A stretch of DNA of 60,401 nt, taken from the IMG/VR virus record IMGVR_UViG_3300027974_000040, positions 1 to 60,401 of that record; one strand, given 5' to 3'. Every line of letters begins with the position of its first letter. Within the stretch, counting starts at the first letter, position 1. Under the pieces are notes generated by a model. It was not told where the DNA came from. It did not search any database and was given only the letters and a program-made list of their open reading frames with translations. Below, in pieces: positions 1 through 60,401 of this stretch. The translations under genes and the position numbers were made by a program. This DNA is from a virus.

Positions 1-1
1 T

Positions 2-103
2 GCAGACGGCAAGCGCACCGCGCAATTTGAACACACCGTGTTGGTCACTGAAACTGGTGTTGATGTATTGACAGGTGGACCAATCACCAAAGGGAAAAAA
101 TGA
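2..103 (+). CDS. map: Methionine aminopeptidase, C-terminal end (partial)
   Basis: Only the last 33 codons are in the window. They read ADGKRTAQFEHTVLVTETG and end LTGGPITKGKK. The (T/S)AQFEHT-(V/I)-LVTE block is the hallmark of the C-terminal strand of type I methionine aminopeptidases and contains the last metal-ligand glutamate (the E of QFEHT). The enzyme removes the initiator methionine in the cytoplasm. The stop overlaps the next start (ATGA). The catalytic core is outside the window, so the family is clear but integrity cannot be judged. Confidence 0.8.
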   Translation, partial: ADGKRTAQFEHTVLVTETGVDVLTGGPITKGKK

Positions 104-153
104 GAGTATGGATTGACCAACACATTAACGACCATGCAAAGGGAGACGTCTGA
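100..153 (+). CDS. 17-residue peptide resembling the start of the downstream ferredoxin
   Basis: This short frame begins on the ATGA overlap with the map stop and ends on a TGATG overlap with the next gene, so it could be translated by coupling. It reads MRVWIDQHINDHAKGDV. Its first seven residues differ by one (R for K) from the ferredoxin at 635 (MKVWIDQ), but no cysteines follow. It may be the stub of a duplicated ferredoxin gene that lost its body, or a coupling peptide. Confidence 0.4.
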   Translation: MRVWIDQHINDHAKGDV

Positions 154-365
154 TGGCACCAAAGAAACCAGCAAAGCCGATGGCTAATCAGGTAGTCAAG
201 CAAGTAGTTCTTGACCCTGCTATCTATGGTTCATCAATGATGTATATCGGTTCAAAGAATGCGCCAAACAAATACCCCAAGTGCAACAAGCACACCGTAA
301 GGGGAATGGTCAGATACAAGGAGAATGCGCTTTTCTGTTCAGAAACGTGCGCTAAGTCTTCTTAA
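153..365 (+). CDS. Small zinc-finger-like protein, unknown function
   Basis: A 70-residue basic protein whose start overlaps the preceding stop (TGATG). The N-terminus is rich in Lys/Pro/Ala. The C-terminal part carries a Cys near residue 47, a His four residues later and a closing FCSETC, a spacing that could bind one zinc. I do not recognise the family. It sits in a tightly packed forward run with the holin-like and ferredoxin genes. Confidence 0.6.
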   Translation: MAPKKPAKPMANQVVKQVVLDPAIYGSSMMYIGSKNAPNKYPKCNKHTVRGMVRYKENALFCSETCAKSS

Positions 366-384
366 AAAACACGGGGGTGTATGA

Positions 385-651
385 GTGAAAACTATATTAT
401 TAAGAATTCTGGCAGTCTTTGCCGCATCGGGTCTGGGTGTTATTGGTGCTGGTACAATTGCTGGTGTCACCTTATGGAAAGCCTGCTTTATGGCTGGCAT
501 GGCTGGCGTCGCAACTGTTGTTGAAGGTCTCGCCAGAGAATTCTTAGATGACGGCAAACTTGAACTCGCTGAAATAAATGGAGTCTTTACAAAGGTTGAC
601 AAAAAAGCGCCTGTGAAAGCAAAGCAGACGAAACATGAAAGTTTGGATTGA
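385..651 (+). CDS. Putative holin-like membrane protein
   Basis: An 88-residue protein with a GTG start preceded by a G-rich ribosome-binding stretch. Two hydrophobic segments (about residues 4-28 and 31-46) are rich in Gly/Ala, followed by a charged tail with an acidic LDDGKLELAEI stretch and a Lys-rich end. Size and layout resemble the r1t-type holins common in actinophages, which form membrane lesions that release endolysin. No endolysin is next to it, so a different small membrane role is possible. Confidence 0.5.
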   Translation: MKTILLRILAVFAASGLGVIGAGTIAGVTLWKACFMAGMAGVATVVEGLAREFLDDGKLELAEINGVFTKVDKKAPVKAKQTKHESLD

Positions 652-880
652 CCAAGATTTATGTACCGGCGATGGCCTTTGCAGTGAGATAGCCCCAGAT
701 GTATTCGTAATGATGTCGGATGGTCTTGCCTATGTGCAAGAGAACGGAAAGATTTATGCGGCAGCAGCGGGCAATTTAGAGGGTTCCGCTGGCCTGGCTT
801 CTTTCTCAGACGACAGAATAAATGACGTGATTGAGTCTGCCGAAGAGTGTCCTGGGGAATGCATTTTCATAGAGCCCTAG
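635..880 (+). CDS. Small 3Fe-4S/4Fe-4S type ferredoxin
   Basis: An 81-residue ferredoxin-like protein, an electron carrier that usually serves P450s or oxygenases. Cysteines lie at 10 and 16 in C-TGDGL-C and at 72 and 76 in C-PGE-C; C-x5-C followed late by CP matches the single-cluster 3Fe-4S family of actinobacteria. The central IAPDVFVMMSDGLAYV is typical of the fold. The extra Cys76 could give a 4Fe-4S cluster. It overlaps the previous gene by 17 nt. No obvious redox partner lies in the window. Confidence 0.8.
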   Translation: MKVWIDQDLCTGDGLCSEIAPDVFVMMSDGLAYVQENGKIYAAAAGNLEGSAGLASFSDDRINDVIESAEECPGECIFIEP

Positions 881-942
881 TCATGACGCCCGCTCTGACT
901 TGATGATTTTGGCCTTCCGTGCCCGATTATCCTGCGAGCAGG

Positions 943-978
943 TTGACAAGTTAAGAATCGGCAGGTAGGTTAATCACC
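943..978 (+). promoter_or_regulatory. Consensus sigma-A-type promoter with leaderless start
   Basis: TTGACA at 943-948, a 17-nt spacer and TAGGTT at 966-971 (TAnnnT, the actinobacterial -10), followed by 7 nt and the ATG at 979. Transcription should begin at or next to the start codon. Unlike classes A and B it is an ordinary housekeeping promoter. Confidence 0.75.
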
Positions 979-1293
979 ATGACCGACATCACACTGGGAA
1001 AATCAAAAAAGAAATACCCCACGCTTTGCGTTCGTATTAATACCCCATTGCGCTCCAACCTTGACAATGCGGCGTTCGTGCATGGCATCACAAGAGGCGA
1101 GGTCGTTCGTCGGATACTCACCGAACACTTCAGTAATCCAACATTTGTGACTCGTAATCTTGGCTTATATGAGTCACGGACTCCAGCAGAACCGCCCGAC
1201 AGCAGACAGGGTCCTTCGGGTCCCTTTACGGACTTGTCCTTATTTGCAAAAGGCGCCAACGGACCAGCAGGTCCTAATACCCATCAACCCTAA
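979..1293 (+). CDS. Ribbon-helix-helix-like DNA-binding protein
   Basis: 104 residues. Residues 13-52 (LCVRIN-strand, two helices, then ITRGEVVRRILTEHF) fit the strand-helix-helix pattern of Arc/CopG-type repressors, which dimerise and bind operators with the N-terminal strand. The tail is Pro/Gly-rich and looks disordered. It is the first gene after a strong housekeeping promoter, so it may be expressed from the lysogenic or early state. The family call is by pattern only. Confidence 0.6.
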   Translation: MTDITLGKSKKKYPTLCVRINTPLRSNLDNAAFVHGITRGEVVRRILTEHFSNPTFVTRNLGLYESRTPAEPPDSRQGPSGPFTDLSLFAKGANGPAGPNTHQP

Positions 1294-1313
1294 CTAAAAG
1301 GATTATCATCATT

Positions 1314-1787
1314 ATGAAACGACTCGTACCATTCATTATCGGCACATTGGCATTAACCGCTTGTGGCACCTCGGCAACTGAAGCCCCTCGTACCGAAGCC
1401 CCAGACACGACGGTAGAGGTAGCCGAAACGACCGACGCACCAATCGCTACGGCCCCTCAAACAACCACAGCCCCAACAACCGAAGCGCCAGAACAAGGCA
1501 CACTTGGCGAGAGAAACGCAAAAGGCAATGCTGAAAGTTATTTAAATGCTATGTCCTTTTCAAAACAGGGCCTCATTGACCAACTTTTGTATGAAGGCTT
1601 CTCTCTAGCCGAAGCCGAATACGGTGTCAATGCCGTTGATGTTGACTGGAACGAGCAAGCCGCATTAAAGGCTCAAGATTATCTGGACACAATGTCCTTC
1701 TCCCGACAGGGTCTCATTGACCAACTCCTGTATGAAGGTTTCACACAGGCTCAAGTCGAGTACGGCGTAAATGCCGTCGGGTACTGA
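1314..1787 (+). CDS. Ltp-type host-surface lipoprotein, probable superinfection exclusion
   Basis: 157 residues. A signal peptide ends in a lipobox (LTAC, residues 14-17), followed by a Thr/Ala/Pro/Glu-rich spacer (18-62). Two tandem copies of the Ltp repeat follow (about 69-108 and 115-155), each reading A...YL..MSFS(K/R)QGLIDQLLYEGF...Q/EA.YGVNAV. This is the repeat of the Streptococcus phage TP-J34 lipoprotein Ltp, which sits on the host surface and blocks DNA injection by other phages. The function here is inferred from that family. Confidence 0.8.
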   Translation: MKRLVPFIIGTLALTACGTSATEAPRTEAPDTTVEVAETTDAPIATAPQTTTAPTTEAPEQGTLGERNAKGNAESYLNAMSFSKQGLIDQLLYEGFSLAEAEYGVNAVDVDWNEQAALKAQDYLDTMSFSRQGLIDQLLYEGFTQAQVEYGVNAVGY

Positions 1788-1812
1788 AACAACAAACAGA
1801 CAAGGAACTAAA

Positions 1813-2223
1813 ATGAAACGACTCATTCCGATTGTTATCGGTACACTCGCACTCGTAGGTTGCGGAAGCAAGACTTACTATGTGACCAGCACCGAAGCAC
1901 CCACTACGACAGTCAAGGTCGCTAAGACAACTGACGCACCGATTACCGCAGCCCCACCAGTTACATGGACTGACGAAGACGAGTTCATTGCAGACATTGA
2001 AAATGGCTACGACCGCCCTATTCTCCTAGAAGACTACGACATGATTGACACAGGATACGTAACTTGTGACGCCCTTCAAAATGGCAGTTCAGCGTACGAT
2101 GTGCTGGATGCAATCACTTCATCGGCACAAGGAGATTCGGATATTGAGGAACTTTTTGCCACCATTGTGGCATCGGCTGTTGTCAACTTCTGTCCTGAGC
2201 AGTCATATAAGTTTGACAATTAA
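1813..2223 (+). CDS. DUF732-like lipoprotein
   Basis: 136 residues from the ATG at 1813, which follows an AAGGA site. The signal peptide MKRLIPIVIGTLALVGC is almost the same as that of the preceding Ltp gene, so the two leaders look duplicated. A Thr/Ala-rich linker leads to a helical domain with paired cysteines (Cys near 88 and Cys near 128 in FCPEQ), the pattern of DUF732 proteins of actinobacteria and their phages. Probably surface anchored; role unknown. Confidence 0.65.
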   Translation: MKRLIPIVIGTLALVGCGSKTYYVTSTEAPTTTVKVAKTTDAPITAAPPVTWTDEDEFIADIENGYDRPILLEDYDMIDTGYVTCDALQNGSSAYDVLDAITSSAQGDSDIEELFATIVASAVVNFCPEQSYKFDN

Positions 2224-2346
2224 ATGAAGAACCGCTTTACTAAATTTCTTCATAAATTTGACGCACTTTTGGTCTGGTCATTATTGATTGTCTGTTCTTG
2301 GGCTGTAGTCATATGCTTCGCTTTGCTAATAATTTCTTTTATCTAG
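2224..2346 (+). CDS. 40-residue single-span membrane peptide
   Basis: The frame starts immediately after the DUF732 stop (TAAATG). It encodes a basic N-terminus (KNRFTKFLHKF) and then one long hydrophobic helix from about residue 13 to the end. No ribosome-binding site is visible beyond coupling to the upstream gene. It resembles many small phage membrane peptides, such as antiholin-like ones, but has no recognisable family. Confidence 0.45.
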   Translation: MKNRFTKFLHKFDALLVWSLLIVCSWAVVICFALLIISFI

Positions 2347-2365
2347 AACTCAATAGGAGATACTT

Positions 2366-2596
2366 GTGTCATATAATTCTATGAATCAGTTACCACCCCC
2401 ACCCCCACCCAGGGGAGAGGCAGGACAGAAGGAATTCGCCAAGAAGGCTGGCTGTATTGCTGCTGGTATTGGCTTTATTGCCTCACTAGTCAACACGGGC
2501 TACATTATTGATGGACTAATCAACGGAGCCATTTGGTTCGGCATTATCTACGGAATCACTCGCTTGATTCAGAGGAACAAGAATGGCCAACAATAA
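2366..2596 (+). CDS. Small membrane protein with poly-proline N-terminus
   Basis: 76 residues with a GTG start behind AATAGGAGATA. A run of seven prolines at residues 10-16 is followed by a basic segment, a Gly/Ala-rich hydrophobic span (about 28-46) and a second hydrophobic stretch (50-66). The last codons overlap the next gene by 14 nt. Family not recognised. Confidence 0.6.
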   Translation: MSYNSMNQLPPPPPPRGEAGQKEFAKKAGCIAAGIGFIASLVNTGYIIDGLINGAIWFGIIYGITRLIQRNKNGQQ

Positions 2597-2897
2597 AGGG
2601 ACGCTAGGCAACATACATATTGCTGGCAAGGACTTTGATGTTGTTTATGTTATTTGGCATACATCAGACCCATCTAAAAGATGGTTTGTGACGATAGAAG
2701 AAACTAAAGAGAGGGCGGTATTGCAATCACTAGTAGACCGCCGACCCCATCCCGCAAATATTGGATTCACTCAGGATGCATGGACATACGACATTGTCGA
2801 TGAAAAGACTTGGTTGAGAATGAACGCTGGCGGACTTCCAATACCGCCCAAAAAAATTTCTGCCTCGTACAGTGATGAAAATATACCTGCAAACTAA
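2583..2897 (+). CDS. Hypothetical small protein
   Basis: 104 residues, soluble and mixed alpha/beta by composition, with several aromatic pairs (VIWHTSDPSKRWFV). It overlaps the preceding gene by 14 nt, consistent with one operon. I do not recognise a domain. Confidence 0.6.
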   Translation: MANNKGTLGNIHIAGKDFDVVYVIWHTSDPSKRWFVTIEETKERAVLQSLVDRRPHPANIGFTQDAWTYDIVDEKTWLRMNAGGLPIPPKKISASYSDENIPAN

Positions 2898-2905
2898 AGG
2901 AACAT

Positions 2906-3496
2906 ATGCCCTACGATAAGAACAATAAATGGGTTAAAAGCCCAGGTAGGACCGCGCCTACCAATCATGTTCGGCCAGGAACAAGCAGACTAATCAAAGA
3001 TGACGACATGAGAATCTGGTTAATGCTTCAGACATGGTCTGATTTTGCTCAAAGCCTTTACGATTATTGCCTAACTCATGGCGGTTTCACTGAGAAACAA
3101 ATGTTGTCAGCAGAAAAAATGCGAATCAAAGTCGACCCCGAATACGACCCTTATGGCGAGGGTGTTTGGGAGGGGGTATACATGGATGATGAAGATAAAT
3201 ATATCTTCAAAATTTCCATTGTGACCAAAAATAATGACGAGCAAGTACGGTCAATCAGAAAACGTTTAATAGACATGCCTGGATGGTCGGACATCAAGTT
3301 AGCATCCAATAAAGCGTTGCTATTCGGGTGCATCAAGACCGGCACTTACCGCATGCTGAACGACGATGAACTCATAGATATTGGAAGAAGAACTGGCATA
3401 TGCTGCGATTGCGGAAAGGTTCTCGACAATCCTAAAAGTATTGCTGCAGGCATCGGACCGTATTGTGCAAAAATGCGCAGCCAAAGTAATCAATAA
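2906..3496 (+). CDS. Protein with C-terminal DUF6011-like zinc motif
   Basis: 196 residues behind an AAAGGAAC site. The C-terminal part (about 165-190) reads GICCDCGKVLDNPKSIAAGIGPYC: a CxxC pair, then 'L..P.S...GIGP.C', the signature of the short DUF6011 zinc-binding motif found in phage and plasmid proteins. The N-terminal 160 residues are charged and unrecognised. A nucleic-acid role is plausible but unproven. Confidence 0.65.
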   Translation: MPYDKNNKWVKSPGRTAPTNHVRPGTSRLIKDDDMRIWLMLQTWSDFAQSLYDYCLTHGGFTEKQMLSAEKMRIKVDPEYDPYGEGVWEGVYMDDEDKYIFKISIVTKNNDEQVRSIRKRLIDMPGWSDIKLASNKALLFGCIKTGTYRMLNDDELIDIGRRTGICCDCGKVLDNPKSIAAGIGPYCAKMRSQSNQ

Positions 3497-3508
3497 GAAG
3501 GAAACAAC

Positions 3509-3751
3509 ATGACCAGCAGAGACACCTACGACATTCTCACCTACGAAGAAGAAAAGGAAGAATCTATGAACGGAATTAATATACAAATCAATACCCTTGT
3601 TGACGCAATGATTGATGCGGAGAAGTGTTTATTCCATAACAGTGAAGCAAACCTCATGACAAACTCTCTCAAGAACCCTGTTATCGCAGAAAAAATTCCA
3701 TTTGTCTTGCGTGGGATACATCCAGTCCTTTCAGCGCAAAAGACACAGTGA
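3509..3751 (+). CDS. Hypothetical small protein
   Basis: 80 residues behind AGAAGGAAACA. The N-terminus is acidic (YEEEKEES) and the rest helical. The gene ends in a GTGA overlap with the next one. An in-frame ATG at 3566 is a possible alternative start. No family recognised. Confidence 0.5.
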   Translation: MTSRDTYDILTYEEEKEESMNGINIQINTLVDAMIDAEKCLFHNSEANLMTNSLKNPVIAEKIPFVLRGIHPVLSAQKTQ

Positions 3752-3945
3752 GATACCTCCTACCCGAACCGTTTTGTTGCGATACTCAGCGACCCGAAGG
3801 CTTCACCTATCACCAGTTCGTAACCGTATGCGATACATGCCTTACTCAGTTTCCGTACTACGATTGCTATTGCGAACTAAAGCACGATGATTGCAACAAG
3901 GATAGGCGACTCGCAAACATCGCATACCGAGAGGCTAATCGATGA
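3748..3945 (+). CDS. Cysteine-rich small protein
   Basis: 65 residues with a GTG start overlapping the previous stop. Six cysteines are spread as CC, C..C, C.C and C (VCDTCLTQ and YDCYCELKHDDC), suggesting one or two zinc sites. The stop overlaps the start of the next gene (CGATGA). Unknown family. Confidence 0.55.
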   Translation: MRYLLPEPFCCDTQRPEGFTYHQFVTVCDTCLTQFPYYDCYCELKHDDCNKDRRLANIAYREANR

Positions 3946-4568
3946 ACAAATTTCTAAAGTTATTTACCCACGAAATTTATATCGTAGCAATGCTTGGTAT
4001 TATTTCCGTGACTACGGCGTGGGCCGGAGTTCAATCATCACTTCACGGTGGGGCTTCGGATGAGGCGTACTCCGTTTATCAACTTGACCTCAGTGAATCC
4101 AACAACATGTGGATTACCTCTGAGGTTAAATACAGGGCTGACTTGACGGTTTGGAAAGACAAACAGGTGCGACTCTTGATTGATGGTGTCAGCAATGATG
4201 ATATTTATGCTGATATTCAAACATCCAATGGTTCATACGAGTTTTCTGTATATGCAACACCTTGCTTGATTGCGCAACCTCAGAGTTACCTTCCTGATTG
4301 CACTCCCTATATGGATGAGTTGTATGTCCCACAAGCAGAAGTCTGGGAAAGGGCATCCGAGTCACTCGCAGTGTCTGAGACCGAAGGTGGGCGCAGTGAC
4401 AGACTTCAGGTACTTACGGCATTATTCGCTATTTCTTTGTTTATGCTTGGTATTGCTTCGGTAATTAAGCGCAAAGAGTTGTTATTGCCATTGGTCGTCT
4501 TGGCTACGGCGCTATGGGTCTTTGGTTGTGCTGTTTTACTAAGTATCCCCAGTATCTCGTTCTTATAA
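3942..4568 (+). CDS. Membrane protein with extracytoplasmic domain
   Basis: 208 residues. A hydrophobic N-terminal segment (about 12-30) could be a signal anchor. It is followed by a roughly 115-residue soluble region with two cysteines (in TPCLI and PDCTP) likely facing outside, and then two closely spaced transmembrane helices (about 153-170 and 178-203) separated by KRKE. It is the last gene of the first forward block and converges on a reverse gene 2 nt away. Function unknown. Confidence 0.65.
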   Translation: MNKFLKLFTHEIYIVAMLGIISVTTAWAGVQSSLHGGASDEAYSVYQLDLSESNNMWITSEVKYRADLTVWKDKQVRLLIDGVSNDDIYADIQTSNGSYEFSVYATPCLIAQPQSYLPDCTPYMDELYVPQAEVWERASESLAVSETEGGRSDRLQVLTALFAISLFMLGIASVIKRKELLLPLVVLATALWVFGCAVLLSIPSISFL

Positions 4569-4570
4569 AA

Positions 4571-5080
4571 TTAAATAAACGTGTGGTCATTTGGAACAAA
4601 CTCACGTAATAATGAACAGTCCACAGTTCGTGTCGTATTTGTTTTATCGTAAGGCGCTGGTTTTCCCAATTCCCACGCCTCGTCATGGGGTAGCCATCCC
4701 AATATTTCCACTTGCATCAATTCTGGCATTATTGCTTTGGCTGCATAAATAAATAAACCTTTTCCGAGTTGACGTTCTCGTACCGCCGCACCATTGCCAG
4801 TGCGTACTCGACGAACTTCTACATTTTTCCCTACATCGGGAATGTCGCTATAACGTTTATGTTCTGATTTGTGCCAGACATGGGCGTGCCAATACCTATT
4901 TAAAGCCTTAGCAACCGCGAGTTCACAGACCGCTGCAGCCACCGTTGCAGTCCTGTCATCTTCCATGAATTCTTCATTATAATAAAGGGCATTTCGCTTT
5001 TCCCAATTTGCCACGAATCGCTCAATGCCTACATTATTGGCATGGACATATTCCCATGGCTGGAGTTTGATAATCGTCAT
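4571..5080 (-). CDS. Possible restriction-fold (PD-(D/E)XK-like) protein
   Basis: 169 residues from the ATG at 5080, chosen because it follows a good GGAAGGAAC site. The order 'CELAVAKALNRYW ... DIPDVGKNVEVRRV ... GLFIYAAKA' resembles a degenerate PD-(D/E)XK nuclease core (helical Glu, then D...(V)EVR with R replacing K). The gene diverges from the methyltransferase gene at 5134, a 53-nt intergenic region. The nuclease assignment is weak because the catalytic lysine is not obvious. Confidence 0.45.
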   Translation of the reverse strand: MTIIKLQPWEYVHANNVGIERFVANWEKRNALYYNEEFMEDDRTATVAAAVCELAVAKALNRYWHAHVWHKSEHKRYSDIPDVGKNVEVRRVRTGNGAAVRERQLGKGLFIYAAKAIMPELMQVEILGWLPHDEAWELGKPAPYDKTNTTRTVDCSLLREFVPNDHTFI

Positions 5081-5099
5081 ATGCAAGTTCCTTCCGTAA

Positions 5100-5133
5100 C
5101 GTGACAGCAATGTAGACGAAGTATAATTGGTAG
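5100..5133 (+). promoter_or_regulatory. Promoter with TATAAT and leaderless start
   Basis: A perfect TATAAT at 5122-5127 is followed by 6 nt and the ATG at 5134, the same -10 to start-codon distance as in class B. The -35 is weak (GTGACA-like near 5101). Transcription should begin at the start codon. Confidence 0.55.
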
Positions 5134-5772
5134 ATGTTAGAGAAGCACCTGAAATCAATAAATGAACGCAAATATTCTGGCGTTTACACCGACCAGGATA
5201 TTTCCGTACTCATGAACTATGGGCGCGTCGGCTCCAATCGTTACATGAATCGACAACTGGTGCACGAGCCAATGTTTCTCAATGCCCTAAGAATACTCAT
5301 TGACCAGGAGCGCCCGGAATATGTCTTTGAATTTGGAACATTCCATGGGGGGCTTTCGGCATACATGAGTGACGTTGCAAAAAATTGCGGTCATACCATG
5401 AAGATTATTTCATTTGATATTGACGTTTATGGGAATGAAATCAACCAATCAATTGATGGTGTGGAAATTGTTCAACTTGATGTTCTTGACATAAAACACT
5501 ACTTGACGTCTAACCATGACATAATCGCAAATATGAGTGGAGTGAAGTTGGTAATCGACGATGTCGGTATCAATTCCGCAGAATTATTAGATTCAATCAA
5601 TCCCTACATGAATAAGGGAGACAACTTTGTGTGCTGTCACACAATAAATGTTGCAACTCACGACTCGTTAATGGAAGCCGCCGCTAGTTCTTATTCCGTA
5701 AACACCCTTGCCTGCGACATGTTCGGGGAAAATTTTGTAGAAAATCCAAATGGATTTCTTGTAAAGAACTAG
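5134..5772 (+). CDS. Class I SAM-dependent methyltransferase-like protein
   Basis: 212 residues. Residues 66-80 read YVFEFGTFHGGLSAYM (motif I, E-x-G-x-x-x-G-G) and are followed by IISFDIDVYG (motif II acidic residue) and LVIDDVG (motif IV-like). This matches the class I Rossmann methyltransferases related to CmcI and Methyltransf_24 families, which often act on small molecules or sugars. The substrate is unknown; the usual DNA-methylase motif IV (NPPY/DPPY) is absent, so it is not an obvious partner for the nuclease-like neighbour. Confidence 0.7.
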   Translation: MLEKHLKSINERKYSGVYTDQDISVLMNYGRVGSNRYMNRQLVHEPMFLNALRILIDQERPEYVFEFGTFHGGLSAYMSDVAKNCGHTMKIISFDIDVYGNEINQSIDGVEIVQLDVLDIKHYLTSNHDIIANMSGVKLVIDDVGINSAELLDSINPYMNKGDNFVCCHTINVATHDSLMEAAASSYSVNTLACDMFGENFVENPNGFLVKN

Positions 5773-5778
5773 TCGGAA

Positions 5779-8352
5779 CTATTTATTTTTCTCTCGCATG
5801 TTCATTCGTGAATATAGTTTTTGGTATTGTGCTCCGTCTATATTCATCAATTCCATAACTTCTTGTTTGGACTTTCCGCTACCCCTTAGTGACTGAAATT
5901 CATTTTCCTCTGGTGATAACTCAATGGCTCGTCGTGCCTTTTGCGCTACTAGACCATCGATATTCACACCTAGGGAGCGTAATTTTTCAACCATACTTGG
6001 ACTCACGGCACTAATTCCGTTTTTTCTTATTTTCTGAATAGCGTTAAGGATTTCTGAACTCATTAACTCTTGGTCGAGTAATCCCATTTCGACCGTTGTA
6101 TCTAAGCGTTTCTGGAGCGCCTGTGGCGTTTTGACTCCAGGAATCATTGATGCGATTTCCGCACGGGTGTAGCCAGCCTTGATTAATGAATTGACTTGGT
6201 CGGCGAAATCTTGGTACGCCTTGTCGGCACCCATGCTTCTAGTATCGAGTCGTCGCTTGTATCCAGAAACTTGACCTGCAAAAAGCGCCATCAAGGGTTC
6301 CGGGAAATTATATTTCTCTGCGAGTTGACTAATCCCCTCATCGGTTCTTCCGATATCTGCAATTTCGTCAAAAGGAATCATCCATTCAGGGTCTGCGAAT
6401 GTTCCATCTTCAACGCGCTTTCGTATCTCGTCAATCAAGGCCAAGTGTTTTTGAACAATTGAAAGACTTAGCCCCAACTCGTTAGCAATTTCCCTATTTG
6501 CAATATCGTCGCGACCACTCACAACACTTCGTCGTGATGTCTTCATGTCAAGGATGTCATACGACTGACCGAGTGCTTCTCGTATCTTTTCTGTCTTGCG
6601 TATTTTTTCTTGCCGTGCCTGAGACACACGAAGACTCTCTTCTTTGCCAATGTCATCAATCACTGATGCACCCGCAATATCTGCCCCTTCGTCGGCAATG
6701 TCCCCTTGAGCAATCTCTGTTCCCAATTCCTCACCGGCCAACAAATACTCTTCTTCCATATTCCGGCCAGTATCACGAGCGGCATCGAAAGTTCCAACTC
6801 CTTGGGAGTAGCCAACAACACCCTCTCTCGATTCAACGCGACCTTTATCCCTGATTGACTCAAGATTTTTTGGACCAAATGTAGGTCTATTTAGTTTTTG
6901 ATTTGCTCTTATGGCGTCAATTACTTCTTCATCTGTCTTACCGGCGTCAACAAGGTCCCAAACTGCATTATTGAGACGACGATAAGCAACTTCTCTTGTG
7001 GGCATATTCCCCTGTTGCGCCGATTGCCTTCGCTCTGCATCAGTCACTGCCGTGCGAGCAACACGATTCACCCATGCTTTTGCTGGTGATGGAACTCCGT
7101 ATGTCCTGACATTGTCAACGGCCTCTGCTGTTGTCCCTGATATTCTGGCGATTTCTGCATCCAACAACCCATCATCAATGAGTGATTTAATTCTTTCTTT
7201 GATTCTATTTTCTTCGTAAAATGCATCAAGAGCGCTTATACCGTTATCCGAAATTTGTTGCATTAATTTTGTTGCGGCATCCTGAAATGCCTCTTGAGAT
7301 GCGTCTTCACTCTTTGCGCGAGATTTTTTACTCCACGCTTTTTGCGCTTCCTGAAAGAATGTCTCTAATTTGGCCTTATCTCTTCTAGATAGGTCAGTAC
7401 TACTGAGCATGCCAGAGTTTCTACTCGACATCCCACGCGCCGTACCCGAGCCAAATATAATGGTCTCACTCAGGTCTGGAAGTTGCGCTCCCGTAAAGTC
7501 GACACCAGTAACGTTGGCGCCGAATAAATTGGCACCACGAAGGTCGGCATCGATGAGGTTGGCATTAGTTAAGTCTGCACTACGAAGGTCAGCAAATGTT
7601 AAATCTGCTTCTGCAAGATTGGCATTTTTAAGATTTGTTCCCCTTAGTTTTGCGTCTATCAACAACGCGCCAGTCATATCGGCATTGTAGAGATTGGCAT
7701 CAGAGAGGTTTGCGCCGTTGAGGTTTGCGCTTTGCAATTTAGCCAAACGCATGTCAGCGGAAGTAAAATCCGCTCTATTGAGTTGCGATGCAGTTAAATC
7801 AATATTGAATAATTTTGCAAACGAGAAGTCTTTGCCACTTAATTTATCATTGCGTAAGTTCGTGCCAGTTAGGTCTGCTCCAGAAAAGTCCATACCAGAA
7901 TAGATGTCTTCTGGTTTCGGCTTTGCACCCTTCCACTTTGTTTCAGATAAATTACCGGCGGAGCGTGAAGCCATGCCGCCTTGAAGTGATGCAACAATGT
8001 TGTTGAATTTATCCTCATTGAACTCAATGTTTGTATTCCCAGCACGACGCTGCTTCTCAATTTCCATTGAGTCACCTTCAACCAGACGAGAAAGTTTCGC
8101 GGCTAGTTCCTTAGGGACTAGAAACTTTGGGATGATGGGCCTTTCCATCCCCGGAACTCCTTCAAATACAATTCCATCGGCATCGGCATCTACGCGACCC
8201 GTCACATCGACAAACGCCATTCCTGCTGGGGCGGAGCGCAAGCCGCCACCTATGCGTTGTCCTATTTTTGAACCAACAGCCTTTACGTCAACGTCATCTC
8301 CGATAACGATACGTGCGCCTTTTAATAGATGTGAAAAAAACGATTCAGCCAT
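5779..8352 (-). CDS. Pentapeptide-repeat protein with sigma-factor-like and HTH segments
   Basis: 857 residues. Residues 1-110 are unrecognised (with a DADADG run at 55-60). About 152-292 form some 28 pentapeptide repeats (A(D/N)Lxx), a right-handed beta-helix that in other proteins mimics DNA. Residues 346-364 (SEDASQEAFQDAATKLMQQ) resemble sigma region 2.2, and 425-442 (KAWVNRVARTAVTDAERR) resemble regions 2.3-2.4, separated by an HTH-like insert (393-417). Residues 615-646 (NREIANELGLSLSIVQKHL) look like a sigma region 4 or LuxR-type HTH. Further HTH-like segments lie at 470-485, 727-750 and 826-848. It could be a divergent sigma factor, a DNA-mimic regulator or a virion protein. Confidence 0.75.
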   Translation of the reverse strand: MAESFFSHLLKGARIVIGDDVDVKAVGSKIGQRIGGGLRSAPAGMAFVDVTGRVDADADGIVFEGVPGMERPIIPKFLVPKELAAKLSRLVEGDSMEIEKQRRAGNTNIEFNEDKFNNIVASLQGGMASRSAGNLSETKWKGAKPKPEDIYSGMDFSGADLTGTNLRNDKLSGKDFSFAKLFNIDLTASQLNRADFTSADMRLAKLQSANLNGANLSDANLYNADMTGALLIDAKLRGTNLKNANLAEADLTFADLRSADLTNANLIDADLRGANLFGANVTGVDFTGAQLPDLSETIIFGSGTARGMSSRNSGMLSSTDLSRRDKAKLETFFQEAQKAWSKKSRAKSEDASQEAFQDAATKLMQQISDNGISALDAFYEENRIKERIKSLIDDGLLDAEIARISGTTAEAVDNVRTYGVPSPAKAWVNRVARTAVTDAERRQSAQQGNMPTREVAYRRLNNAVWDLVDAGKTDEEVIDAIRANQKLNRPTFGPKNLESIRDKGRVESREGVVGYSQGVGTFDAARDTGRNMEEEYLLAGEELGTEIAQGDIADEGADIAGASVIDDIGKEESLRVSQARQEKIRKTEKIREALGQSYDILDMKTSRRSVVSGRDDIANREIANELGLSLSIVQKHLALIDEIRKRVEDGTFADPEWMIPFDEIADIGRTDEGISQLAEKYNFPEPLMALFAGQVSGYKRRLDTRSMGADKAYQDFADQVNSLIKAGYTRAEIASMIPGVKTPQALQKRLDTTVEMGLLDQELMSSEILNAIQKIRKNGISAVSPSMVEKLRSLGVNIDGLVAQKARRAIELSPEENEFQSLRGSGKSKQEVMELMNIDGAQYQKLYSRMNMREKNK

Positions 8353-8410
8353 GTAGTAATTATTCCATACAATACACCACTACATCGAAACTCCAATACC
8401 TGTACACCCA

Positions 8411-8578
8411 CTAGGAACTATCTCTCTCAACAAGCATGCAGACATACTCTGTAATGGTCATGTCAAAAGCCTGCGCTTGGGTAATAATTTTCCGCTTGAC
8501 ATCAGCATTGATTTTCATTGTGATTGTCGTGCGTTCACCTGTTGGCATCTTTGGCGGTCGACCCGTGTTCTTCTTCAT
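8411..8578 (-). CDS. Small ribbon-helix-helix-like protein with GRPPK motif
   Basis: 55 residues, starting on an ATGA overlap with the upstream gene. It begins KKNTGRPPKMPTGERTTITMKI: a GRPPK AT-hook-like tail, then a beta strand and helices typical of CopG-like proteins (strand TITMKI, then DVKRKIITQAQAFDMTITEYVCML). Probably a DNA-binding regulator. Short, but supported by coupling and family pattern. Confidence 0.6.
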   Translation of the reverse strand: MKKNTGRPPKMPTGERTTITMKINADVKRKIITQAQAFDMTITEYVCMLVERDSS

Positions 8579-9033
8579 ACCCTCACCTTATATACATCTA
8601 CCATGTATAAATTTAACTGCTCTGTATAAACGTTCATAAAATATTCTCGGTCCCCGTTTGTAGACAGGGTGAACGCTATGTCCCCCAGAACCTTAATCGC
8701 ATTCTGGAAGACTTCGTGGATGTCCATCACTTGATGAGTCCCACGATTCACGTCATCAGACATCTTACGCAATGCCGCCCATGCCTGCTGAGGTGAAGGG
8801 GGTGTTGTTTCCAAAGACTCTTCCACCACCGCTCTGCGTACCGCACCAGGAGTTGGCATCGTCTTCAACACCACAGCCATTTGGATAAATCTATCTCGAA
8901 CCAAAGCAATTTCTAAATCTTTAAGTAGACCCCACCATGCCCGCAAGATAACTTCACGGTCAGATTCATACAGCGTCTGGTTAAAGGAAGCAAACACTTC
9001 CCGGACGAAATCTTCCAATTCAACTTTTGTCAT
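8575..9033 (-). CDS. Helical protein, possible replication accessory
   Basis: 152 residues, almost all helical. The N-terminal 80 residues (WWGLLKDLEIALVRDRFIQMAVVLKTMPTPGAVRRAV) follow the pattern of phage helicase-loader or inhibitor N-domains, where a helical bundle precedes a 'P.pg.ir' turn. It lies directly after a protein with a replisome-organiser-like ending (9033) with stop/start overlap, which supports a replication role. The family match is tentative. Confidence 0.5.
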   Translation of the reverse strand: MTKVELEDFVREVFASFNQTLYESDREVILRAWWGLLKDLEIALVRDRFIQMAVVLKTMPTPGAVRRAVVEESLETTPPSPQQAWAALRKMSDDVNRGTHQVMDIHEVFQNAIKVLGDIAFTLSTNGDREYFMNVYTEQLNLYMVDVYKVRV

Positions 9034-9446
9034 CAGAAATCACCAGTTTTCCTTTTATTTTCGACTCGCGCCAAAAACATATCGACTTGCTTCTGGTTGC
9101 GGAAGATTAACTCTAAGTCGTCGTAGCGTTTGTTCCCTGGATTGCGGCCCATGTGCCAGTCAGATGCCGCACAGCCGTCGATGGCTCTCATGCAGTCTTC
9201 GAGGCCGTAATCAGCAATCGCCGCCCGTACAACCAATTCTCGCTTGTGGTCCAGAGAAGGAACTCGCTTGCGCCCAGGCCGCATGACCGAACACCAGTAC
9301 TGATAGACCTGGTCAACGTCGCTTTCCGCCACCGTCAATCCCTTGCGAATCTGACCCTGCTTCTGTTTCTTGGGACCAGACTGTCCGCCGCGCTTCTTTG
9401 GTTCGTGTGGTATCTCTTCCATATCAAGAGTCAGTATATAGACCAT
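9033..9446 (-). CDS. Replisome-organiser-like phage protein
   Basis: 137 residues. A Lys/Gln/Gly-rich N-terminus (KKRGGQSGPKKQKQG) is followed by a helical domain ending CMRAIDGCAASDWHMGRNPGNKRYDDLELIFRNQKQVDMFL. That ending is common in phage replication and DNA-binding proteins, where the same 'AI.G...s..H.g.n..gkkY.dL..I.r....v' block occurs. An in-frame ATG at 9422 is an alternative start. A motif C copy (9322-9336) lies inside the gene and encodes TVAES. Confidence 0.55.
   Translation of the reverse strand: MVYILTLDMEEIPHEPKKRGGQSGPKKQKQGQIRKGLTVAESDVDQVYQYWCSVMRPGRKRVPSLDHKRELVVRAAIADYGLEDCMRAIDGCAASDWHMGRNPGNKRYDDLELIFRNQKQVDMFLARVENKRKTGDF
9322..9336 (+). repeat. Motif C copy (CTTTCCGCCACCGTC)
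   Basis: Exact copy, lying inside the reverse gene 9033-9446. Confidence 0.7.
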
Positions 9447-9995
9447 TCGAAACCCCTTTCGATAGATAAAAAAATGTACAACTTTTGCAAAGGTTCAAAG
9501 TTCTCTTCAATAGAGATTCCCTAGAAAGGTATATTCATTTCTCAATGAAATTATTGCATTGAAGAAAAGAGTAATGATGCCCCCCTCCTTTGGAGGGGGT
9601 CCGGGGGAACCTTTTTTTTGAATCGCTATGTTTTTGCGCACCACAAAGAGAACTTTCGGCGGTTGGCCTAAAGTTTCCTCAAAGCGCGGGCGCCCTTCAA
9701 GTTGTGACTCGGAAAGGTACTGACTGTAGAGCACCACGTCAAGTCGCGAAAGCAAGTAAAAGAAAAATTTTCAAAAAAGGCCCTGCTCAGCGCACATAAA
9801 ATTAAAATAAATATTTAACAACAGAGGGCACATTAGGGGTACTAAGTTTCGTTTAGTCGAGAGAGGTTTCCCCTTTCCTTCTCTCGGCGCCCGGGTTGAT
9901 GCCTGGGGTTGACTATCAGCAGGTGGTGTCGACTCCAGGCTCCCTACCTTTAGTATTTTACCAGGCCAATCCGGCACTAAAGCATCGCGAAGATG
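9447..9995. other. Non-coding stretch with hairpins
   Basis: About 550 nt without a convincing gene. It holds a terminator-like hairpin (9581-9619), an AT-rich patch near 9795-9825, a hairpin with stem CGAGAGA/TCTCTCG near 9858-9886, and G/C-rich palindromic pieces (gcccgggttgatgcctgggg). The frames crossing it run through the terminator and look like chance. Confidence 0.5.
9581..9619 (+). terminator. Rho-independent terminator-like hairpin
   Basis: The stem CCCCCTCC/GGAGGGGG (9581-9588 with 9592-9599, 3-nt loop) is followed after 12 nt by eight T (9612-9619). The T-run is on the + side although no + gene lies directly upstream, so it may insulate the reverse operon or end an unannotated + transcript. 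Confidence 0.6.
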
Positions 9996-10568
9996 TTAAG
10001 CAAGTCGCAAAAAACCTAACATTCCGGCATTTAGACCCGAATCTGGTTCGCTTTCCGCCACCGTCGAAGGTTGCAACGCGAGAAGGAAGGAACCTTCCTC
10101 CCACATCGCGGCGACGATTGAATAACCAATCACATCGAGAACGTTATCCTCAATGGATTCATGATTCGGTAGATGACCGGCACCCAGAAGATTCTCCAGA
10201 CGTGCAATCTTGTCGTGCACCCGGACCAAAAGTCCCATGCGGCCAAAGCGTGCAATATTCTCGTGGCCGTAATCGCGCTGTTTGCGCACAACGATGTCGA
10301 GAACACGACCGTGGTCTTCGCCGAATACCGGGGAAAAGTTCAAATAATCACTCGTGGCTCCTAAGGACCGGGCCAGTTGACCCAGTTTCACCCAGGATTG
10401 ACGCATTCTCTGGCTGCCGCCCGCGGCCACGTCCCCGCCGGTCGGTAAATACTTCTCGATAAGGCCATCCAGATGGCTCCTAAGCGCTTCGACACTGCAG
10501 GGCTGCACCTCCGCTGCGAAGATTTCTTTAACGGCCACCTCAGCGGCTGCATTCCAGGATGTGTGCAC
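9996..10568 (-). CDS. DUF1599 / nucleotide-modification-associated domain protein
   Basis: 190 residues. The block from about residue 92 (VVRKQRDYGHENIARFGRMGLLVRVHDKIARLENLL ... SIEDNVLDVIGYSIVAAM) is the DUF1599 (Nmad1) signature: K..DYG..N...FG..G...R..DK..R..nL, then 'ESIeDt..DviGY'. These proteins are helical, MazG-like, and occur in phages beside nucleotide metabolism or modification genes. No base-modification enzymes are recognisable nearby. A motif C copy overlaps the 3' end. Confidence 0.75.
   Translation of the reverse strand: MHTSWNAAAEVAVKEIFAAEVQPCSVEALRSHLDGLIEKYLPTGGDVAAGGSQRMRQSWVKLGQLARSLGATSDYLNFSPVFGEDHGRVLDIVVRKQRDYGHENIARFGRMGLLVRVHDKIARLENLLGAGHLPNHESIEDNVLDVIGYSIVAAMWEEGSFLLALQPSTVAESEPDSGLNAGMLGFLRLA
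10051..10065 (+). repeat. Motif C copy
   Basis: Exact CTTTCCGCCACCGTC, followed by GAAGGTTGC. Inside the 3' end of the DUF1599 gene, antisense to it. Confidence 0.7.
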
Positions 10569-10571
10569 GTG

Positions 10572-11018
10572 TTACTCCTTAAAAAAGTTCGAATAGTCTT
10601 CCGGTGGATTGTCGTCGAATTTCTCCGAGATGGTCAAAGCGTACTCGGTCATCAGGTGGTGCCAAGCATCGTCGCGTTCTTCAAGGTCATCAAAAAGCCC
10701 CGCAATCTCATCAGCATCTCTTTGGATAAATTCATCTGAAAGCGCACCAAGAATCACAAATTCTGAAGCCGAGGGCAAAATAACGGGGCCATCTTCACCC
10801 AGTACCTCACGAGGGTAGTGGAGACACTTCACTAGGCGGATGCCATCAGACCCTACGAACAGCAAATCCTTCGGCGGCGACATCTGCTCGACTAGTTCTC
10901 CAGCCAGGGAACTCAACAACTCGGACAAGGTCTTACGTTCATCGCCGCTCATCTTCGCGGTGAACTCAGCAAACCTGGCTATGTCCTCAAACGCGTCATT
11001 ATCATCATCATCGAACAT
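10572..11018 (-). CDS. Acidic hypothetical protein
   Basis: 148 residues with a strongly acidic N-terminus (MFDDDDNDAFED) and acidic tail. The middle has a 'KDLLFVGSDGIRLVKCLHYP' strand pair. It lies 3 nt from the DUF1599 gene and is probably co-transcribed. Its start region contains a motif C copy (11029-11043). Family not recognised. Confidence 0.6.
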   Translation of the reverse strand: MFDDDDNDAFEDIARFAEFTAKMSGDERKTLSELLSSLAGELVEQMSPPKDLLFVGSDGIRLVKCLHYPREVLGEDGPVILPSASEFVILGALSDEFIQRDADEIAGLFDDLEERDDAWHHLMTEYALTISEKFDDNPPEDYSNFFKE

Positions 11019-11028
11019 GATTTAGTCC

Positions 11029-11043
11029 CTTTCCACCACCGTC
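11029..11043 (+). repeat. Motif C copy between divergent genes
   Basis: CTTTCCACCACCGTC (one change), followed by GATTGTTGCACG. It lies 11 nt upstream of the reverse gene 10572-11018, where it could act as an operator. Confidence 0.65.
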
Positions 11044-11098
11044 GATTGTTGCACGTGATATCCACTACGAGAACCCTTTAACTACTAGTGTTTCCCTT

Positions 11099-11479
11099 AT
11101 GAACAACACCACCCGGTTCAATATCTACCAGGCCGCCCTCCAACAATACATCAGTCGCGAAGGTTCCGCCACGGTTCCTGCACATCACGAAGAACATGTC
11201 GACGGCAAGTCGGTGCAACTCGGCACGTGGGTCGGATATATTCGACAACGTTACAAAAACAACAAATTGGGCGAAGACCGCATTAATATTTTAAACAGTA
11301 TTCCGGGATGGTCCTGGGGCCCTCTGCGGCCAGGTCCCAAACCTAATACCTCCAGAAACGCGGAAATCAAGAATCTCAGCGAAGACGGCCAATCGCTCAC
11401 ACAAATCGCCGACCGTTATAACCTCTCCAGACAAAGGATTCACCAAATTGTCAAACCGGCAACTAAACAACCTCAATGA
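11099..11479 (+). CDS. Helicase-associated (HA) domain plus HTH protein
   Basis: 126 residues. Residues 8-72 (YQAALQQYISREGSATVPAHHE ... LGTWVGYIRQRYKNNKL..DRINILNSIPGWSWG) match the helicase-associated domain found in tandem in actinobacterial helicase-like proteins and in phages. Residues 92-118 (SEDGQSLTQIADRYNLSRQRIHQIV) are a sigma-region-4-like HTH. It probably binds DNA; it is the last gene before the origin-like region. Confidence 0.75.
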   Translation: MNNTTRFNIYQAALQQYISREGSATVPAHHEEHVDGKSVQLGTWVGYIRQRYKNNKLGEDRINILNSIPGWSWGPLRPGPKPNTSRNAEIKNLSEDGQSLTQIADRYNLSRQRIHQIVKPATKQPQ

Positions 11480-11504
11480 ATCAAACTCCAGTACAGGGAC
11501 TACC

Positions 11505-11693
11505 ATGGCTTTAATCTTCCTATGGGGGCTAACAGTCTTAGTGACCCAGACGGCTATCTGGTCAACATCGCGAATTCTTGACCACGCCAACGCAATTGAG
11601 AATGACATCACCTGGAGACAGGCAGGATTACTCTCGCTTATCTGGGTGTTCACCAAAACCTGGCACAAAGCGCTTAGTACTACAAAGCAGTAA
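11505..11693 (+). CDS. Small membrane protein
   Basis: 62 residues from the ATG at 11505. One clear hydrophobic helix spans residues 2-20 (LIFLWGLTVLVTQTAIW), with a second weaker amphipathic segment (42-53). It follows the HA-HTH gene by 25 nt. Unknown role. Confidence 0.45.
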   Translation: MALIFLWGLTVLVTQTAIWSTSRILDHANAIENDITWRQAGLLSLIWVFTKTWHKALSTTKQ

Positions 11694-11741
11694 TACTCCC
11701 ATTACGGAGCAAGCACGTGTCGAGACGCTTCGAGCGAATTG

Positions 11742-11756
11742 CTTTCCACCACCGTC
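11742..11756 (+). repeat. Motif C copy
   Basis: CTTTCCACCACCGTC (one change), followed by AAAGGTTGAAG. Non-coding, 145 nt before the LexA boxes. Confidence 0.65.
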
Positions 11757-11900
11757 AAAGGTTGAAGAACATAGAAGATGCTGCCCCCACCCCGTTTGGA
11801 TAAATCTATCCAGAGTAAGCCGACATTAAAAATAGTTTGTATGCCCGCCCAGCCAATATCTATATTCTCAAAAAGTTCGGGGCTTCTGGGGTCATGGATA

Positions 11901-11978
11901 CGAACACTTGTTCGCACGAACACCTGTTCGCTTTTGACCTTCCAAAGTACGAACACCTGTTCCCCGAACATATGTTCT
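11901..11978. promoter_or_regulatory. Array of four LexA-type SOS boxes
   Basis: Four palindromes fit CGAAC-N4-GTTC(G): 11901-11914 (CGAACACTTGTTCG), 11917-11930 (CGAACACCTGTTCG), 11950-11963 and 11965-11978. The first two match the Gram-positive and actinobacterial LexA box exactly; the last two differ at the final base. The spacings are 16, 33 and 15 nt. The array abuts the first DnaA box at 11978, so LexA binding could control origin firing or a transcript entering the origin. Confidence 0.75.
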
Positions 11979-12257
11979 GTGGATAAGTCTGTTGATAACC
12001 CTGTGGATAAGTGCCTACGGATGTGGACGAAGCCCCGACTTTATACACACCCTTGTTGATAACCCCTTTTTACCCTACTTTATCCCCAACCCTGTTGATA
12101 ACCCTGTTGATAACCACCTTAATCAACCTGTTGATAACCCTTACTTATCCACATACCTGTTGATAAACCTGTGTATAACCCTTGCTTATCCTAAGATAGA
12201 CAGTCGTAGAGGATGACAAAAAAGTTTATCCACACCCTTATCCACACCTTATCCACA
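11978..12257. other. Putative replication origin (DnaA-box cluster)
   Basis: Perfect DnaA boxes (TGTGGATAA/TTATCCACA) lie at 11978, 12002, 12145, 12226, 12238 and 12249. Many one-mismatch boxes also occur: TGTTGATAA at 11990, 12054, 12093, 12105, 12129 and 12159; TGTGTATAA at 12170; TTATACACA at 12041; and TTATCCCCA at 12080. There is no gene here. Such a density on both strands is typical of a chromosome- or plasmid-type DnaA-dependent origin. Low-complexity DNA follows immediately. Confidence 0.75.
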
Positions 12258-12299
12258 AGCAAGACACGGCATTACATATGTCGTACACATTGACAGCGT

Positions 12300-12870
12300 T
12301 GCCCCATTCATCATCACATTCATTATCAGGTATCACAAAGTATTACTGAGTATCACAAAGTATTACAAAGCATCACATCATCGTCATCGTCATTGAGTCA
12401 TCGTCAATAGCATTGAGTCATCGTCATATCGTCATCATCATTGACTCGTCATCATTACCATCATTGACAGTCAAGTCATTGAGTCGTCATCACTAAGTCG
12501 TCATCGCTAAGTCATTGAGTCGTCGCAATGCTCACGGGTATATCACGGGTATATAAGTAGTACCCCTATACCCCTACCCCTATACCCCTATACCCTCATA
12601 CTCGTATACATATAGGTACATCATCATTACCCCATCATCACTTCGTTCTCATCATCGTTTCATCATTAGTAAAAAAAGTGCCTACGGGTATTGCTATGGG
12701 TACTACCACTACTACTACTACCACTACTCATCTAACACATACATACATACATCACTACTACCTACCTACCTACCTACCTACCTACCTACCTACCTACCTA
12801 CCTATATCATCATCATCACATATCACTCACTCATTACATACACGCCACTACTTACTCACTTGATATATAC
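12300..12870. repeat. Low-complexity repeat region next to the origin
   Basis: No gene. It holds TATCACAAAGTATTAC repeats (about 12330-12375), many ATTGAGTCATCGTCAT-type units (12375-12530), CCCCTATA repeats (12560-12600), ACT triplets (about 12700-12725) and a TACC tetranucleotide run (12758-12804, about 12 units). It could be an unwinding or iteron region, or simply slippage-prone filler. Confidence 0.7.
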
Positions 12871-12950
12871 AAAAGAGAGTAGCCACTCAAGTCACTGACC
12901 ACCAATGACTAGAGGACTACTCTCCACTTACCTTATAGGGAAGGCAAGAA

Positions 12951-14441
12951 CTATGCGACCAACCTATCTCCAGTCGCCAACTCGTATGCCCGTTTCATGA
13001 TATGAGGGAATGACTTAGCAGGTCGCATACCATTGCTCAACTCGGTCAGGTACTTCACAGCCGACTCAGCATCAGGCACGATAGAGATACCGTGAGCCAA
13101 GCAATACTCAACCGCCTGAAGCGTCAGTGTCTCGTGAGCCACATCACCATGACCAGTCACATACCCATCACATACCCACACGACAGGAGTGCGACTACTT
13201 CGTCGTTCACTCACTGCCCACTTCAGCACAGGTAGGTCTACAGCATTAGCAGAGCCGAACTCAGGCATCTCGTCCACCATACGACCACGACTAGCAAGGA
13301 CATAAGCATTGGTCTCAATAGCCTCGCCATTATCGTCAATGCCGAATGAGGGGACACTATAAGACAGCACAGTACATCCAGGCGATGCCATAACGATACC
13401 CATTACATCATCACGGTCAAGACGCATAGAGCCACTAGTGTCAATGACAACGATGCCACCTTGACCACGAACCGTCTTATCAAAGACACGCTTCTGAGGG
13501 TCAGTCAAGTAACGATGAAGGCGACGAGGATGTTTGCCACTATTGGATGCGACACGCTTCTTACCTAGTGACCCACTCAATACTTCAGGCATAGGCAACC
13601 GTTCCACCTTAAGAGGGAACCAAGAGGGGATAGGAGTCCTATCAACGAGAGTCTCTTTACGAGACTCAGCAAGAGCCTTATCTATCTCGCCCTTCTCATC
13701 TCTCTTTGACTCATCAGTATCAGAGGTATCAGCATCAGAGTCGTCCTTATCAGAACTATCAGTACTGTCACTCTTATCACTCTTGTCATCAGGTTGCTTA
13801 TCGCATAGGCGGTCAATCCAAGAAGCAATACTTTCGGTATAACCAAAGCCTTCTATCAGACCATCAGCAGTGAGAGAGGTGCTAGTGAGTTTGTTCCGTG
13901 GCACTTTCTTTATCTCTCTCATCGCTCGCTTACTAATGTCGGCAAGCACACTGCCCCATACCTTGTTATGTCGGCGCACTCCAGCGATGAACTTCTTATG
14001 ACCGCCCGTACCAACAGTGGCGATAGCGAACTGAACAGCATTGTTCCAGTCACCCATAGCAACGAGGCGTTCGCCTAACTCTTTCTCGCCACCATCACTA
14101 AGAACACTCATGTCATAACCCAAGTGAGTAGCGAGGTAGTTCACTCGCATCTCCTCAACAGAGCGCAGTGACTCCTCAGTTGCGAAACCCCTAGCAATGA
14201 ACGGACTCAAGTCCTTAGGGGACACCTTCGCATGAACCATCTCATGAATACGAATGACCGTAGACAGAGCGTCGCCCGACATAGGTACATTCATAAAGCG
14301 ACCCTCAACAGAGGTCACGGGTAGTCCACGGGTAGGTGGGCAGGCTTCTACAGTCCACGCACCGCCCTTGTCTACATCACCACGACCCAATACTTCAGGG
14401 AGAGGTCGGCGTGATACATCATGCTTGACCTTCACGCTCAC
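12951..14441 (-). CDS. VWA protein with N-terminal HExxH (CobT/DUF2201-like)
   Basis: 496 residues. An HEMVH motif at 66-70 (HExxH, metallopeptidase-like) lies in an N-terminal helical domain. An extreme Asp/Ser/Lys linker spans 215-250. The C-terminal von Willebrand A domain carries the MIDAS motif DTSGSM at 334-339. This order fits 'putative metallopeptidase + VWA' proteins and CobT-like partners of MoxR/CobS ATPases. It overlaps the ATPase gene by 4 nt (ATGA), so the pair is translationally coupled. Probably an ATP-driven remodelling complex; the target is unknown. Confidence 0.8.
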   Translation of the reverse strand: MSVKVKHDVSRRPLPEVLGRGDVDKGGAWTVEACPPTRGLPVTSVEGRFMNVPMSGDALSTVIRIHEMVHAKVSPKDLSPFIARGFATEESLRSVEEMRVNYLATHLGYDMSVLSDGGEKELGERLVAMGDWNNAVQFAIATVGTGGHKKFIAGVRRHNKVWGSVLADISKRAMREIKKVPRNKLTSTSLTADGLIEGFGYTESIASWIDRLCDKQPDDKSDKSDSTDSSDKDDSDADTSDTDESKRDEKGEIDKALAESRKETLVDRTPIPSWFPLKVERLPMPEVLSGSLGKKRVASNSGKHPRRLHRYLTDPQKRVFDKTVRGQGGIVVIDTSGSMRLDRDDVMGIVMASPGCTVLSYSVPSFGIDDNGEAIETNAYVLASRGRMVDEMPEFGSANAVDLPVLKWAVSERRSSRTPVVWVCDGYVTGHGDVAHETLTLQAVEYCLAHGISIVPDAESAVKYLTELSNGMRPAKSFPHIMKRAYELATGDRLVA

Positions 14442-15154
14442 GACAGTGAGTCCACTCGCATCGCATCCATGATTGCGCCAGCACGGTCACCGAACACAAT
14501 CTCCGCACTCTCCTCAACAGAGAGGGATGAACGCAGTTGGTCAAAGGCGTAGAACGCTCGCAGTGAGATGCGCTCCTTGCCAGCATCAGCCATACGAACA
14601 GCGATACCACGCAGGTCTACTGACAAACGCTCAATCGCATCAGGGTGCGGTTCGTCAATGCGAATACGAACAGGGAAGCGGTCAGTGAGTGCCGTTGGCA
14701 ACTCTCTCATGTTCTCAATGTTCGTGGTCATCACCACAGAGAAACCGTTACGAGGCTTATGGATATTGCCAGTCTCAGGGTGTTCCCACGAGGCAGACTC
14801 AGGTGAGTCAAAGAACGAGAGCAAGGTAGCAAGCACATCGCCACCAGCCTTGTCAATCTCGTCAGCAACGACTCGTCCACCTGAGTAGCCGTTACCTTCC
14901 CAAGCCCTCAGTGCCGAACCGCTAACCCATGAGAAACCGCCATTAGCGGAAGGCATGAATGAACCCGATACATCGGCGTTTGTCATATCCTCAGTACATA
15001 CGAGTCTGAAAGCACCGCCACGGGTATCTCCGTAGTTGAGTCCCCCGTAGGTCTTGCCCGTACCCGATGGTCCGAACAGAATGATGCGGTCAATACCGCC
15101 CTCAAGTGCGTTCTTGTACTTCTGCCAACACTTTGGCAAGTCAATGGTGGTCAT
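14438..15154 (-). CDS. MoxR/CobS-like AAA+ ATPase
   Basis: 238 residues from the ATG at 15154, chosen because AGGGAGAAAACA precedes it; an upstream in-frame ATG at 15184 lacks a site. Walker A is GPSGTGKT (28-35), Walker B is VVADEID, sensor 1 lies in VVMTTNIEN, and an arginine-finger region reads LTDRFPVRIRI. MoxR/CobS-type ATPases work with VWA proteins to remodel other proteins, and the VWA partner follows directly. Phages carry such pairs, but their role is not established. Confidence 0.85.
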   Translation of the reverse strand: MTTIDLPKCWQKYKNALEGGIDRIILFGPSGTGKTYGGLNYGDTRGGAFRLVCTEDMTNADVSGSFMPSANGGFSWVSGSALRAWEGNGYSGGRVVADEIDKAGGDVLATLLSFFDSPESASWEHPETGNIHKPRNGFSVVMTTNIENMRELPTALTDRFPVRIRIDEPHPDAIERLSVDLRGIAVRMADAGKERISLRAFYAFDQLRSSLSVEESAEIVFGDRAGAIMDAMRVDSLS

Positions 15155-15194
15155 TGTTTTCTCCCTATTTGTAGTAGTGGGCATTTGCCCTTGT

Positions 15195-15229
15195 AGTAAC
15201 AGTGAACAGGCTATTAGTTATAACAACAA
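15195..15229 (-). promoter_or_regulatory. Class B promoter, leadered
   Basis: TTGTTG (15224-15229), 17 nt, TTCACT (15201-15206), predicted start at 15194. It is followed by a short leader with a GGGCAAATGCCC hairpin before the ATPase start at 15154. Confidence 0.65.
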
Positions 15230-15233
15230 CCTA

Positions 15234-15731
15234 TTACTGAGATTTTTCTAACTTCTTTGACTCAATGCGTAAGGCGTTGTAGTCACGGCACTCATACAGA
15301 CCCTTCTTGATACGAATGAAGTTGGGGTCAGAGTCCACGAACTTCAGCGTCGTTTGATACGAGAAGCCCGATGCCTCAACTAGTTGGTCGGTAGTGAACT
15401 GCTCACGGTCATGCTCGCAAGCCCACTTAGTGAAAGCCTTGTATTGGTCGGAGCGACTAGTCCTAGGGGTAATAGTCCCCACTTCCCCGTCTACTCCGAT
15501 ACTAGACATGACACGCTCAATGATGGTTGGTGACACCATGTATTGACTAAGTATCTGCCGTGTGACAGCACCCTCATGTTTCAGGACAATGTAGTACGCC
15601 CGTAGTTCCTCAGATATATCTCGCAACTCAGCGGACGGGATATTGCTATGCCCGCCCCATTTCTCGGCAAGGTCACGAACGCCCTGCTTGTAGCGATTTT
15701 CTGCTTCAGTTTGTGTCATCTGAGTAGTCAT
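15234..15731 (-). CDS. HTH-type DNA-binding protein
   Basis: 165 residues, leaderless from class A. Two helical segments look like winged-helix or HTH units: ILSQYMVSPTIIERVMSS (about 61-78) and FTTDQLVEASGFSYQTTLKFVDSDPNFIRIKKGLYEC (about 113-149), where the second ends in a wing-like strand pair. It is probably a regulator or replication initiator-like protein. It is transcribed towards the AAA/VWA genes but separated from them by a class B promoter. Confidence 0.65.
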   Translation of the reverse strand: MTTQMTQTEAENRYKQGVRDLAEKWGGHSNIPSAELRDISEELRAYYIVLKHEGAVTRQILSQYMVSPTIIERVMSSIGVDGEVGTITPRTSRSDQYKAFTKWACEHDREQFTTDQLVEASGFSYQTTLKFVDSDPNFIRIKKGLYECRDYNALRIESKKLEKSQ

Positions 15732-15765
15732 AACTCCCTATCGGTTTGGTTGTTTCACTAGTTGT
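15732..15765 (-). promoter_or_regulatory. Class A promoter, leaderless start at 15731
   Basis: CAAC-N17-CGATA, start codon 7 nt after CGATA. A perfect DnaA box (15774-15782) lies 8 nt upstream, with a second one in the opposite orientation at 15787-15795. Confidence 0.75.
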
Positions 15766-15841
15766 GTGGTACTTTATCCACAGGGATGTGGATAAGTTAG
15801 GTATCATGGTATCCACACTTACAACTAGCGAGGTTTCTATC

Positions 15842-16090
15842 ATGCGTAAACTCACCCCAGAACAGCGAGAAGTCAAGAAGTTAGCCTATCTCGCCGAAAA
15901 CGCCGTAGCCGAGGAGCACACCCACGACGAAAACTGTGGACACTTAGAGGTAGCCCCAGTAGCCGAGGAAGCCCCGTCTGCTGAAGTGCCTACTGAGGAC
16001 GCTTCTCCCGAGGAAGCCCCAGCCGACGATAAGCCAAAGCGTAAGTCCACAAAGAAAGCCGACGCTGAAGAGACTTCAGAAGAAGTCTGA
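15842..16090 (+). CDS. Acidic, Ala/Pro/Glu-rich small protein
   Basis: 82 residues from the ATG at 15842. After a basic helix (RKLTPEQREVKKLAYL) comes EEHTHDENCGHLE, a His/Cys cluster that may bind metal, then a long Ala/Pro/Glu stretch and a Lys/Thr/Glu tail; most of it looks disordered. It is a lone forward gene among reverse ones and converges on 16115. Unknown function. Confidence 0.55.
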   Translation: MRKLTPEQREVKKLAYLAENAVAEEHTHDENCGHLEVAPVAEEAPSAEVPTEDASPEEAPADDKPKRKSTKKADAEETSEEV

Positions 16091-16114
16091 GAAGCCTCAC
16101 GGGTGACCTACGGG

Positions 16115-16852
16115 TCATACATCCACCTTCGGTAGCAGTCCCAACTCAACCAGTTTGTCGTTCACTTGAGTCTCTAACCAGCCGAGAACATCACTGTCAA
16201 GTTCGCTCATCTCGTCCCAAGCGTCGTAGCCGACAGCACTTACGCCAGTCTCTATGTCCTTGTCTATCCTCGCATAGTCCTCACGGAACTGTTCGGGAAC
16301 TTTGTTGGGTTCTAGTTCGCAACCAGCCTCAGCGACCATCTCGCCATTACTGAACGCCGAAACACAAGAGAACGAGCGACCTTCCTCGTCAGATGAAACC
16401 GTGAACAGAAGTGTCGGGAACTGCCTGCTCACTTCACGGATAAGTCCGTCAGCAGGTGACCACGCAGTTTCGTAGTACGCATAGATACCAGCACCGCCAT
16501 CAAAGTGGTCAATGATTTCCCATTCCTCAATACGAGGCGACCACTTCGTACCCCAGTTCTCAATAGCCCAGTCATACCAAGTGGTGTGACCGTACTCCGC
16601 CTTATTTGCTTCGTACTTTTTGAGAAGTTCTTGATATTCAGGGTCAGTGCTATCGGTATTAAACATGACGGCACGAATAGCCAACGGTTCAGGAACAGGG
16701 AACAAGACAGATAGGTCGTAGTCCACTTGCTCAACGCCCATTGTTGTCTCAGCGAGCGACGAGTCGTACTGACGGGTAATCGCTTCAGTGAGTTTGACTA
16801 GTGAGTCACGGTCACCCGCAACATTCATTCGGTTATAGCACCAGTTCGGCAT
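16115..16852 (-). CDS. YubB/Api92-like ferredoxin-fold protein (DUF1281-like)
   Basis: 245 residues beginning MPNWCYNRMNVAGDRDSL, the 'MPNWC.N.l.V.G' opening of the DUF1281/YubB/Api92 family found on phages, plasmids and aphid endosymbiont phage APSE. Conserved aromatic segments follow (WYDWAIENWGTKW and YAYYETAWSPADGLI). The family is widespread on mobile elements but has no known activity. The start follows an AAAGGGGA site. Confidence 0.8.
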   Translation of the reverse strand: MPNWCYNRMNVAGDRDSLVKLTEAITRQYDSSLAETTMGVEQVDYDLSVLFPVPEPLAIRAVMFNTDSTDPEYQELLKKYEANKAEYGHTTWYDWAIENWGTKWSPRIEEWEIIDHFDGGAGIYAYYETAWSPADGLIREVSRQFPTLLFTVSSDEEGRSFSCVSAFSNGEMVAEAGCELEPNKVPEQFREDYARIDKDIETGVSAVGYDAWDEMSELDSDVLGWLETQVNDKLVELGLLPKVDV

Positions 16853-16880
16853 AGTAGTCCCCTTTAGTAGTAGTGTTTGT

Positions 16881-16915
16881 ACTTTCAGTGAACAGTCTAG
16901 TTATTGTAATAGCAA
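16881..16915 (-). promoter_or_regulatory. Class B promoter, leadered
   Basis: TTGCTA (16910-16915), 17 nt, TTCACT (16887-16892), predicted start at 16880. It is followed by a 27-nt leader with AAAGGGGA before the ATG at 16852. Confidence 0.65.
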
Positions 16916-16964
16916 CCCGACTAGATGGATTTATCAGGGGCAGGTTTCCCCACCCCTGACACAA

Positions 16965-17306
16965 TCACTTCTTGACGGTGACCTTCTTGGCAGTCGCCTT
17001 CTTGACGGCTACCTTCTTGTTCGCCTTCTTGTTTGCCTTCTCCGCAACACGAGTCTTGGTTGCTTCCACGCCCAAGTACATCATGTAAACAGTATGAGTC
17101 TTGCCATCGCTATTCGCACGAACGGCGATTTTGAGGTTACCCATCTTGCTCGCCACTGTGTAGTAGTAGGAGATGTGATTGGCACTACGGGTATAGACAG
17201 CCCACTTGTCGGGGGTCTCGCTCAGTTTGGTGATGAACTCTTGTACAGCCCCGCCACTGCGTCCACGCTTGGCGACGGTGGGGTTCTCAAATACGATGCG
17301 CTTCAT
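16965..17306 (-). CDS. Small protein with histone-like Lys/Ala tail
   Basis: 113 residues. The globular part (1-75) has several beta strands with Tyr runs (ISYYYTVASKMGNLKIAV). The last 35 residues are almost pure Lys/Ala/Val/Thr (KKANKKVAVKKATAKK), like histone H1 tails, and suggest nucleic-acid binding. The start overlaps the upstream stop. Confidence 0.65.
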   Translation of the reverse strand: MKRIVFENPTVAKRGRSGGAVQEFITKLSETPDKWAVYTRSANHISYYYTVASKMGNLKIAVRANSDGKTHTVYMMYLGVEATKTRVAEKANKKANKKVAVKKATAKKVTVKK

Positions 17307-17695
17307 TTAATTGTTTCCTTTGTTTCTGTGGCAAAGTTGCCGTTGTTGATTTGGTTCAGCAGTCGCTGAATGAGGTCGGCATTAACCGACCCATTTTCCC
17401 GAGAAGCGTCAATCGCTCGTTGAGCAATCTGCTCTCGGACTGTCATTGCTTGTGTTGGTATGACTTCTGTAGGCACTGGCTCGCTCTTGAGTTCCACCTT
17501 GCGGCTTTCCATCCAACGAGAGCCTTCGCCGTTAAGCGGCTCAACGCAGAGGTCTAGTCGTCCAAAGGACTGGCGAGCGTCAATCACCTTGATAGTGAAG
17601 GTCATGCCCGTTAGTCCGATACTTCCCTCTAGTCCCTTGTATGCGTCAAAATCAACAGTGCCGTTTGGCTTGCGAACAATGTTTGTTGTATTCAT
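17303..17695 (-). CDS. Hypothetical protein
   Basis: 130 residues from the ATG at 17695, which follows AAAGGGAAAT and a class B-like promoter; the longer frame upstream has no site. The first half looks beta-rich (GSIGLTGMTFTIKVIDARQSFGRLDLCVEPL) and the second helical (VREQIAQRAIDASRENGSVNADLIQRLLNQI). No family recognised. Confidence 0.6.
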   Translation of the reverse strand: MNTTNIVRKPNGTVDFDAYKGLEGSIGLTGMTFTIKVIDARQSFGRLDLCVEPLNGEGSRWMESRKVELKSEPVPTEVIPTQAMTVREQIAQRAIDASRENGSVNADLIQRLLNQINNGNFATETKETIK

Positions 17696-17716
17696 ATTTC
17701 CCTTTCGTTTACTTGA

Positions 17717-17751
17717 TAGTTGATAATAAGAACAGATAGGCGTAATCACAA
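17717..17751 (-). promoter_or_regulatory. Class B-like promoter with TATTAT -10
   Basis: TTGTGA (17746-17751), 17 nt, TATTAT (17723-17728), predicted start at 17716. A short leader with AAAGGGAAAT precedes the ATG at 17695. Confidence 0.6.
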
Positions 17752-17770
17752 CCTGAGTGACTAACGACAC

Positions 17771-18004
17771 TCATAGTGCTAAGTCAGACCACTCTTCATA
17801 AGTGCGACCAAGCGAACGAACAAGTTCACCATCTTCAAAGAAGTCCAAAACAATACCTTCTTCAGTAAACACAACACAACACACGGGTTGCTCGTATTTT
17901 GCGTCGGGGTCTGTAGGTAACTGTACGATTACCTCTTTACGAGAGTCTTTAGCACAATCAAAGTCCATACGGATGACCCCCCTATAATCGTGGTATTCAC
18001 TCAT
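17771..18004 (-). CDS. Hypothetical small protein
   Basis: 77 residues from the ATG at 18004, chosen because AGGAGAGTGACG precedes it and it overlaps the upstream stop. Beta-rich with a CC pair (QPVCCVVFTEEGIVLDFFEDGELVRSLGR). Part of a coupled reverse operon. No family recognised. Confidence 0.6.
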   Translation of the reverse strand: MSEYHDYRGVIRMDFDCAKDSRKEVIVQLPTDPDAKYEQPVCCVVFTEEGIVLDFFEDGELVRSLGRTYEEWSDLAL

Positions 18005-18272
18005 CGTCACTCTCCTCAACTAGGCGAGTGTATTCGTCGTCCTTCATTTCATAAAGAGCGAAAGCGTCCTCACCCGTTAGAGATACAAGAGCGTCCACGC
18101 ATACTCCAACGACCTTGACATTCTCGGTATCTTCCCATACGGGGTTCACATCAACCCGAATGGGGAAGTCAATGAATGAGTTTTCCATATCCTCGTACTT
18201 GTAGTCGTCGGGGACTTGAGTCTCAATGGATACGATGAGTTCGTATGTTTGTGTAACGGTGATAGTTCTCAT
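17997..18272 (-). CDS. Hypothetical small protein
   Basis: 91 residues from the ATG at 18272, on an ATGA overlap with the upstream gene. The opening MRTITVTQTYELIVSIET is a strand pair, followed by an acidic region with DDYKYEDMENSF. Resembles the 'Y.v.v..' small proteins at 19880 and 20074 in its start, but is longer. Confidence 0.55.
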   Translation of the reverse strand: MRTITVTQTYELIVSIETQVPDDYKYEDMENSFIDFPIRVDVNPVWEDTENVKVVGVCVDALVSLTGEDAFALYEMKDDEYTRLVEESDDE

Positions 18273-18583
18273 CGTGCGAATGTCACCCCAATAGTGAACA
18301 GTTCCTCGGCGGTCTGAATGAACCACTCATGGTCGTTGTCGGTGAGTTCTTTCGTCATGTACGAAACCTTGACGCACGGGTAGTCCGTGATGGGGTGAGA
18401 GGAGATGATTGCCCAGCCTCGCTCGTCCGACCACTTCTCAATGTTGGCATACGACTGAACATCGTAAGCATTGCGACGAATGTTCGCTCGTAACCGATGG
18501 ACTTGCTTGTTGCTGTATTCACGGATTTGTTGCCAATACCAAGAGTTGTCGGCGTTCCGTACGGATAGGTCTATTTCACGCAT
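18269..18583 (-). CDS. Hypothetical small protein
   Basis: 104 residues from the ATG at 18583, which follows AAGGAGACTCTGTA and overlaps the upstream stop (TAATG). Tyr/Trp-rich start (NSWYWQQIREYSNKQV) and a later HEWFIQTAEELF helix. No family recognised. Confidence 0.6.
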   Translation of the reverse strand: MREIDLSVRNADNSWYWQQIREYSNKQVHRLRANIRRNAYDVQSYANIEKWSDERGWAIISSHPITDYPCVKVSYMTKELTDNDHEWFIQTAEELFTIGVTFAR

Positions 18584-18939
18584 TACAGAGTCTCCTTGAT
18601 GTTCTCGCCGTATTCGGCTTTGCCGTGCTTCGCTTCGTCGTAACACTCGGTATGAAAGTTGCCGTAGTGGTACTTGTCACTCTCGTCCTGATAATCCACA
18701 CGGGTTTCGCAGTCAAGGTAAATCGGCTTATCGCACTCGTCGCACCCATACCCAGCGCACTCGGCACACGCATACCCGTCTTTGTATTCGCCCGTTTCCT
18801 CGTCCATAGTGTCAGCAGGAATACGGTTCACGAACTTGCCGACGAGCGTTCCGTCCTCACGGACAGAGCCAAACGCAGTGGGTTCTCCGCAATGGATACA
18901 AGGGTCAATGATGGTGGTCACGATTGGTTCACCCGCCAT
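18583..18939 (-). CDS. Zinc-ribbon-like cysteine-rich protein
   Basis: 118 residues with CIHC near 14-17, then CAEC, CDEC, a further YLDCET and HTEC, enough for two or three zinc sites. The 'GYACAECAGYGCDECDKPI' block is reminiscent of DnaJ-type and LIM-type zinc knuckles but does not match either fully. It overlaps its upstream neighbour by 22 nt. Confidence 0.6.
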   Translation of the reverse strand: MAGEPIVTTIIDPCIHCGEPTAFGSVREDGTLVGKFVNRIPADTMDEETGEYKDGYACAECAGYGCDECDKPIYLDCETRVDYQDESDKYHYGNFHTECYDEAKHGKAEYGENIKETL

Positions 18940-19124
18940 TCGGATTGAGGTGAACAGCCAAGGTCAAAATAGTCCTCTAGTCCCTCTGCCGTTCCGCAGT
19001 CTGAACAGATGTAGGTCTTGTTATCGGTGCGTGATAATGCTCCGATGTACTGACCTCGCTGTAAGTCATTAGGGATACCCCCGAAACAACGAGGGCAAGT
19101 GTGTTGGTCAAGTGTGATGGTCAT
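18918..19124 (-). CDS. Small zinc-finger protein, leaderless
   Basis: 68 residues with HTCPRCFGGIPN and YICSDCGTAEGLEDYF, a two-CxxC zinc ribbon. The 'G.....ALSR.d..T.iCsdCGt.Eal.D' pattern is widespread in small actinophage zinc-ribbon proteins. The ATG lies 6 nt after a class B -10 at the predicted transcription start. Confidence 0.7.
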   Translation of the reverse strand: MTITLDQHTCPRCFGGIPNDLQRGQYIGALSRTDNKTYICSDCGTAEGLEDYFDLGCSPQSEWRVNQS

Positions 19125-19159
19125 AAGTTCATTGAACTCTCTATTAGTAGTAACAACAA
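19125..19159 (-). promoter_or_regulatory. Class B promoter, leaderless start at 19124
   Basis: TTGTTG (19154-19159), 17 nt, TTCAAT (19131-19136), 6 nt, ATG. AATAAATCT lies upstream. Confidence 0.75.
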
Positions 19160-19173
19160 CCTGTCGGACAGAT

Positions 19174-19455
19174 TTATTGGAGAACTCTCCATCCGTCGTG
19201 ATGTCCTGTGACGAGAAGTTCTTTCCATTCTTGTTCGGACTCGCAGTAGTAGAAGATGTCGTCGTCCCACGCAGACCACATATCGTGTTCGGAGTGGTCG
19301 GGGTCTGACAAAATATCCGTCACCCGTACGGCGTTCTCATCAACAATGATACGAACACCCTCTGTTGCTTCGGGAGTGTCGTCCCAAATAATCTCTACCT
19401 CAACGCCGTTGAGTGTAAATCCATCTTCGGGTGTATGAAAAGCGATGAGTCCCAT
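19174..19455 (-). CDS. Hypothetical acidic small protein
   Basis: 93 residues, acidic and aromatic (MWSAWDDDIFYYCESEQEWKELL). The start overlaps the upstream stop. No family recognised. Confidence 0.55.
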   Translation of the reverse strand: MGLIAFHTPEDGFTLNGVEVEIIWDDTPEATEGVRIIVDENAVRVTDILSDPDHSEHDMWSAWDDDIFYYCESEQEWKELLVTGHHDGWRVLQ

Positions 19456-19883
19456 TACTTGCTCTCCTTAGACCATCTGTAACCTTGGCGCATACCGTCC
19501 ATTACCGTCGTGTTGTATTCGTTCCACATTGTGTCGTCATTGAGAATGTAGTCAGCAACACCGCTCAGTTCGTCATCAGTGGCTACCTCGGCAGTCCAAG
19601 TCAGATACGCAATAGCGTCATCGTCAGTGGCGTAACCGTTACTCAACTGTTCCTCTGCTTCGCTACGGAGAGATGATGGAGAGAACGCCACCGTATTGCG
19701 ATAGGTCAAGTCCGTCAGGTTGAGTGGCTTACCGAGTCGTTCGGCAATCTCAACAAGGTCAGAGTCATCACCATCGTTCACGAGTGTCGTGTCGTGGTCG
19801 TCCAGTTTCTCCACATCAACGATAACGCATTCGTCAGCGTCAATAATAGTCCCTGTACCAATATGAACAACGAGTTTCGTCAT
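19455..19883 (-). CDS. Hypothetical acidic protein
   Basis: 142 residues, very acidic, with an N-terminal strand region (KLVVHIGTGTIIDADECVIVDVEKL) and helices after it. Stop and start overlap both neighbours (ATGA type), so it is co-translated with them. Unknown function. Confidence 0.55.
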   Translation of the reverse strand: MTKLVVHIGTGTIIDADECVIVDVEKLDDHDTTLVNDGDDSDLVEIAERLGKPLNLTDLTYRNTVAFSPSSLRSEAEEQLSNGYATDDDAIAYLTWTAEVATDDELSGVADYILNDDTMWNEYNTTVMDGMRQGYRWSKESK

Positions 19884-20077
19884 TTCGCCTTCTCCTGAGC
19901 CATCATTTCCAAGAAGTCCAAGTCGGGGTCAAGTTCTCTGTCCTGAGCCTCAAACTCGTAATCGTGCGTCTTGATTGCGCCCTCAATAACAATGTCACGG
20001 GCTTGGCGTATTGCTTCGTCCTCGTTCTCTGCTTCCACATTCACGGACGCAAAAATGCCTACACGGTAATACTTCAT
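19880..20077 (-). CDS. Small 'Y-x-V ... A-x-x-E-x-E-A' protein (PcfM/DpnD-like)
   Basis: 65 residues: MKYYRVGIFASVNVEAENEDEAIRQARDIV, then acidic. The strand - 'veAeneeEAi..A' - helix opening is shared with the next gene (20074) and with small proteins related to DpnD/PcfM on mobile elements. The two adjacent genes look like a duplicated pair. Function unknown. Confidence 0.6.
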   Translation of the reverse strand: MKYYRVGIFASVNVEAENEDEAIRQARDIVIEGAIKTHDYEFEAQDRELDPDLDFLEMMAQEKAK

Positions 20078-20259
20078 TCGGTTTCTCCTAAGTAGTAGTC
20101 GTCGGTTAGTGCTATCTCAATATCTAAGAACTCGCAACAGTTAGCGAGTCCGTCACCGTCAAGGGCGTGAAGTTCCTGCGAGCCGAGTTTTAGTGCCTCG
20201 TCCTCGCTCTCAGCCTCTATCTCTAAGTGAATGATGTACTCAATGTGGTAGGTGGTCAT
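20074..20259 (-). CDS. Small paralogue of the 19880 protein, leaderless
   Basis: 61 residues: MTTYHIEYIIHLEIEAESEDEALKLGSQEL, the same strand - 'EAESEDEA' - helix layout as 19880. It starts at the predicted transcription start of a class B promoter, and its stop overlaps the 19880 start. Confidence 0.65.
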   Translation of the reverse strand: MTTYHIEYIIHLEIEAESEDEALKLGSQELHALDGDGLANCCEFLDIEIALTDDYYLGETE

Positions 20260-20294
20260 AGTTACAGTGAACTCCTTATTAGTAGTAATAACAA
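20260..20294 (-). promoter_or_regulatory. Class B promoter, leaderless start at 20259
   Basis: TTGTTA, 17 nt, TTCACT, 6 nt, ATG; GAAATCT upstream. Confidence 0.75.
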
Positions 20295-20313
20295 CCTCAC
20301 GGGTGAGATTTCT

Positions 20314-20568
20314 TTAGCAATAATGAATGTTGGTGATACTCGTTAGCGTGATTTCCATTTCTGCCCACGCATTGCCAAGATTGCTATTGGAGAGGACGAG
20401 TATTCCGTTCTCAACGGCAAGCACCTCGCCCTCGTAGATGTCGCCATCAAGTGTTGTGACCAAGACGGTACTGAATGTCTTGGCTAATGCCTTCAGAAGT
20501 GATGAGTCACACCAAGACGAGGCTTCATCGTGATGGGTAATGGTGAATGGTGCTTTGTCGCTTCTCAT
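20314..20568 (-). CDS. Hypothetical small protein
   Basis: 84 residues from the ATG at 20568, on an overlap with the upstream stop. The C-terminal half (STVLVTTLDGDIYEGEVLAVENGILVLSN) looks like a small beta-barrel of Sm or ribbon type ('G..yeG.v.....g.l.L'). Family not confirmed. Confidence 0.55.
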   Translation of the reverse strand: MRSDKAPFTITHHDEASSWCDSSLLKALAKTFSTVLVTTLDGDIYEGEVLAVENGILVLSNSNLGNAWAEMEITLTSITNIHYC

Positions 20569-20909
20569 GCCAGTTCCTTGCGGATACGGCGAGCGAGTTC
20601 GTCTGCCTGCGAGCCACGCCCGTTGTAGTCGTTGTGAGAGTTGATACCAAGCGCACCGCAGAGCCAATACAAGAAAGTGAGGTTGTACACGCCCTTGAGT
20701 TTCTCCATCGGCTTACCGTCCTTGCCAAAAATGGTGGACTTGTGGTCAGACTTGTCTGACTTGAAAGTTTGGATGAGTTTCGCTTTACTCAGTTCGTCCT
20801 CACTGAAGTGAGGGGCGTAGAAGTCGGGATTGAAGATGGTATGCCCGTCGCCAATGATTTTCCCGTCAGCGATAGCGTCTTTGGTTCGTTGTAAGAGTGT
20901 AGTGGTCAT
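20565..20909 (-). CDS. Hypothetical protein, leaderless
   Basis: 114 residues from the ATG at 20909, set by the class B promoter rather than by the longer frame. Basic and helical, ending DYNGRGSQADELARRIRKEL. Related frames are not seen elsewhere in the window. Unknown function. Confidence 0.6.
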   Translation of the reverse strand: MTTTLLQRTKDAIADGKIIGDGHTIFNPDFYAPHFSEDELSKAKLIQTFKSDKSDHKSTIFGKDGKPMEKLKGVYNLTFLYWLCGALGINSHNDYNGRGSQADELARRIRKELA

Positions 20910-20944
20910 AGTTCTATTGAACTTCCTAATAGTAGTAATAACAA
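20910..20944 (-). promoter_or_regulatory. Class B promoter, leaderless start at 20909
   Basis: TTGTTA, 17 nt, TTCAAT, 6 nt, ATG; AATAAATCT upstream. Confidence 0.75.
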
Positions 20945-20958
20945 CCTGTGATTTAGAT

Positions 20959-21342
20959 TTATTCAATGGGCGTACAACGGAGATGAGCAACGCCGTCCTC
21001 ACCGTAGGAAGTTGGTTGGTCGCCGTCATACTTGCCACCCATCGGGTCACCGCATTGGTCGCACGAATGTCCGTCCTGCCAAGAGATAGGCTCACGGAGA
21101 GTCCCCAAACTCACCCAGTTGGAGAAGTCGGTATTCCATTCACCATTAGTGAATGTCATCGGGTAGGCATTGACACGGATTTCCTCGCTCATATCGGAAC
21201 GCCAAATGTTGATATCCCAATCGTTGTCATAGGACTCCCACCAATCGTCGGAGAACTCCAAGTAGCCGACGGTGGCAAGTTTGTTCTTAGCCCATTCCAT
21301 AATGGCAATGGCTGTTGCTTCGGGCATAGTAAGTGTGTTCAT
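20959..21342 (-). CDS. Hypothetical protein with CxxC...C, leaderless
   Basis: 127 residues. The C-terminal part has HSCDQCGDPMGG ... HLRC, a possible zinc site; the N-terminal part is helical with Trp/Asp-rich segments. Its start lies at the predicted transcription start of class A (21343-21376), and a class B promoter lies further upstream, so two promoters may serve it. Confidence 0.6.
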   Translation of the reverse strand: MNTLTMPEATAIAIMEWAKNKLATVGYLEFSDDWWESYDNDWDINIWRSDMSEEIRVNAYPMTFTNGEWNTDFSNWVSLGTLREPISWQDGHSCDQCGDPMGGKYDGDQPTSYGEDGVAHLRCTPIE

Positions 21343-21376
21343 AGTGGGGTATCGGTTCTGCTATTTCGTTAGTTGG
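21343..21376 (-). promoter_or_regulatory. Class A promoter without DnaA box, leaderless start at 21342
   Basis: CCAAC-N17-CGATA, then 7 nt, ATG. The upstream flank is AATAAAAACTGA instead of TGTGGATAA. Confidence 0.7.
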
Positions 21377-21394
21377 GTCAGTTTTTATTTTTGG

Positions 21395-21408
21395 TATCCG
21401 CCACCGTC
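21395..21408 (+). repeat. Motif C copy (truncated at 5' end)
   Basis: TATCCGCCACCGTC followed by GGGCGTTAG, lying between the tandem class A and class B promoters of the reverse gene. Confidence 0.55.
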
Positions 21409-21415
21409 GGGCGTT

Positions 21416-21450
21416 AGATACAGTGAACCGCCTAGTAGTAGTAACAACAA
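21416..21450 (-). promoter_or_regulatory. Class B promoter upstream of class A
   Basis: TTGTTG (21445-21450), 17 nt, TTCACT (21422-21427), predicted start at 21415. It reads through motif C and the class A element into 20959-21342. Confidence 0.65.
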
Positions 21451-21533
21451 CCTCGCTAAATGATTTATCCAAAGACTCAGACCGAGCCCCGCATTTTTAT
21501 TCAGTTGTCCACAGCCTGTGGATAAAGTTACGC

Positions 21534-21567
21534 CCAACTACGGTAACTGCCTAACCGATACTTAGAT
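21534..21567 (+). promoter_or_regulatory. Class A promoter without start codon
   Basis: DnaA box 21517-21525, 8 nt, CCAAC-N17-CGATA; the predicted start position is AAA, not ATG. A class B promoter follows 17 nt later and serves the gene at 21641. Confidence 0.65.
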
Positions 21568-21583
21568 AAATCCCACGAACAGG

Positions 21584-21618
21584 TTGTGTTGTGTAAACCT
21601 ACGCTGTTCACTGTAAAT
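21584..21618 (+). promoter_or_regulatory. Class B promoter, leadered
   Basis: TTGTGT (21584-21589), 17 nt, TTCACT (21607-21612), predicted start at 21619. A 22-nt leader with GAAAGGAAACTCC precedes the ATG at 21641. Confidence 0.7.
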
Positions 21619-21640
21619 ACAACGACGAAAGGAAACTCCA

Positions 21641-21949
21641 ATGGGAATGGATATATACGGCAAGAACCAAACGAGCGAAAAGGGGAGTATGACACACCTA
21701 GACATCAAGCCCAAATATGACATCAGCCTTAGCACTTGTGGAATGACCGACTCCGAAATCATCGCAGAGGTCACTCACCTTCTCCGACGAGAGGGAGTCC
21801 CCCAACACGAAATTGAGGAGTTCCGCACTCAGACTCATACATACTCGCCAAACGACTACTCCGTTTTTCTCCGCATCATCCTTTCTTGGGTGAGGGTTAT
21901 TGAGATGGACGAAAGCCAAGTCGCCTGCCTTGAGGAAGGTGACAACTAA
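21641..21949 (+). CDS. 'MGMDIYGKN' phage protein, short paralogue
   Basis: 102 residues. The first 16 residues (MGMDIYGKNQTSEKGS) nearly match the next gene (MGMDVYGKNTTSEKGS), the opening of a widespread phage family that starts MGMDVYGK. After that the two differ; here the body is helical without cysteines. Probably a duplication followed by replacement of the body. The stop and the next start share TAATG. Confidence 0.65.
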   Translation: MGMDIYGKNQTSEKGSMTHLDIKPKYDISLSTCGMTDSEIIAEVTHLLRREGVPQHEIEEFRTQTHTYSPNDYSVFLRIILSWVRVIEMDESQVACLEEGDN

Positions 21950-22467
21950 TGGGTATGGATGTATACGGCAAAAACACAACGAGCGAAAAAGGTTCTTACT
22001 TCCGCAACAATGTTTGGTGGTGGCGACCACTATGGAACTACTGTGAGGAACTACACGGCGACATCGCTCGTAAAGTTGATAGCGGATACTCCAACGACGG
22101 TGATGGTCTTGACGCAGATGACGCACTCGCTCTCGGTCAGCGACTACTCAACGACCTCGCTACGGGTGTAACCGCCAAGTACGAAACCGAATACCGTGAA
22201 CACCTAGCCTCGCTACCAACATCGGACTGCGACTACTGTCAAGGTACGGGTATCCGTTCGGATACTGTCGGCGTTGATAACGGTATGCCCGATAAAGAAC
22301 TAGAGGAAGCGGACGCAATCATTCTCGGACGCACTCACGGGTGGTGTAATGCCTGTCGTGGACACGGCAAGGTAGAACACTTCGCAACAAACTACCCATT
22401 CTCAACGGAAAATGTCCAAGAGTTTGCTGAGTTCCTGCTTGACTGCGGTGGATTTGAGATTTGCTGA
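21949..22467 (+). CDS. 'MGMDVYGKN' phage protein with zinc-ribbon motifs
   Basis: 172 residues. A Trp-rich N-terminal domain (YFRNNVWWWRPLWNYCEEL) with a DADDALALGQRL helix is followed by CDYCQGTGIRSD and CNACRGHGKVEHF, two CxxCxGxG knuckles as in the DnaJ cysteine-rich domain, which would bind zinc. This layout is typical of the phage family that starts MGMDVYG. Function unknown. Confidence 0.75.
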   Translation: MGMDVYGKNTTSEKGSYFRNNVWWWRPLWNYCEELHGDIARKVDSGYSNDGDGLDADDALALGQRLLNDLATGVTAKYETEYREHLASLPTSDCDYCQGTGIRSDTVGVDNGMPDKELEEADAIILGRTHGWCNACRGHGKVEHFATNYPFSTENVQEFAEFLLDCGGFEIC

Positions 22468-22796
22468 TGAAACTCCGAGACTTACACCCACTGGTTGCCG
22501 ATAAAGTCGCAGACGCTATGTGCGATGCTCTCCTTGTCGCTTGGGACGGTTGCCACAAAATCTATGTGGCTCTAGACGACGAGCAGGCACAGTGGTTTGA
22601 GGAAAACTACGAATACTCCGTACGGGGGACAAGCGACGAAATGCTTACCGCACTTGACTGTTGGTACACCAACTCTTGCGGTCTGAGGTTTGTCAATGCT
22701 GTCGCCACTAATCACGCCGACCCGAACGCTGGTTTCATCAGTCTCATTAGTCAGGGTGACTCTTGGGATTACGACGACGAACAGGATGATGAATGA
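22467..22796 (+). CDS. Hypothetical phage protein, paralogue of 39514
   Basis: 109 residues from the ATG at 22467 (TGATG overlap). Blocks DALLVAWDGCHKIYVALDDEQAQWF and CGLRFVNAVATNHADPNAGFISLI recur almost unchanged in the gene at 39514. The acidic tail DDEQDDE is also shared. No known family, but clearly conserved within the genome. Confidence 0.7.
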   Translation: MKLRDLHPLVADKVADAMCDALLVAWDGCHKIYVALDDEQAQWFEENYEYSVRGTSDEMLTALDCWYTNSCGLRFVNAVATNHADPNAGFISLISQGDSWDYDDEQDDE

Positions 22797-22981
22797 CCTA
22801 CAACCACGCTTTCACCATCGCATTCTCTGTCAGTGGCTCGCAATACGAGGACTGGACGGAATGTGTTACCAACGAGAAGGCACTAGTGATGGCGGGGCTA
22901 TACGAACGCCTTGCTCAACTTGGGTCGCCTTCCTCTGAGTACCCCGAAGCCCTTGACGGGTTTGACACCTATGAGGAATAA
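22793..22981 (+). CDS. Hypothetical small protein
   Basis: 62 residues, ATGA overlap with the upstream gene. Mixed composition, ending in an acidic DGFDTYEE. Its last codons run into the AATAAATCT flank of the next class B promoter. Confidence 0.55.
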   Translation: MTYNHAFTIAFSVSGSQYEDWTECVTNEKALVMAGLYERLAQLGSPSSEYPEALDGFDTYEE

Positions 22982-23007
22982 ATCTTTCCGATAAATCTCA
23001 ACTGAGG

Positions 23008-23042
23008 TTGTTATTACTACTACTAGAAGGTTTACTGAACCT
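23008..23042 (+). promoter_or_regulatory. Class B promoter, leaderless start at 23043
   Basis: TTGTTA, 17 nt, TTTACT, 6 nt, ATG; ATAAATCT upstream. Confidence 0.75.
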
Positions 23043-23348
23043 ATGACTACCAATATGAAATACCTAGAGATGACCCCGACACGGGGACGCAAGTGGAACG
23101 AGGAAGTTCGTCAGTCTATGACTGCTGGCTACAACAACTCTTGCCTACCTGAGAAGTTTCGTGGCAAGTCGCCTCATATGGTGAACACGGTTATCCACTT
23201 GGGCTGGAACGAGGACGACGCTCTCGCTCTGCTCAACTTTGCCGATAAATCGGGCGACCACCCTGATTGGTCTGAAGCCGATTGGGACGAACTCCTCTTT
23301 CACTTTCAGCAGATTGAGCCTCTCGCTATTGACTTGGGGGACAAATGA
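23043..23348 (+). CDS. Hypothetical small protein, leaderless
   Basis: 101 residues. First of a coupled run of six genes (23043-24402). Contains HMVNTVIHLGWNEDDALALLNFADKSGDHPDWSEADWDELLFHF, a helical acidic block. Unknown function. Confidence 0.6.
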   Translation: MTTNMKYLEMTPTRGRKWNEEVRQSMTAGYNNSCLPEKFRGKSPHMVNTVIHLGWNEDDALALLNFADKSGDHPDWSEADWDELLFHFQQIEPLAIDLGDK

Positions 23349-23620
23349 CTATCGGCTACAAGGTTTGCGCCGAGCAGACTTACCCATCGGGTATTAAGAC
23401 CTTTGAGTGGAACTACTACACGGTCATTGACGAGTCACTTATGCCCTCTGCTTGGATAGGAATGTCCGACGATGACAGGGCGGAGTATCTCAATGAGGAC
23501 GCTAACTGCCATTGGGTCAAGGGCTGGGTTGAGTGCGACGATGATGACGGGCTTGACAAGATTGCGGATGACGAGGCTGGCTTACAAGATTACAAAGTCA
23601 TCTCATTGGAGAAATGGTAA
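23345..23620 (+). CDS. Hypothetical small acidic protein
   Basis: 91 residues, overlap ATGA upstream and TAATG downstream. Trp-rich and acidic (NCHWVKGWVECDDDDGLDKIADDEAGL). Unknown family. Confidence 0.55.
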   Translation: MTIGYKVCAEQTYPSGIKTFEWNYYTVIDESLMPSAWIGMSDDDRAEYLNEDANCHWVKGWVECDDDDGLDKIADDEAGLQDYKVISLEKW

Positions 23621-23814
23621 TGAGCGACCTCACAGTACGACACATTGTCATTTACTATGACGCAGACATGAAAGACGCAGACGGACTTGGTTGGTGTGTG
23701 GAACTCCAACCTTCCTCTACAACCCATCGGTTTGCGACCTTTAGTGACGCAACGATGTTCATTACCGACAACTCTTGGTGGTTTATGCCAAGCATTCATG
23801 GAGTGAAGCAATGA
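23620..23814 (+). CDS. Hypothetical small protein
   Basis: 64 residues from the ATG at 23620 (TAATG); an ATG two codons earlier (23614) is possible. Beta-rich start (LTVRHIVIYYDADM), helical end with FITDNSWWFM. Unknown family. Confidence 0.55.
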   Translation: MSDLTVRHIVIYYDADMKDADGLGWCVELQPSSTTHRFATFSDATMFITDNSWWFMPSIHGVKQ

Positions 23815-23933
23815 CTATCAAGGTCTTTGAGTCCAATCCGTCCTACGACCAATGGTGCGAAGCCAATGGTTTTGACCCCGACGATGACGAAACCTACAAC
23901 GCCTACTGCGAATGGAGAAGCAACAACCGATGA
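23811..23933 (+). CDS. 40-residue acidic peptide
   Basis: MTIKVFESNPSYDQW..., with an Asp/Glu run and two cysteines. It is bounded by ATGA overlaps on both sides (23811 and 23930), which is the main support for translation. Confidence 0.5.
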   Translation: MTIKVFESNPSYDQWCEANGFDPDDDETYNAYCEWRSNNR

Positions 23934-24187
23934 GTGACTTACTACCTCAACGAATAAATGTTATGAAAGTCGTTACTTACGATGTTGCTGGCATTGTTCA
24001 GCAACTCCAAGACGAGCGTGACTCCGAAATCATCTACGACAAAGACGGTTCTCATCGTCTATCAGCGGACGAACCATTCACGATTGAGCAAATCATTGAC
24101 CGTGTTGAGTCATATGTAGAGGACGACTTCGCTGGTATGCGATTGAGTGAACTTGTATTCCAAGACGAGGACGGGAACGACCTATGA
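23930..24187 (+). CDS. Hypothetical small protein
   Basis: 85 residues from the ATG at 23930, overlapping the upstream stop. Strand and helix segments (MKVVTYDVAGIVQQLQ) and an acidic C-terminus (RLSELVFQDEDGND). Unknown function. Confidence 0.55.
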   Translation: MSDLLPQRINVMKVVTYDVAGIVQQLQDERDSEIIYDKDGSHRLSADEPFTIEQIIDRVESYVEDDFAGMRLSELVFQDEDGNDL

Positions 24188-24402
24188 ACCACACGGGTAA
24201 CGCACCTAAGCACCTGCTCGCCCTTATCGGCAAGCGAGTCCGACTTCAGTACACCAACGACCCATACACGGGGCTCCGCCAAGGTAACGAGGGAGTAATC
24301 AAGTTCGTGGATGACACGGGTACTGTCTCTGTGAACTGGGACGATGGTTCGTCTTTGGGGCTGAACGCCGAGTTTGGCGACAGATGGACGGTCATTGACT
24401 AG
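24184..24402 (+). CDS. DUF4314-like small protein
   Basis: 72 residues: LIGKRVRLQYTNDPYTGLRQGNEGVIKFVDDTGTVSVNWDDGSSLGL, the SH3-like barrel of DUF4314 ('GkrVrL......DPy..L..G..GtV..vDd.g...V.WDnG..L.l'). Common on plasmids, ICEs and phages; function unknown. Motif C starts 2 nt after the stop. Confidence 0.75.
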   Translation: MNHTGNAPKHLLALIGKRVRLQYTNDPYTGLRQGNEGVIKFVDDTGTVSVNWDDGSSLGLNAEFGDRWTVID

Positions 24403-24403
24403 C

Positions 24404-24418
24404 CTTTCCGCCACCGTC
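24404..24418 (+). repeat. Motif C copy
   Basis: Exact CTTTCCGCCACCGTC followed by GCTTGTAG, 2 nt after the stop of the DUF4314 gene. Confidence 0.7.
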
Positions 24419-24516
24419 GCTTGTAGAAGCAATCATCACGGGTGCGCTCACGGGTGATGCACGGCTACTACATATGTGCCGACCTGTCGTCCACAGTCCT
24501 GTGGATAAACTTACAC

Positions 24517-24550
24517 ACAACTACTGTAACTCTTATACCGATACACGGAT
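24517..24550 (+). promoter_or_regulatory. Class A promoter without leaderless ORF
   Basis: DnaA box 24500-24508, 8 nt, ACAAC-N17-CGATA. The expected start codon position is GGG; an ATG two bases earlier opens only 10 codons. A class B promoter follows for the gene at 24646. Confidence 0.65.
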
Positions 24551-24610
24551 GGGCTACCGAACGCCCACACAACCAAGGTAAACATTCCTAAAGAAAGTTT
24601 GCTTTATAGG

Positions 24611-24645
24611 TTGTGAAAGTTATGAATAGGGAGTTCACTGAACTT
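24611..24645 (+). promoter_or_regulatory. Class B promoter, leaderless start at 24646
   Basis: TTGTGA, 17 nt, TTCACT, 6 nt, ATG. Confidence 0.7.
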
Positions 24646-25056
24646 ATGGAAACTACTACATCAACCACATCCGACGCTGAAAAGGCAACCATCCAGTATC
24701 TCCGTGCTTTGGAGATGAAAGAGTCCGTAGAAAAGGCAATGGAGACTGCGAAGTCCCTAATGCTTGAGTCCTACGCTTCTGCGGGTATTGACGAGTGCGT
24801 CGTTGAGGGTAAGCGAGTTGTCGCTGTAGAAGCAGTGCGTCGCAACTTTGACGCTAAGGCACTCCGCACCCTCGTCAGCGAGGACACTTTCGCAATGGTC
24901 ACCAAGACCAGCGTTGAGAGCAAAGCCTTTGATAAGGCAATGGAAAAAGGACTCATCGCTCCTGAGATTGAGCAGGCAGTCGTGAAGCCAACTTTCTACA
25001 CGGCAGTCCGTGTCAGCGACAACGCTGTATCAACGGCTGAGGAACTATCAGTCTGA
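24646..25056 (+). CDS. Helical hypothetical protein, leaderless
   Basis: 136 residues from the ATG at 24646, set by the class B promoter (an earlier in-frame ATG at 24613 would lie inside the promoter). Thr/Ser-rich N-terminus, then long helices (EKATIQYLRALEMKESVEKAMETAKSLML). A 'FDAKALRTLVSEDTFAMVTKTSVESKAFDKA' block looks like a phage structural-helper or coiled-coil fold. Unknown function. Confidence 0.65.
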   Translation: METTTSTTSDAEKATIQYLRALEMKESVEKAMETAKSLMLESYASAGIDECVVEGKRVVAVEAVRRNFDAKALRTLVSEDTFAMVTKTSVESKAFDKAMEKGLIAPEIEQAVVKPTFYTAVRVSDNAVSTAEELSV

Positions 25057-25157
25057 AATGAGTGAGTGGGGTGGGAAAATCCTGCCCCACTGCTCGTTTG
25101 GGCAACATCAAACATAATCAACACCTGAGGCTAACCGCCTAAACGAAAGAAGAAGCA

Positions 25158-25553
25158 ATGTCTCCTGACCACGAAACAGAATACGCACACCCATCCGCAC
25201 ACGAAGGACTCATCGTTCTTGACGAAGTACCTCACCGCAACATCAGAGGGGCTAATCGCTACACCTATCGTGTTGGCGTGGTTCAGAAAATCATCAGCGA
25301 GGTAGCCCTACACCCAAACAAGTGGGTACTCGCACGGCGGGACTCACCGAACCGCACTTCTCTCGCTTCAGCCTTGTCCAAATACAAGCAACTCCGATGG
25401 TGTTCACGAAAGAACGACAATGGTCTGATTGACATTTGGGTTTCGTACACCCCTAATCCAGACGGAAGTATGGATGGTCGGCTTGACGCAGACATTCAGT
25501 CGTGGAAAGCCCGTGAGGTAGAAGGTCGTGACCGACCCGATGTTGTTGGCTGA
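25158..25553 (+). CDS. Hypothetical protein
   Basis: 131 residues behind AAAGAAGAAGCA. Basic middle (RRDSPNRTSLASALSKYKQLRWCSRKND) followed by a strand (GLIDIWVSYTPN). It overlaps the next gene by 26 nt. Family not recognised. Confidence 0.6.
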   Translation: MSPDHETEYAHPSAHEGLIVLDEVPHRNIRGANRYTYRVGVVQKIISEVALHPNKWVLARRDSPNRTSLASALSKYKQLRWCSRKNDNGLIDIWVSYTPNPDGSMDGRLDADIQSWKAREVEGRDRPDVVG

Positions 25554-25806
25554 TAAAGGACAGCGACTCCGTGACCTGCTCTTGACTAGCCGTGCTTGCG
25601 TTTGTGTGCCGACTTCTGAGTATGCGGAGTACCTTGCCTTTATGAATAAGATAACTTCAGAAGCCACCAGCCCCGAGCAGAAGTTCTTGCTTTGGCTTCG
25701 CTACGAGTTTCGTGGCGATGAATATACTGTTTGCGATACTTGCGATGCCATCAACGAATGGGACGCAACACTGCTGGTTTCACAGTCAGAAAAATCCGAG
25801 ATATAG
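25528..25806 (+). CDS. Hypothetical small protein with CxxC
   Basis: 92 residues with a GTG start (ATG at 25540 is an alternative). Helical, with CDTC near residues 72-75. Probably co-transcribed with 25158. Unknown function. Confidence 0.5.
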   Translation: MTDPMLLADKGQRLRDLLLTSRACVCVPTSEYAEYLAFMNKITSEATSPEQKFLLWLRYEFRGDEYTVCDTCDAINEWDATLLVSQSEKSEI

Positions 25807-25820
25807 AACAAAACAGGAAT

Positions 25821-25889
25821 ATGAACTCACTAATCATCATCATCATAATCATTACTCTCACATTTCTCTACAACAAAAGGCAATGGTGA
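25821..25889 (+). CDS. 22-residue hydrophobic peptide
   Basis: MNSL, seven isoleucines in a row, TLTFLYNKRQW: one transmembrane stretch with a basic end. An AACAGGAAT site precedes it, and the next gene encodes a lipoprotein 6 nt away. Comparable in form to small toxin-like or regulatory membrane peptides; no family assigned. Confidence 0.45.
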   Translation: MNSLIIIIIIITLTFLYNKRQW

Positions 25890-25895
25890 CCTCAA

Positions 25896-26315
25896 ATGAA
25901 ACGCTTACTACCACTAACAGTTCTTCTCCTCGTTGGTTGCTCGTCGGGAGCAACTGACGGGGAGAGTACCCTCGCCCCACTACCCACAACGGGCATCCCT
26001 GTCATTGACACAATCCCGACTACGGACAGAATATTCACAGAGGAACAAACATCCTTCATAGATGATGTGTACTTCCTATACGGGGCTACGCCACCAATGG
26101 CTGACGACGAAATCGTAGAGATGGGTGAGTTGTGGTGTCAGTTGATGACCGATGGTATGACCGCCGATGATGTGATTGGTCGTATCAACGAAGGTGCGAT
26201 TGACAATGATGACGCAAAACTTCACCGCTCCATCGTTCAGGCTGGCGGAGAGAACTTGTGTAAAGACCAATTCGCCAAGGCAGAGGAAATCGCCCTGCGT
26301 CCTCTAGTCCACTAG
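25896..26315 (+). CDS. DUF732-like lipoprotein
   Basis: 139 residues with a short signal peptide and lipobox (LVGC, 12-15), a Ser/Thr-rich linker and a helical domain with one pair of cysteines (LWCQLM and NLCKDQ). Same layout as the lipoprotein at 1813 and the same MKRL.P start, so probably a divergent copy. Surface anchored; role unknown. Confidence 0.65.
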   Translation: MKRLLPLTVLLLVGCSSGATDGESTLAPLPTTGIPVIDTIPTTDRIFTEEQTSFIDDVYFLYGATPPMADDEIVEMGELWCQLMTDGMTADDVIGRINEGAIDNDDAKLHRSIVQAGGENLCKDQFAKAEEIALRPLVH

Positions 26316-26316
26316 T

Positions 26317-26331
26317 CTTTCCGTCACTGTA
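26317..26331 (+). repeat. Motif C copy (diverged)
   Basis: CTTTCCGTCACTGTA followed by CCTTGTTGCG, 1 nt after the lipoprotein stop. Three changes from the consensus. Confidence 0.5.
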
Positions 26332-26359
26332 CCTTGTTGCGTATATGAGTGCGGGGCTC

Positions 26360-26373
26360 CGAACACTTGTTCG
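26360..26373. promoter_or_regulatory. LexA-type SOS box
   Basis: CGAACACTTGTTCG, identical to the first box of the origin array, lying 23 nt upstream of a DnaA box and the tandem A/B promoters of the gene at 26534. Confidence 0.65.
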
Positions 26374-26412
26374 CCCCTAGCGGTTGTCCACAGGCTGTGG
26401 ATAAGTTTCAAG

Positions 26413-26446
26413 ACAACTAACGAAACTGTTGTACCGATACACAGGT
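26413..26446 (+). promoter_or_regulatory. Class A promoter without start codon
   Basis: DnaA box 26396-26404, 8 nt, ACAAC-N17-CGATA; the expected start is ATA. A class B promoter follows at 26499. Confidence 0.65.
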
Positions 26447-26498
26447 ATATCCATCGCTACCTACTCAGTAAACAATCTCAAATAAATCTATATTGAGG

Positions 26499-26533
26499 TT
26501 GTAGTTGTAGTAGTTAGCCTGTTCACTGAAAGT
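26499..26533 (+). promoter_or_regulatory. Class B promoter, leaderless start at 26534
   Basis: TTGTAG, 17 nt, TTCACT, 6 nt, ATG; AATAAATCT upstream. Confidence 0.75.
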
Positions 26534-26875
26534 ATGAACACTATGACCACCACAGAAATCACCATCAACAAAACCGACACGGGCTACTTCATTGACAGTG
26601 AGAAGTCGTCATTCGTGGCTGGTATCCATCTCCACGCTATGCCCGATACCGACAAGATGTTGGTTGTCGTGGCTATGAAAGATGGTTCGGTCTATGCCTA
26701 TACGGGCGAGAACCTGACCTACTCAAACATCTTGGCGAGTTTGTTCTCGTCTGAGAACCTGTCCATTGGCAAGTGGGTCAATGCTTTCATCAAGAAAGAC
26801 AACAACTGCCTCAAGGTCGTAAGTGCCAACAGCGCACTCCGTAGCAAAGTCCGTGACCGCTTCGTAGCGGTCTGA
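26534..26875 (+). CDS. KTSC-domain-like small protein, leaderless
   Basis: 113 residues. VAGIHLHAMPDTDKMLVVVAMKDGSVYAYTGENLTYSNILASLF ... IGKWVNAFIK fits the KTSC domain pattern ('i..v.yd....L.v.f.dG..Y.Y..vp...y..l..a.S.G..fn..Ir'), a short domain that accompanies nucleic-acid enzymes on phages and plasmids. A SOS box upstream (26360) suggests it may be damage-responsive. Confidence 0.6.
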   Translation: MNTMTTTEITINKTDTGYFIDSEKSSFVAGIHLHAMPDTDKMLVVVAMKDGSVYAYTGENLTYSNILASLFSSENLSIGKWVNAFIKKDNNCLKVVSANSALRSKVRDRFVAV

Positions 26876-26893
26876 AAATAGGGGGAATATAAA

Positions 26894-27358
26894 ATGGGAT
26901 TAGACCAATACTTGTACGCAAAGAAGTTTGCCCACAGCGGAGACTGGGGCAATGACGAGAGCAAGCAACTGTTTGCCTCGCTTGTCGCTCTCAGTAAGGT
27001 TGAGGAGTTTATGGAAACAGACTTCCCAACGGCTTTTATAGAAGTGAAAGTCGCTCAATGGCGCAAGCAGAACGCTATCCATAACTGGTTTGTTCAGGAG
27101 TGTCAGGGTGGTGAGGACGAATGTCAGACGGTTTTTGTCGGGCGTGAGAAGTTAGAGGAACTGCGAGACACTTGCCGTAAGGTACTTGCCGATACCACGC
27201 TCGCCAATGAACTGTTGCCGACTTCTAACGGTTTCTTCTTCGGCTCAACGGACTACAGCGAGTGGTACATAGAGGGCTTGACCTATACCGCCGACACTAT
27301 TGACCGTTTGCTCACTATGCCCAACGATTGGGACTTTGAGTATTCATCGTCGTGGTGA
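26894..27358 (+). CDS. 'MGLDQYLYAKK' phage protein
   Basis: 154 residues, opening MGLDQYLYAKKF like the widespread phage family that starts MGLD.YL. The rest is helical with several Trp-rich turns, including IHNWFVQECQGG and STDYSEWYIEGLTYTADTIDRLL. A GGGGGAATATAA site lies upstream of the ATG. Function unknown, but such proteins are common early phage genes. Confidence 0.75.
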   Translation: MGLDQYLYAKKFAHSGDWGNDESKQLFASLVALSKVEEFMETDFPTAFIEVKVAQWRKQNAIHNWFVQECQGGEDECQTVFVGREKLEELRDTCRKVLADTTLANELLPTSNGFFFGSTDYSEWYIEGLTYTADTIDRLLTMPNDWDFEYSSSW

Positions 27359-27376
27359 GTCCGAATAAATAACCGA

Positions 27377-27410
27377 ACAACTAGCGAAACTTCCTAACCG
27401 ATAGGTATAT
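27377..27410 (+). promoter_or_regulatory. Class A promoter without DnaA box, leaderless start at 27411
   Basis: ACAAC-N17-CGATA, 7 nt, ATG; AATAAATAAC flank. Confidence 0.75.
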
Positions 27411-27722
27411 ATGACTACTGAAACAATCACCGAATACGACCACACCACTGCCGACATCGCAGTAGGCACACGCCTCTACAACGAGGCAACTGTCATTGCG
27501 TTCCGCAAGGTTCAGGACTTCCGACCTGCCGAACCATCACAATGGGGTGGCGCAAGTTTCTCTACTTGGGAAGTAGTGGCAGTCCGTGAGGGTAAGAACT
27601 TTCACGCCTACGCCTCTTGGACGGTTATCGCCAATGACAACGGCTGGTACATCTGTCACGGGCATTACTTCCACGACATTCAGGAAGCACTCGCCCACAT
27701 CGGGATTGGAGTAGGGCAATGA
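27411..27722 (+). CDS. Hypothetical small protein, leaderless
   Basis: 103 residues: Trp/Phe-rich, probably beta (STWEVVAVREGKNFHAYASWTVIANDNGWYICHGHYFHD). First of a coupled run (27411-28568). Unknown family. Confidence 0.6.
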   Translation: MTTETITEYDHTTADIAVGTRLYNEATVIAFRKVQDFRPAEPSQWGGASFSTWEVVAVREGKNFHAYASWTVIANDNGWYICHGHYFHDIQEALAHIGIGVGQ

Positions 27723-27967
27723 AAGTTTCATCTCTCCTGAAAATCCTAGAGGGTAAAAGCCCTGACGAAAACATCTGCGCTCTCATATGGCTCAAAGAGA
27801 ATATGGAGTACCCAACGATTGACGAACACACCCTCACCGATGAAGCGTGGGCAGAAATCTGTAAGGAGTTTGACGAATGGGACAACGCAGGAAACGATGT
27901 ATCCGAATGGATTGCCGACGCAGTTGTAGAAAAGTCCGAAATCAACGAAACAGGAGAAACGGAATGA
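27719..27967 (+). CDS. Hypothetical acidic small protein
   Basis: 82 residues, ATGA overlap both ends. Helical and acidic (DEAWAEICKEFDEWDNAGNDVSEWIADAVVEKSE). Unknown function. Confidence 0.55.
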   Translation: MKVSSLLKILEGKSPDENICALIWLKENMEYPTIDEHTLTDEAWAEICKEFDEWDNAGNDVSEWIADAVVEKSEINETGETE

Positions 27968-28377
27968 CGAATATCACCGCAATGGCAATGACTATTGACG
28001 ACTTGGTTCACAACCACACAGACGACCCGTTTGAGATAGACGCTCTGCTTTACGCCTGCGACAACGACGGGGCTTATCTGCTGGGAACAAACCCTAACCC
28101 TTACGAGTTGTTAGAGGAAACTCAACGACCCTCGTACATCAACGCCGTTGCGTTAGTGATGGTTGGATACGCCTCGCCTCACAATCCCGAAAATCCTGAC
28201 GGTATCCGTCCGAGTCAGCACCCTGACCGTTACCGTATCCGTATCGTAACTATGAAAACGATTGACGGGTTCTCAAACATTATGCGCCGTGAGGACGACC
28301 CTGACGAGCCTCAAGACTTAGGTGGCGATGGTCAAGGTGCGATTTGTGATGCCCTGAACGAATGGTGGACAAAATGA
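27964..28377 (+). CDS. Hypothetical protein
   Basis: 137 residues from the ATG at 27964 (ATGA overlap). Begins MTNITAMAMTIDDLVHNHTDDPFEID; a later DRYRIRIVTMKTIDGFS strand and an acidic DDPDEPQD loop. Unknown family. Confidence 0.6.
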   Translation: MTNITAMAMTIDDLVHNHTDDPFEIDALLYACDNDGAYLLGTNPNPYELLEETQRPSYINAVALVMVGYASPHNPENPDGIRPSQHPDRYRIRIVTMKTIDGFSNIMRREDDPDEPQDLGGDGQGAICDALNEWWTK

Positions 28378-28568
28378 GCAAGACTTTCTCTCTCGTCGTA
28401 AACTTCGCTAGCCGTGATGAAGTGGAGAACTTCGCCAAGATGTTTCTCTCGTCCGATGTTTCTCTGTATGAGGCTGATGTGCTTGACCCCGAATACAAGG
28501 GTAGGTCGTGTGCCAACTCGTTCGTACTGCGTCGCAAGGGACACAAGCCTGACAATATGGAAGTATGA
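28374..28568 (+). CDS. Hypothetical small protein
   Basis: 64 residues from the ATG at 28374 (ATGA overlap). A FSLVVNFASRDEVENFAKMF strand-helix start. Unknown function. Confidence 0.55.
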   Translation: MSKTFSLVVNFASRDEVENFAKMFLSSDVSLYEADVLDPEYKGRSCANSFVLRRKGHKPDNMEV

Positions 28569-28571
28569 CCG

Positions 28572-28850
28572 ATGGTTCACGCAATAACCATCAAGGACAC
28601 ATTCCGTCCACCCGAAATAGCCGAACTGCCCGATAACGAGTTTGCTATCCTGCTGAAAGAAACAAAACGGTTCGCTGAAACACGCTGGTCGCCAAAAATT
28701 AGGAGAGTCAATGTTACGGACACAAATGGGACTACCGCCCCTCTACACCTGTTCCAAGTGTGGGCTGGAAGTAAACCTGAAGTCGCAACAGACACTTCAG
28801 ATGATAAAGGGCTGGGCAAAACCCAACAAGAAAACCATTGTGAAGATTGA
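28572..28850 (+). CDS. Hypothetical small protein overlapping the next gene
   Basis: 92 residues, starting 3 nt after the previous stop. Its last 140 nt overlap 28711-28923 in another frame, which is unusual. Either both are translated or a frameshift truncated this one and only the first half is real. The N-terminal half looks protein-like; the end does not. Confidence 0.35.
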   Translation: MVHAITIKDTFRPPEIAELPDNEFAILLKETKRFAETRWSPKIRRVNVTDTNGTTAPLHLFQVWAGSKPEVATDTSDDKGLGKTQQENHCED

Positions 28851-28923
28851 GGACGAGTTCCCTTCCTATGTTCACGAATATTGCCTCATCTCCGTAGGCA
28901 TAACGATGAACTCGTTGTTCTAA
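28711..28923 (+). CDS. Zinc-ribbon-like small protein
   Basis: 70 residues with CSKCGLEVN and a later HEYC, a plausible zinc ribbon. AGGAGAGTCA precedes the ATG. The stop overlaps the next start (TAATGG). Better supported than the overlapping frame 28572-28850. Confidence 0.6.
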   Translation: MLRTQMGLPPLYTCSKCGLEVNLKSQQTLQMIKGWAKPNKKTIVKIEDEFPSYVHEYCLISVGITMNSLF

Positions 28924-29315
28924 TGGACAAGAGTGACCGACGCAGATTGCGTTACCTCTCAGCAACGCTTAGGCGACACGGTGAACACGGGACTCTTTGG
29001 CGACCCAATGGTGCGGTTATTGCCAATGTCGCAGTCCGTCTTTTGCGTACCATCGCACTCAACGACAACATACCCTTCACTAAAGGCATCACAACTCTCT
29101 CAAAGGAAAGCGGTATTAGCGAGGACGAACTCCGTTATCTGTCCGACATTGGTGAATGGCTCTTGCTTGATAGGGGCGTTCGTGAAATGGACGATGAGGA
29201 GTACGAGGAGTTTTGGGAGACTGACGAAATAGACCTACGGGGACTTATGCTGACAGCCCCGGGTTTGGTGAACGACGAGGTAGATGAACTCAGGCTGATG
29301 TGGGGCAACCCATAA
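28923..29315 (+). CDS. Hypothetical protein
   Basis: 130 residues from the ATG at 28923 (TAATG). Basic N-terminus (KSDRRRLRYLSATLRRHG), then acidic helices (REMDDEEYEEFWETDE). Unknown function. Confidence 0.6.
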   Translation: MDKSDRRRLRYLSATLRRHGEHGTLWRPNGAVIANVAVRLLRTIALNDNIPFTKGITTLSKESGISEDELRYLSDIGEWLLLDRGVREMDDEEYEEFWETDEIDLRGLMLTAPGLVNDEVDELRLMWGNP

Positions 29316-29341
29316 ATCTATGAGACTTTATCCACAGGGGG

Positions 29342-29376
29342 TTGTGGATAGTCAGATTAGATAGTTTGCTGTATGT
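29342..29376 (+). promoter_or_regulatory. Class B promoter merged with DnaA-box-like sequence
   Basis: TTGTGG, 17 nt, TTTGCT, 6 nt, ATG at 29377. TTATCCACA (a perfect DnaA box) lies about 13 nt upstream, and GTTGTGGATA forms the -35 itself. Confidence 0.65.
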
Positions 29377-29649
29377 ATGAAGCAAACATACATTAAGTTC
29401 CCCGATGAGAGCACAGACTTGTCTCACATCATTATCCTCGCTCATTATCCACTAAATCCTGATGACGAGGAGTTTGCTAAGGGCATCATAGAACCTGTTG
29501 AGTGGGAAATCCATAGCATCTCAAACTCTGACGAGCGAGAAGTCGCCGAAGCACGGGTGGATTACTACCGAGACAGGTACGCTAATGTCCAAGTGCGGGG
29601 CTGTACTCACGGTTCGCTGTTGCGCAGTTCCCTTTCCGCCACCGTGTAA
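29377..29649 (+). CDS. Hypothetical small protein, leaderless
   Basis: 90 residues, class B leaderless. Acidic and helical. The last codons (LRSSLSATV) are encoded by motif C. Unknown function. Confidence 0.55.
   Translation: MKQTYIKFPDESTDLSHIIILAHYPLNPDDEEFAKGIIEPVEWEIHSISNSDEREVAEARVDYYRDRYANVQVRGCTHGSLLRSSLSATV
29632..29646 (+). repeat. Motif C copy overlapping gene end and promoter
   Basis: CTTTCCGCCACCGTG, ending at the stop codon of 29377-29649 and touching the TAAAAT -10 of the next gene. Confidence 0.65.
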
Positions 29650-29658
29650 AATAGAGAC
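29647..29658 (+). promoter_or_regulatory. -10 element for leaderless gene
   Basis: TAAAAT at 29647-29652, 6 nt, ATG at 29659: same -10 to start spacing as class B, but the spacer region is motif C. This would allow a motif C-binding protein to block it. Confidence 0.5.
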
Positions 29659-29772
29659 ATGGCAAATGAACCCGAACAACCAGAACAACCAGAGGCTAAG
29701 AAGCCTGAGCGTCATCGTCCTGCCTATGTCCAGCGCATTGTCAAAGTGCGCCGATGTGGTGGCTGTAAGTAA
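29659..29772 (+). CDS. 37-residue peptide with CxxC end
   Basis: MANEPEQPEQPEAKKPERHRPAYVQRIVKVRRCGGCK: Pro/Glu-rich start, basic end with CGGC. It fits a small phage regulator or zinc-binding tail, but no family is known. Supported by the TAAAAT promoter with leaderless spacing. Confidence 0.5.
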   Translation: MANEPEQPEQPEAKKPERHRPAYVQRIVKVRRCGGCK

Positions 29773-29789
29773 ATAAATCTCACTATAGG

Positions 29790-29824
29790 TTGTTACTATT
29801 AATATTAGAGTGTTCAATGAAGTT
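29790..29824 (+). promoter_or_regulatory. Class B promoter, leaderless start at 29825
   Basis: TTGTTA, 17 nt, TTCAAT, 6 nt, ATG; AATAAATCT upstream. Confidence 0.75.
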
Positions 29825-30070
29825 ATGGACAACAACGACTTGATTGATGAAACCCACGAAAGCCTAGCCGAAGCAGAGTACGACGCAGAAGGCGAAGCCT
29901 ACGGAGAGTTCGTCATGAATTGGGTGATGGGTGGCGGACTTGCCAGCGACGCACCACAAGCGTGGCGACAGTCTCTTGGTGAAGAGCCCGTCCCTTACTA
30001 TATGGATATGACACCTGAAGAACGAGAGCGAGATAATATTCGCTTTGAGATGGAGCAGGAAGGGTGGTGA
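29825..30070 (+). CDS. Acidic helical small protein, leaderless
   Basis: 81 residues from the ATG at 29825 (class B). Acidic repeats SLAEAEYDAEGEAYGEF, then Gly/Ala turn and YYMDMTPEERERDNIRFEMEQE. Unknown function. Confidence 0.6.
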   Translation: MDNNDLIDETHESLAEAEYDAEGEAYGEFVMNWVMGGGLASDAPQAWRQSLGEEPVPYYMDMTPEERERDNIRFEMEQEGW

Positions 30071-30130
30071 AGCCCCCTGCCAACTACGGATACGGGGCTC
30101 CTGCTTCTGAGTCTGTGGATAAACTCTCAA

Positions 30131-30164
30131 CCAACTACCGTAACGAGAGAACCGATACTTGGGT
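30131..30164 (+). promoter_or_regulatory. Class A promoter, leaderless start at 30165
   Basis: DnaA box 30114-30122, 8 nt, CCAAC-N17-CGATA, 7 nt, ATG. Confidence 0.8.
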
Positions 30165-30371
30165 ATGAACGACACAACTAAAAAAATCTGCCCTGCCTGT
30201 ACGGGTCATGGTGGAGTGTGGACAGGACACGGCGACGCAACGCAATGCGATGTGTGTGATGGACGGGGAAACCTACTTCTCAATGTTTGCGTTGAGTGTG
30301 AGCGAGCGTTTGACCTTGCTAATGAGATTGACCACGCCGAGTGGCTCTACGGACACGACTGCGAGGTCTAG
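30165..30371 (+). CDS. DnaJ-zinc-knuckle small protein, leaderless
   Basis: 68 residues: KICPACTGHGGVWTGHGDATQCDVCDGRGN then NVCVECERAF. The first two CxxCxGxG knuckles match the DnaJ cysteine-rich domain and the third CxxC extends it; all would bind zinc. Small stand-alone versions are common in actinophages and may bind nucleic acid or protein. Role unknown. Confidence 0.7.
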   Translation: MNDTTKKICPACTGHGGVWTGHGDATQCDVCDGRGNLLLNVCVECERAFDLANEIDHAEWLYGHDCEV

Positions 30372-30373
30372 CA

Positions 30374-30649
30374 ATGGACGCACCTGAAATCCCCGAAGGC
30401 TTACAGTTCTATTTCCCCGTGATGGCGGAGATGCGGGACGGGCAACTGCGTTTCGTCGTACAGCCTGACATAGCCATTGACTCACAGCGAACCATTTGGA
30501 ACGACAGCGAGATGGAGTGGAGCCCCGTTACAGAGGAACTAGAGCAAGCAGACCTCGCAATCTACAAAATCCTACAAGGTCTTGTGGATAACTCTGTGGA
30601 TAAACCATCAACCAACTACCGCAATACTGATACCGATACATACTTATGA
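30374..30649 (+). CDS. Small protein whose C-terminus is encoded by a promoter
   Basis: 91 residues from the ATG at 30374, 2 nt after the previous stop. The last 21 residues (LVDNSVDKPSTNYRNTDTDT and two more) are encoded by two DnaA boxes and the class A element that start the next gene. Rest is beta/helix with no recognised family. Confidence 0.55.
   Translation: MDAPEIPEGLQFYFPVMAEMRDGQLRFVVQPDIAIDSQRTIWNDSEMEWSPVTEELEQADLAIYKILQGLVDNSVDKPSTNYRNTDTDTYL
30612..30645 (+). promoter_or_regulatory. Class A promoter with two DnaA boxes, start at 30646
   Basis: DnaA boxes 30583-30591 and 30595-30603 (12 nt apart), 8 nt, CCAAC-N17-CGATA, 7 nt, ATG. It lies within the coding end of 30374-30649. 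Confidence 0.8.
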
Positions 30650-31068
30650 CCACCACCATCAACATCACATGGCATCAACCCGACGAGCGTTCGCAAGGGC
30701 GTGAAGACTCTGCTTGGTACACACACTCAGCAGACCACCACGACATCGTGGCAAGCGTCAGCAACGGCGAGCGTACAGTCTATATCTACTCCGATGGGGA
30801 GCAGAGGGCACACCTCGCATACGACCCCACCGATTGGAGCAAAGGTCACGAAGTTATCAGGTATTGCGACCAATGGGGCGATATCAAAAACGACAACGAC
30901 ATTTACGAGGCTTCCGAAAGTGGTCGCCTTGATTGGATAAACAACTCTTGGTTTGACCTATATGCCGAAGAGCAAGGTTGGAGTGACTGCGTACAGCACA
31001 CTCTCACCGAGGCTATTGCGTCAGCAACAGAACTGCTTGCCGACGACGAGTATTGGGAGACAGTATGA
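30646..31068 (+). CDS. Hypothetical protein, leaderless
   Basis: 140 residues. Trp/His/Asp-rich (WYTHSADHHDIVASVSNGERTVYIYSDGE); ends acidic. Its stop overlaps the next start (ATGA). Unknown family. Confidence 0.6.
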   Translation: MTTTINITWHQPDERSQGREDSAWYTHSADHHDIVASVSNGERTVYIYSDGEQRAHLAYDPTDWSKGHEVIRYCDQWGDIKNDNDIYEASESGRLDWINNSWFDLYAEEQGWSDCVQHTLTEAIASATELLADDEYWETV

Positions 31069-31310
31069 GTACGCCACTAGACAGAGCCGACAAAGTAATG
31101 GAATACTTCCGCAACCTGAGTTGGGAAGCGGACGGATACGGGACTCCTGATGGCGACCCCCGCAATAGCGAGGAACTACTCATTGACCTTATCTGCGACC
31201 TCTACCATTGGGCGTGGGAAGTGGACGAGGACTTTGAGAACTGCGTCGCCGTCGCAATCAAAAATGGCAGAACCCAACGAGCCGTCATCGCCTTCAGTAA
31301 GGGTGAATAA
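31065..31310 (+). CDS. Hypothetical small protein
   Basis: 81 residues from the ATG at 31065 (ATGA overlap). Helical with DLICDLYHWAWEVDEDFENCVA. Unknown function. Confidence 0.55.
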   Translation: MSTPLDRADKVMEYFRNLSWEADGYGTPDGDPRNSEELLIDLICDLYHWAWEVDEDFENCVAVAIKNGRTQRAVIAFSKGE

Positions 31311-31318
31311 AAAGTGAC

Positions 31319-31352
31319 CCAACTAAAGAAATCACGAAACCGATAGGGATAT
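31319..31352 (+). promoter_or_regulatory. Class A promoter without DnaA box, start at 31353
   Basis: CCAAC-N17-CGATA, 7 nt, ATG; GAATAAAAAGTGA flank. Confidence 0.8.
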
Positions 31353-31709
31353 ATGACAACAGCAATCATCATCACAGAGAACTCAGTAACCGCAAAGACC
31401 TTTGATGTGGGCGTGACCCATAGCGAAATCCACGAAATGGTGGGCGGTTGGTTTGACTGCGTTCGTAGCGAGACCATTATTGGCTATGTCCACGACACGG
31501 GTCTTATTGACGGACTCCCCGTTAATCCCATCGCTACCGCTTTGTTCGGGCGTATCCTCTGCGGAACTTGCGTCGTGTTTGGCGCAATGAACGAGAACGG
31601 GGAATACGACGGTGATGACCACGATGTTCCTGCTCATGACCTAGAAATCATCTCGCACCACTACGGTGTCTTGCGTATGGTGGCAGAGGCGGTTAGAGAC
31701 AGAGGCTAG
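31353..31709 (+). CDS. DUF3846-like protein, leaderless
   Basis: 118 residues: HEMVGGWFDCVRSETIIGYVHDTGLIDGLPVNPIATALFGRILCGTCVVFGAMNENG follows the DUF3846 pattern ('l...VgG.ie.v.......l.v.e.g...glp.N..At.l......i.G.vvv.g..'). The family occurs on phages and plasmids with no known activity. Confidence 0.7.
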   Translation: MTTAIIITENSVTAKTFDVGVTHSEIHEMVGGWFDCVRSETIIGYVHDTGLIDGLPVNPIATALFGRILCGTCVVFGAMNENGEYDGDDHDVPAHDLEIISHHYGVLRMVAEAVRDRG

Positions 31710-31743
31710 TGTTATTGTCTGTATCACTATCAAGGAGTAACTT

Positions 31744-31839
31744 ATGTCCGTGACACTTAACTTTGACTCTATTTTCTTATGTTTCGCTCTCGCTCTTGGA
31801 GTGGGGGGAATGTTCGCTATTAAGTATTGGAAGCGGTAG
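31744..31839 (+). CDS. 31-residue single-span membrane peptide
   Basis: MSVTLNFDS, then a hydrophobic helix (IFLCFALALGVGGMFAI), then KYWKR. CAAGGAGTAACTT is a clean ribosome-binding site. The stop overlaps the next gene's GTG start (TAGTG). Unknown function. Confidence 0.55.
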   Translation: MSVTLNFDSIFLCFALALGVGGMFAIKYWKR

Positions 31840-32177
31840 TGGAGTTTAATCCATTTCGCTATAAAGACGCATCAACCGAATACGACACAATGCCGAAAGG
31901 GGCAACCGTGATTACTAGAGCAATCATTGAAGAACAACTACAGGAAATGGGAGAGACCCCACTTCTCATGGACGGTTTTGATGAAGCCTGTATTGGCTAC
32001 TCGCAACGCATCAACGAACCACTCCTCGCCGTCTATTCATACGACAAGATGGTTGAGGTACTCATGAAGCGGGACGGCATGGACGACGAGACAGCGATGG
32101 AATACATTGACTTCAACTGCGTAGGTGCGTACATGGGAGAGACAACTCCCATTATCGTCATGCCCTTCTACACATGA
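31839..32177 (+). CDS. Hypothetical protein
   Basis: 112 residues with a GTG start at 31839 (TAGTG overlap); ATG at 31890 is an alternative. Acidic and helical with YDKMVEVLMKRDGMDDETAMEYIDFNCVGAYMGE, a pattern seen in phage proteins of unknown role ('...me.ia.e.id.n...ayvG..TPi'). Unknown function. Confidence 0.6.
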   Translation: MEFNPFRYKDASTEYDTMPKGATVITRAIIEEQLQEMGETPLLMDGFDEACIGYSQRINEPLLAVYSYDKMVEVLMKRDGMDDETAMEYIDFNCVGAYMGETTPIIVMPFYT

Positions 32178-32443
32178 CCTTAGCGACGGTACTCAGCGGT
32201 GGTCGGGCGTTGCCGTTCAACCCGTACCCGATTGTCGTTCGGCAGTCCCGTTATGGGGGCGCATACGAAGATGGTGCTTGGTTCGCTATTGCTAACTGTC
32301 ACGAAATACCCGAAGAGGCAATATCCGAGGACTCCGAGTGTCAAGAGTTTTGGTTGAGTGAAAAAGCGCAGTTCATTGGGCGCGGGGCTACGCCGAACGA
32401 CGCAGTCATAGACCTCGTCAGCCGTAACTCAAATAAACTTTGA
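32174..32443 (+). CDS. Hypothetical small protein
   Basis: 89 residues, ATGA overlap. Beta-rich opening (PYPIVVRQSRYGGAYEDGAWFAI) and a GATPNDAVIDLV end, like HicB-type or 'YGG..E.G.w.A......p.....D..eF' small mobile-element proteins. HicB identity is not claimed. Confidence 0.55.
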   Translation: MTLATVLSGGRALPFNPYPIVVRQSRYGGAYEDGAWFAIANCHEIPEEAISEDSECQEFWLSEKAQFIGRGATPNDAVIDLVSRNSNKL

Positions 32444-32444
32444 C

Positions 32445-32478
32445 CCAACTAATGAAATACCCGAACCGATAGGTAGGT
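32445..32478 (+). promoter_or_regulatory. Class A promoter without DnaA box, start at 32479
   Basis: CCAAC-N17-CGATA, 7 nt, ATG; AATAAACTTTGA flank. Confidence 0.8.
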
Positions 32479-32883
32479 ATGAGCAACTACGACGCATGGT
32501 TAGAACAACCCTTCCAAGACAGTATCCAACACGGAGAGGAACTAGAAGCCTTAGAGGACGAATACCTAGAGTCCGCTGAGTACGAGGAGAACTTTGAGGC
32601 TTGGCAACGAGATTGCCTGCCTGCCATTCAGGCTCGCCCTAATGGTATGCCTTTCATGGGTTCGGTAACGGACGCTTACCTCACTTCGCCTGAGTATTCA
32701 CAAGACTTGGACGCCTGGTTTGAGTCTTTGGTAGAAAACGAACCTTGGGCTCTTTACGAGGAGCACGACATTAAACTGTGGCACAGCGGTATTGGCTGGC
32801 GTTTCCTTCATCGGGTTCGGCGGTTCTTTAGTCGGCTGACAAACCTTCCCTTCTATCTAGTCAGGAGTAGGGAATGGCGTTGA
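32479..32883 (+). CDS. Acidic hypothetical protein, leaderless
   Basis: 134 residues, with a repeated layout: 'YDAWLEQPF ... YLESAEYEENFEAW' and 'YLTSPEYSQDLDAWF', so the two halves may be an internal duplication. The basic end (RFLHRVRRFFSRL) overlaps the next gene. Unknown function. Confidence 0.6.
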   Translation: MSNYDAWLEQPFQDSIQHGEELEALEDEYLESAEYEENFEAWQRDCLPAIQARPNGMPFMGSVTDAYLTSPEYSQDLDAWFESLVENEPWALYEEHDIKLWHSGIGWRFLHRVRRFFSRLTNLPFYLVRSREWR

Positions 32884-33053
32884 GCCTTGACTTGCTTATC
32901 CTTCGTTCCGTCAATGAACACGGGTGGTCACGCAAGTTTGCCACCGAATACATAATGGGCAAGCACATACACGGACTTAGTCACGACAGGGCGTATGCTC
33001 ATGCTATGAAGTCCCCTTATGTCAGGACATCAGAGAAACCGAGAAGCACATGA
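32874..33053 (+). CDS. Hypothetical small protein, paralogue of 42941
   Basis: 59 residues: WSRKFATEYIMGKHIHGLSHDRAYAHAMKSP. The 'L.G.SHDRA...AM..P' block recurs at 42941 in the same order. GTAGGG precedes the ATG; it overlaps the previous gene by 10 nt and the next by 4 nt. Unknown function. Confidence 0.6.
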   Translation: MALSLDLLILRSVNEHGWSRKFATEYIMGKHIHGLSHDRAYAHAMKSPYVRTSEKPRST

Positions 33054-33346
33054 AGCCCACAGGGACACTCAAAAAAGGCGCAAAGCCAACAGCAACCTTC
33101 GCCCTTCCTAATGGCGTTGAGGTCGTAGCCTTTCCGCAGAGCCCCGAGTTTTGTGTTCTGTCGCAATGGGAAACCGATGGTCGTTGTTATCGCTCTTACG
33201 CAACTAAGAAAGAAGCAATGGAACGAGTGTCCACCGTGCGGGGCTTGGTAGAACGCAACCGTCCGCAGTTCCCTAAGGGCTACACCTTGTATGTTATGGA
33301 GTTGGGCTCGGACTCCTACAAATGTATTGGCGACTACAAACTCTAG
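33050..33346 (+). CDS. Hypothetical small protein
   Basis: 98 residues, ATGA overlap. A strand-rich start (FALPNGVEVVAFPQSPEFCVLSQW) and a basic helix (TKKEAMERVSTVRGLVERN). It converges on the reverse gene with a 4-nt overlap. Unknown function. Confidence 0.55.
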   Translation: MKPTGTLKKGAKPTATFALPNGVEVVAFPQSPEFCVLSQWETDGRCYRSYATKKEAMERVSTVRGLVERNRPQFPKGYTLYVMELGSDSYKCIGDYKL

Positions 33347-33633
33347 TTATTCAACTGCGACGAACAAGTGTTCTGCTTGTCAGCAAACTTGTATGCTTCT
33401 CGCAAAGTGGAAAACTGCTGGAACTTACCTACGGTTTTAATTCTTCCTGTTTCCCAATCAATCACACGAACCGAGTAACAACGAACTCCCGAGGGGCCCC
33501 GCTCTGAGGTTGTGAAGTGAAACCCGTGAGTAGTCCTGTAAACCTTGCTGTTAAAGAAGTTGATTGTTTCCACATCAAAGAAGTGTTCATCTGCCTCTAT
33601 GTTGCGTTTTTTAATTTCTTTGATTGTCGGCAT
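33343..33633 (-). CDS. Conserved phage small protein ('HFF-E-FF' type)
   Basis: 96 residues: EIKKRNIEADEHFFDVETINFFNSKVY ... CYSVRVIDWETGRIKTVGKFQQFSTLREAYKFA. The same order (HFF....m.FF.s........F..se........y.vr..d..tg.i.tvg.F......a...A) occurs in small proteins on many actinophages and plasmids. Function unknown. It is a lone reverse gene. Confidence 0.65.
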   Translation of the reverse strand: MPTIKEIKKRNIEADEHFFDVETINFFNSKVYRTTHGFHFTTSERGPSGVRCYSVRVIDWETGRIKTVGKFQQFSTLREAYKFADKQNTCSSQLNN

Positions 33634-33653
33634 GGAATGTAACTTTATAGTTC

Positions 33654-33668
33654 CTTTCCGCCACCGTC
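33654..33668 (+). repeat. Motif C copy
   Basis: Exact CTTTCCGCCACCGTC followed by AAGCGTTGCG, then ccggggcttccccc, about 20 nt upstream of the reverse gene start. Confidence 0.7.
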
Positions 33669-33777
33669 AAGCGTTGCGTTATGAAGCCGGGGCTTCCCCC
33701 GTGCGTACACGCATCGTGAAATGTATGGCGTACTTATTGAAATCATCCTGTGGATAAATCTGTGGATAAACATTGAG

Positions 33778-33811
33778 ACAACTAACGCAATCGCCTAACC
33801 GATACTCAGAT
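33778..33811 (+). promoter_or_regulatory. Class A promoter with two DnaA boxes and no ORF
   Basis: DnaA boxes 33749-33757 and 33761-33769, 8 nt, ACAAC-N17-CGATA. The start position is G of GTAGCC, with no ORF following. Confidence 0.7.
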
Positions 33812-34045
33812 GTAGCCCACCAGCAACATCGGGGGGCGGACATAGCACCGCAAGCCTCTGAAGGTTACGACCGCCTCTGAGTATGCGATACTGGCTCTAC
33901 CTGTCCTAGGCGGTGTACCCAGTCCCTCCATCACTCACGCCACCCTCTGCCCGACACGCACCCGCAAGGACTATGAACGCCTCGGCTCTCTATCTAGATG
34001 GAGAGCAACCGATGGAGAGTCGCCCTCTCGTTGGTGGGCTTCTCT
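33812..34045 (+). ncRNA. Candidate non-coding RNA downstream of class A
   Basis: A 230-nt stretch with no sensible frame begins at the predicted start of a class A promoter. It can fold two good hairpins near the 3' end: GCTCTC...GAGAGC with an inner ATCTAGAT (33985-34006), and GAGAG-TCGCC-CTCTC (34016-34030). No known RNA family is recognised. The next class A promoter begins right after it. Confidence 0.4.
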
Positions 34046-34067
34046 ATTCCTGTGGATAAACTTTGAC

Positions 34068-34101
34068 CCAACTAAGGAAATCACCGAACCGATAGATGAA
34101 T
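34068..34101 (+). promoter_or_regulatory. Class A promoter, leaderless start at 34102
   Basis: DnaA box 34051-34059, 8 nt, CCAAC-N17-CGATA, 7 nt, ATG. Confidence 0.8.
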
Positions 34102-34362
34102 ATGACAAACAACTTGAAAATCGCACAGCAGGCATATCAGCGTGGCTACGAAATAGGTACAGCCGACGCAGTCGTTGGAATGTTCACGCTTGAGGACACC
34201 GAGCCTTGGGATTATGTTTCCGACCTATGGCTCATTGCCGTTGTGTTCGGGGACAATGACAACCCCAACAGCGACGAAAAAGTCAAGGCTGGACTCATTG
34301 CAATGTTTGAGAATGGCTACACACAGGGCTACGACGAAATAGCAGGAATGGTGACCAAGTGA
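34102..34362 (+). CDS. Hypothetical small protein, leaderless
   Basis: 86 residues from the ATG at 34102 (an ATG two codons earlier lies inside the promoter). Helical, Gly-rich (AQQAYQRGYEIGTADAVVGMF). Unknown function. Confidence 0.6.
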   Translation: MTNNLKIAQQAYQRGYEIGTADAVVGMFTLEDTEPWDYVSDLWLIAVVFGDNDNPNSDEKVKAGLIAMFENGYTQGYDEIAGMVTK

Positions 34363-34667
34363 ACACTCTCCCCAATGGCGTGTACGGCATCGTTGATGTC
34401 AAGACTGACCCCGTGTACGGGGCTGTCGGCGTTATGGCATTTTTGACTTATAGGTTCAGTTGGTTCAGTCCGCAGTTTTATCTGAACACGGGTCTTAACT
34501 CCGTTTGCGTTGAGCCAATCCGCAATAGGTGGCGCAATGGTGGGGCACCTCGCTATGTTCGCTTCGTGGGGACAGACAAGGTGTACCGATACAGAGGTTT
34601 AAGTGGGCTGTGGTACGGGCGTTCTCGCTCACTACTCATTCCCGTGACACACCCCTCAATGCGATGA
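34359..34667 (+). CDS. Hypothetical basic protein
   Basis: 102 residues, GTG start with GTGA overlap. Beta-rich; basic, aromatic end (RFVGTDKVYRYRGLSGLWYGRSRSLL). Unknown function. Confidence 0.5.
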   Translation: MNTLPNGVYGIVDVKTDPVYGAVGVMAFLTYRFSWFSPQFYLNTGLNSVCVEPIRNRWRNGGAPRYVRFVGTDKVYRYRGLSGLWYGRSRSLLIPVTHPSMR

Positions 34668-34852
34668 CATTCGCTGACTTCCTCAACGCCGTTCACCAGC
34701 GTTACCAAGAGTGCGGGGCTCACATTCCGTTCTCTGAGTGCTTCGTGATGGAACTCAAAGAACTCCGACCTGAGTTATTGCCTAAGCAACGGGTGAATAG
34801 GCGAGTCAGAGTAACTGAAAAGGACTTTGCTTACATACGCAAGGCGTGGTGA
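34664..34852 (+). CDS. Hypothetical small protein
   Basis: 62 residues from the ATG at 34664 (ATGA overlap). Helical start (TFADFLNAVHQRYQECGA) and basic end (RRVRVTEKDFAYIRKAW). Unknown function. Confidence 0.5.
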   Translation: MTFADFLNAVHQRYQECGAHIPFSECFVMELKELRPELLPKQRVNRRVRVTEKDFAYIRKAW

Positions 34853-34865
34853 CTAGCCCCGTTTT

Positions 34866-35093
34866 TTACCACCAAGAGTCAGGATTGCCGTTCGGGTCAT
34901 TTAGTTTGATTATCGCAACGCTGAAGTGTTGCTGTGACACCCACGAACGAACATCGTCAAGAGTGGCGAACGGACCCCAGTAAACAGTCGGACCCATTCG
35001 TGTCCGCATAGCCATAAATGGACCTTTGTTGAACTCTTCCATTTCCTCGGGGCTAGGAACGCCGTCAATAAAGACGCTGGCATTGTCATTCAT
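34866..35093 (-). CDS. Hypothetical small protein
   Basis: 75 residues from the ATG at 35093, which overlaps the stop of the upstream gene; the longer frame up to 35183 would run through that gene. Contains DNASVFIDGVPSPEEMEEFNKGPFMAMRTRMGPTVYWGPFATLDDV. Unknown function. Confidence 0.55.
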   Translation of the reverse strand: MNDNASVFIDGVPSPEEMEEFNKGPFMAMRTRMGPTVYWGPFATLDDVRSWVSQQHFSVAIIKLNDPNGNPDSWW

Positions 35094-35262
35094 CATCGCC
35101 GTAATCACATTCCTGCCCGTCGCACGAACCAAAGTTTTTACAGAACGACTCGTAGTTGAGACACTCAGGGTCACGACTTTCATTCACGACAACAACTTCG
35201 GAGTCCCGACTTCCACGACTCTTGCCGATTTTGTAGGCGACGATGTTAGAAATGATGCCCAT
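35086..35262 (-). CDS. Small cysteine-rich protein
   Basis: 58 residues: GIISNIVAYKIGKSRGSRDSEVVVVNESRDPECLNYESFCKNFGSCDGQECDYGDD. Four cysteines in 25 residues suggest a zinc or cluster site. The 'MGI..n...YkiGk....' opening with a later 'DPEC.ny..FC...GsC.g..C.Y' is typical of small phage/plasmid proteins. Couples to both neighbours. Confidence 0.55.
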   Translation of the reverse strand: MGIISNIVAYKIGKSRGSRDSEVVVVNESRDPECLNYESFCKNFGSCDGQECDYGDDE

Positions 35263-35468
35263 TACTTCTCCTGCTCAGGTTTGGGGCAACTTCCGATGTG
35301 ATAGTTACCCTTGCCACGAACCCAAGTAAAGGTTTCGCCCTCAGCAATGAGCCTATCGCAACGGCGACATTTAGTGCCACCATCGCTAACGAACGCCTTA
35401 ATGCCCGAGCGGTTAAAGTTGTTTATGTTGGCTACTTTGCCAACTTCGGGATAGATAAACTCTGTCAT
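35262..35468 (-). CDS. Small zinc-finger protein, leaderless
   Basis: 68 residues from the ATG at 35468 (class A, DnaA box). CRRCDRLIAEGETFTWVRGKGNYHIGSC is a C-x2-C ... H-x3-C zinc finger, similar in layout to the one at 58919. Unknown function. Confidence 0.65.
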   Translation of the reverse strand: MTEFIYPEVGKVANINNFNRSGIKAFVSDGGTKCRRCDRLIAEGETFTWVRGKGNYHIGSCPKPEQEK

Positions 35469-35502
35469 ACTCACTTATCGGTTCGGGAGTTTTATTAGTT
35501 GT
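35469..35502 (-). promoter_or_regulatory. Class A promoter, leaderless start at 35468
   Basis: DnaA box 35511-35519 at 8 nt, ACAAC-N17-CGATA, 7 nt, ATG. Divergent from the next class A copy. Confidence 0.8.
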
Positions 35503-35539
35503 CTCAGAACTTATCCACACCTTGTGGATAAACAAACAC

Positions 35540-35573
35540 GCAACTAACGAGATACCCATACCGATACATAGAT
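35540..35573 (+). promoter_or_regulatory. Class A promoter, leaderless start at 35574
   Basis: DnaA box 35523-35531, 8 nt, GCAAC-N17-CGATA, 7 nt, ATG. Back-to-back with the reverse copy; only 3 nt separate the two DnaA boxes. Confidence 0.8.
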
Positions 35574-35780
35574 ATGACCACCACCTACGCCGAGCGCACA
35601 ACGCAGGCAATGACCATTTCCGAACTCATCAGCGCAATCGCTGGAGTCCAAGCCCTCATCTCTGCTGGAGTTGAGTCACCGTTCTGCCCTTTCGTCACCA
35701 ACGAAAACTTGGGCATAGCGTACGCCAGACTCAGCGAGACAATGGCTCGTATGGCTAGTCGTATGGCTAACGAACTCTGA
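35574..35780 (+). CDS. Small helical protein, leaderless
   Basis: 68 residues: MTISELISAIAGVQALISAG ... LSETMARMASRMANEL, almost all helix. Unknown function. A row of hairpins follows. Confidence 0.6.
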   Translation: MTTTYAERTTQAMTISELISAIAGVQALISAGVESPFCPFVTNENLGIAYARLSETMARMASRMANEL

Positions 35781-35793
35781 GTCACGGGCTAGG

Positions 35794-35905
35794 GGGTGGG
35801 GCGCAAGCCCTGCCCTAAGACATCTCCCCCGACAACCTTCACCTAATCCCTGTTATGTCGGGGAGACGGCACCCTCACACCCTCGACTTGGTGTGGGGGT
35901 GCTTC
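35794..35905 (+). terminator. Cluster of three strong hairpins
   Basis: GGGTGGGGC-GCAA-GCCCTGCCC (35794-35815), TCTCCCCCGACA...TGTCGGGGAGA (35823-35866) and GCACCCTCACACC...GGTGTGGGGGTGC (35869-35902) followed by TTCGCTTT. Three in a row without a gene suggest a terminator plus a structured RNA end. Confidence 0.6.
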
Positions 35906-35954
35906 GCTTTATCCCCGTAAATGCTACTGTGACGGCGGGACCTCGGAGAACTCA

Positions 35955-36320
35955 ATGGCTGTCTATAACATCAACATAACCTTCACCACAGATGACGACG
36001 CAACTGACTTGGAACTCGGCGACTTGACCATTGGTATAGCGGACATACTCAACTGCCCGCAGGTTGAGAGCCCCGATGGTGAGTGGGTTACAGCCGATTA
36101 CGAGATTGACTCTTTTGTCTTGGACTTATACGAGGATAGCGGTGACCGTGTGTGGCGACATACGCTGAACCCACACAGATTATTGGAGATGGTTCACCAA
36201 CAAAACCTTCCTCATTGGAATGACTCTTTGCCAGAAAACGAAGAGCGGTCACGCTCGGATGCGGGACTCGGGTGGCTCAACCGACTGTTCGGGCATAAGA
36301 ATAAAAAGTCGCCCAACTAA
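35955..36320 (+). CDS. Hypothetical protein
   Basis: 121 residues behind CTCGGAGAACTCA. Acidic and beta-rich first half (INITFTTDDDATDLELGDLTI), then helical, basic tail. The end (KKSPN) is encoded by the next class A element. Promoter not obvious. Confidence 0.6.
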   Translation: MAVYNINITFTTDDDATDLELGDLTIGIADILNCPQVESPDGEWVTADYEIDSFVLDLYEDSGDRVWRHTLNPHRLLEMVHQQNLPHWNDSLPENEERSRSDAGLGWLNRLFGHKNKKSPN

Positions 36321-36346
36321 CGAAACTCCCATACCGATAGATAGGT
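36313..36346 (+). promoter_or_regulatory. Class A promoter with leader
   Basis: CCAAC-N17-CGATA, no DnaA box (AATAAAAAGTCG flank). Predicted start at 36347, then 26 nt with GAGAGGGAG before the ATG at 36373: one of the few class A copies with a leader. Confidence 0.7.
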
Positions 36347-36372
36347 ACACCTACAGAGAGGGAGTACCTATC

Positions 36373-36744
36373 ATGGGCTCACGAGGACATATCGGCATCG
36401 TTCAGAGTACGAACGCAACGCCTATCTACTTCTATACACATTGGCACGGCGATGACATTGCTCGCATATTGGCTGAAGGCTTATACAAGGCACACGATAA
36501 CGGCAGGCTTGACGATGAGACATACGCTAGTCGCATTATCTTTGACACCCTTACGGGTTGTACGGGCGAGGCAACGGGCTACGGCATTATGGTCGGAGAA
36601 CCAGCAGGCGATAATGAATACCCTATCCCTACAGTATTCTTTCAGGGAGATGGAGAGCCGTTCATTGTTTACGAGGATAAGCGATACTCAGCAAGAAACT
36701 TCATTGTCACCCACGCTGAGTGGAGAGCAAGTCTGATGACATGA
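36373..36744 (+). CDS. Hypothetical protein
   Basis: 123 residues from the ATG at 36373, set by GAGAGGGAG and the class A promoter. Opening GSRGHIGIVQSTNATPIYFYTHWHGDDIARILAEGL (a 'YtHw.G..l...l.....' pattern) is found in small phage proteins of unknown role; also ASRIIFDTLTGCTGEATGYGIM. Unknown function. Confidence 0.65.
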   Translation: MGSRGHIGIVQSTNATPIYFYTHWHGDDIARILAEGLYKAHDNGRLDDETYASRIIFDTLTGCTGEATGYGIMVGEPAGDNEYPIPTVFFQGDGEPFIVYEDKRYSARNFIVTHAEWRASLMT

Positions 36745-37130
36745 CCATTATCCATATTTGTTATCGCCCATTCTCACATTCACTCACGCTATGGAGTGAT
36801 GTAGATAACACGATGACTGACGAAGAGCGAGGCAGGTTGGATTGCTCATATATTGACGCACCCGAAAATGGGGACTGGCATGTCGCTATCGCCACTAGAC
36901 ACGCCGACGGGTTGGATTACTTTCACTCAATGACAGCACTTGATGTGTTTGAGAGCGGGGCTGGTTGGAACTTGTTTCTGAGCAACTACTTAGCCGATGA
37001 AGTCATTGAGGAAATATACGAACTCGTCTCCCTATGGGATAGCGTAGGAACGCCAAGCAACTTGCGTGAGGCGGTACTCATGCGATACATGGAAACGGTT
37101 GTCGTTGATGGCGACTGCCTAATCACCTGA
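36741..37130 (+). CDS. Hypothetical protein, paralogue of 43586
   Basis: 129 residues from the ATG at 36741 (ATGA overlap). YRPFSHSLTLWSDVDNTMTDEERGRLDCSY ... FHSMTALDVFESGAGWNLFLSNYLADE shares its order and the GAGWNLFL block with 43586. A conserved two-copy family of this genome; function unknown. Confidence 0.65.
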   Translation: MTIIHICYRPFSHSLTLWSDVDNTMTDEERGRLDCSYIDAPENGDWHVAIATRHADGLDYFHSMTALDVFESGAGWNLFLSNYLADEVIEEIYELVSLWDSVGTPSNLREAVLMRYMETVVVDGDCLIT

Positions 37131-37186
37131 TGCTGCCGAAGCCCCGAGTTATCCACACCCTGTGGACAAATAAATCTATACACAGG

Positions 37187-37221
37187 TTGTTTCTTATACC
37201 AATAGACAGTTTGCTGAAGTA
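37187..37221 (+). promoter_or_regulatory. Class B promoter, leaderless GTG start at 37222
   Basis: TTGTTT, 17 nt, TTTGCT, 6 nt, GTG; AATAAATCT upstream. A DnaA box (TTATCCACA) and a one-mismatch copy (TGTGGACAA) lie about 20-40 nt further up. Confidence 0.65.
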
Positions 37222-37572
37222 GTGAACACAACACATCGCAGGATGTTCTTGCTTGCTGGCTATTTGACCTCTGTTTACATAGGCGCAATAGCAACCTATG
37301 GAGTCACAGAACACCACAATGCTTGGGACTCTGCTTGGTGGGGAATGATGACGCTTACCACTGTTGGCTACGGCGACGAGTACCCTCACACTGTCAGTGG
37401 CAGGATTATGGGCATACTGTTAGTTATGTCTGCCGTGTTCGTGGTTGTACCAACGATTACGGCGTTCATCGCAACCAAGTTCATAGTTGATGACGACGCT
37501 TGGACTCACGACGAACAAGAGCAAGTCAAAGACGACCTCAAAGAAGTCTTGAGAATACTCAAGGGCGAATAA
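37222..37572 (+). CDS. Two-TM potassium channel-like protein
   Basis: 116 residues with a leaderless GTG start. TM1 spans 8-27; a pore helix (about 34-45, AWDSAWWGMMTL) leads to the selectivity filter TTVGYGD at 46-52; TM2 spans 60-84; an acidic/basic coil follows (96-114). This is the KcsA-like pore domain with all filter residues intact; four copies would form a K+-selective channel in the host membrane. It is close to minimal size, like viral Kcv channels, although those come from algal viruses. Confidence 0.9.
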   Translation: MNTTHRRMFLLAGYLTSVYIGAIATYGVTEHHNAWDSAWWGMMTLTTVGYGDEYPHTVSGRIMGILLVMSAVFVVVPTITAFIATKFIVDDDAWTHDEQEQVKDDLKEVLRILKGE

Positions 37573-37580
37573 ATAATGAC

Positions 37581-37614
37581 CCAACTAACGGAATAGTGAT
37601 ACCGATATATGGAT
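37581..37614 (+). promoter_or_regulatory. Class A promoter without DnaA box, start at 37615
   Basis: CCAAC-N17-CGATA, 7 nt, ATG; GAATAAATAATGA flank. Confidence 0.8.
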
Positions 37615-37998
37615 ATGACCACCACAACAACCGCCACACTCACCAATACTTGTACCTGCGTCACTTACAACGATGACTCAGGCGACTGGGATGAAGCCCC
37701 CGAATGTTGGGGAGACTGCTGGACTGACCAAGTTGAGCATTTTCAGGAAATTACGGAACACTTGTTCACCGAAAACAACCAAGAGTTTCGCATTGAGGGC
37801 TTCCCCCGATGGGATGGAACGGTCAGCGGAACATTTCACGCCCGAACCGCCGAAAAATTGCTTGAGTCAATTACGCCTGACCGCACTGAATGGCGTTTAG
37901 AACTTACCGTTCACGCCACTCACCTGACGGGCTTTCTTTCGCACCACGACGCTAGCGGAACTATCACCGTCACTCCCATTGAGGTGAATGACGAATGA
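37615..37998 (+). CDS. Hypothetical protein, leaderless
   Basis: 127 residues from the ATG at 37615. Cys/Trp-rich opening (CTCVTYNDDSGDWDEAPECWGDCW), then strands (FRIEGFPRWDGTVSGTF and WRLELTVHATHLTGFLSHHDASGTITV). The later part looks like a small beta domain. ATGA overlap with the next gene. Unknown family. Confidence 0.6.
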   Translation: MTTTTTATLTNTCTCVTYNDDSGDWDEAPECWGDCWTDQVEHFQEITEHLFTENNQEFRIEGFPRWDGTVSGTFHARTAEKLLESITPDRTEWRLELTVHATHLTGFLSHHDASGTITVTPIEVNDE

Positions 37999-38201
37999 AC
38001 CCGTACACCGTCACCTTCATTGGCGACTACTTCACGCTAATAACAAGCGTGGAACTTGACCCCGAAGAACCCGATATAGCGGGCATGAGCCCCGACGAAC
38101 TGTTGGAGGTCGCAACCGAACTTGCGTCGAGGTGCCTCACCTTCCAATACGGCTGGGATGTCAGGTCTGTCTCAACTGAAATAGAAACTCTCGTAGGGTA
38201 A
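37995..38201 (+). CDS. Hypothetical small protein
   Basis: 68 residues, ATGA overlap. Strand-helix-strand with acidic loop (DPEEPDIAGMSPDELLEVATELASRC). Motif C begins 2 nt after the stop. Unknown function. Confidence 0.55.
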   Translation: MNPYTVTFIGDYFTLITSVELDPEEPDIAGMSPDELLEVATELASRCLTFQYGWDVRSVSTEIETLVG

Positions 38202-38203
38202 TC

Positions 38204-38218
38204 CTTTCCGCCACCGTC
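38204..38218 (+). repeat. Motif C copy
   Basis: Exact CTTTCCGCCACCGTC followed by ACTTGTTGCG and, 12 nt later, CGGGGCTCC. Confidence 0.7.
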
Positions 38219-38340
38219 ACTTGTTGCGTAACACAAGAACGGGGCTCCGCCCCCGCATACGCACGAGGGCGCACGCTCGCACGCACCCGCTGGGGACACC
38301 ACCCCGTGGGCGAGTGGCGACTCTGTGGATAAGTGGCGAC

Positions 38341-38374
38341 CCAACTAACGCAACACCCGAACCGATACTTAGGT
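38341..38374 (+). promoter_or_regulatory. Class A promoter, leaderless start at 38375
   Basis: DnaA box 38324-38332, 8 nt, CCAAC-N17-CGATA, 7 nt, ATG. Confidence 0.8.
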
Positions 38375-38533
38375 ATGACAGGGAACGGAGGTGAAAATAT
38401 GAAAGTCTCATACCGAGTGGCTATGGCGCAGGAACTCTTGCGCTTGCTCGCTGAGGCGCAGTCGGCTCACGGCAATGACTGCCATCGCCTACAGGCGTTG
38501 GTGGCTCGCCAAGTGGCTGAACTGCTCGCCTAG
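38375..38533 (+). CDS. Small helical protein with two possible starts
   Basis: 52 residues from the leaderless ATG (MTGNGGENM...) or 44 from the second ATG at 38399, which has GGAGGTGAAAAT in front. The coding start therefore doubles as a ribosome-binding site. Body: VSYRVAMAQELLRLLAEAQSAH, helical. The same MTGNGG start occurs at 42334. Confidence 0.6.
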   Translation: MTGNGGENMKVSYRVAMAQELLRLLAEAQSAHGNDCHRLQALVARQVAELLA

Positions 38534-38748
38534 CACCGAGCGCACATAGCCCCCAACACAGGGGCGCAGGGGCTTGACCCCAAGGTAGGGGGGCTGGATA
38601 AGCCCCCTAGTGCCGTTCTCGGAAACATCACACACGACCCCACGACCGCATTGGCGTGACAGCCCCGAGTTTCCATTCCGCCCCGTTTCGTTCGGCACAC
38701 AGGTGCGGGGCTCTCATTCGCACGCACCGACCCCGAATAAATAACCAC

Positions 38749-38782
38749 CCAACTAACGAAACATCGCAACCGATACCTAGAT
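38749..38782 (+). promoter_or_regulatory. Class A promoter without DnaA box, start at 38783
   Basis: CCAAC-N17-CGATA, 7 nt, ATG; GAATAAATAACCA flank. Confidence 0.8.
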
Positions 38783-39064
38783 ATGAAAACCACCGCACAC
38801 TTCACAGAAATCGTCAGAGGCATCATCGCAGACGCATACGATGCGAGAAACATCGGAGAATGGCACGCGCTATTCAACTGGTACGACGAAACAAAGAGCG
38901 ACAAAATCCCACACGACACATTCGCCGATATCCTGAACACACGGGTGATTGAGGCAATGACCGAAATCTATAACGAGATTGAAAAAGAAATCCGAGATGC
39001 CGACGAGCAGGCTCGCTGGGAAACCCGCTACTGGCACGAGCGTGACTACGGCGGTCGTCTCTAA
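38783..39064 (+). CDS. Helical hypothetical protein, leaderless
   Basis: 93 residues, charged and helical (EAMTEIYNEIEKEIRDADEQARWETRYWHERD), likely a coiled coil. Unknown function. Confidence 0.6.
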   Translation: MKTTAHFTEIVRGIIADAYDARNIGEWHALFNWYDETKSDKIPHDTFADILNTRVIEAMTEIYNEIEKEIRDADEQARWETRYWHERDYGGRL

Positions 39065-39111
39065 GAGAGTGGAACTCGGGGCTAACAAACTGCGCTCTAG
39101 GTTCACCTATA

Positions 39112-39447
39112 ATGGATAAGAATGGAAAACAGATGAGCGACCTGCGATGTATCACTGAACTTGTACACGACACCTTGATAAAAGGTTACGAGCAAGAGAG
39201 TTCTCTTGGTGCGGTAGCCCCGTGCGCTCACTTCAACCTTGACATCTACCACTACTTGCTTGTTCAGGTGTGGGATTACTTTGATGGCGACAACGACCCT
39301 ACTTGGCATTACTCATTGTGGTACTTCGGTGACGAAGCAACAAAGTTATGCGACTTCCCCGAGCACAAGTGGGAAGACGGGGCTCCGTGGGTTGAGGCTG
39401 CGGTCATTGCTCAGAACCATTCCGACTTACACATTGATAGCCGATGA
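39112..39447 (+). CDS. Hypothetical protein
   Basis: 111 residues; the start could be 39112 or the ATG at 39133. TATAAT (39109-39114) overlaps the first ATG, so if it is the -10, transcription starts inside and 39133 is used. Contains NLDIYHYLLVQVWDYFDGDNDPTWHYSLWYFGDEAT. Unknown family. Confidence 0.55.
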   Translation: MDKNGKQMSDLRCITELVHDTLIKGYEQESSLGAVAPCAHFNLDIYHYLLVQVWDYFDGDNDPTWHYSLWYFGDEATKLCDFPEHKWEDGAPWVEAAVIAQNHSDLHIDSR

Positions 39448-39479
39448 CACTGTGGATAAACCTGTGGATAAACTTAGAC

Positions 39480-39513
39480 ACAACCAACGCAACGACAGAA
39501 CCGATACCTGAGT
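39480..39513 (+). promoter_or_regulatory. Class A promoter with two DnaA boxes, start at 39514
   Basis: DnaA boxes 39451-39459 and 39463-39471 (12 nt apart), 8 nt, ACAAC-N17-CGATA, 7 nt, ATG. Confidence 0.8.
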
Positions 39514-39879
39514 ATGACCAAAACACTTGACGAATTATTTGACCGAGTAGAAACTGCTGTTGAGGACGCACTCCTCGTAGCCTTTGACGGTTGCCACAAA
39601 ATCTATGTGGCAATGGATGAGGAACAAGCAGACTGGTTCCGTCAGAACTACAACGGTAGAAGTTGTACCGACCGCACTTTCACGGGGACTCCCGAGGAAA
39701 TGTTCGCCACCCTAAAAGTCTGGTGGGACGAGTCTTGCGGGCTAAAGTTCATCAACGCAGTCACCACAGACCACGAGAACCCGAACGCTGGCTACACAAG
39801 TCTCATCGGGCAGGGCGACTGGATGACCGATGAGGAGTTTCTCAGTCAAGACGATGAGGATGACGAGGACGAGGAATGA
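39514..39879 (+). CDS. Hypothetical protein, paralogue of 22467
   Basis: 121 residues: DALLVAFDGCHKIYVAMDEEQADWFRQNY ... CGLKFINAVTTDHENPNAGYTSLIGQGDW, and an acidic tail, matching 22467 block by block. The shared tail and the 'DGCHKIYV' core suggest a conserved binding role; no known family. ATGA overlap with the next gene. Confidence 0.7.
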   Translation: MTKTLDELFDRVETAVEDALLVAFDGCHKIYVAMDEEQADWFRQNYNGRSCTDRTFTGTPEEMFATLKVWWDESCGLKFINAVTTDHENPNAGYTSLIGQGDWMTDEEFLSQDDEDDEDEE

Positions 39880-40097
39880 GCAAAATGACAAACTCACACA
39901 ACATCATTGACGACACCGCAACTATTGTTGAGATGGCAGTCGGAGAGCGGGACTTAGAAATCACCGCCATCCGCAAGTCACTCGCAATTATTGATGGCGT
40001 ACTGAAGGACATCGGCAACACGAACATCTGTTCGTCATCGGAAATGACCGACTCTCTCCTTGACTTGCGCAACATACTCAAACCACTCTTAGACTGA
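39876..40097 (+). CDS. Hypothetical small protein
   Basis: 73 residues, helical (DDTATIVEMAVGERDLEITAIRKSLAIIDGVLKDI). A LexA-type box (40021-40034) lies inside the gene. Unknown function. Confidence 0.55.
   Translation: MSKMTNSHNIIDDTATIVEMAVGERDLEITAIRKSLAIIDGVLKDIGNTNICSSSEMTDSLLDLRNILKPLLD
40021..40034. promoter_or_regulatory. LexA-type box inside a gene
   Basis: CGAACATCTGTTCG matches the CGAAC-N4-GTTCG consensus. It lies within 39876-40097, about 160 nt before the next class A start, so it may be coincidental. Confidence 0.4.
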
Positions 40098-40147
40098 GAA
40101 GCCCCGAGTTTCGAGCACATCTTCGTTGGGTGTGGATAAACTCTCGC

Positions 40148-40181
40148 CCAACTAATAGAATACTGAAACCGATACACAGGT
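40148..40181 (+). promoter_or_regulatory. Class A promoter, leaderless start at 40182
   Basis: DnaA box 40131-40139, 8 nt, CCAAC-N17-CGATA, 7 nt, ATG. Confidence 0.8.
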
Positions 40182-40199
40182 ATGGAGATGAAACAATGA
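40182..40199 (+). CDS. 5-residue leader peptide MEMKQ
   Basis: The leaderless ATG of class A opens only M-E-M-K-Q-stop; the stop overlaps the real gene start (CAATGA). It seems to deliver ribosomes to the next gene by termination-reinitiation. Confidence 0.45.
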   Translation: MEMKQ

Positions 40200-40405
40200 A
40201 CATTTGCGTAGACTGCGCTATGGCGCACGCCAACAACGACTTCTCGGGTATGGACTCGGAGACTGAACTCCGTGTCAAGTCGGGGATAGGGCGCACGGGA
40301 CCCCTAGTGGTGGACTCAGTAGATACAACTGACTTCTCTTGGAGTCAATGTGATGCCTGCGACTCCGCTCTTGGTGGAGCACGGTTCGGAGCCTCATCCA
40401 TCTAG
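40196..40405 (+). CDS. Small zinc-ribbon-like protein
   Basis: 69 residues from the ATG at 40196, coupled to MEMKQ. CVDCAMAHANNDFSGM and QCDACDSALGG form two CxxC knuckles, as in small actinophage zinc proteins ('iCv.C...hANgd......W....C..Cg..l.G.r......'). Function unknown. Confidence 0.65.
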   Translation: MNICVDCAMAHANNDFSGMDSETELRVKSGIGRTGPLVVDSVDTTDFSWSQCDACDSALGGARFGASSI

Positions 40406-40426
40406 CCCAAGCGAATAAATAATGAC

Positions 40427-40460
40427 CCAACTAACGTAACTCTCATACCGATACATAAGT
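40427..40460 (+). promoter_or_regulatory. Class A promoter without DnaA box, start at 40461
   Basis: CCAAC-N17-CGATA, 7 nt, ATG; GAATAAATAATGA flank. Confidence 0.8.
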
Positions 40461-40583
40461 ATGAACAACACATCAACCCCAGCCCAAGATAATGACGAGC
40501 CTGTCTGCCAAGCCTGCGAAGTCGTAGAAACCGACTGCGAGTGCCGAGATGGCAGAGTTGAGCGAGTACTACGGTCGCTCTGA
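40461..40583 (+). CDS. 40-residue cysteine-containing peptide, leaderless
   Basis: MNNTSTPAQDNDEPVCQACEVVETDCECRDGRV: a CQAC and a CEC, possible zinc. Supported by the class A leaderless start. Ends before a strong terminator. Confidence 0.5.
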   Translation: MNNTSTPAQDNDEPVCQACEVVETDCECRDGRVERVLRSL

Positions 40584-40693
40584 CCCACCTCCCCCTAGTT
40601 CCCTGCCGTTCATCACGGTGGGGAACTTTCGCATATCTACACTCTCCGTTTCTAAATCCGAGGGAGCCCCGTTTCTAAGTCCGAGCAAGCACA

Positions 40694-40731
40694 AAAGCCC
40701 CCCACCGCTGATTGACTTGGTGGGGGGCTTT
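40694..40731. terminator. Bidirectional terminator
   Basis: A perfect stem AAAGCCCCCCACC/GGTGGGGGGCTTT (13 bp, 12-nt loop) with T-rich sequence downstream (TTTCGTTTTG) and A's upstream. It separates the forward genes from the reverse pair at 40816-41123. Confidence 0.85.
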
Positions 40732-40815
40732 CGTTTTGTGGTGTGGAGGCGTTGGCTTCCGACCTGCTAACCACACTCACATCTCAAGAATAGCCGGGGC
40801 TTCCGCTTATCCTTG

Positions 40816-40995
40816 TTACGCCTGTTCGCCATCCTCAAAGATGTGGACGACGATGGAGTCTTGGTCAATGTTGTAAGACTCTTCCAACTGTCCGAGGAAA
40901 CGGGCAGCCCCGTGTTCCGTGCGAAAGAAAGAAACTCCCTGACTGCCGACAAAGAGTCGGTCATCGTGGCGTGTGTATGTAACTCGGTACTTCAT
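40816..40995 (-). CDS. Hypothetical small protein
   Basis: 59 residues from the ATG at 40995, which has AAGGGAACGGAC in front (the ATG at 41010 that overlaps the upstream stop is an alternative). RVTYTRHDDRLFVGSQGVSFFRTEHGAARFLGQLEE, ending in acidic residues. Unknown family. Confidence 0.55.
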   Translation of the reverse strand: MKYRVTYTRHDDRLFVGSQGVSFFRTEHGAARFLGQLEESYNIDQDSIVVHIFEDGEQA

Positions 40996-41006
40996 GTCCG
41001 TTCCCT

Positions 41007-41123
41007 TCATTGGTCGTCATCGGGTAGGTTGGTGAGTAGCGTAATCGCCAATGGCGAGATACACAATGCCCACGCTGTTAGTGTGCCGACGATGTATGCA
41101 ATTTCTTTTATAAGGTCAATCAT
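41007..41123 (-). CDS. 38-residue membrane peptide, leaderless
   Basis: MIDLIKEIAYIVGTLTAWALCISPLAITLLTNLPDDDQ: one hydrophobic span (about 9-31) and an acidic tail. Its ATG sits exactly at the class A start. Unknown function. Confidence 0.55.
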   Translation of the reverse strand: MIDLIKEIAYIVGTLTAWALCISPLAITLLTNLPDDDQ

Positions 41124-41157
41124 AATAAGGTATCGGTCTCAGTGTTGCGGTAGTTGT
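41124..41157 (-). promoter_or_regulatory. Class A promoter, leaderless start at 41123
   Basis: DnaA box 41166-41174 at 8 nt, ACAAC-N17-CGATA, 7 nt, ATG. Divergent from the next. Confidence 0.8.
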
Positions 41158-41195
41158 GCGGCACTTTATCCACAGCCCTGTGGATAAACTCTGAC

Positions 41196-41229
41196 CCAAC
41201 TAAGGGGATAGACATACCGATACCCAAGT
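41196..41229 (+). promoter_or_regulatory. Class A promoter, leaderless start at 41230
   Basis: DnaA box 41179-41187, 8 nt, CCAAC-N17-CGATA, 7 nt, ATG; back-to-back with the reverse copy, only 4 nt between the two DnaA boxes. Confidence 0.8.
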
Positions 41230-41445
41230 ATGGAAACAACTACAACCCACGAAGAAAAGTACGCCCAGTACGCCCAAGAGACCTGCGAAGCAATCCGTGC
41301 TGGTCTCAAGGCTTGGGACGAAATTGACAACTACTTGCCGTTGGCAACGCCACGGGCATTGAAGAACGCCATTCAGACTGCTCTCGTTGGCGGTCTCAAC
41401 ATGAGCCAAGACATTCTCCGCATCATCAACAAGGAAGGACAGTAA
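41230..41445 (+). CDS. Helical small protein, leaderless
   Basis: 71 residues, helical (HEEKYAQYAQETCEAIRAGLKAWDEIDNYL ... ALKNAIQTALVGGLNMSQDILRII). The stop overlaps the next start (TAATG). Unknown function. Confidence 0.6.
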   Translation: METTTTHEEKYAQYAQETCEAIRAGLKAWDEIDNYLPLATPRALKNAIQTALVGGLNMSQDILRIINKEGQ

Positions 41446-41699
41446 TGACACCCACGACAATCCATAAGGGCGATATCACTGCCATCCGTATCCTTGACAC
41501 CGAACTCCACTTTTGGTTTCGGTCACCTACGGGTGATGAATGCGACTCAGGCATTATGACCATGCCCTGCTTCAACAAGGAGCAGGCAACCGCCATTGCC
41601 CAGCGTTACGGCGTACTGTTGGGCATTGACCCCCAGTTCGTTCGCTGTTGGGAGGACTCGTACTGGGGAGTAGATGGAGCGACGCTCCCCCTGCCCTAG
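41445..41699 (+). CDS. Hypothetical small protein
   Basis: 84 residues, TAATG overlap. Strand-rich first half (DITAIRILDTELHFWFRSPTGDECDSGI), then a helix and a Trp-rich end. Unknown function. Confidence 0.55.
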   Translation: MTPTTIHKGDITAIRILDTELHFWFRSPTGDECDSGIMTMPCFNKEQATAIAQRYGVLLGIDPQFVRCWEDSYWGVDGATLPLP

Positions 41700-42064
41700 T
41701 AACTAATCTCAACCAAGCAATTCCCTGTCAGTGGTCAGCCTCACGCCAAACGGTGTGGGGCTGATTACTATGTCGGGGCTGTGAAGGTACTCAAAAACGG
41801 AGTGCTATCACCCCTAGGCAACCCACCCAGTACCCCTGTTTCCCGTGCCTCTGGAGTCCCGTCTTTTGTCGTTGATTTTGTTGTTAGAAAAGACCAGCGT
41901 AACGGCTATTTATTTCCGTGCCTGTGGGCATTTTCCTTTCCGCCACCGTCGTTGGTTGCGCAACACATAATCGGGTTGTAAACCCGGGGCTATCCGTACC
42001 GAGTAAACACTCCTGCGAAACTGCTGATATGAGCCTGTGGATAAATCTGTGGATAAACTTCTAG
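41700..42064. other. Non-coding stretch
   Basis: About 365 nt without a convincing gene; a GTG frame at 41781-41981 runs through motif C and is probably chance. It holds motif C (41936), several CGGGGCT heptamers and two DnaA boxes of the next promoter. Confidence 0.5.
41936..41950 (+). repeat. Motif C copy
   Basis: Exact CTTTCCGCCACCGTC followed by GTTGGTTGCGC. Confidence 0.7.
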
Positions 42065-42098
42065 CCAACTAACGCAATACTGAAACCGATACTTAGAT
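42065..42098 (+). promoter_or_regulatory. Class A promoter with two DnaA boxes and no ORF
   Basis: DnaA boxes 42036-42044 and 42048-42056 (12 nt apart), 8 nt, CCAAC-N17-CGATA. The start position is ATC with no following ORF. Confidence 0.7.
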
Positions 42099-42264
42099 AT
42101 CAGGGTAGCCCCCATGTGACCCGACCGAGCCAGTGAGCGAGCGATATCATCGCGCCGACCTCAATGCTGGCTGAGGGACAGAGTGCTGAGAGGGCATGGC
42201 ACGGCTACTTTGATACTTGTCCATCGTGGCAGGGTGGGGAGGGAGCATCGACCGCTCTCTCCCC
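42099..42264 (+). ncRNA. Candidate non-coding RNA ending in a hairpin
   Basis: About 165 nt from the predicted class A start to a strong hairpin (GGGGAGGGAGC...GCTCTCTCCCC, 42236-42264, 11 bp including one G-T pair). Every frame is closed soon. This could be a stable small RNA; it has no recognised family. Confidence 0.45.
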
Positions 42265-42299
42265 ATAATGCTATTTCCGCCCTGTGGATAAATCCATAG

Positions 42300-42333
42300 A
42301 CAACTAACGGAACTCTGATACCGATACCTAGGT
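42300..42333 (+). promoter_or_regulatory. Class A promoter, leaderless start at 42334
   Basis: DnaA box 42283-42291, 8 nt, ACAAC-N17-CGATA, 7 nt, ATG. Confidence 0.8.
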
Positions 42334-42501
42334 ATGACAGGGAATGGGGGTGACCAAATGACAGAACCTACGAAACAGTGGCAAGATTTTCTTGACCCTG
42401 ACGCTCCTTTGACAGAGGATGCCGTGTGGCAGGCAATCGCTGATGCGAATGACCTTGACTACAGCGAAATCGCTGACGGAGACCTCTTTGAGTGGCTCTG
42501 A
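42334..42501 (+). CDS. 55-residue acidic protein with MTGNGG start
   Basis: MTGNGGDQMTEPTKQWQDFL then acidic helices (AVWQAIADANDLDYSEIADGDLFEW). The first 20 nt match those of 38375 except two bases; GGGGGTGA provides a site for the second ATG at 42358. Bodies differ, so the start cassette itself appears to be copied. Confidence 0.6.
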   Translation: MTGNGGDQMTEPTKQWQDFLDPDAPLTEDAVWQAIADANDLDYSEIADGDLFEWL

Positions 42502-42603
42502 GTAGTTGATAAGGGGGTGAGGGGCAACCCTTCCCCCCAAACCATTACACGAACACAGAAACGGGGCTATCATTCCCCTAGATTTACCGAAAGGACAACC
42601 CTC

Positions 42604-42888
42604 ATGAAGCACGACAATCTCCATTACACCCTACCCAGCGGAGATACTTTCTCTATGACCGCTATTGACGGGCGTTACGAAGTCGCCGTGTTGCGCACCA
42701 GTAGCCCCGATTTCTCCTTTGTCCCTGTGGCAGAGTGGCTTGGGAAAGAACACGATAATGGTGATGACATCTATCCCACCAGTAATGATGCGAAAGTGCT
42801 CATTCAGATACTCGGGGCTGCTATCAAGTGGTCGGAGTGGGAAAAGGCACGCCTCTTGATACTTGCCATTGACCAATCACTATCCTGA
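42604..42888 (+). CDS. Hypothetical small protein
   Basis: 94 residues from the ATG at 42604 behind GAAAGGACAACC. Beta-rich start (LHYTLPSGDTFSMTAIDGRYEVAVLRTSS), helical end. Unknown function. Confidence 0.6.
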   Translation: MKHDNLHYTLPSGDTFSMTAIDGRYEVAVLRTSSPDFSFVPVAEWLGKEHDNGDDIYPTSNDAKVLIQILGAAIKWSEWEKARLLILAIDQSLS

Positions 42889-42906
42889 CTGTGGATAAAG
42901 TGTTAC

Positions 42907-42940
42907 CCAACTAGCGTAACTCCCAAACCGATATCTGAGT
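42907..42940 (+). promoter_or_regulatory. Class A promoter, leaderless start at 42941
   Basis: DnaA box 42890-42898, 8 nt, CCAAC-N17-CGATA, 7 nt, ATG. Confidence 0.8.
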
Positions 42941-43117
42941 ATGAGCGAGATAAGCATAAAACACCTGACACTTCGCACGAAAGCCAAGTACGGCTGGAGT
43001 ATGCCGTTCAGTGAGGCTTACACCCTAGAGCGACACCTCAACGGCGTAAGCCACGACAGAGCGTTTCGTGAGGCAATGAACAACCCCTTAGTCAAGCAAG
43101 GCGACAAGCCAAAGTAA
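42941..43117 (+). CDS. Small protein, paralogue of 32874, leaderless
   Basis: 58 residues: WSMPFSEAYTLERHLNGVSHDRAFREAMNNP shares order and the 'LnGvSHDRA...AM..P' block with 32874. Supported by the leaderless class A start. Unknown function. Confidence 0.65.
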   Translation: MSEISIKHLTLRTKAKYGWSMPFSEAYTLERHLNGVSHDRAFREAMNNPLVKQGDKPK

Positions 43118-43189
43118 GGGGAATACCTCTGCTATCACCGCCGTTGCGTGACCGTAGAAACGGGGCTACTATTCCCTGAGAGTCAAACT

Positions 43190-43262
43190 GTCTCAGTGGC
43201 GCAATGGATAGCGCAACAGACTTCTAATCTGTAGGTTGTAGGTTCGACCCCTGCCTGAGACG
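43190..43262 (+). tRNA. tRNA-Arg (anticodon TCT)
   Basis: Acceptor arms GTCTCAG/CTGAGAC pair fully; D-arm GCGC...GCGC; anticodon stem ACAGA/TCTGT with loop CTTCTAA (anticodon TCT, 43223-43225); T-arm with GTTCGACC. No CCA is encoded. It reads AGA, a rare codon in many GC-rich actinobacteria, so it may help translate AGA-containing phage genes. 73 nt. Confidence 0.95.
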
Positions 43263-43277
43263 CAAGAGTCCCCATTT

Positions 43278-43475
43278 TCATTCCCCCGAAGAGTCCCACG
43301 CTTTCCAACGAGGCTTCTCTACAAATCTAAATAAACCCTGCGAACCCTCGGGACGGGGCTGCGTCAGCGTCGTATCCAGCCAAAGTCGGGCGACATCACG
43401 GCACAGAAACTCCACCTCAGCCTCAAGGACAGCCAACTTGGCATCCAATTCAGCGAAACGGTCGTTTAAGTCCAT
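43278..43475 (-). CDS. Coiled-coil small protein
   Basis: 65 residues: MDLNDRFAELDAKLAVLEAEVEFLCRDVARL has a clear heptad pattern, then a basic tail. It converges on the tRNA. Unknown function. Confidence 0.5.
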   Translation of the reverse strand: MDLNDRFAELDAKLAVLEAEVEFLCRDVARLWLDTTLTQPRPEGSQGLFRFVEKPRWKAWDSSGE

Positions 43476-43551
43476 ATGCCCAATGTAGCACGGGGAGCCC
43501 CGGTTGCGAAGTCCCCCTATAGGGCGATAATCTGCCCGAATAAAAAGTGAC

Positions 43552-43585
43552 CCAACTAACGAAACAGACCAACCGATACCTAAGT
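43552..43585 (+). promoter_or_regulatory. Class A promoter without DnaA box, start at 43586
   Basis: CCAAC-N17-CGATA, 7 nt, ATG; GAATAAAAAGTGA flank. Confidence 0.8.
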
Positions 43586-43933
43586 ATGGAAATCAACATC
43601 ACATACCGCCCACTGACAGGAAGTATCTCTGCGTGGAATACGCTTGACGACATTATGTCTGACATAGACCGCAAAGACATTGAGCGTGCCTACCAAGACG
43701 GTAACGATGAGGGCTGGTTCGTCGCTATGGACACCTACAAGGGTCATTTTCACTCTGTCACAGTCCTTGACTGTCACGGTGCTGGTGCTGGCTGGAACTT
43801 GTTTCTCACGGAACGACTGAACGACAGCACGATTAGTGCCATCTACGAGCAGGTCACTAAGTGGGAAACTGCGACCTCTAGCGATATAGCAACCCGAGTT
43901 CTCACTCACTACCGAACAACGGTGAGCGTCTGA
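43586..43933 (+). CDS. Hypothetical protein, paralogue of 36741, leaderless
   Basis: 115 residues: YRPLTGSISAWNTLDDIMSDIDRKDIERAY ... FHSVTVLDCHGAGAGWNLFLTERLNDS, aligned along its whole length with 36741. The stop overlaps the next start (TGATG). Unknown function. Confidence 0.65.
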   Translation: MEINITYRPLTGSISAWNTLDDIMSDIDRKDIERAYQDGNDEGWFVAMDTYKGHFHSVTVLDCHGAGAGWNLFLTERLNDSTISAIYEQVTKWETATSSDIATRVLTHYRTTVSV

Positions 43934-44232
43934 TGGAACGGTATCACCACTACATTCTGAAGTTGGTCAAGGTTTCTGCCGACCAATGGGACAACGAGCA
44001 GGTCGGTAAAACCGTCTATCGGGGCTCATTTCGGGACATTCACGACTCTGCTATCACCGCTCTGAACGCTCTTGGTGGTGGAGATGAGTACCGTGTCTAT
44101 ATCGGGCGCGAAACCTACGACCCCCAATGGCAGGACTACTTTGCCGACGAGCGTATGGAACACCTCGTTATCAGCGTTTCTGCTGGTCAGGAGCAGATTA
44201 CTGTTCTGAACGAAGGCTTCCTCGTCCACTAA
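43933..44232 (+). CDS. Hypothetical small protein
   Basis: 99 residues, TGATG overlap. Strand and helix pattern with YIGRETYDPQWQDYFADERMEHLVISV. Unknown function. Confidence 0.55.
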   Translation: MERYHHYILKLVKVSADQWDNEQVGKTVYRGSFRDIHDSAITALNALGGGDEYRVYIGRETYDPQWQDYFADERMEHLVISVSAGQEQITVLNEGFLVH

Positions 44233-44271
44233 AAGGGAACACAGACGATAAAAGCGGGCGTATTTCCCTCA

Positions 44272-44508
44272 ATGGATATCAACTCCAGTGTTGGCAAACT
44301 CTCTAATACCTACAAGAGACAGAAAGACATCACTATGGAGAACGACATACAAGACGAAGAGCAAATCAAGTTCCGTATTACATGGACGGGCTATGACGAC
44401 AAGCAACACTCACGGGTAGTCCCGTTATCGTGGTCAAGCAAGTACATGATGCTGATGAAGGGTATGACAAGGGATAACGAAAGTATCAGAGTAGGAGAAG
44501 TGAACTAG
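44272..44508 (+). CDS. Hypothetical small protein
   Basis: 78 residues; the ATG at 44335 is an alternative start. The conserved-looking part is FRITWTGYDDKQHSRVVPLSWSSKYMMLMKGM. TAGTG overlap with the next gene. Unknown function. Confidence 0.5.
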   Translation: MDINSSVGKLSNTYKRQKDITMENDIQDEEQIKFRITWTGYDDKQHSRVVPLSWSSKYMMLMKGMTRDNESIRVGEVN

Positions 44509-44768
44509 TGAGCCTGAGCGACATCACCGAACCAACCGAAGTCCTCGTCTCAATAAACGGGGCTACCGCATCTAAGAGAACCCGCAACCGAGTGAAAGAA
44601 CATGGACCTCGCTTCGTCTATGTGCCGAACAAGAACCGTGCTGACCAAATCCTCTTGAAAGGGGTTAATGGGAAGGGATGGAATGGCTGGCTATCCCTAT
44701 GGGAAATCAAGGTAAGCCGAGCCCCGTCGGAAAGCACACCTGAGGAAATGGGTGCTATACACCTTTAG
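44508..44768 (+). CDS. Hypothetical small protein
   Basis: 86 residues, GTG start with TAGTG overlap. A basic middle (ASKRTRNRVKEHGPRFVYVPNKNRADQILLKG) and Trp-rich end. Unknown function. Confidence 0.5.
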   Translation: MSLSDITEPTEVLVSINGATASKRTRNRVKEHGPRFVYVPNKNRADQILLKGVNGKGWNGWLSLWEIKVSRAPSESTPEEMGAIHL

Positions 44769-44991
44769 ACCTCACGGAGAGTGGTGAAGAATCACGCTCT
44801 GCGTTCGCAGCAAAAGACCTGATAGGGGACGAAATACTTGCGAATTCTCGGCATTTTCAAATATTTCGGAGTTTTGTCGCTCTTTTAGCCCCCTACGACC
44901 CCCAATATCACTCAGATAGATTTATCTAAGCGTGTTAGTGGGATGCGGGACTCTCACTCTCGGTGGTTTTCTCACTCAGAGTGGTCGCCCA

Positions 44992-45186
44992 CTAGTGGGA
45001 GTTGTGGGCACAGGCGTAGTCCCCGTCGCAGGCTGAGGTGCATTCGCCCCCCATGAGAGCGTCACGGGTGAAGCACTCGTCGCACAGGTTCCAAAAGAAC
45101 TCGTCATGGTCGTACCAGTCCATGGTTGGCTCGTGGAGACTACAGGCATCGCACAGGGGGGAGGGGGTGTAGGTGGAGTGGCTCAT
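44992..45186 (-). CDS. Cysteine/histidine-rich small protein, leaderless
   Basis: 64 residues: LCDACSLHEPTMDWYDHDEFFWNLCDECFTRDA ... CTSACDGDYAC. Eight cysteines with CxxC pairs suggest two zinc sites. ATG at the class A start. Unknown function. Confidence 0.6.
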   Translation of the reverse strand: MSHSTYTPSPLCDACSLHEPTMDWYDHDEFFWNLCDECFTRDALMGGECTSACDGDYACAHNSH

Positions 45187-45220
45187 GTCTATATATCGGT
45201 AGGAGTATTACGGTAGTTGT
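45187..45220 (-). promoter_or_regulatory. Class A promoter with near-DnaA box, start at 45186
   Basis: TTATTCACA (one mismatch, 45229-45237) at 8 nt, ACAAC-N17-CGATA, 7 nt, ATG; divergent from the next. Confidence 0.7.
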
Positions 45221-45257
45221 CTCATACTTTATTCACAACCTGTGGATAAACATTCGC

Positions 45258-45291
45258 CCAACTAAGGTAACGGCTGTTCCGATACCTAAGT
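45258..45291 (+). promoter_or_regulatory. Class A promoter, leaderless start at 45292
   Basis: DnaA box 45241-45249, 8 nt, CCAAC-N17-CGATA, 7 nt, ATG. Confidence 0.8.
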
Positions 45292-45498
45292 ATGAACAAC
45301 CTCACCTACTCAGTCAATCTAGAAACCAACATCATCTCTGTCACGGCTGTCGTGACCGACGGTAAAGCCTGTGGAGCCTTTGAGTTCACTCGTGAGTACC
45401 CCTTTGATGACATCGGTTCGTGGCTCATCTCGTTCGCCTACGACCTCCGCTATGCGGGCAAGACACTCCACTCCCGTGAGTACGAAGGGGCAGTGTGA
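45292..45498 (+). CDS. Hypothetical small protein, leaderless
   Basis: 68 residues, strand-rich (LTYSVNLETNIISVTAVVTDGKACGAFEF), ending DDIGSWLISFAYDLRYAGKTLHSREYEG. Unknown function. Confidence 0.6.
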   Translation: MNNLTYSVNLETNIISVTAVVTDGKACGAFEFTREYPFDDIGSWLISFAYDLRYAGKTLHSREYEGAV

Positions 45499-45580
45499 CG
45501 GTTCGGGCTGGATAGGGGAGCGAGTCAGCCCCGGAGATTCGGTACTTGCTTCTCAACGGCTTTGTGGGTAGGGTGCGGAC

Positions 45581-45796
45581 ATGAAACATCAACCGCTCCT
45601 CAATGGACTTGTCTATCTGATTCGTATCGCTCCTGTGCGGGGCTCTGAGGTTCTGGGGACGCTGGAGAATAAAGCCACGGGTGAAGTTGTCTTTGAATCA
45701 GTGTTCCCTTCTTACAAAGATGCTTACTGGGCGTTGATGGAGATGGATGGCAATGAGTTCCTTGGTTCTCTTGCGAGTCGCCCTCTCTCTGTGTGA
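45581..45796 (+). CDS. Hypothetical small protein
   Basis: 71 residues: LNGLVYLIRIAPVRGSEVLGTLENKATGEVVFESVFPSYKDAYWALMEM. Possibly a single small beta-alpha domain. No clear promoter. Unknown function. Confidence 0.5.
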   Translation: MKHQPLLNGLVYLIRIAPVRGSEVLGTLENKATGEVVFESVFPSYKDAYWALMEMDGNEFLGSLASRPLSV

Positions 45797-46002
45797 TTGT
45801 CTCTATGCTGGTGAGCCCCGTTCTTTCCATTGAGGAAGAAATGTTTCGCCTTCTTCGTAAGGATGGTGGGAGATGCCACGGTTTGCCCTTTCAAATGGCT
45901 CCATCCTCCCTCCCTTTCAGCATCTAGTCGTTTCGCTTCTAGATGTATGCGCTTTTCCATTGCGAGCACGAAGGGGAGGGCGAATCTCCTATCAGCAAGT
46001 TG

Positions 46003-46017
46003 CTTTCCACCACCGTC
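46003..46017 (+). repeat. Motif C copy
   Basis: CTTTCCACCACCGTC (one change) followed by ATTTGTTGAG, in the non-coding stretch 45797-46149, where I see nothing else. Confidence 0.65.
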
Positions 46018-46149
46018 ATTTGTTGAGGGTAGATTTATCGGGACTCTTACCCCTTATACCTTATAAGCGTCACATCTATATCATTTTGATATGTTTGTGC
46101 CTTCGTGTAAATGTAGGGTCTACTTCTCAGCCTGTGGATAAACTATCTG

Positions 46150-46183
46150 ACAACTAGCGTAATACTGTTACCGATACTAAGGT
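46150..46183 (+). promoter_or_regulatory. Class A promoter, leaderless start at 46184
   Basis: DnaA box 46133-46141, 8 nt, ACAAC-N17-CGATA, 7 nt, ATG. It is the last class A copy on this side. Confidence 0.8.
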
Positions 46184-46387
46184 ATGGAACTCATCAAGAA
46201 ACATAAACTGTTCGTAGCCATCCTGCTGGGATTATTTTTGCCGACCAGTCAGATTATTTTCGGAGTGCTTGGGTTTGCCTCGGGCTTCGTGAACTGGGGA
46301 GTCGCCTTCCTCGTCGGATTGGTGTTCGCTGTTCGTTGGGCGTATCCACGGTTGCGAGACTTTGCTGATGATGCTCTTGATAGTTGA
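46184..46387 (+). CDS. Two-TM small membrane protein, leaderless
   Basis: 67 residues: two hydrophobic helices (about 8-29 and 33-52), short basic N-terminus and acidic C-terminus. It immediately precedes the helicase, which probably shares its promoter. Unknown function. Confidence 0.6.
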   Translation: MELIKKHKLFVAILLGLFLPTSQIIFGVLGFASGFVNWGVAFLVGLVFAVRWAYPRLRDFADDALDS

Positions 46388-46410
46388 CGGGTCGTATGGG
46401 CGGGGCTAGG

Positions 46411-48393
46411 ATGAGTGGCATGAAGAAGCGGTTGGGTGATGACAAAGGGGATGAGGCAAGTACTCTCACTTTGGTTGATGACATCATCGTTGCGGAGTTT
46501 CCCTATGACTCTGACTTGGTTGCAGAAATTAAGTGCATACCTTCAGCGAAATGGGACAAGGTTGCCAAAGTATGGCGCACTCCGCTAACAAGCCTCAGGC
46601 AAATGCGGGACTTCGCAATCAAGTACGACTTCATCATCTCAAACGAAATCTTGGCTTTTGATATTCCTGACCACAAAAACCCAGGAGATGGTCTCTCTGT
46701 TAGGGGGAAGTATGTCTACCTCTCCTTTAAGTACGACCCTGTGATGGTGCGCTCGGTGAAGCAAATTGAGGGGATAACTTGGGACTCTAAGACCAAGGCT
46801 TGGAAGGCTCCGATGACAGCGATTGAAACCGTAGTCAAGTGGGCGACTACTTTCAAGGTTGATGTCCCAAATGATGTTCGTGCCGAGGCAGAAAGAATTA
46901 GTACGAGCCAAAGCGAACGACGAAGTGCTAGTCGTGAAGTTGATGCAGAGATAGATATCCCGGGGCTACAGGGGACACTCCTTCCATACCAAAGAGCAGG
47001 AGTTGCATACGCATCAGCAGTAAAGAGGGCATTCATCGCAGACGAAATGGGACTTGGCAAGACCCTGCAAGCGATTGCAACACTAGAGAACCTTCACCTG
47101 CAACGAGAAGATGGCGAGGCTAGTCCCGTATATCCAGCAGTAGTGATATGTCCGAGCACTCTTGTACTCAACTGGAAGAACGAATACAACCGATGGCTCC
47201 CCGAAAAAATCGTTGAGGTTGTCAAGAACCGCAAAGAGATACCTATGTTCGGTACATACGATGTTCTCGTCATTGGCTACTCCAATATAACTGCGTGGGA
47301 AAACCAGTTGATGAATCATAACGCTTATGTGTTTGATGAATCGCATTACTGCAAATCAACGGATGCACAGCGCACGAAGTCAGCAAAGAAGATGACTAAG
47401 TCAAACAAGAACGCAGTTGTTCTCTGCTTGACAGGAACTCCAGTAACTAATAGACCAGCAGAATATGCTTCGCAACTAGACATCCTTGGGCAACTTGATG
47501 CGTTTGGTGGACTATGGGGCTTCTATCGTCGCTACTGCAGTGCATATAAAGACAAATGGGGTCAATGGCATCTTGAAGGTCATTCCAACTTAGAAGAACT
47601 TAATGACAAACTGAGAGCAAACTGCTACATCAGAAGAACTAAAGACCAAGTGATGAAAGAGTTACCACCAGTCATCCATAATCCTGTTGTCGTAGAGGGC
47701 GTGCCCACTGTAATGAAGGAATATGCAAAGGCTAAAGATGACATCGTTGCTTACTTAGTGGAACGAGCAAAGCAGATAGCCAAAGAAATGGGCGTTCCGG
47801 TCGGGGCTGCCGCTGTATCAGCACGCTTGAGGGCTGAATCAAATGAGCATCTCGTGAAAGTGAGTGTCTTACGCAAGATTGCGGCTAAGGCAAAGATGCC
47901 AGCGGTTGAAGAATGGATTGACGCTCGCGTGCAAGACGGAAAGAAAGTTGTCGTTGCGGCTCACCACAGAGAAATCGTAGACATGCTCGCAAACAAATAT
48001 GGCGGTTTGAAGATTCAGGGTGGAATGTCTATTGAAGATATTGAAGAGGCTAAGTGGAAGTTTCAGAACATGACCTGTGAGGAAGCCCCGGTTATTGTTC
48101 TGTCAATCCAAGCGGCTAAGACTGGACATACTCTTACGTCGGCTCAAGATGTTCTGTTTGTTGAGTTCCCTTGGACACCAGCAGACATTGACCAGACATA
48201 CTCACGCTGTCATAGAATCGGTCAGTTGGGTTCCGTCACATCTACGTACATGATGACAACTGGAACCATAGATGAAGATATCTACTCGCTCATTGATAAG
48301 AAGAGGGTTGTAGTTAATAGGGCTGTAGAGGGAGATATTGCGTTCACTGAAGATAACGCTAGTAACATCTTGATGAAATTCTTAAATTTCTAG
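46411..48393 (+). CDS. SNF2/SMARCAL1-like helicase
   Basis: About 660 residues; candidate starts are 46396, 46411 and 46420. Residues 20-150 contain two HARP-like repeats ('IPSAKWDKVAKVWRTPLTSLRQMRDFA' and 'IEGITWDSKTKAWKAPMTAI') as in SMARCAL1. Then come Walker A (DEMGLGKT, about residue 211-218), a DESH Walker B (FDESHYC), LTGTPVTN and a motif VI (QTYSRCHRIGQ) near residue 595. It should be an ATP-driven DNA translocase or annealing helicase for replication or repair. Its first 120 nt occur again inverted at the window end. Confidence 0.9.
   Translation: MSGMKKRLGDDKGDEASTLTLVDDIIVAEFPYDSDLVAEIKCIPSAKWDKVAKVWRTPLTSLRQMRDFAIKYDFIISNEILAFDIPDHKNPGDGLSVRGKYVYLSFKYDPVMVRSVKQIEGITWDSKTKAWKAPMTAIETVVKWATTFKVDVPNDVRAEAERISTSQSERRSASREVDAEIDIPGLQGTLLPYQRAGVAYASAVKRAFIADEMGLGKTLQAIATLENLHLQREDGEASPVYPAVVICPSTLVLNWKNEYNRWLPEKIVEVVKNRKEIPMFGTYDVLVIGYSNITAWENQLMNHNAYVFDESHYCKSTDAQRTKSAKKMTKSNKNAVVLCLTGTPVTNRPAEYASQLDILGQLDAFGGLWGFYRRYCSAYKDKWGQWHLEGHSNLEELNDKLRANCYIRRTKDQVMKELPPVIHNPVVVEGVPTVMKEYAKAKDDIVAYLVERAKQIAKEMGVPVGAAAVSARLRAESNEHLVKVSVLRKIAAKAKMPAVEEWIDARVQDGKKVVVAAHHREIVDMLANKYGGLKIQGGMSIEDIEEAKWKFQNMTCEEAPVIVLSIQAAKTGHTLTSAQDVLFVEFPWTPADIDQTYSRCHRIGQLGSVTSTYMMTTGTIDEDIYSLIDKKRVVVNRAVEGDIAFTEDNASNILMKFLNF
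46419..46538 (+). repeat. Inverted 120-bp repeat, copy 1
   Basis: Identical, in reverse complement, to 60282-60401. It covers the first codons of the helicase from the ATG at 46420. Confidence 0.95.
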
Positions 48394-48467
48394 CAGATAT
48401 AGGTTGCACGAAGCAAAGTATGTAAGTAGTGTTAATAGAGGACAAAGCCCCCCGAGTCCAAAGCGTT

Positions 48468-48501
48468 GAGCCCCACTCGTCACCCCCTGACAGTGGGGCT
48501 C
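48468..48501. terminator. Terminator between converging genes
   Basis: GAGCCCCACT/AGTGGGGCTC (10 bp, 14-nt loop) followed by CGTTATTTATT. It lies between the helicase stop and the reverse gene at 48504. Confidence 0.75.
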
Positions 48502-48503
48502 CG

Positions 48504-48785
48504 TTATTTATTGGCTTGCTTGATGCCTGACTTGTACTCTTCCCAAGGAATTTCTTTGGGAATACAGCCATTACGCACATCGTCGCACGGGTAGTACGCC
48601 ACATTTGATGATGCCAATACCCTGCAATCAGCACACTCAATAACTTCACCCATGTCTTTGACGCCAAACCGAATTGACAAATCAACATTCCGCCAACTAT
48701 GCGATTCAACATTCTTCTTTATCTCTTCGGCACTTCCTTCAAATGGAGGAGTGACCTTGATAATCTTTTCCCAGAAACGAGACAT
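48504..48785 (-). CDS. Small protein with four cysteines
   Basis: 93 residues: CADC near 52-55 and two later cysteines (YYPCDDVRNGC), a possible zinc site. The N-terminus is helical. The stop lies next to a terminator. The start overlaps the upstream stop. Unknown function. Confidence 0.6.
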   Translation of the reverse strand: MSRFWEKIIKVTPPFEGSAEEIKKNVESHSWRNVDLSIRFGVKDMGEVIECADCRVLASSNVAYYPCDDVRNGCIPKEIPWEEYKSGIKQANK

Positions 48786-49213
48786 TAGTTCTCGCCTTCC
48801 TCTTTTTCTAACTCAGCGAGTTCAAGTTCGTCGTCCATGATTTCGTCGATAATGAGTCCCGCATACTTCTTGCGGAGTCTCCAAATCTTTTTGTTCAGTT
48901 CTAGGAGTTGTTGCGAATTGCGTGCCTTGTCAACAATTTCCTCATCGTAATGCAGGTACTTGGCAAAAAGTGCATTATTAAAGTCTGACTGTTCAAAGAT
49001 GATGTCAGAAATCCAGCCAGCACGGCGGTCAATCTGCATCATTAATTCGCATAAACCTTCGGGACCAAATTCTTCAAAGACGCGACCAACGATAATTTTA
49101 CAGAGATGACCCCTGTAAATAAGTCCTGAATCTTTGTTCTGAGTTAAGAATTCCCCAAGGAAATTAACCAAATCCGCACGGGATATCTCGTTGTCTTCAT
49201 CGTCGTCCATCAT
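48785..49213 (-). CDS. Hypothetical acidic protein
   Basis: 142 residues, acidic at both ends (MMDDDEDNEIS and LELAELEKEEGEN). Helical core (FLGEFLTQNKDSGLIYRGHLCKIIVGRVFEEFG). Unknown function. Confidence 0.6.
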   Translation of the reverse strand: MMDDDEDNEISRADLVNFLGEFLTQNKDSGLIYRGHLCKIIVGRVFEEFGPEGLCELMMQIDRRAGWISDIIFEQSDFNNALFAKYLHYDEEIVDKARNSQQLLELNKKIWRLRKKYAGLIIDEIMDDELELAELEKEEGEN

Positions 49214-49277
49214 CGCACATCAGTCCTTCTAGGAAACGCGTGTGGTGCACACGATTCAATTGTCCCACGACCTAGAC

Positions 49278-50315
49278 CTAGATTAGTGCAAGAATGGCCG
49301 ACTGGGTCTCATGCTTCTTTTTAGTAACCCATGAATTTGGGTCCATAGAAGAGATGGCGCGTTCCGTGGGCTTGGCATCACGATAGTGGTCAAAGTACTC
49401 AACAACAGTGTTGTAGAGCGCCCAACCATTAGCCCCGTAGCCACCAGCGTTTTTCTCAGAGATATAAAGCGCACGGATAAGTGCGTTAACTTCTTCACGG
49501 TTATCGCGTTGGCGGTCAGTTTCATCTTTCTTCTTGACAAATACCGTATTGAGAACTTTGTCAATACTCAATGAACCAACAGGGACCTTGATGCTGAGTA
49601 ATTTTTCTGCAGTACGAGTAAACTCATCTGCCCATGCAGTGGAAAGTTCAAGAACTTTTTGTGCTTCATTGATGGCGGTGTCTTGATTGCGGGTGTGTCG
49701 TGCAGTGAACACTCGGATAGCCGAATTCATTCCAGCCATAACAGTGTTCTTGCAGACTGCACGAATAGAAGTGTTGGCATAAGTGATAGGCGTCTTGCCA
49801 TCATGTCCATTGCGGACCAATAGATAGCGTTCAATCTTGTCGTTTATGCCAGTTGGGTCAATGATAAGTCCGCCCATATCAATAGACGCAAAGAATTCAC
49901 GCCCACCATTAAGTACCCCACATGTGTCTACGACAGCATCACCCTCAGTCGCACCAACAATAGCAAGAGCCTTGAGTAGGCAGTCAGAGTTCTGCTGAAC
50001 CACAAAGCGAGTGCCTACCGTTGACAGGCTGTCGTAGGTGCCGTCATGATTAATGCGCACAGTTGCTCGGCTGTCTGCCACAGTTAAAGGAACGCTAGCC
50101 CCGTCTTCGTTGGTCGTCATGATGACCTGCCCGTCAGTGTCCACAGCGGCTACTTCGGTAAGAACTACCGTATAGTCGGCTTCTGCGGCACGGAGCATTT
50201 CCTCAGCGGTTTGAAGACCATTCATAGGAGTACCGAGGCGGTGCCAAGGAACTTCGTGGTCCGCATAAGCCATGCGGACTTTTCCTGCTCTGGTTGAATC
50301 TAGGTCGTGAGGCAT
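49278..50315 (-). CDS. DUF932 phage/plasmid-like protein
   Basis: 345 residues: MPHDLD...VPWHRLGTPMNGLQTAEEMLRAAEADYTVVLTEV, then 'DGTYDSLSTVGTRFVVQQNSDCLLKAL' and 'LRGG.EFF' type segments (NGGREFFASIDMGG), closing with NAGGYGANGWALYNTVVEYFDHYR. This is the DUF932 family found on phages and plasmids and linked to recombination or repair. AAAGGAGATAGCA precedes the ATG. Exact activity unknown. Confidence 0.85.
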   Translation of the reverse strand: MPHDLDSTRAGKVRMAYADHEVPWHRLGTPMNGLQTAEEMLRAAEADYTVVLTEVAAVDTDGQVIMTTNEDGASVPLTVADSRATVRINHDGTYDSLSTVGTRFVVQQNSDCLLKALAIVGATEGDAVVDTCGVLNGGREFFASIDMGGLIIDPTGINDKIERYLLVRNGHDGKTPITYANTSIRAVCKNTVMAGMNSAIRVFTARHTRNQDTAINEAQKVLELSTAWADEFTRTAEKLLSIKVPVGSLSIDKVLNTVFVKKKDETDRQRDNREEVNALIRALYISEKNAGGYGANGWALYNTVVEYFDHYRDAKPTERAISSMDPNSWVTKKKHETQSAILALI

Positions 50316-50404
50316 TGCTATCTCCTTTAGATAAATCTATTAGAAGAAGATTAGCCTCTCAGTACCTATTGCAGTAACACCTCAGGAAGATTTCTTTAAA
50401 ACTT

Positions 50405-50689
50405 TTATCTTTTCCGAAGACCAATGGGAGAGTTTAAAATGAATCCCGCCTCATGGCGCTCTAACTCAGTCTCTCCGCCCCACACGCCGTATTCCCGATT
50501 ATTCCTGCCGTACTCTCGACACTCTGTAGATACGGGACATTGCTGACAAATCATAGCGGCTTTGGCTTCACGGCGAACTCGTGTTTGTGGTCTCTCTCCG
50601 ATAGGAGGGAAGAACAAATCCAACTTCCCGTGACAGATGGCGAGTCTAGACCAATCCATGTCTGTTCTAGTCTCAGTGTCTATGTTCAT
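50405..50689 (-). CDS. WhiB-family iron-sulfur regulator
   Basis: 94 residues: ICHG near 18-20, then ICQQCPVSTECREYG and GVWGGETELER. The C...CxxCx5C and GVWGG(T) turn are the WhiB-family signature (4Fe-4S, binds SigA). Found only in actinobacteria and their phages. One of three in the window. Confidence 0.9.
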   Translation of the reverse strand: MNIDTETRTDMDWSRLAICHGKLDLFFPPIGERPQTRVRREAKAAMICQQCPVSTECREYGRNNREYGVWGGETELERHEAGFILNSPIGLRKR

Positions 50690-50733
50690 GACTAAAGAAT
50701 AACGGCACTAAACAGAAAAAGCAATAGTATTTA

Positions 50734-50892
50734 CTAATCTTCGGCGGAGCGGTCCATCTCTTGCTTAAGGGATTCCCATTGGCGGTGCCACGACTTGGCT
50801 TCTTCTTCAGCATCCCATAGTTGCGGGGCCGATGCGAGTCTCCACGTAATGTATCCGCTAAGAACTCCTGCTAGATAAAAAAATAGGCACAC
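50734..50892 (-). CDS. Small membrane protein, GTG start
   Basis: 52 residues from a GTG at 50892 with GAAGGTGG upstream. One hydrophobic helix (CLFFYLAGVLSGYITW), then a charged coil (AEEEAKSWHRQWESLKQEM). Unknown function. Confidence 0.5.
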   Translation of the reverse strand: MCLFFYLAGVLSGYITWRLASAPQLWDAEEEAKSWHRQWESLKQEMDRSAED

Positions 50893-50911
50893 AATCGCAC
50901 CACCTTCTATG

Positions 50912-51190
50912 TCATTGAGGATTGTTCTCCTCGGTGAATTTAATAAGAGCCGAGCGCATATACATATCTACTGCTTGTTCTATGACAATGGTCGCTTCGG
51001 GTCCCTCAATAGTACACATTAATTCACCTGAACTTGAGTAAATCTCAACCTTGTCTTTCAGTTCCTCTAATATCTCTCTTAGGAACGATGTCTCAAAACG
51101 AACAATCCCAATTCCTAAATCATCCATTGTTTCCTGTGCCTCAACGAGGGTCTGGAGCGTTTCAATGAGTTCATACTTTTTTTCAGACAT
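50912..51190 (-). CDS. Hypothetical small protein
   Basis: 92 residues, helical start (YELIETLQTLVEAQETM), then strands (VEIYSSSGELMCTIEGPEATIVI). Overlaps 51183 by 8 nt. Unknown function. Confidence 0.55.
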   Translation of the reverse strand: MSEKKYELIETLQTLVEAQETMDDLGIGIVRFETSFLREILEELKDKVEIYSSSGELMCTIEGPEATIVIEQAVDMYMRSALIKFTEENNPQ

Positions 51191-51449
51191 CAGATGACTT
51201 CCTTAAAATGGCATATAGGGACACCTTGCTAATCATCATCCTTTTAGAGACTTTGATAGCCGCATAACGAAGGGAGAACACGCCGAACTCATCAAGTTGC
51301 CGAACGACATCCATTCTGAGTTTCGGAGACTCCAACTCCCCTAGTGAAACGCCTATCTTTCTCTCAACTTCGTCACACAAGAAGTCAACGAGTTGATTCA
51401 TATTCTTTACCGTTCTACCAAAGGCATATATCTGGTCTGATTGGTTCAT
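51183..51449 (-). CDS. Hypothetical small protein
   Basis: 88 residues, mostly helix, basic. ATGA overlap with 51446. Unknown function. Confidence 0.55.
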   Translation of the reverse strand: MNQSDQIYAFGRTVKNMNQLVDFLCDEVERKIGVSLGELESPKLRMDVVRQLDEFGVFSLRYAAIKVSKRMMISKVSLYAILRKSSDV

Positions 51450-51973
51450 TCTGATACCTTCTCATCAAATAATGGCGAATATTGAAGAGTAGGGATATCA
51501 CTAGCAACGATGCGAAGCCCAAGAGTTGGGACCTGTCCGCTGGCATTGCCAATCATGTATCCAGATTCCTTGGAACCAGAGGGAAGGATGGAAGTCCCGT
51601 GTTTTGACTTGTGCCATTGTCGGTACGAGTTGAGTCTTGCTGTCGGGAGTATGAGGGCACTTCTAAAATTGCCCTCTTCTGAAACCTTTAGGTACATCCA
51701 GTATTGGGCTTTGGTGACATTGAGCCCAGAATGGACCCAAACAAAGTCGCCGTTCTCTTTTAAGACGCGATTAGGGCAATGGGCGAGTTCAACAAAGATG
51801 TTGCCGTTCTGAAATGCATCAGACTTTACCTCTATCCATCCGTCAAGCATTGCCTGAACGAGTTGAGAAGCGATGTTCTCGCCGTGCTCACCAAACTTTA
51901 AGTCAGTCTTAAACTGACCCTTTTGGTCCCCACGAATATCAGCGGATGGGTCGTACCCTTGACTTCGTTGCAT
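51446..51973 (-). CDS. Possible PD-(D/E)XK-type nuclease-like protein
   Basis: 175 residues. GEHGENIASQLVQAMLDGWIEVKSDAFQNGNIFVEL reads as helix-E, then (I)EVK, the core of a PD-(D/E)XK nuclease (the EVK of strand 2), although the first acidic ligand is uncertain. The rest has YRQWHKSKHG. It could be a Holliday junction or RecB-type nuclease. AAGGTCACCCA precedes the ATG. Confidence 0.5.
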   Translation of the reverse strand: MQRSQGYDPSADIRGDQKGQFKTDLKFGEHGENIASQLVQAMLDGWIEVKSDAFQNGNIFVELAHCPNRVLKENGDFVWVHSGLNVTKAQYWMYLKVSEEGNFRSALILPTARLNSYRQWHKSKHGTSILPSGSKESGYMIGNASGQVPTLGLRIVASDIPTLQYSPLFDEKVSE

Positions 51974-52015
51974 TGGGTGACCTTAACATAAAGTTAGTTG
52001 CTGTGTCCAGCATTC

Positions 52016-52528
52016 TCAGCAACGAGTAGCCCAAGGGCGCCATCCACACTTATTGTGTTGCTGGCTGTAGTTCCACATTGCCAGTCCCGCACGAAGGTTT
52101 ACCTCAGGGATAAACAAGTCTTCGCAAGTATTGAGGATTCCCTGAGCCTGAAGCCAGCCACTCGGGTTGTACTGATTCTTCTTGCACCAGTACCCGTTGA
52201 TTTGAATAAGCCCACGACTTCCGCCATTCGGGTCAGTCTTATTGAACGACAGCATATTGCAACGAGATTCACGATTCATCACAAAACTCAATTTAGACCA
52301 TTGCTTCTCGGTCCAGCCGACCTTAATTGCTAGGTCGTGATACTCACCGCATCTTCCATACATGAAGCGGGCTAGTTCGGTCCAGTTGACTCCCGAAAGG
52401 TCAATGGGGGCAACAGTCTCCGTGGGCTTCTCTGCTTTAACTTTCCCGCCCTCAGTCCCGCAGGTAGCGACGACCACAACAAGGAAAGCCAAACTAACTC
52501 CTATAAACCATTTATGAAATAATCTCAT
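52016..52528 (-). CDS. Secreted lysozyme/SLT-like protein
   Basis: 170 residues from the ATG at 52528, behind GAGGGGAAATAAG. Signal peptide with a possible lipobox (VATC), then a domain with FVMNRESRCNMLS (catalytic Glu) and SRGLIQINGYWC, the motifs of the SLT/transglycosylase fold, which cuts peptidoglycan. Paralogue of the next gene. Possibly used for cell-wall passage or lysis. Confidence 0.75.
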   Translation of the reverse strand: MRLFHKWFIGVSLAFLVVVVATCGTEGGKVKAEKPTETVAPIDLSGVNWTELARFMYGRCGEYHDLAIKVGWTEKQWSKLSFVMNRESRCNMLSFNKTDPNGGSRGLIQINGYWCKKNQYNPSGWLQAQGILNTCEDLFIPEVNLRAGLAMWNYSQQHNKCGWRPWATRC

Positions 52529-52539
52529 CTTATTTCCCC

Positions 52540-53079
52540 TCACTTGCATTTCCGTGACCAAGGGATGAATCCACAGCCCTGATGGTCGTCATACCATCTG
52601 TACATTTCCCATGCCCAAGCAAAGTTATAGGCAGGAATATTAACTACTTCCCAAGTGCCGTACTTTGCTTCAATATCATCAAGCCAAATTTGGTTGATTT
52701 GAAGTGGTCCTCGGTCCACTCCGTTCCATTGCGGGTGACCCTCAATGACATTTTGGCAACGAGACTCAGACCACACTTCACGGAGAAGTTCAGGGAGTAG
52801 GTGCCAAGGCCATCCAGCATCCAATGCTGTTTGTGTCCACTCTTGGCACGGTACATCGGCGTCAAGGGCAGGCATATAGAAGCCTTCAGGAAGCGTGACC
52901 ACAGTCGTTGTAGTGACTGGAACAACAGTTGTCGGCGGTGTCGTTGTTGAGACGGCAGGGGCGACAGTTGTCGTTGCTGGTATCGCGCTTTGTTCTTCCT
53001 TTCCTTGAGCATTAACTCCTACTGCAAGAGTGAGAAGTATGGCGGGTATTGAAAATAGAAGTCTTAGCGGATGATTCAT
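52540..53079 (-). CDS. Secreted lysozyme/SLT-like protein, Thr-rich linker
   Basis: 179 residues: signal peptide (about 1-24), a Thr/Pro/Val linker (30-62), then an SLT-like domain with REVWSESRCQNV (Glu) and DRGPLQINQIW. Paired cysteines (CQEW, CGFIPWSRKC) also occur in its paralogue at 52016 (CGWRPWATRC). Probably an exported peptidoglycan hydrolase. The two share operon and fold but differ in anchoring. Confidence 0.75.
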   Translation of the reverse strand: MNHPLRLLFSIPAILLTLAVGVNAQGKEEQSAIPATTTVAPAVSTTTPPTTVVPVTTTTVVTLPEGFYMPALDADVPCQEWTQTALDAGWPWHLLPELLREVWSESRCQNVIEGHPQWNGVDRGPLQINQIWLDDIEAKYGTWEVVNIPAYNFAWAWEMYRWYDDHQGCGFIPWSRKCK

Positions 53080-53228
53080 TTGTCTCCTGTGTTTGGTGGA
53101 TACGGCTGGAGACTTAGTCCCCGTGTGGCAAACACTAGCAGGTGCGCCATCTAAATATTACCATTTGGTTACAGTCCAACAACCCATTGACAGACAAAAA
53201 TTGCAAAAAGCGCTCTCTACCAGGGGTT

Positions 53229-53663
53229 TTAGAGTGAGTCGTCTATAGACACGACGCCCCCAGCGAGCCATTCGTTAATGTACTCAAGGGTGTCTCGGAG
53301 TTTAAGGGTAACCGTAATAGAGTCGCCCTCTACGCTCTGAACCTCTAATCCAAGCGAGCCCATGAGGCACTCGGAATAGTTCTCTCCACGTTCACGGAAC
53401 TCTTCAATCATTGCGGGAGTCCAGTCTCCTGGGTCTTCGGTGTCCATGAAGAATTGAACAAAGTGGTTGTAAATCTTAAGTTTTGCATCTTCGTTTGTCA
53501 TGAGTGTGTCCCTGAGTTCCTTAATTGTTTCCATGTTCTTGATGAACTTTTTTGCTGAATCTGGACTCACCACGACGATGTTGTTCTCTATTTTGAACTC
53601 GCCGCCAATAAGCCTGTTTTCATTGAGTTTTTGACGCATTGTATCTCTTAGAGCCTGAGTCAT
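53229..53663 (-). CDS. Hypothetical protein
   Basis: 144 residues behind AAGGTGTCTCA. Helical with strands (IGGEFKIENNIVVVSPDSAKKFIKNM; QSVEGDSITVTLKLRDTL). First gene of the reverse block, divergent from SSB. Unknown function. Confidence 0.6.
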   Translation of the reverse strand: MTQALRDTMRQKLNENRLIGGEFKIENNIVVVSPDSAKKFIKNMETIKELRDTLMTNEDAKLKIYNHFVQFFMDTEDPGDWTPAMIEEFRERGENYSECLMGSLGLEVQSVEGDSITVTLKLRDTLEYINEWLAGGVVSIDDSL

Positions 53664-53802
53664 TGAGACACCTTACATCATGATGGCAGAAATAGAAAGT
53701 CATCCCTCGGAAAAAAATCCTACGGAATGCCTTGCACGACCAATCCGTCGGTGCTACGGTCATTTTGACGGAAGTTGGGGCATGCCCCAGAAACGAGGAA
53801 AC

Positions 53803-54270
53803 ATGATTAACGCACAAGCAACCATCATCGGGAATGTCACGAATGACCCCGAACTAAAGTACATCGCAAGCGGGGCTGCGCTCTTACGCTTCACCGTTGC
53901 GTCAAACCATTACTGGACTGACGGAGATGGCGAGAAGAAAGAAAGCACCATGTTTGTTGATTGCACGGCATGGCGCTTCACCGCTGAGGATTCAGCGAAT
54001 GTGCTTGAAAAGGGAGTCGGCGTCATGGTCGTCGGTCGCCTTGAAGAGCAGTCATGGGAAGACAAGGAAACTGGCGCCAAGCGTTCAAAAATCTGCCTCG
54101 TTGCAGACAATGTCGCAATCTTGACGCGTTCAATTGAATCATTTGAGCGCAAGCGTCGTAGCAACAACGAAGGTGGCTCAGCATCCCCTGCAAAGAAGCC
54201 TGTTTCACCTCGTCAGGCGCAACAGCGTCAATCAGTCCCCACCATTCAAGACAATGAGGAGCCATTCTGA
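53803..54270 (+). CDS. ssb: Single-stranded DNA-binding protein
   Basis: 155 residues from the ATG at 53803 (CGAGGAAAC in front; the longer frame is not needed). OB-fold core: INAQATIIGNVTNDPELKYIASGAALLRFTVASNHYW, then FVDCTAWRFTAEDSANVLEKGVGVMVVGRLEEQSW. The tip ends DNEEPF, the acidic protein-binding tail of bacterial SSB. It coats single-stranded DNA in replication. Strong match. Confidence 0.95.
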   Translation: MINAQATIIGNVTNDPELKYIASGAALLRFTVASNHYWTDGDGEKKESTMFVDCTAWRFTAEDSANVLEKGVGVMVVGRLEEQSWEDKETGAKRSKICLVADNVAILTRSIESFERKRRSNNEGGSASPAKKPVSPRQAQQRQSVPTIQDNEEPF

Positions 54271-54449
54271 TGGAACAAGGTCAAAATGAAAGCCACGGTC
54301 GTGGTCGGGGTCGCCCTCGTCTCAACCCAAGCGAGAACTCACGCCGAGTCACTCTCACTTTCCCACAATCACTCATCAGCAAGTTAAGCGAAGAGGCCAA
54401 AGAGCGGGACATCTCGTTTGCCGCCCTTATTCGCGAAAAGATTGCTTGA
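54270..54449 (+). CDS. Ribbon-helix-helix protein with AT-hook-like start
   Basis: 59 residues (TGATG overlap with ssb). GRGRGRPRLNPS is AT-hook-like, followed by RRVTLTFPQSLISKLSEEAKERDISFAALIREKIA, the CopG/RHH fold. Likely a small transcription or partition-type regulator. It is followed by a terminator. Confidence 0.75.
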   Translation: MEQGQNESHGRGRGRPRLNPSENSRRVTLTFPQSLISKLSEEAKERDISFAALIREKIA

Positions 54450-54579
54450 TAACAACTACCGATAAACGTTCCAGCGAGAACGCTCGGCACAAGAACTACC
54501 GCCACATACCTGCGGTGGACGGAAAACTTATTAGTCCACTAACAAGTGAACCAATTACGGAAAGTTTTTCGGCAGAGAG

Positions 54580-54604
54580 CCCGCCCCACAAGGGCGGGTT
54601 TTTT
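54580..54604 (+). terminator. Rho-independent terminator
   Basis: CCCGCCC-CACAA-GGGCGGG followed by TTTTTT, downstream of the ssb operon. Confidence 0.9.
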
Positions 54605-54649
54605 GTTGTATCCACCGTTTCTATACACCCATCATCTATTGTCTTGTCA

Positions 54650-55072
54650 ATGGGAAAACGACAAGCACCGAAGCGTGAGATAAAAGACATCAGGCGCGTT
54701 GGTGCTTGGGGGAAGGTCCATTATGAACATGTTCTTGAGTGCGGTCACACAGAACGACTACCGCGTGCTTCTCGCGCAATAAAGATTGCTTGTTCATGGT
54801 GCGTTAAGGCTGAGCAAAAAGATGAAGAACTTCGTTCGCTGATACCGAAGCCCCGGTTATTGATGGACATCTTTGATGAAGAGGATATGAGTTCAGGCGA
54901 AGTTGAAGTAAGTAGGACCCGTGCCTCGCTTGCATCTATTTTGGGAATTCCTTTAGATGCTGTCGAAATACTTGCTATTGACTCTTTAGGTGTGCTAGAA
55001 ATTCGTTCCGCATACATCTTTTTGTCTGCGAGCGACATTCGCAAAGTAATTAACAAGGGGGCAACAAATTGA
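54650..55072 (+). CDS. Hypothetical protein with possible zinc site
   Basis: 140 residues from the ATG at 54650 (longer frame runs through the terminator). VLECGHTERLPRASRAIKIACSWC resembles a 'C.H......r......CxxC' zinc-binding block. C-terminal half acidic with SLASILGIPLDAVEILAIDSLGVLEI. The stop overlaps the WhiB TTG start. Unknown function. Confidence 0.65.
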   Translation: MGKRQAPKREIKDIRRVGAWGKVHYEHVLECGHTERLPRASRAIKIACSWCVKAEQKDEELRSLIPKPRLLMDIFDEEDMSSGEVEVSRTRASLASILGIPLDAVEILAIDSLGVLEIRSAYIFLSASDIRKVINKGATN

Positions 55073-55380
55073 ACACATCAGCACCACCGGATAACGGGGC
55101 TTGCAAAGGAAAACCAGTTCAGTGGTGGTTCCCGAATCTTTCAAACATGCTTAATCCAAAACAACGCTCCGAGATGCGCGAGTTAATGGCGAAGGCGGTA
55201 AACATTTGCAAGGAATGTCCCGTTCGCAATCACTGCCTTGAATACTCATTGCACTGGGAACCATTTGGCATTTGGGGTGGACTGACCGAGGGGGCGCGAG
55301 AGCGAATGCGGAAAGACCGCAACATCATCATGGCGCGTCCGTCAATCATTGACATTCTCGGTGGTGTGCCACGTGCTTGA
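55069..55380 (+). CDS. WhiB-family iron-sulfur regulator
   Basis: 103 residues with a TTG start behind AAGGGGGCAACAAA, overlapping the upstream stop. GACKGK (first Cys), then NICKECPVRNHCLEYS and FGIWGGLTEGARERMRKDR: CxxCx5C and the GIWGG turn with basic tail. A 4Fe-4S WhiB regulator. It lies upstream of the primase-helicase, which may be its target. Confidence 0.9.
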   Translation: MNTSAPPDNGACKGKPVQWWFPNLSNMLNPKQRSEMRELMAKAVNICKECPVRNHCLEYSLHWEPFGIWGGLTEGARERMRKDRNIIMARPSIIDILGGVPRA

Positions 55381-57184
55381 ACATACAAGTAATTTACTTT
55401 CACGACTCAATGGAGTTGTAAAGACGGGTAATGGATGGGACGCATGTTGCCCATGTCGCACTGATGATGAAAACCCATCGTTATCAATCGCAGAAGAACG
55501 GGATGGGAAGATTCTTGTTTACTGTCATCGCGGTGGAGGCTGTCATGCACCTGAAATTGTGAAGTCGGTTGGTCTTTCTCTCTCGGACCTCATGCCACCA
55601 TCAGAGCGAATTACGTCAATGGACTCGTATGTTCCACGCAAAGAGACTCCTGTTGTAAAGCCTAAGAAAAAAGAGAAGTTACAACTCGTTTCAGAGTATG
55701 ACTACCACGATGAAAATGGGAATCTGCTATTTCAGAAGCGTCGTTTCGTTACCGAGTCTGGGAAGAAGACATTCCTTCAGCGTAGTCCCGATGGTTCGGG
55801 CGGTTGGGTAAACAGCATCCCTGATGAGATACCGCGAATTCTTTATAACCTTCCTGCAGTTCTTGAAGCAAAACGCAAGAAGCAATCAATATGGGTCGTC
55901 GAGGGAGAAAAGGATGCCGACACTCTCATTGCAATGGGAGCCTGTGCTACAACAATGCCAAACGGGGCTGGGACTTGGAAGCAGATACACACAGATGTAC
56001 TCGCTGGCGCAACCGTAGACATCATTGCCGATAACGATGAGTCAGGGAAGAAGCATGCTGCTTATGTCTTGTCCGAACTCAAGAATGCTGGCTGTGACGT
56101 TGCTGCATGGATAGCCCCTAAGGAAAAAGACATTACCGACCACCTTATGGCGGGTGGCGCAACCGAAGACCTCATTCGCTTCAATCCAACAGACGAAGAC
56201 CAAATCCCAATGGAGGAAGTTGCGGAGTTTGATAATACGGAAGAGGAACAGGACGCTGAACCACCCACGATGATGGACGTCGCCATTAACAAACTTCGTG
56301 AACTTCTCTTACGTGACGATATCTCTCCGACAACACTCATCAATCGTGCAACCCTCCTAGTCTCTTCAGCGCAAAATTCAAACTCAGTAACTTCAGTTGG
56401 TCGCATGGTGAACTGGGAAGAGTTCGTCAATGAGACAGATGTAGATACATACGATTGGTTAATCCCGGGACTTCTTGAGCGTCGCGAGCGAGTTATCGTC
56501 GTCGCTGCAGAGGGGGTTGGCAAGACAATGCTTGCTCGTCAGGTGGCTATCACGACGGCATGGGGCGTACAGCCCTTTACATTCCAACGGATGCCTGCAA
56601 TCAGAACGCTCACAGTGGACTTAGAAAACCCCGAGCGTATCATTCGCCGTTCTTCGCGAGACATCATGAGGGAAGCACAGAACATGGGCTATTCCCTAAA
56701 AGGAAGAGCGCACTTGCTCATCAAGCCAGACGGGCTCAACCTACTCATGGCTTCCGACAGACTCCTCCTAGAGAACTACATGGATGAAATCCAACCCGAA
56801 CTCCTCGTACTAGGTCCTCTCTATAAATCCTTCCTAGACCCAGGGACTAAAACGTCAGAGGCTGTGACCATTGAGGTAGTCAGGTACTTGGATACATTGC
56901 GTGCGGTCTACGGTTGTGCTTTATGGCTGGAACACCATGCTCCGCTAGGGGAGTCGCTGACAAACCGTGTTCTGCGACCATTTGGTTCTGCTGTATGGTC
57001 TAGATGGCCTGAATTTGGTATTTCTTTACAACCAGACCCCACTTCTATGGGAGAATATGTATATGACGTCAAGCATTTTCGCGGAGAACGCGACGAACGA
57101 CATTGGCCCACGAAGATGAAGCGTGGTAAGAAATGGCCGTTTGAGGCGCTTGAGTTTAAGAGGCATGGCGATGACAGAACGTAA
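55373..57184 (+). CDS. Primase-helicase (CHC2-like zinc, Toprim, RecA/DnaB-like)
   Basis: About 603 residues; GTG at 55373 overlaps the WhiB stop (55361, 55364 or a TTG at 55349 are alternatives). Zinc motif CCPC...C...C near 25-56; Toprim (VVEGEKDADTLI ... DIIADNDESGK) at about 175-230; acidic linker (EEVAEFDNTEEEQDAEPP); then Walker A AAEGVGKT (about 378-385) and a RepA/AAA_25-like ATPase (LTVDLENPERIIRR; LVLGPLYKSF). It should make primers and unwind DNA at forks. Confidence 0.9.
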   Translation: MLEHTSNLLSRLNGVVKTGNGWDACCPCRTDDENPSLSIAEERDGKILVYCHRGGGCHAPEIVKSVGLSLSDLMPPSERITSMDSYVPRKETPVVKPKKKEKLQLVSEYDYHDENGNLLFQKRRFVTESGKKTFLQRSPDGSGGWVNSIPDEIPRILYNLPAVLEAKRKKQSIWVVEGEKDADTLIAMGACATTMPNGAGTWKQIHTDVLAGATVDIIADNDESGKKHAAYVLSELKNAGCDVAAWIAPKEKDITDHLMAGGATEDLIRFNPTDEDQIPMEEVAEFDNTEEEQDAEPPTMMDVAINKLRELLLRDDISPTTLINRATLLVSSAQNSNSVTSVGRMVNWEEFVNETDVDTYDWLIPGLLERRERVIVVAAEGVGKTMLARQVAITTAWGVQPFTFQRMPAIRTLTVDLENPERIIRRSSRDIMREAQNMGYSLKGRAHLLIKPDGLNLLMASDRLLLENYMDEIQPELLVLGPLYKSFLDPGTKTSEAVTIEVVRYLDTLRAVYGCALWLEHHAPLGESLTNRVLRPFGSAVWSRWPEFGISLQPDPTSMGEYVYDVKHFRGERDERHWPTKMKRGKKWPFEALEFKRHGDDRT

Positions 57185-57803
57185 ATCACAAGTTATGACA
57201 CGGGAGTTCTTGGCGGAACGAGATGCCCGTATGTTCAAAATGCGTCAGGCAGGAGTTGCCGTAGGAGACATTGCCAAGAGATTTGGCATATCCCCAAAGG
57301 CCGTACATACTGCCATGCAACGCCAGTTAGAGAAACTGAACGGCGAGGCACTGATGGCGTACCCAGATGTGCTTCGGATGGAGTTAGAACGACTAGACAA
57401 CCTCCAAGCCGCAATCTGGCCCCTTACTCAGCATCGGAAAGTCAAGATGGATGACGGGACTGAGATTCAGGTTGAACCAGACCTCAAGGCTATTCAGCAA
57501 GTTCTGCTCATTATGGACAGAAGAGCCAAACTTCTCGGCATGGACCAGAAGAATGTCAATATCCAAATGGAAGTTAATAACAATCAGAACATTAAGGCAT
57601 CTTTGTCTGGGTCTATTCAGGCAATGGCGGTTGATGCGTTTGACCCCGAAAAAGAAGCCAAGCAGTTGCTTGAGATTATGGGTAGGTCTGGCGTTCTCCC
57701 TCAAGACATGATTGACAATCTTCTTGGAGGAAAGGGCGAAGTTATCGTTATAGAGCCCCGTATTGAACTAGAGTTACCGATGGAGGTAGATGAAGATGAG
57801 TGA
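57171..57803 (+). CDS. HTH protein, terminase-small-subunit-like
   Basis: 210 residues from the ATG at 57171 (AAGAGG in front; overlap with the helicase). Residues 23-45 (GVAVGDIAKRFGISPKAVHTAMQRQLE) form an HTH; then a helical region with ELERLDNLQAAIWPLTQHRKVKMDDGTEIQVEPDLKAIQQVLLIMDRRAKLLGMD, as in small terminases and related phage regulators. No large terminase is nearby, so a replication regulator is equally possible. Confidence 0.65.
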   Translation: MTERKSQVMTREFLAERDARMFKMRQAGVAVGDIAKRFGISPKAVHTAMQRQLEKLNGEALMAYPDVLRMELERLDNLQAAIWPLTQHRKVKMDDGTEIQVEPDLKAIQQVLLIMDRRAKLLGMDQKNVNIQMEVNNNQNIKASLSGSIQAMAVDAFDPEKEAKQLLEIMGRSGVLPQDMIDNLLGGKGEVIVIEPRIELELPMEVDEDE

Positions 57804-58191
57804 CATTGAATTACCACAGGAAGATAACGTAGAATTGGCGATGAATAAAGTCGTAGAGACGATGGACTTGTCCATATCTACAAATCTTGGCGAAGACGGA
57901 CCATCAAACAAGCAAATCATTGTTCGTACAACAGACAGTGACCACGAGCGATGGAAGTTGGCATCGCACAAAGAAGGCAAGAGTATGTCGCAGTTCATTC
58001 GCGACACCATCAATGAAAAAGTCATAGATGTACTTGATTGCTCTCACCCTATTGAGATGCGCAGGTACTACCCGTGGGCAGAACACTGCCTCCGATGCAA
58101 TGCTCGCCTATCTGAATCAAGCAAGAACAAGAGACACCCAACCCAGGGCATTGACTATGCGGGGATGCAGAAAGACAAAGAGAACAAGTAA
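57796..58191 (+). CDS. Ribbon-helix-helix-like protein with Cys end
   Basis: 131 residues from the ATG at 57796 (GGAGG at 9 nt). QIIVRTTDSDHERWKLASHKEGKSMSQFIRDTINEKV fits RHH. The C-terminal half has DCSHPIEMRRYYPWAEHCLRCN, a C.H...C..C that may bind zinc. Probably a DNA-binding regulator. Confidence 0.65.
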   Translation: MSDIELPQEDNVELAMNKVVETMDLSISTNLGEDGPSNKQIIVRTTDSDHERWKLASHKEGKSMSQFIRDTINEKVIDVLDCSHPIEMRRYYPWAEHCLRCNARLSESSKNKRHPTQGIDYAGMQKDKENK

Positions 58192-58554
58192 CTATCTCTT
58201 TGCTCGCCTCTGAGCCATCTTCTTGAGAGCCAGTCGCCGTGATGCTGGATTCAAGTCCATAATCTGAAGGTATTCAATCTCGTTCTTTACCGTCTGTAGC
58301 GTCTGATTGTAGCGACCAGGTCGGCGCTCACTAGGGGTAGTCCCGCCCCAGATACCAAACTCTTCCTTGTTGTCGTATGCGTTGACTAAACATTCCAGTC
58401 GCACAGGGCACTGTCGGCAAACATCTTTTGCGTGCTTTGAGTTGGCATATGTCCCCGTACCGCCATCATCTTGCTCAGTAAAAAAGAGCCCTGGCTCTAG
58501 CCCAAAACAAATGGCTTGTTGTCGCCACGATTTGCTGATGTCAATGATGGTCAT
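58192..58554 (-). CDS. WhiB-family iron-sulfur regulator
   Basis: 120 residues: AICFGL, then DVCRQCPVRLECLVNAY and FGIWGGTTPSERRPGR. The arrangement C...CxxCx5C and GIWGGT followed by RR is the canonical WhiB, the third copy in the window. The reverse run from here to 60263 may be its operon. Confidence 0.9.
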   Translation of the reverse strand: MTIIDISKSWRQQAICFGLEPGLFFTEQDDGGTGTYANSKHAKDVCRQCPVRLECLVNAYDNKEEFGIWGGTTPSERRPGRYNQTLQTVKNEIEYLQIMDLNPASRRLALKKMAQRRAKR

Positions 58555-58562
58555 TATTTCCC

Positions 58563-58895
58563 CTATCGCGCGTCTGGCTCTTTTTTGTTCATATACTCTT
58601 TCAACTCTTTATAGCCTCTGTCGTATGCCCTGTCCGCAATAAGAAGCGTATAAGAGGACAGGCGGTCGGAAACGCTTGATGGATTGTCCCAACCATTGTC
58701 GCGCAGGAGCATTTCATACAACTCAAACACCGCATGCTCTAACAGTACAATTTGTTTTTCTTGAGACCTCGGGATGGGACCCAGTGGCGCAATACCCATA
58801 TGGTCCATGTCGGCGAGCGGTCCATAATACCAATTTATTTTCTCCATTGCTTTCCCCTTTTTCGGTTTTGATGGTCGTGAGTTCTGTCGTGTCAT
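58563..58895 (-). CDS. Hypothetical protein
   Basis: 110 residues from the ATG at 58895 (AAAGGGACAAC). Basic start (RPSKPKKGKAMEK), then YYGPLADMDHMG and helices (LLEHAVFELYEMLLRDNGWDNPSSVSDRLSSYTLLIADRAYDRGYKELKEYM). Unknown function. Confidence 0.6.
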   Translation of the reverse strand: MTRQNSRPSKPKKGKAMEKINWYYGPLADMDHMGIAPLGPIPRSQEKQIVLLEHAVFELYEMLLRDNGWDNPSSVSDRLSSYTLLIADRAYDRGYKELKEYMNKKEPDAR

Positions 58896-58918
58896 GTTGT
58901 CCCTTTCGCTTTGGATTT

Positions 58919-59236
58919 TCATTCTAGCGAGTTCTCGCGGTCTTTGCCAATGCATCTAGGGTGGACTACTCCCTTCATTCGGCTCTTAGATACCCATTCC
59001 CCTATGGCGATTGGCTCACTACATGCCTTGCACTTGCCCGCGTACTTGCTCAGGAATAGCCCCGGTAATTGCGACGCACTTGGTTTACTGCGGACGGTCT
59101 TTTGAATTTCAACCGTACGCTTTCCAAGAACACCTTTAATGGGATTCGGGTCCCAATCAACATTGCCTTGACCATTGTTCCGCTTCTTTCGTTTGCGTCT
59201 TGAAGAACGGGATTGCCTCCAGCCGTCATCGGTCAT
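58919..59236 (-). CDS. Small zinc-finger-like basic protein
   Basis: 105 residues: very basic first half (RSSRRKRKKRNNGQG), then KCKACSEPIAIGEWVSKSRMKGVVHPRC, a C-x2-C...H-x2-C finger like the one at 35262. A nucleic-acid role is plausible. Confidence 0.6.
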   Translation of the reverse strand: MTDDGWRQSRSSRRKRKKRNNGQGNVDWDPNPIKGVLGKRTVEIQKTVRSKPSASQLPGLFLSKYAGKCKACSEPIAIGEWVSKSRMKGVVHPRCIGKDRENSLE

Positions 59237-59250
59237 TTAGCCCTCTGCTC

Positions 59251-59811
59251 TCAGTACCCTAGGTGACGAATTGAGAAGTCCGTCAAAGACCAGTAACGAA
59301 GAACGGTGTCCTCATACTCGAACCAGTCACCCTCAAATAAGTCCACTGTGTGTCTTGTGCGAGGCTCGCCTCCAGAGCAGCAAAACTCAAGCACGAACCA
59401 AAATTCATCATCGTCTACTGAGCATTTTTCTTTAATCTCAAGCCCCCATTTTCTAATAAATTGGGAGAAGGGCGTTTTATTCTCATCTTCTTCAAATGAT
59501 GAATAAATATTGTATACGGCAGTCCACTCTCCTACGGGGTCTACTTCATGTTCGTTAAGGAATCTGATACCACTGGTATGCAGAAAAATCATGGGGTGTG
59601 GAAAACTGTTCCAATCTTCCTCAAAATTAGCGAGCATAAGTTGTTCTGGCTCAATGCGATTACTCACATACCAATCAACGATGCTCATGAACATATCTTC
59701 GGTGAGTCCATCATTGCGAAGCACGTCAGGGATAGATGATGGGTCTGTGACGCAGAACTCACTACGAGTTCGTGTTTGCGTTGTATTAGGAACGGGATAT
59801 TCCCTTGTCAT
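59251..59811 (-). CDS. Hypothetical protein
   Basis: 186 residues from the ATG at 59811 (AAAGGAACAATA; stop of the upstream gene overlaps). Acidic and aromatic (NFEEDWNSFPHPMIFLHTSG; EFWFVLEFCCSGGEPRTR). Unknown family. Confidence 0.6.
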   Translation of the reverse strand: MTREYPVPNTTQTRTRSEFCVTDPSSIPDVLRNDGLTEDMFMSIVDWYVSNRIEPEQLMLANFEEDWNSFPHPMIFLHTSGIRFLNEHEVDPVGEWTAVYNIYSSFEEDENKTPFSQFIRKWGLEIKEKCSVDDDEFWFVLEFCCSGGEPRTRHTVDLFEGDWFEYEDTVLRYWSLTDFSIRHLGY

Positions 59812-59993
59812 TATTGTTCCTTTCTTTGTGCCTGTATAACTTGCCATAACGGGCAATGGTCTTCGTGCTTGACGCTCATCACAAATATATTTGCACCTTC
59901 GCTCTTCATTTCGGCGTCGGCTGTGCAATACGGGCAGACTTTAGTTTCTTTATGTTCACCATCAAGGCTGTGTAAATACTGGTTAATAGTCAC
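59811..59993 (-). CDS. Zinc-ribbon-like small protein, copy 1
   Basis: 60 residues: VCPYCTADAEMKSEGANIFVMSVKHEDHCPLW, CxxC then H..HC. Same order and many same residues as the next gene at 60000, so a tandem duplicate. Probably a zinc finger. Unknown function. Confidence 0.65.
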   Translation of the reverse strand: MTINQYLHSLDGEHKETKVCPYCTADAEMKSEGANIFVMSVKHEDHCPLWQVIQAQRKEQ

Positions 59994-59999
59994 GGGGAA

Positions 60000-60263
60000 T
60001 CAATCTTCAGTGTTGTCAAGCAATTTGCGATTATTTACGACTCGCACCCACTGACAACTGTCTTGGTGTTTGATGGTTATCACAAACTTATTACTGCCAT
60101 CGTTTTTTATTACAACATCCGCAGTGCAATGCGGGCAAATTCTGTCCTTTTTGCGCTTGCCATCAGGGATGAGTAAATAATATTGGTTCATAGGAGCAGG
60201 GGATATCCCAAGGGCAATGTCTCTGAACTCTTTGAGGTCTGTAATTTTGGGTCTCATAGTCAT
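60000..60263 (-). CDS. Zinc-ribbon-like small protein, copy 2
   Basis: 87 residues (starts at 60263 or 60257). Its C-terminal half ICPHCTADVVIKNDGSNKFVITIKHQDSCQW is the paralogue of 59811. The N-terminal part (ITDLKEFRDIALGISPAPMNQYYLLI) is extra. Confidence 0.65.
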   Translation of the reverse strand: MTMRPKITDLKEFRDIALGISPAPMNQYYLLIPDGKRKKDRICPHCTADVVIKNDGSNKFVITIKHQDSCQWVRVVNNRKLLDNTED

Positions 60264-60274
60264 AGAGGATGAAG

Positions 60275-60400
60275 TTATCGGATGCACTTAATTTCTGCAA
60301 CCAAGTCAGAGTCATAGGGAAACTCCGCAACGATGATGTCATCAACCAAAGTGAGAGTACTTGCCTCATCCCCTTTGTCATCACCCAACCGCTTCTTCAT
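60275..60400 (-). pseudogene. 41-codon inverted copy of the helicase start
   Basis: MKKRLGDDKGDEASTLTLVD and onward is identical to the helicase start at 46420, then reads CIR and a stop where the two copies diverge. It may be a real gene fragment, an inversion remnant or a chimera at the contig end. Confidence 0.6.
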
Positions 60401-60401
60401 G
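60282..60401 (-). repeat. Inverted 120-bp repeat, copy 2 (window end)
   Basis: Exact reverse complement of 46419-46538; identity stops at 60282 and cannot be followed beyond the window end. Confidence 0.95.

Follow-up and report, generated by a model that had tools for sequence, protein, structure and literature searches.

A K+-channel gene carried as a dispensable one-gene cassette by a phage of actinobacteria

We analysed a stretch of 60,401 bp (the window), which is an entire IMG/VR virus record, and found that it encodes a K+-channel pore protein as a dispensable single-gene accessory cassette, made up of its own class B repeat element and the coding sequence, within a variable region of small genes. 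The best explanation as a whole, to which we assign a probability of about 0.6, is that this cassette would provide the phage with a K+ channel acting as an ion shunt during host takeover. The least certain part is the benefit of the shunt: taken by itself, an ion or potential shunt during infection has about even odds of being the physiological role of the channel. Channels of this kind are already known from phage sequences, and the one in the window is not new in that respect. What is added here is that short phage channels and sporadic bacterial ones appear to have in common a cytosolic T-x-x-E-Q motif and a proline in the second transmembrane helix (M2), both invariant.

The channel gene occupies 37222..37572 on the plus strand and encodes 116 residues from a GTG start. 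An earlier note on this DNA had described a two-TM ORF with that length and start, a TTVGYGD filter, a pore helix and a C-terminal coil, and its coordinates were reproduced exactly. The first transmembrane helix (M1) is encoded at 37228-37311, the pore helix at 37321-37356, the filter TTVGYGD (residues 46-52) at 37357-37377, M2 at 37393-37485 with the invariant P77 at 37450-37452, and the cytosolic helix with the T-x-x-E-Q motif, in the C-terminal part, at 37504-37560. Two TMs around a pore helix and a T-x-G-[YF]-G filter are the arrangement of the K+ channel pore superfamily PF07885 (Ion_trans_2), whose Pfam profile matches residues 15-83 (E 4e-11). The phage family profile phrog_14690 matches residues 10-114, nearly the full length, inside a virus record (E 1.1e-28). 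Among solved sequences, the nearest are KCNQ2, Lmo2059 and KcsA, all of them K+ channels. The structure prediction that had been proposed as a check was obtained with AlphaFold, with an alignment of 41 homologues as input, and gave a mean pLDDT of 88.7 and a pTM of 0.65, with helices at residues 3-30 (M1), 34-45 (pore helix), 58-88 (M2) and 96-113 (C-terminal). Foldseek returned a K+-channel pore fold for this model, KcsA being the best match (TM-scores up to about 0.7 for the query and 0.79 for the target), together with NaK2K, MthK and Kv pores. The best E-value against the PDB, 2.8e-3, is modest, as would be expected of a short protein. Among viral models, a 114-aa "potassium channel" of an uncultured Caudovirales phage matched at 44% identity and a TM-score of 0.79. 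Thus, Pfam, PHROG, AlphaFold and Foldseek confidently identify the protein as a K+-channel pore, at a significance well beyond chance, and it would be expected to conduct K+. Its tail (residues 88-116) contains 10 acidic and 4 basic residues.

The window encodes a primase/helicase, an SNF2-type helicase, an SSB and a replication-initiation-like protein, as judged from Pfam and PHROG matches, and three WhiB-like regulators; no terminal repeat was found in its 60,401 bp. WhiB is an actinophage marker (PMC10202952) and is present in 9 of 11 related contigs; the window is a virus of actinobacteria. Judging from the nearest chromosomal channels, its host probably lives in freshwater. A second assembly, G009 (L258/L259), is 99.98% identical to window positions 1-22990 and stops short of the channel; this confirms the window's left part, and the channel itself is seen in one assembly only. 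The left part also contains an AAA ATPase gene paired with a gene for a 496-aa partner (12951-15184, minus strand). The ATPase was found in 126 IMG/VR stretches, several of which lie on contigs from phages with WhiB; in the record L016, a similar pair directly adjoins a channel gene.

The limits of the cassette were defined by comparison with a near-twin phage contig, IMGVR_UViG_3300027732_000054 (G010). It is colinear with window positions 12871-50629, mostly at 82-96% identity and interrupted by local gaps and rearrangements. The alignment breaks off at 37162 and restarts at 37630, so that the 467 bp of segment 37163..37629 (plus strand) correspond to 108 bp in the colinear, about 90% identical contig. 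Within this segment lie the class B element, the entire channel gene and the beginnings of the following leader and gene. What G010 lacks is the channel gene with its class B element, at a place bounded by a pair of TTATCCACA-like boxes on one side and by the following gene's leader on the other. The boxes in the window (TTATCCACA and TGTGGACAA, DnaA-box-like, 37149..37174) stand just upstream of the cassette, and the left junction of the insertion falls here. The left neighbour (36720..37130, plus strand, 136 aa) belongs to the G010-colinear block 34070-37162 and the right neighbour (37609..37998, plus strand, 129 aa) is kept in G010; neither has an assigned function. The virus record and the synteny of both flanks with a related phage contig bear out the earlier view that the gene is phage-borne, and a host-chromosome origin of the locus was rejected on the colinearity of these flanks. 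Other gaps of 200-500 bp occur on either side of the window/G010 comparison, and the region as a whole therefore varies by small steps. Of 35 related contigs, 34 identified by a scan for the AAA ATPase gene and one being the L016 record, five carry the channel, its distance from the ATPase gene varying; the contigs are incomplete, so counts of channel absence are upper bounds. Since G010 lacks the channel and only these five related contigs carry it, the gene is optional cargo.

The class B element of the channel gene (37170..37224, plus strand) ends on the start codon and carries AGGTTGT at 37184, 38 nt before the GTG at 37222. The same motif is found at 23005, 24608, 26496 and 29787, each time with a start codon exactly 38 nt further downstream (23043, 24646, 26534 and 29825). 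The recurrence of this exact spacing supports the GTG start. Of the earlier proposal of a leaderless class B promoter with a GTG start, the start codon is thus supported and the element is a real repeat, while promoter activity with a leaderless mRNA is a function that it may have. The 3' half of the channel's copy is degenerate (GTTTGCTGAAG compared with GTTCACTGAAC), and channel expression may therefore be weak. About 11 copies of the class B consensus, AAATCTn6AGGTTGTTATTACTACTAATAGn3GTTCACTGAACTTATG, are spread over 15.2-37.2 kb of the window on both strands, with the palindrome AGTTCANTGAACT directly ahead of the start codon; the AAA ATPase gene (15184, minus strand) is among those with a copy in front.

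The next gene has its class A repeat element (37567..37615, plus strand) immediately after the channel stop codon. All 25 class A elements of the window (24.5 to 46.2 kb) read CAACTA, and all 18 of G010 (L256/L257) read GAACTA, the switch being at a fixed position ahead of CCGATA...ATG. Such a concerted switch points to altered specificity of a regulator or sigma factor, with all sites following. Also abundant in the window are TTATCCACA, with 33 copies between 11978 and 46141, and TTATNCACA, with 36 copies where about 1.5 are expected, eight of its sites being clustered in 11978-12257. TTATCCACA is found at most 45 nt upstream of 15 of the 23 plus-strand class A elements, and G010 and G011 contain 35 and 18 repeat copies of the TTATCCACA/TTATNCACA type, respectively. 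These could be either DnaA-box-like sites or stoperator-like repeats.

K+ channels had been called rare in bacteriophages in the earlier note. This does not agree with the existence of a PHROGs family (phrog_14690), with the 35 INPHARED records in which tblastn detected relatives (phages of Aeromonas, Pseudomonas, Acinetobacter, Streptomyces and Mycobacterium, and other phages), or with the channels of Myrna, Phabba, ME3, ventosus and BillNye described by Greiner et al. 2018 (PMC6163359). In IMG/VR, a scan with the channel protein alone gave no close relative; alignment-based scans found 199 relatives (stretches), longer channels of 230-260 aa among them, with search patterns made of the filter and the C-terminal motif, which members lacking both could escape. 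In the 41 homologues, bacterial ones included and about 23-53% identical, E30, G49-Y50-G51-D52, P77, T95, E98 and Q99 are invariant. The motif after M2, defined here as [FW]-T-x-x-E-Q, reads WTHDEQ in the window channel. Some otherwise similar short channels (L043, L049 and L051, for example) have no T-x-x-E-Q as matched, and the short INPHARED members, found by plain tblastn without a motif requirement, all show it. One of the phage loci, in phiPsa397 (L012), contains a full 119-aa channel ORF at 3953-4309; the record annotates only 4130-4312 (61 aa, hypothetical) at that ORF, with an apparently misannotated start.

A search of bacterial contigs, with a 10-sequence alignment as query, revealed sporadic homologues on the chromosomes of freshwater actinobacteria, sphingomonads and Burkholderiales. 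The gene of the actinobacterium IMCC26077 is on the chromosome, flanked by metabolic genes, and a close match exists in 4 of 121 sampled genomes of its order. Nearly identical channels were seen in two MAGs labelled Candidatus Fonsibacter lacus (L102) and Bifidobacterium breve (L104), which are likely mislabelled or contaminated bins. In a tree of sequences chosen, like those for the structural model, by the C-terminal motif, the window channel and those of two other phage contigs form a phage-only clade (support 100/99), to which the freshwater-actinobacterial branch is sister with moderate support (86/84). The tree requires at least 4-5 changes between phages and bacteria, and hence several phage/host exchanges of short channels. 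Repeated transfer agrees with Greiner et al. 2018 (PMC6163359), who argued that viral K+ channels were acquired several times and have no common origin; the short forms nonetheless appear to share one cytosolic motif. In six close phage pairs of the family, dN/dS ranges from 0.01 to 0.40, which shows purifying selection in other phage members, the window channel being saturated against its nearest relatives. A broader reading, which we offer tentatively and hold to be rather unlikely, is that short channels from phages and the sporadic ones from bacteria would be one family, marked by the invariant T-x-x-E-Q module and M2 proline and traded repeatedly between phage and host, in which the module gates the pore by the cytoplasmic state of the infected cell, making a state- or ligand-gated K+ shunt a tool of takeover.

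In the mechanism that we propose, four copies of the protein would assemble into a KcsA-type, K+-selective pore (a homotetramer) in the infected actinobacterium's inner membrane. The acidic C-terminal helix probably helps tetramer assembly, as in KcsA, and the M2 proline may be the site of gating, which the T-x-x-E-Q motif could tune. This invariant proline is 25 residues past the filter Asp, presumably near the position of the gate motif of Kv channels. As a host-takeover ion shunt, the pore would pull the potential of the infected cell towards E_K, with K+ leaving through it, or entering when external K+ is high. Potential and ion balance would thus be stabilised while host transport fails, rather than the cell being depolarised or lysed. 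With about 150 mM K+ inside and 0.02-0.5 mM outside, the calculated E_K is about -240 to -150 mV, and an open channel would therefore hold or deepen the inside-negative potential and release K+. Because E_K is so negative at low external K+, depolarisation of the host, as suggested in the earlier note, is an unlikely purpose in freshwater; at 5 mM external K+, where E_K is about -91 mV, a modest depolarisation could occur.

Next to the shunt in our order of preference stands superinfection exclusion, in which an early change in membrane potential or ion gradients bars the DNA of a second phage, as proposed for the chlorovirus Kcv. This function would suit a small K+ channel that has an upstream element to itself and lies in a small-gene region, the accessory distribution between near-twin phages fits competition among phages, and T4/T5-type genome entry involves K+ fluxes, according to work as cited in PMC6163359. 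We nevertheless judge this role unlikely: the phage already possesses a dedicated Ltp-like exclusion lipoprotein (1314-1787, plus strand; PF07553, 1.2e-29; PHROG superinfection exclusion, 3.9e-36), and an open K+ channel in low-K+ water would hyperpolarise the cell, not depolarise it. It is less likely again that the channel hitchhikes as a gene of host origin, a sporadic channel of actinobacteria acquired by recombination, from which the phage gains little or nothing. The chromosomal homologues of freshwater actinobacteria, such as that of IMCC26077 between metabolic genes, the number of phage/bacteria changes in the tree and the lack of the gene in the near-twin are all compatible with such an origin. 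However, the well-supported clade with two other phage contigs points to a history in phages, phage lineages show low dN/dS, unrelated phages also have the channel, and the host pool is thin in the order tested.

A holin-like or lysis-timing device, which would collapse the membrane at the end of infection, had also been suggested, and a phage-encoded membrane protein that is small and has two TMs invites that comparison. We find it highly improbable and rejected holin identity: the selective filter is kept under purifying selection, and a separate holin-like ORF (weak PHROG holin match) is located at 385-651, 36.6 kb away. A holin gene would be expected next to an endolysin or spanin gene; the neighbours here are small genes without assigned function, and no endolysin adjoins the channel in the window or in the annotated 2TM phage loci that we read, where it is not beside lysis genes and is often among other accessory genes. 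We retain the host-takeover ion shunt as the preferred role.

The shared C-terminal motif indicates that the short phage channels form a single family that has cellular members, and the near-twin phage without only this cassette at this place constitutes a natural presence/absence pair. No functional study of a phage K+ channel was found in the open-access literature; the cultivable carriers Myrna, Phabba and BillNye make the role of the channel in infection directly testable.

Several known channels can be compared with that of the window. The K+ channels of vibriophages (phi-pp2, nt-1 and others) are likewise phage-borne, and have 149-228 aa and a GFGD filter (PMC6163359). The members of phrog_14690 (annotated "cAMP-dependent Kef-type K+ transporter"), namely those of Myrna (gp260), Phabba, BillNye, ME3, ventosus and LAh_8, resemble the window channel in length (117-126 aa), in their two TMs and GYGD filter, and in having T-x-x-E-Q after M2. 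Their identity to it is about 24-40%, and unlike them, the window channel falls in its own clade with two contigs, belongs to another phage group and sits in a class B cassette. The 2TM channels of freshwater actinobacteria (L102-L107 and L109, e.g. IMCC26077) are 42-47% identical and share the architecture and a C-terminal motif of the type IVNRDAFTHEEQEEMK, but the IMCC26077 copy is chromosomal, has metabolic gene neighbours and lies on a separate branch. KcsA of Streptomyces lividans has the same 2TM pore, WW in the pore helix, TVGYGD and a C-terminal helix; at about 25% identity, it differs from the window channel, which has the invariant M2 proline and a shorter cytosolic tail. The position that we take to correspond to KcsA Glu71 is Met in the window channel. 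Finally, Kcv of the chloroviruses is likewise a minimal viral K+ channel, but its hosts are algae, and algal-virus channels match the window channel weakly in the structure search. Kcv-type channels end soon after M2, whereas the window channel continues into a conserved C-terminal helix (residues 96-113) and is not of this pore-only type.
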